Below are positions 1 to 7,830 of a stretch of 7,830 nucleotides of DNA, piece by piece. Every line of letters begins with the position of its first letter. The stretch's first letter is position 1. Made by a program: the position numbers and the translations under genes. Source of the stretch: Candidatus Fermentibacterales bacterium (lineage in GTDB: Bacteria > Fermentibacterota > Fermentibacteria > Fermentibacterales > JAFGKQ01); assembly GCA_016928495.1 (NCBI GenBank), contig JAFGKQ010000245.1, positions 1 to 7,830 on the forward strand, read 5' to 3'. The notes under the pieces are model-generated. The model was not told the DNA's origin and searched no databases. It saw only the letters and a program-made list of their open reading frames with translations.

Positions 1-1091
1 CTCATCTCTCCCTGCCTCTGATCGGCGAGGGCGAGTGCGTGGGAGAGGCTGACCACTCCGGTACGGAGCATCTGAGCGGGCTGGAGGCCCTGCGGTTGCT
101 CGGCCGGGATCCCCTCACGCTGCAGGCGAAGGAGGGTCTGGCGCTCATCAACGGCACTCAGGGCATGACGTCCGTGCTCGCGCTCGCGCTCCTGGACTGC
201 CTGGCCCTTGCGGACGCCTGCGACGCGGCCGCCTCGATGAGCGTAGAGGCCCTGCTGGCAACCGATTCCGCCTTCGATCCCGAGCTGATCTCCCTCAGGC
301 CTCACCCCGGCGCCGAGAGAGTCGCGGCGAACCTCAGGCTTCTCACGTCGGGAAGCGGGATACTCGAGTCGCACAGGGGATGCGACAGGGTTCAGGACGC
401 CTACTCCCTGAGGTGCTCGCCTCAGGTCCACGGGGCCTGCAGGGATGCCATGGCCTACGTCCGGGGCGTTCTCGACCGCGAGCTGGTCTCCGTGACGGAC
501 AATCCCCTCCTCATGAGCGATGGCAGGGTGCTCAGCGGAGGCAACTTCCATGGCGAGCCGGTGGCGCTGGCAGCCGACCATCTGGCGCTTGCCGCCTGCG
601 AGCTGGCGAGCATAAGCGAACGCAGGATCGAGAGGCTGCTCAATCCCGATCTGAGCGGCATGCCCGCCTTCCTGTCGCCATCGCCGGGAACGAACTCGGG
701 CCTGATGATCGCCCAGTACTCGGCTGCCTCTCTGGTAAGCGAGAACCGGGCCATGGCCCATCCCGCCAGTGTGGACAACATCCCGGTCAGCGCATCGCAG
801 GAGGACCATGTGTCCATGGGCATGATCTCTGCACGCAAGGCTGCGATGTCGGTAGAGAACGCGCGTCGGGTCGTTGCAACCGAGCTCCTGGCAGGTGCTC
901 AGGCCCTGGACCTGATGGGCAGGTCGCAGCTTGCCGGCAGCGGTGTCCGCGAGGTCTACTCGGCCGTCAGAGGGGCTGCCGCGCCTCTCGGAGACGACAG
1001 GCGGATAGACATGGACATAGACGCCGTGGAGGGGCTGGTGGCGGACGGGGTGTTCTCCCGCATCGTGGAAGGCCTGAGAAGGGACCTCTGA
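1..1091 (+). CDS. hutH: Histidine ammonia-lyase, C-terminal part (5' end outside window)
   Basis: Histidine ammonia-lyase deaminates L-histidine to urocanate, the first step of histidine degradation, in the cytoplasm. The reading frame is already open at the left edge (codons from base 3), and the first residues HLSLPLIGEGE normally follow directly after the Ala-Ser-Gly that forms the MIO cofactor, so that triad lies just outside. Family motifs seen in order are KEGLALINGTQ (about bases 126-161), QDAYSLRCSPQVHG (about 393-434), TDNPLL, GNFHGEPVA (about 540-566), SERR, and SASQEDHVSMG (about 789-821). The last matches histidine-specific lyases better than phenylalanine or tyrosine lyases. The C-terminus looks complete, ending in TGA one base before the stop of the convergent gene. 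A GTG at 39 could be mistaken for the start, but homology continues upstream of it. Other hut genes may lie to the left; none is visible here. Confidence 0.95.
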   Translation, partial: HLSLPLIGEGECVGEADHSGTEHLSGLEALRLLGRDPLTLQAKEGLALINGTQGMTSVLALALLDCLALADACDAAASMSVEALLATDSAFDPELISLRPHPGAERVAANLRLLTSGSGILESHRGCDRVQDAYSLRCSPQVHGACRDAMAYVRGVLDRELVSVTDNPLLMSDGRVLSGGNFHGEPVALAADHLALAACELASISERRIERLLNPDLSGMPAFLSPSPGTNSGLMIAQYSAASLVSENRAMAHPASVDNIPVSASQEDHVSMGMISARKAAMSVENARRVVATELLAGAQALDLMGRSQLAGSGVREVYSAVRGAAAPLGDDRRIDMDIDAVEGLVADGVFSRIVEGLRRDL

Positions 1092-1092
1092 C

Positions 1093-1515
1093 TCAGGCTT
1101 CGTAGAGCCCGTCGTCGTAGGAGGGGGGAGCTCCCTGGCCGTCGTCTCCCAGCCCCGCCTCTTCCAGCTCCCTCTCGATCTTCTCCGGATCCTCACCAGC
1201 CTCGAGTCGCGATATGGCTTCGTCGAACTCCGGGCCCAGATCCTCCCCGGTCTCCTCCGCCAGCCTCCGGAGCGCTCTTGCCATTGACCTGGGGTCGTTC
1301 TCGTCCACTCCGGCCAGGACCGGGTCGTCGGCCAGATCGTCCGGTATCGACGAGGAGCCGCTGCTGACCCTCGGAGTAGAGAAGCGGCTCAGCCGTCTCT
1401 CGAGGTCGGGGGCGCCGCATCTGGGACAGGCCGGGCCGGTATCCCCGGACGGATCCCTTACGAGGAACTGGAATATCCTGTTGCAGTGCTCGCAGAAGTA
1501 CTCGTAGATGGGCAA
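1093..1515 (-). CDS. FmdB-family zinc-ribbon protein
   Basis: A 140-residue protein that opens with the hallmark of the FmdB / putative regulatory zinc-ribbon family: MPIYEYFCEHC, then a second knuckle CPRC. The four likely zinc ligands are C8, C11, C30 and C33. Residues 50-70 are a Ser/Asp-rich linker. From about residue 73 there is an acidic helical segment (DPRSMARALRRLAEE, then EDLGPEFDEAISRLEAGEDPEKIE) of the kind seen in longer FmdB proteins. FmdB proteins are small and poorly characterised; the regulatory label comes from an amidase/formamidase gene context, so the function here is unknown. The start is a TTG, fixed by the invariant MPIYEY and preceded by AGGGAGAG nine bases upstream. 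Its first 58 bases overlap the end of the DUF89 gene, pointing to translational coupling as the last gene of the pdx transcript. The stop lies one base from that of hutH. Confidence 0.88.
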   Translation of the reverse strand: MPIYEYFCEHCNRIFQFLVRDPSGDTGPACPRCGAPDLERRLSRFSTPRVSSGSSSIPDDLADDPVLAGVDENDPRSMARALRRLAEETGEDLGPEFDEAISRLEAGEDPEKIERELEEAGLGDDGQGAPPSYDDGLYEA

Positions 1516-2426
1516 CTGGCTCGACTCTCCCTTCGCCCTGCTATCGCCTCGAGGCTCGCCCCACTGGCGAAGATCCCGCTCCAGCGGGGCTGGCTGACGA
1601 GGTCCGCGATAACGTCACACTTGACCACGAACGAATAGTAGATCCTGTGGGGATCGATCTCCCCGTTGCCGAGGATGAGGCCCTCCAGATTGCCCTGACC
1701 CTTGGACAGGACGAGATCGGCCCCTCGGAGCAGCTCCGCGAAACCCGGCGAGCAGGCGGAAGGCACTACCGTGGGGGCGTCGAGCCCGGTACTCACCAGC
1801 CTGGCGACCCGTCCCAGTCCCGCAGCCTCGGCGTCGGATGATGTGGCATCGTTCAGGACGGGCAGCGGCCTGACCGCGTAGGCAAGCTCACACCCGCCCC
1901 CGGCAAGCTGCTCCAGGAACAGCATGTCCAGTACGGTCTCCCCGGCGTTGTCCCCGAGCACCAGCAGGGAGCCCGCCCCGGAGAGCTGCTCCAGGAACCT
2001 CTCCGTCTCGTCGATGGCGAGAGGACGCGAGAGAGTCTCCATCAGGATCTCCGCCTCGGGAAGCTCCCTTCCCTGCGCGACATCGATGAGGTTGGCCCAG
2101 CAGCATGCCCGCAGGGCAGCCCTTGGCGGGTCGGCGGTCGAGGCGTAGGCGGCTCTGAGCGAGTCCGCCCTCATCATCATCTCCTCCGTAGCCGACTTCT
2201 TCTGCTGCTCGAAGATGTCCAGCCTGCCCAGGCGCTCCCTGAGCCAGGCGTAGACGGGTGCGCCGGCAACCGGGGGCGGGTGATGCCCCAGCCTGGGCAG
2301 GACCATTGCCATCGCCTCCGACAGCAGAGCGCGTGCCGTTTTGCCAGTGGTCCCTGCGGTGCGGATGAAGGAGGCCAGGCCCTCCCTGAAGCACTCGGTG
2401 CACTCAGCGCCCGGTCGCAGCGGCAA
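1458..2426 (-). CDS. DUF89 / ARMT1-like damage-control phosphatase family protein
   Basis: A 322-residue protein of the DUF89 family of metal-dependent phosphatases. Visible motifs are an N-terminal CxxC (C9, C12 in AECTECF, typical of the prokaryotic branch), GDNAGE at 158-163 (metal-binding Asp-Asn), LNDATSSDA at 191-199, and ADLVLSKGQGN at 236-246, which supplies a further metal Asp and the conserved Lys. Family members studied elsewhere hydrolyse damaged or harmful phosphometabolites such as certain sugar phosphates or phosphopantetheine derivatives; the substrate here is unknown. The start is TTG, the first possible start after an in-frame TGA, with GAGGGGG seven bases upstream, and it overlaps the end of pdxT by 23 nt. 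The coupling to pdxST suggests a role near PLP or pentose-phosphate metabolism (inference). The last 19 residues are Ser/Thr-rich and are read in another frame through the start of the FmdB gene, so the tail is probably not conserved. Confidence 0.85.
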   Translation of the reverse strand: MPLRPGAECTECFREGLASFIRTAGTTGKTARALLSEAMAMVLPRLGHHPPPVAGAPVYAWLRERLGRLDIFEQQKKSATEEMMMRADSLRAAYASTADPPRAALRACCWANLIDVAQGRELPEAEILMETLSRPLAIDETERFLEQLSGAGSLLVLGDNAGETVLDMLFLEQLAGGGCELAYAVRPLPVLNDATSSDAEAAGLGRVARLVSTGLDAPTVVPSACSPGFAELLRGADLVLSKGQGNLEGLILGNGEIDPHRIYYSFVVKCDVIADLVSQPRWSGIFASGASLEAIAGRRESRASCPSTSTSASTATGYSSSS

Positions 2427-3105
2427 TTCCCGACCCCCTCAGGAACAGGCGGTGGACCCGGTCGTCCCCCGTCAGCTCGGGATGGAAAGAGGAGAGCCAG
2501 AGGTTGCCCTGGCGAACGAACACGGGACCTTCGTCGAGGCAGCAGAGTATCTCCGGGTCCTCTTCGATCGGCTGGAGCAGCGGGGCCCGGATGAAGACCC
2601 CGGGGAAGGGTCCGTCGACTCCGCGTATGGCTATGCTCTGCGTGAAGCTGTGTGACTGGCGCCCGAAGGCGTTTCTCAGCGCGCGGACGCCCGCAAGACC
2701 GAGGCAGGCCTGATCGAAGTCGTCGTGCTCGGACTCGATCACGCTCCGCGAGAGGAGAACGGCCCCGGCACATGTCCCCCAGACCGGCAGGCCCTCGCGC
2801 GCAAGAGCGATGATGGGCGAATCGAGGCCCCAGCGTCGGACCAGGGCCATGAGCGTGGTACTCTCGCCTCCCGGGATGACCAGTGCGCTTATGCCATCCA
2901 GGTGTGCCGGTGATCTCACCTCGCGCGCGCTCACTCCCGCCTCGAGAAAGGCCTGGACATGCTCGCGGACCCCGCCCTGCAGGGCCAGAACGCCGACCAG
3001 GGGATTCCCGGGCCCGGCAGGTGCCCCGGATGGCGGCGCGGCCCGGTCCGGGACGGCTCTCTCCGCCAGGGGGCTACCAGCCGCGGCGGGCCAGTCTCTC
3101 TCCAT
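2404..3105 (-). CDS. pdxT: Pyridoxal 5'-phosphate synthase, glutaminase subunit PdxT
   Basis: PdxT hydrolyses glutamine and channels ammonia to PdxS for synthesis of pyridoxal 5'-phosphate. It is a class I (triad) glutamine amidotransferase. The motifs are clear: [14 protein letters not shown] (37-50), IPGGESTT (77-84), WGTCAGA with nucleophile C112, RNAFGRQ (144-150), and SSFHPELT with triad residues H208 and E210. The core matches the usual length of about 195 residues. From the ATG at 3105, however, there is a Pro/Ala/Gly-rich extension of roughly 35 residues before the conserved VGVLALQG. No ATG, GTG or TTG lies between, so the start is either this ATG, overlapping pdxS by 32 nt with only a weak ribosome site, or a rare CTG such as the one at 3000. 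The catalytic part is not affected. It is the third gene of the minus-strand run. Confidence 0.93.
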
Positions 3106-3961
3106 CGCCCAGCTCGGAGATCTCGATGCCGTGCATGGCTTCCCCGAGACCCGCGGATACCTCGGCTATGACGCCTGGATCGTCGAATCTGCTGACTGCC
3201 TCGACTATGGCTCTCGCCCTGCGCTCCGGGTCGGAGCTCTTGAAGATCCCGCTACCGACGAACACGCCATCCATGCCGAGCTGCATCATCATCGCCGCGT
3301 CCGCCGGAGTGGCTATTCCCCCCGCCGCGAAGTTGACGACGGGGAGCCTGCCGGACTCATGCACCTGATTGACCAGCTCGAAGGGCGCACCCATCTCCCT
3401 GGCGGCGGTCATGAGCTCCTCCGCGGGCATTGAGTGGATTCGCGCGATCTCGCCGAGCACCGCTCTGGCGTGTCTCACGGCCTCGACCACGTTGCCGGTG
3501 CCGGCTTCGCCCTTGGTGCGTATCATGGCCGCGCCCTCGCCGATCCGCCTGAGGGCTTCCCCCAGGCAGGTGCAGCCGCAGACGAAGGGAACGCCGAACC
3601 TCCACTTGTCTATGTGGAAGGACTCATCGGCGGGCGTGAGGACCTCGGACTCGTCGATGAAGTCTATCTCGAGCGCCTCGAGCACCTGGGCTTCGACGAA
3701 GTGGCCTATCCTGCACTTCGCCATGACCGGTATCGTGACCGCCTTCTGGATGGCCCCGATCACCTCCGGGTCCGACATCCTGGCCACCCCGCCGTGGGCC
3801 CTTATGTCGGCGGGCACTCTCTCGAGGGCCATGACGGCCACCGCGCCGGCCTGTTCCGCGATCCTCGCCTGATCCGGGGTGACGACATCCATGATGACGC
3901 CCCCCTTGAGCATCTGGGCATGGCCCAGCTTGACCTCGTAGGTTCCCTCTTCGCGTTGCAT
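3074..3961 (-). CDS. pdxS: Pyridoxal 5'-phosphate synthase, lyase subunit PdxS
   Basis: PdxS condenses ribose 5-phosphate, glyceraldehyde 3-phosphate and ammonia from PdxT into pyridoxal 5'-phosphate. It is a (beta/alpha)8 barrel that forms a dodecamer in characterised members. At 295 residues it has the normal length. The family signatures are GGVIMDVV with D25, [18 protein letters not shown] (45-62), [14 protein letters not shown] with the ribose-phosphate-binding lysine K82, [10 protein letters not shown] with the second catalytic lysine K150, [20 protein letters not shown] (210-229) and [10 protein letters not shown] (234-242). The ATG at 3961 was chosen because homology begins there, AAGGG lies nine bases upstream, and it forms TGATG with the stop of the preceding gene. 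The same frame is open back to 4060, but those residues look random. The C-terminus lacks the longer tail of some homologues and overlaps pdxT. Confidence 0.97.
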
Positions 3962-4448
3962 CAGAGCAGACCCTTCTGATCCAGGAGGGCGAGCAGCTCT
4001 TGCTCCCGCTCCATCCAGGTGCTGTCCGTCGAGATCAGCCTGTCCTCGAGGACCCGGCACCTCGCGGTGTCCTCGTCTGGAGCGCCGTGGTAGAAGGCCC
4101 TGATCTCCGAGTACAAGATGAGGTATTCCTGCACGCTGTCAACGACCTCCCTCCACGCCAGACTGGTTTCCTGCCCCCATCCCTGGAACCAGAGGGAGTA
4201 GGCCGAGATCCGGTCCAGGGCGAGCTCCGCCCTGAGCCAGGCGAGATCGAGCAGCCAGAGGCGGAGAGGTGTGTCCTCCCGTGCCGGGCACTCCGGGACC
4301 GCCTCGCAGTAGAATCGAAGAGGCCGGAGACCTCCCTGTCCAGTTGCAGCAGGAGCTCTATCGGCCCCTCGTAGTCATGCGCGGGGTCGGCCTCCGGAGC
4401 CTGGGGACTGGCGGAGAAGCTCCATGCCGCGAGGACCAGGAGAGCCAT
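3961..4448 (-). pseudogene. Small putative secreted protein, broken by a one-base frameshift
   Basis: Not recognised. Two frames join into one gene of about 162 residues. Frame one starts at ATG 4448, with GGAGGAG five bases upstream, and gives MALLVLAAWSFSASPQAPEA, a plausible short signal peptide, then an acidic segment to about residue 44 (LDREVSGLF, ending at 4317). The frame then loses coding character, and a second frame takes over at 4317 (RFYCEAVPEC onward) for 118 residues. That part is rich in Trp, Leu, Tyr and Glu, looks helical, and ends DQKGLL. Third-codon-position GC is high in frame one before about 4317 and high in frame two after it. Frame two has no usable start of its own, but its TGA overlaps the pdxS ATG as TGATG, which is typical of a real coupled gene. 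The defect equals one missing base near 4315-4320. It could be a sequencing error, a young pseudogene or a phase-variable gene. No slippery heptamer is evident. Confidence 0.72.
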
Positions 4449-4453
4449 CCGGG

Positions 4454-4460
4454 CTCCTCC
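4454..4460 (-). promoter_or_regulatory. Ribosome-binding site for the secreted-protein gene
   Basis: GGAGGAG on the minus strand, five bases before the ATG at 4448. It is strong and well spaced, and decides for this start over the in-frame ATG at 4475, which would sit almost at the predicted transcription start. Confidence 0.75.
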
Positions 4461-4481
4461 GGGGTTCGCAGACATGGCGCA

Positions 4482-4511
4482 AGTATACGAAACGTTGCCG
4501 GCATGCGGCAA
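4482..4511 (-). promoter_or_regulatory. Candidate sigma-70-type promoter for the minus-strand pdx run
   Basis: On the minus strand, TTGCCG (4511-4506) is followed after 18 bases by TATACT (4487-4482). Both boxes are close to the housekeeping consensus, and the area is the only AT-richer patch nearby. Transcription would begin near 4475, giving a leader of about 27 nt that carries the GGAGGAG site. It would drive the secreted gene, pdxS, pdxT, DUF89 and fmdB together. Predicted by eye only. Confidence 0.5.
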
Positions 4512-4519
4512 AAGGCAAG

Positions 4520-4548
4520 TGGACCGCGCTCGGGCATGCTCGTATCTT
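4520..4548 (+). promoter_or_regulatory. Candidate promoter for the CCA-enzyme gene
   Basis: TGGACC (4520-4525), a 17-base spacer, then TATCTT (4543-4548); each box matches consensus at four of six positions. Transcription would start around 4555, only a few bases before the ATG at 4559. The message would therefore be nearly leaderless, unless the ATG at 4613 is the true start. Weak evidence. Confidence 0.3.
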
Positions 4549-4558
4549 CGAGTTCGAT

Positions 4559-5986
4559 ATGGTGCAGAATCGCTCCTCAGGCTCTCCCGCGTGTCCGCCT
4601 GCCCGGGAGGTCATGGCCAGGCTGGAGGCGGCCCGGTCCGGGGCGGGAGCCCTGCGGATCTGCCGCGGGCTGACCGAATCCGGCCACGAGGCCAGGCTCG
4701 TGGGTGGCGGCGTGAGGGACGCTCTCCTGGGTCTTCCCCTCAGCGATCTCGATATCAGCACAAGCGCACGTCCGGAAGAGGTCATGGCCTGCTTCGACGA
4801 TGCCAGGTACGTCGGCAGGGCCTTCGGCGTGGTCCTGGTCAGGCTGGATGGCATCAGCTACGAGGTCAGCAGCTACAGGACCGAGTCAGACTACGCCGAT
4901 CTGCGCCACCCATCCGTCTGCCTGTTCCCGGTCACTCTGGAGGAGGATGCCGCAAGGCGCGACTTCACCGTGAACGCGATCTACTTCGCACCGGATTCGG
5001 CGGAGCTCATCGATCCCTGGGGTGGGCTCGGCGATCTCGCAAGAGGCGTCCTGAGATGCGTCGGGGATGCTTCGAAGCGCTTCGGAGAGGACGCTCTGAG
5101 GATAATGAGGGCCCCCAGGCTGGCCGCCAGGCTCGGCTTCGAGCTCGAGGAGGGTACCCGGAGCGCCGCTGCATCGATGTCCGGCCTGCTGACCAGGCTC
5201 GCCGGCGAGAGGGTATCGGAGGAGCTCGACAAGGCGCTATCGGATGCCTCCAGGGGCGACTACCTGAGGCTCATCGAACGCCTGGGCATATTGGTCGTGC
5301 TGCTGCCCGAGGTCGCCCGGCTGAGAGGGATCACCCAGGACCCCATGTGGCATCCCGAGGGAGACGCGCTCGAGCACACGGTCATCGCCGTCGAGGAGCT
5401 GAATCCCCTCGCTGTCCCCGACACCGTCTGGTGCGTGCTTCTGCACGACATCGGGAAGCACTCGGCCAGCCGGAGGGACGAGTCCGGCAGGATCGTCAGC
5501 CCGGGCCACGCTGCCGAGGGTGCCGGGATGGTGCCCGGGATAGCCGCCCGGCTCTGCTGGCCCTCGGCTCGAAGGCAGAGGGTCGTCTGGGTTGTCGAGA
5601 ACCACATGAAGCTCATGGACGCCCGGAAGATGAGGCCTTCGACGCTCAGGAGGCTGCTCGGGCACAGGTGGGGAAGGGACCTCGCCGAGGTGTTCAGGGC
5701 GAGCCGTGCGGCATCCCGGCGCCTGACCGGGGCGGACTCCGTGGATCCCGAGGTTGCCTTCTGCTTCGAGAGGATCGCAGAATATGATGCTGAGGGAGGT
5801 CGTGCAGCCCTGACGGTCAGCGGCAGCGACCTTATCGATCTGGGCGTCCCTCAGGGCCCGGAGATAGGGAGACTGCTCGATCTTCTGAGGGAGGCCGTCG
5901 AGAACGGCGAGCTGGATGCGGACAGGTCCGCGCTGCTCCGGCACGTCCGCCAGATCCTCGGGAAGGACGGGACAGACCCGCGATGA
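4559..5986 (+). CDS. cca: CCA tRNA nucleotidyltransferase / poly(A) polymerase family, with HD domain
   Basis: A class II CCA-adding-type enzyme that builds or repairs the CCA 3' end of tRNAs from CTP and ATP in the cytoplasm. Of 475 residues, the head domain shows VGGGVRD (48-54), SDLDIS with the catalytic carboxylates D63 and D65, ARRDFTVNA (132-140) and EDALRIMRAPRLAARLGFE (177-195). A C-terminal HD region follows: HPEGDALEHT (H273), LLHDIGK (H296, D297), then H317 and H349. The protein ends with the common GVPQGPEIGRLL segment (429-440). The sequence alone cannot separate a full CCA enzyme from an A-adding or poly(A) polymerase relative. ATG 4559 lacks a clear ribosome site. ATG 4613 is the alternative; it has GGGAGG, but only two bases away, and would still leave about 30 residues before VGGGVRD. 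The frame is open back to 4424 but lacks family resemblance there. The stop overlaps the next gene as ATGA. Confidence 0.92.
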   Translation: MVQNRSSGSPACPPAREVMARLEAARSGAGALRICRGLTESGHEARLVGGGVRDALLGLPLSDLDISTSARPEEVMACFDDARYVGRAFGVVLVRLDGISYEVSSYRTESDYADLRHPSVCLFPVTLEEDAARRDFTVNAIYFAPDSAELIDPWGGLGDLARGVLRCVGDASKRFGEDALRIMRAPRLAARLGFELEEGTRSAAASMSGLLTRLAGERVSEELDKALSDASRGDYLRLIERLGILVVLLPEVARLRGITQDPMWHPEGDALEHTVIAVEELNPLAVPDTVWCVLLHDIGKHSASRRDESGRIVSPGHAAEGAGMVPGIAARLCWPSARRQRVVWVVENHMKLMDARKMRPSTLRRLLGHRWGRDLAEVFRASRAASRRLTGADSVDPEVAFCFERIAEYDAEGGRAALTVSGSDLIDLGVPQGPEIGRLLDLLREAVENGELDADRSALLRHVRQILGKDGTDPR

Positions 5987-6384
5987 TCCACCTGCTCGTT
6001 CTGCTGCATCTCGCGATGACTGCTTCCGAGGCCCCGGACGCCCCCGCCTTCCTGGCAGACCTCGAGGGCGCCGGCATCCCTGCCTCCGAGGTCTCGCTGA
6101 CTGCCGCCGCCGTCTGCGTGACTATGGACGGCAGCCTCTCCAGAGGCGACAGCTTGCTGAAGCACTACGGCGGTGTCTACTACGCCCTGCTGGACAGCAT
6201 AGGCGCCGGATGGCCGCTGCTGGGCCTCCGGATAAGCATAGAGGATGTCGTGCTGGTCCTGGACGGGGCCTGCGTCGCGCAGGCCATCGAGCAGATTGTC
6301 CGGGGCGTGCCTGACGAGCAGGTCGGCCTGTGGGTCCTGGAGCACACTCTTCTGGAGGATCTTCCGGGGCCCGCTCAGCCCTGA
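5983..6384 (+). CDS. Small hypothetical protein, possibly exported
   Basis: Not recognised. A 133-residue protein whose ATG overlaps the cca stop by four bases (ATGA), so it is probably co-translated with cca. The N-terminus MIHLLVLLHLAMTASEA is hydrophobic over the first 13 or so residues, which could be a weak signal peptide, although the usual leading Lys/Arg are missing. The rest is acidic and Leu/Val/Ala-rich, with one or two moderately hydrophobic stretches (GWPLLGLRISIEDVVLVLDG, about 76-95) that are too charged for a membrane span. It contains no Cys pair or catalytic motif that I can name. Codon use, with high third-position GC, matches its neighbours, which supports a real gene. Its last ten bases overlap the end of the convergent glycosyltransferase gene. 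Coupling with cca does not by itself reveal a function. Confidence 0.7.
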   Translation: MIHLLVLLHLAMTASEAPDAPAFLADLEGAGIPASEVSLTAAAVCVTMDGSLSRGDSLLKHYGGVYYALLDSIGAGWPLLGLRISIEDVVLVLDGACVAQAIEQIVRGVPDEQVGLWVLEHTLLEDLPGPAQP

Positions 6385-6394
6385 GCTGGCTCCC
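6366..6394. terminator. Hairpin at the convergent gene ends, possible two-way terminator
   Basis: GCTCAG (6373-6378), CC, CTGAGC (6381-6386) is a perfect six-pair inverted repeat. It extends outward, after a 2x2 mismatch, to GGGGC (6366-6370) facing GCtCCC (6389-6394). Both stop codons sit inside it: TGA at 6382-6384 on the plus strand and at 6377-6375 on the minus strand. No T tract follows on either side, so it is not a classical intrinsic terminator. Confidence 0.35.
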
Positions 6395-7181
6395 CCCCTC
6401 GGTCGCAGCCGGCCTCCGGCAGCCCGGTCCCGTTCAGCTCCCGCAGCATGGACCACTTGAGGAAGGCGTACTGAGCCGAGCTCCAGGAGGCCATCAAGCC
6501 GGGTAGGCCCTCCAGGAAGCCGCCCCTGACCAGGTATCCGGAGAAGAACCTCCAGACCGGCCCGGCCAGGGTACGCCCGAGTCCTGCCCGCCTACCCGCC
6601 AGGTGCTGTTGCCTGGCCCAGAGCGCCGCGTAGCCGGTCATCTTCCGCATGTGATCCTCGAGGTCATCGTAGGGCCTGTGAACGACGTGACCGCAGTGCA
6701 GCCGGGCTACCCCGCCCCCCCGCAGTACCACCTTCTCGTGAACCAGATCGGGCTCGAAGCGGGCTTCCGCACGGCGGAAGAGCCTCAGTGGCCAGTCCCT
6801 GCTCCACGGCCCGCGCCGGAGCAGCCTTCCCATGTAGCAGGTCCTCCTCCTGAGCCTGTAGCCCGAGACGCCTTCCTGCCATTCCCCCCTGATGCAGATC
6901 CTCTCGATGCTCGCTGCCAGATCCGGGCTGAGGGCCTCGTCGGCGTCGAGCGACAGCACGAACTCGCAGCGCGCCTGCTCCAGGGCCCACTGCTTCTGGG
7001 CCCCGAAGCTCTCGAAGTCGTGTTCCAGTACCCTGGCGCCGAGACCGGAGGCAAGCTCCCTGGTCCGGTCGGTGCTCCCTGAATCTACGACGAGCTTCTC
7101 CAGCGCGAAGGGGACGCTGCCCAGGCAGACGCCCAGGTCCCTTTCCTCGTTGCGCGCTATGACCACCAGTGACAGGTCCAA
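6375..7181 (-). CDS. Family 2 glycosyltransferase, WaaE/KdtX-like
   Basis: A 268-residue GT-A glycosyltransferase resembling the beta-1,4-glucosyltransferase WaaE group of lipopolysaccharide core enzymes. It begins MDLSLVVIARNEERDL, the usual first strand with the NEE nucleotide-binding turn, followed by VVDSGSTDRT (31-40), FGAQKQWALEQA (59-70) and the DxD-type SLDADEAL (77-84), which holds the metal and sugar nucleotide. Next come the acceptor-side region GYRLRRRTCYMGR (107-119) and WPLRLFRR (130-137) with VHEKV (147-151). The C-terminal third (about 205-245) is aromatic and hydrophobic and may sit on the membrane. It probably adds a hexose to a surface glycolipid; donor and acceptor are unknown. 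The start is TTG at 7181, with GGAG five bases upstream. An ATG at 7200 is in another frame. It is divergent from a second glycosyltransferase, suggesting a surface-polysaccharide locus. Confidence 0.88.
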   Translation of the reverse strand: MDLSLVVIARNEERDLGVCLGSVPFALEKLVVDSGSTDRTRELASGLGARVLEHDFESFGAQKQWALEQARCEFVLSLDADEALSPDLAASIERICIRGEWQEGVSGYRLRRRTCYMGRLLRRGPWSRDWPLRLFRRAEARFEPDLVHEKVVLRGGGVARLHCGHVVHRPYDDLEDHMRKMTGYAALWARQQHLAGRRAGLGRTLAGPVWRFFSGYLVRGGFLEGLPGLMASWSSAQYAFLKWSMLRELNGTGLPEAGCDRGGEPAQG

Positions 7182-7194
7182 CCGCTCTCCGTCC

Positions 7195-7224
7195 TTGCAT
7201 AGCGGTTATCGGCCGACTTATCTT
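7195..7224 (+). promoter_or_regulatory. Candidate promoter for the rightmost glycosyltransferase
   Basis: TTGCAT (7195-7200), an 18-base spacer, then TATCTT (7219-7224), with transcription expected near 7231. The second box is the same hexamer proposed in front of cca. It overlaps the left arm of the inverted repeat at 7220-7250. Judged by eye and weak. Confidence 0.3.
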
Positions 7225-7250
7225 GCCGGGTACCTGCGAGGAGGCAAGAT
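7220..7250. repeat. Perfect 8-bp inverted repeat between divergent glycosyltransferase genes
   Basis: ATCTTGCC (7220-7227) and GGCAAGAT (7243-7250) are exact reverse complements separated by 15 bases, with the small palindrome GGTACC (7229-7234) between them. The left arm overlaps a candidate -10 box. The right arm overlaps the GAGGAGG ribosome site (7238-7244) of the plus-strand gene. It could be a protein operator or an RNA hairpin that hides the ribosome site. Confidence 0.6.
7238..7244 (+). promoter_or_regulatory. Strong ribosome-binding site of uncertain start
   Basis: GAGGAGG lies six bases before an in-frame CTG at 7251 and 21 bases before the GTG at 7266. Spacing favours CTG as the start, while the family's usual N-terminus favours GTG. 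Confidence 0.5.
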
Positions 7251-7265
7251 CTGGCGCTTTCAGGC

Positions 7266-7830
7266 GTGTCCGGCTTCACCTTCGTCAGGGACGCCGTGCG
7301 TCTCGACTACCCTCTCAGGGAATCGATCCTCTCGGCACTCCCCATCGTGGACGAGTACGTGGTCAATCTGGGGGATTGCACGGACGATACGCAAGCCCTG
7401 ATAGAGAGCATCGATGATCCGAGGGTGGTCATCATCCACTCCCGCTGGGATCCCGACAGGTTCGTCAGAGGCGCCACCAACGCCGATCAGACCAACATCG
7501 CCCTGGATCACTGCAGGTTCCCGTGGTGTCTCTACCTCCAGGCCGACGAGGTGCTCCACGAGCAGGACCACCCCGGGATACTCGCTTCGATGGAGAAGTA
7601 CGGGAAGCGCGACGACGTCGATGGCCTGCTCTTCCGCTACAACCACTTCTGGGGAAGCTACGAGAGGGTCCAGAGGGCCCACAACTGGTACAGCAGGGAG
7701 ATCAGGGCCGTGAAGAACGGCCGCGGCGTCAGGAGCTGGCAGAGCGCGCAGAGCTTCAGGAGGGACGGGGAGAAGCTCCGGGTGGCGGACTGCGGCGCTT
7801 TCGTCTACCACTACGGATGGGTGCGGCACC
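7266..7830 (+). CDS. Glycosyltransferase-like protein, N-terminal part (3' end outside window)
   Basis: An open frame running off the right edge: 188 complete codons from GTG 7266. The N-terminus SGFTFVRDAVRLDYPLRES, then IVDEYVVNLGDCTDDT (27-42), is the pattern of a group of GT-A family 2-like proteins, in which the second segment is the nucleotide-binding strand and turn. The DxD equivalent is probably LYLQADEVLHE (89-99), an ADE form. Further on are NHFWGSYE (126-133), WYSREIRAVKN (141-151) and FVYHYGWVRH (179-188), all typical of this group. Substrate is unknown, but it probably builds a surface polysaccharide along with the divergent glycosyltransferase, to which it is only distantly similar. 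The frame is open from 7203 with no ATG. Candidate starts are GTG 7266 (family fit) and CTG 7251 (good ribosome-site spacing), which would add five residues. Confidence 0.82.
   Translation, partial: MSGFTFVRDAVRLDYPLRESILSALPIVDEYVVNLGDCTDDTQALIESIDDPRVVIIHSRWDPDRFVRGATNADQTNIALDHCRFPWCLYLQADEVLHEQDHPGILASMEKYGKRDDVDGLLFRYNHFWGSYERVQRAHNWYSREIRAVKNGRGVRSWQSAQSFRRDGEKLRVADCGAFVYHYGWVRH

Follow-up and report, generated by a model that had tools for sequence, protein, structure and literature searches.

Directly upstream of the PLP synthase gene pdxS, the window analysed here (7,830 nucleotides, one whole contig of a draft genome of 337 contigs that is 81% complete) carries a single gene that has lost its reading frame between positions 4317 and 4305. 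Clear homologues occur in 22 other genomes of the same order, each as a single continuous open reading frame (ORF) that spans the place of the frame loss. We are highly confident that this gene, hereafter the pdxS-head gene, is broken in this draft genome alone and that it represents the conserved first cistron of the pdxS-pdxT cluster, encoding a probably exported protein. The feature that a preliminary description had flagged from the raw sequence exists, as a broken gene, and following it up recovered an unnamed family of putatively exported proteins whose genes accompany those of PLP synthase in an uncultured phylum. There is nothing unusual about the break, and the unnamed order-wide family before pdxS is of modest interest. 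Annotation would largely miss the pdxS-head protein in this genome.

Organization of the pdxS-pdxT locus

The pdxS-head gene, pdxS and pdxT are all located on the minus strand. Both PLP synthase genes are intact. The pdxS gene (3074..3961) encodes 295 aa, matches NCBIfam model NF003215 (E-value 3e-153) and shares ~80% identity with its closest relatives, and pdxT (2404..3003), the start codon of which is not settled, matches NCBIfam model TIGR03800 (E-value 6e-57). The pdxS-head gene is composed of an N-terminal part (4314..4475) with a signal-peptide-like start, ...LLLQLDREVSGLFD, that aligns with the N-terminus of the intact relatives, a frame-loss site (4305..4317), and a C-terminal part of 117 residues in a second frame, which together with its TGA stop codon (3963-3961) covers 3961..4314. 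This TGA and the ATG of pdxS share their A (TGATG, 3963-3959), so that the gene heads the pdxS-pdxT cluster with an overlapping stop, as had been proposed. An SD-like AAGGG precedes pdxS at 3975-3971 on the same strand.

Some neighbouring features deserve mention in their own right. The pdxS gene of one relative (genome G008; L077, 3192-4358) aligns as two pieces with ~120 unmatched residues inside a single open frame, an arrangement that resembles an insertion. On the plus strand of the window, positions 5983-6384 encode a small conserved protein that has no Pfam match. The gene of this protein adjoins the pdxS-head gene divergently in relatives, and a CCA tRNA nucleotidyltransferase gene (4559-5986) separates the two in the window. 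On the minus strand (1461-1580), the ORF of an ARMT1-like (DUF89) damage-control phosphatase runs ~57 nt into an FmdB-type zinc-ribbon gene; the ARMT1-like ORF of two relatives ends just short of it. A change of GC phase is seen near 1580, and the arrangement could reflect a second frame change, the loss of a stop codon or an overlap of natural origin.

Two reading frames of one gene

On the minus strand, the N-frame is open from the ATG at 4475 to a stop codon at 4037-4035, and the second frame is open from ~4374 to the TGA. An alternative in-frame ATG at 4448 has a GGAGGAG ribosome site ahead of it, and the joined protein has the 162 residues of the preliminary description when counted from there; the conserved start of the relatives corresponds in alignment to ATG 4475 and brings the joined length to ~171. 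The C-frame had been described as lacking a start. This is correct for the whole 117 residues, but a GTG is present at 4134 and yields a 57-residue ORF.

Both halves were said to be real coding sequence, and base composition and homology bear this out. The G+C content by codon position is 0.74/0.49/0.81 in the N-half, with the third position highest, and 0.65/0.43/0.88 for the C-half in its own frame, similar to the 0.67/0.45/0.85 of pdxS. The phase of this signal switches in the 90-nt interval that begins at 4325, which places the change of third-position G+C at the break, as had been noted. Against a profile of the 22 intact relatives, the C-half scores 113.8 bits at profile positions 43-155 and the N-half 13.9 bits at positions 23-43. 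Because these stretches adjoin, the halves are neighbouring parts of one protein. The core motif of the family is found on either side of the break, with DREVSGLFD preceding it in the first frame and YCEAVPECP following it in the second. As in the relatives, the window copy is located directly upstream of pdxS, here with overlapping stop and start codons; unlike theirs, its ORF is discontinuous.

At the break, agreement with the family ends in the N-frame at the invariant Asp (4316-4314) and resumes in the C-frame at Tyr 4311-4309 and Glu 4305-4303. The disturbed stretch may exceed one change, as the otherwise invariant Leu between Tyr and Glu reads Cys in the window. What is certain is no more than a net shift of one base modulo three.

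Intact homologues across the order

A search of 99 genomes with the 117 residues of the C-half returned the 22 clear homologues, at 35-48% identity. Their genes are located directly before pdxS in all 22 genomes, and at the junction the stop codon and the start of pdxS overlap or come close to contact, with ATGA as the commonest form. None of these genes is split, and the break is seen in this draft genome only. Comparison with related genomes had been set beforehand as the test of a single broken gene, and it favours one gene: the relatives carry intact single ORFs, none of them has two genes at this place, and the second frame is conserved.

A profile search of 192 genomes detected the family in 36, the window's own genome included. 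Beyond the 22 clear relatives, this search added 12 divergent copies from one genus (E-values 3e-8 to 1e-11), together with a weak match from outside the order (E-value 0.001). Among the 22 clear and 12 divergent single-ORF copies, each one whose position was checked lies before pdxS. Eight genomes missed by the first search each have a short, exported-looking ORF directly upstream of pdxS, and one of these, the divergent copy of G011, reaches 20 bits with a widened profile, above 500 shuffles. All named records with the gene belong to Candidatus Fermentibacteria, Aegiribacteria or Hyd24-12. Intact homologues from Candidatus Fermentibacteria and Aegiribacteria (L059-L077) have the position directly before pdxS and the signal-peptide-like start in common with the window, as well as the core motif DRE-x-SGLLDAYLEAVPECP...DTPxRxWxLDxAWxRA, but their frame is unbroken whereas that of the window is lost between 4317 and 4305.

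Promoter placement and probable coupling to pdxS

A promoter-like site (4482..4511, minus strand) is found ahead of the pdxS-head gene, with the -10 box TATACT at 4487-4482, a weak -35 box TTGCCG at 4511-4506 and 6 nt from the -10 box to ATG 4475. In 20 of the 22 relatives, the ATG follows the end of a TATATT-like -10 box at a distance of 5-9 nt, and in 14 of those 20 a TTGA-type -35 box is found 17 nt upstream of the -10 box; the window retains this placement with its TATACT. Such conserved positioning of the -10 box suggests a leaderless mRNA for the pdxS-head gene: in the intact relatives, transcription would begin at or beside the ATG, which would make the transcript leaderless or nearly leaderless. 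This pattern is claimed for the pdxS-head gene only, because a general leaderless-promoter signal showed no enrichment in the sampled contigs.

Stop and start codons overlap or nearly touch in all 22 relatives, which suggests coupling: in these genomes, the ribosome that completes the pdxS-head gene would stop on a codon overlapping or nearly touching the start of pdxS, and pdxS is probably translationally coupled to it. The window copy lost its frame between 4317 and 4305, in what we read as a recent event. If the shift is genuine, the protein would be reduced to ~54 native residues followed by an out-of-frame tail, and ribosomes would stop at the N-frame stop codon (4035..4037, minus strand). 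The preliminary description erred in placing this codon past the start of pdxS, for it lies 73 nt before that start on the mRNA. In that event pdxS would be left to its own weak ribosome site, the AAGGG at 3975-3971.

Origin of the break

Judged by the sequence of the C-half, the break is either recent or an artefact. Although this half would go untranslated once the frame is lost, its third-position G+C stays high (0.88), and it is without sign of decay because its 39% identity to a reference member falls inside the 33-42% range of intact members from other distant lineages. To the sampled part of this genome (~390 kb), the ORFs of relatives were aligned as an assembly check, and no convincing second frameshift was found in ~147 kb of aligned coding sequence. 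This screen is weak for small genes and overlooked the present break, the N-half being too short; it bounds gross error-proneness only, since it is blind to breaks in small genes. The candidates at L152 6072, at L199 1621 and at both places in L201 were rejected as neighbouring, overlapping or antisense ORFs upon direct inspection, and the one at position 7261 of the window was judged likewise from gene orientation only.

We give an even chance to a local sequencing or assembly error, with the gene intact in the organism. The gene is unbroken in every clear relative, the C-half has retained coding-type third-position G+C and conserved residues, and the source draft is fragmented. The change of Leu to Cys beside the break may mean that more than one base is disturbed, which would fit a local error of the consensus. 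Against an error, the site is without a homopolymer run, and the result of the assembly check indicates that the assembly is not grossly error-prone.

The same clean appearance of the sampled contigs speaks for a genuine recent indel in the strain that would have turned the gene into a young pseudogene, a reading that we hold as a serious possibility at somewhat under an even chance. Loss of the pdxS-head gene could be tolerated, given that pdxS has its own SD-like AAGGG. Retention of the gene before pdxS across the order argues against such a loss, as does the finding that none of the 22 clear copies shows another break.

Programmed ribosomal frameshifting that yields the full protein from two frames is very improbable. 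Both frames have coding character and a -1 shift would join them, but all clear relatives have one open frame and none is split, inspection of 4305-4317 revealed no X XXY YYZ slippery heptamer, and the N-frame stop is not near the site. Two separate genes before pdxS can practically be dismissed: the GTG at 4134 could start the short ORF in the C-frame, but the homologous part of the relatives starts ~60 residues further upstream and runs on without interruption from the N-terminus.

The encoded protein

As a single gene that is broken in this draft genome alone, the pdxS-head gene would in its intact form encode a small exported protein of ~150-170 residues, composed of a signal peptide and a predicted four-helix bundle. 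Export is inferred from the exported-protein-like N-terminus, which is shared with the relatives and agrees with the signal-peptide-like start noted earlier. The AlphaFold model (mean pLDDT 85.6) displays a signal-peptide-like helix and four further helices, at residues 3-12, 28-51, 65-88, 91-120 and 126-155. In searches of Pfam, NCBIfam and PDB sequences, the family gave sub-threshold matches only, and no paper dealing with the gene was found in the literature by title or abstract. The earlier proposal of a new exported partner of the operon stands to the extent that the family is unnamed in these databases and conserved before pdxS; a function of the family in B6 metabolism does not follow.

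The closest solved folds are periplasmic four-helix ligand-binding domains, with Z-scores of 12-13.4 over 121-130 residues at 2.4-3.1 Å, values that can be reached by chance as the noise level of helical bundles is near Z 13. Foldseek returned nothing at E ≤ 0.001 (best E 0.09). No function is assigned from the structure comparison, because these four-helix sensor-domain matches are at bundle-noise level. For a chemoreceptor-type four-helix ligand-binding domain, no curated Pfam or NCBIfam model matched at or above its cut-off. The model shows no transmembrane helix or signalling domain after the bundle, as the protein ends 5 residues past the last helix.

As to the role of the product, our best guess is a periplasmic helper or binding protein that is co-expressed with PLP synthase. 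A more specific proposal, which we regard as unlikely, is that the four-helix bundle would bind a B6 vitamer in the periplasm or would otherwise act as an envelope partner of PLP synthase, while the leaderless, overlapping gene would set the translation of pdxS. Binding of a B6 vitamer by the family, if it occurs, would connect the envelope with cofactor synthesis; if the partner reading is true, export or sensing would be tied to vitamin B6 synthesis across the phylum.

Comparison with known systems

The predicted architecture may resemble the periplasmic domains of Tar (aspartate receptor), Tsr (serine receptor) and PcaY_PP and the N-domain of LytS, which are four-helix bundles of ~130 residues. 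Sequence identity between these domains and the pdxS-head protein is 5-12%, and unlike proteins of this type, the pdxS-head protein is without a C-terminal membrane or signalling domain. With regard to gene order, the nearest likeness is Bacillus subtilis, where the order is dacA-pdxS-pdxT and DacA is a D-Ala-D-Ala carboxypeptidase. The pdxS-head family, unlike DacA, is composed of small helical proteins without a carboxypeptidase match, but in B. subtilis as in the window, a gene for an exported or putatively exported protein precedes pdxS and pdxT.
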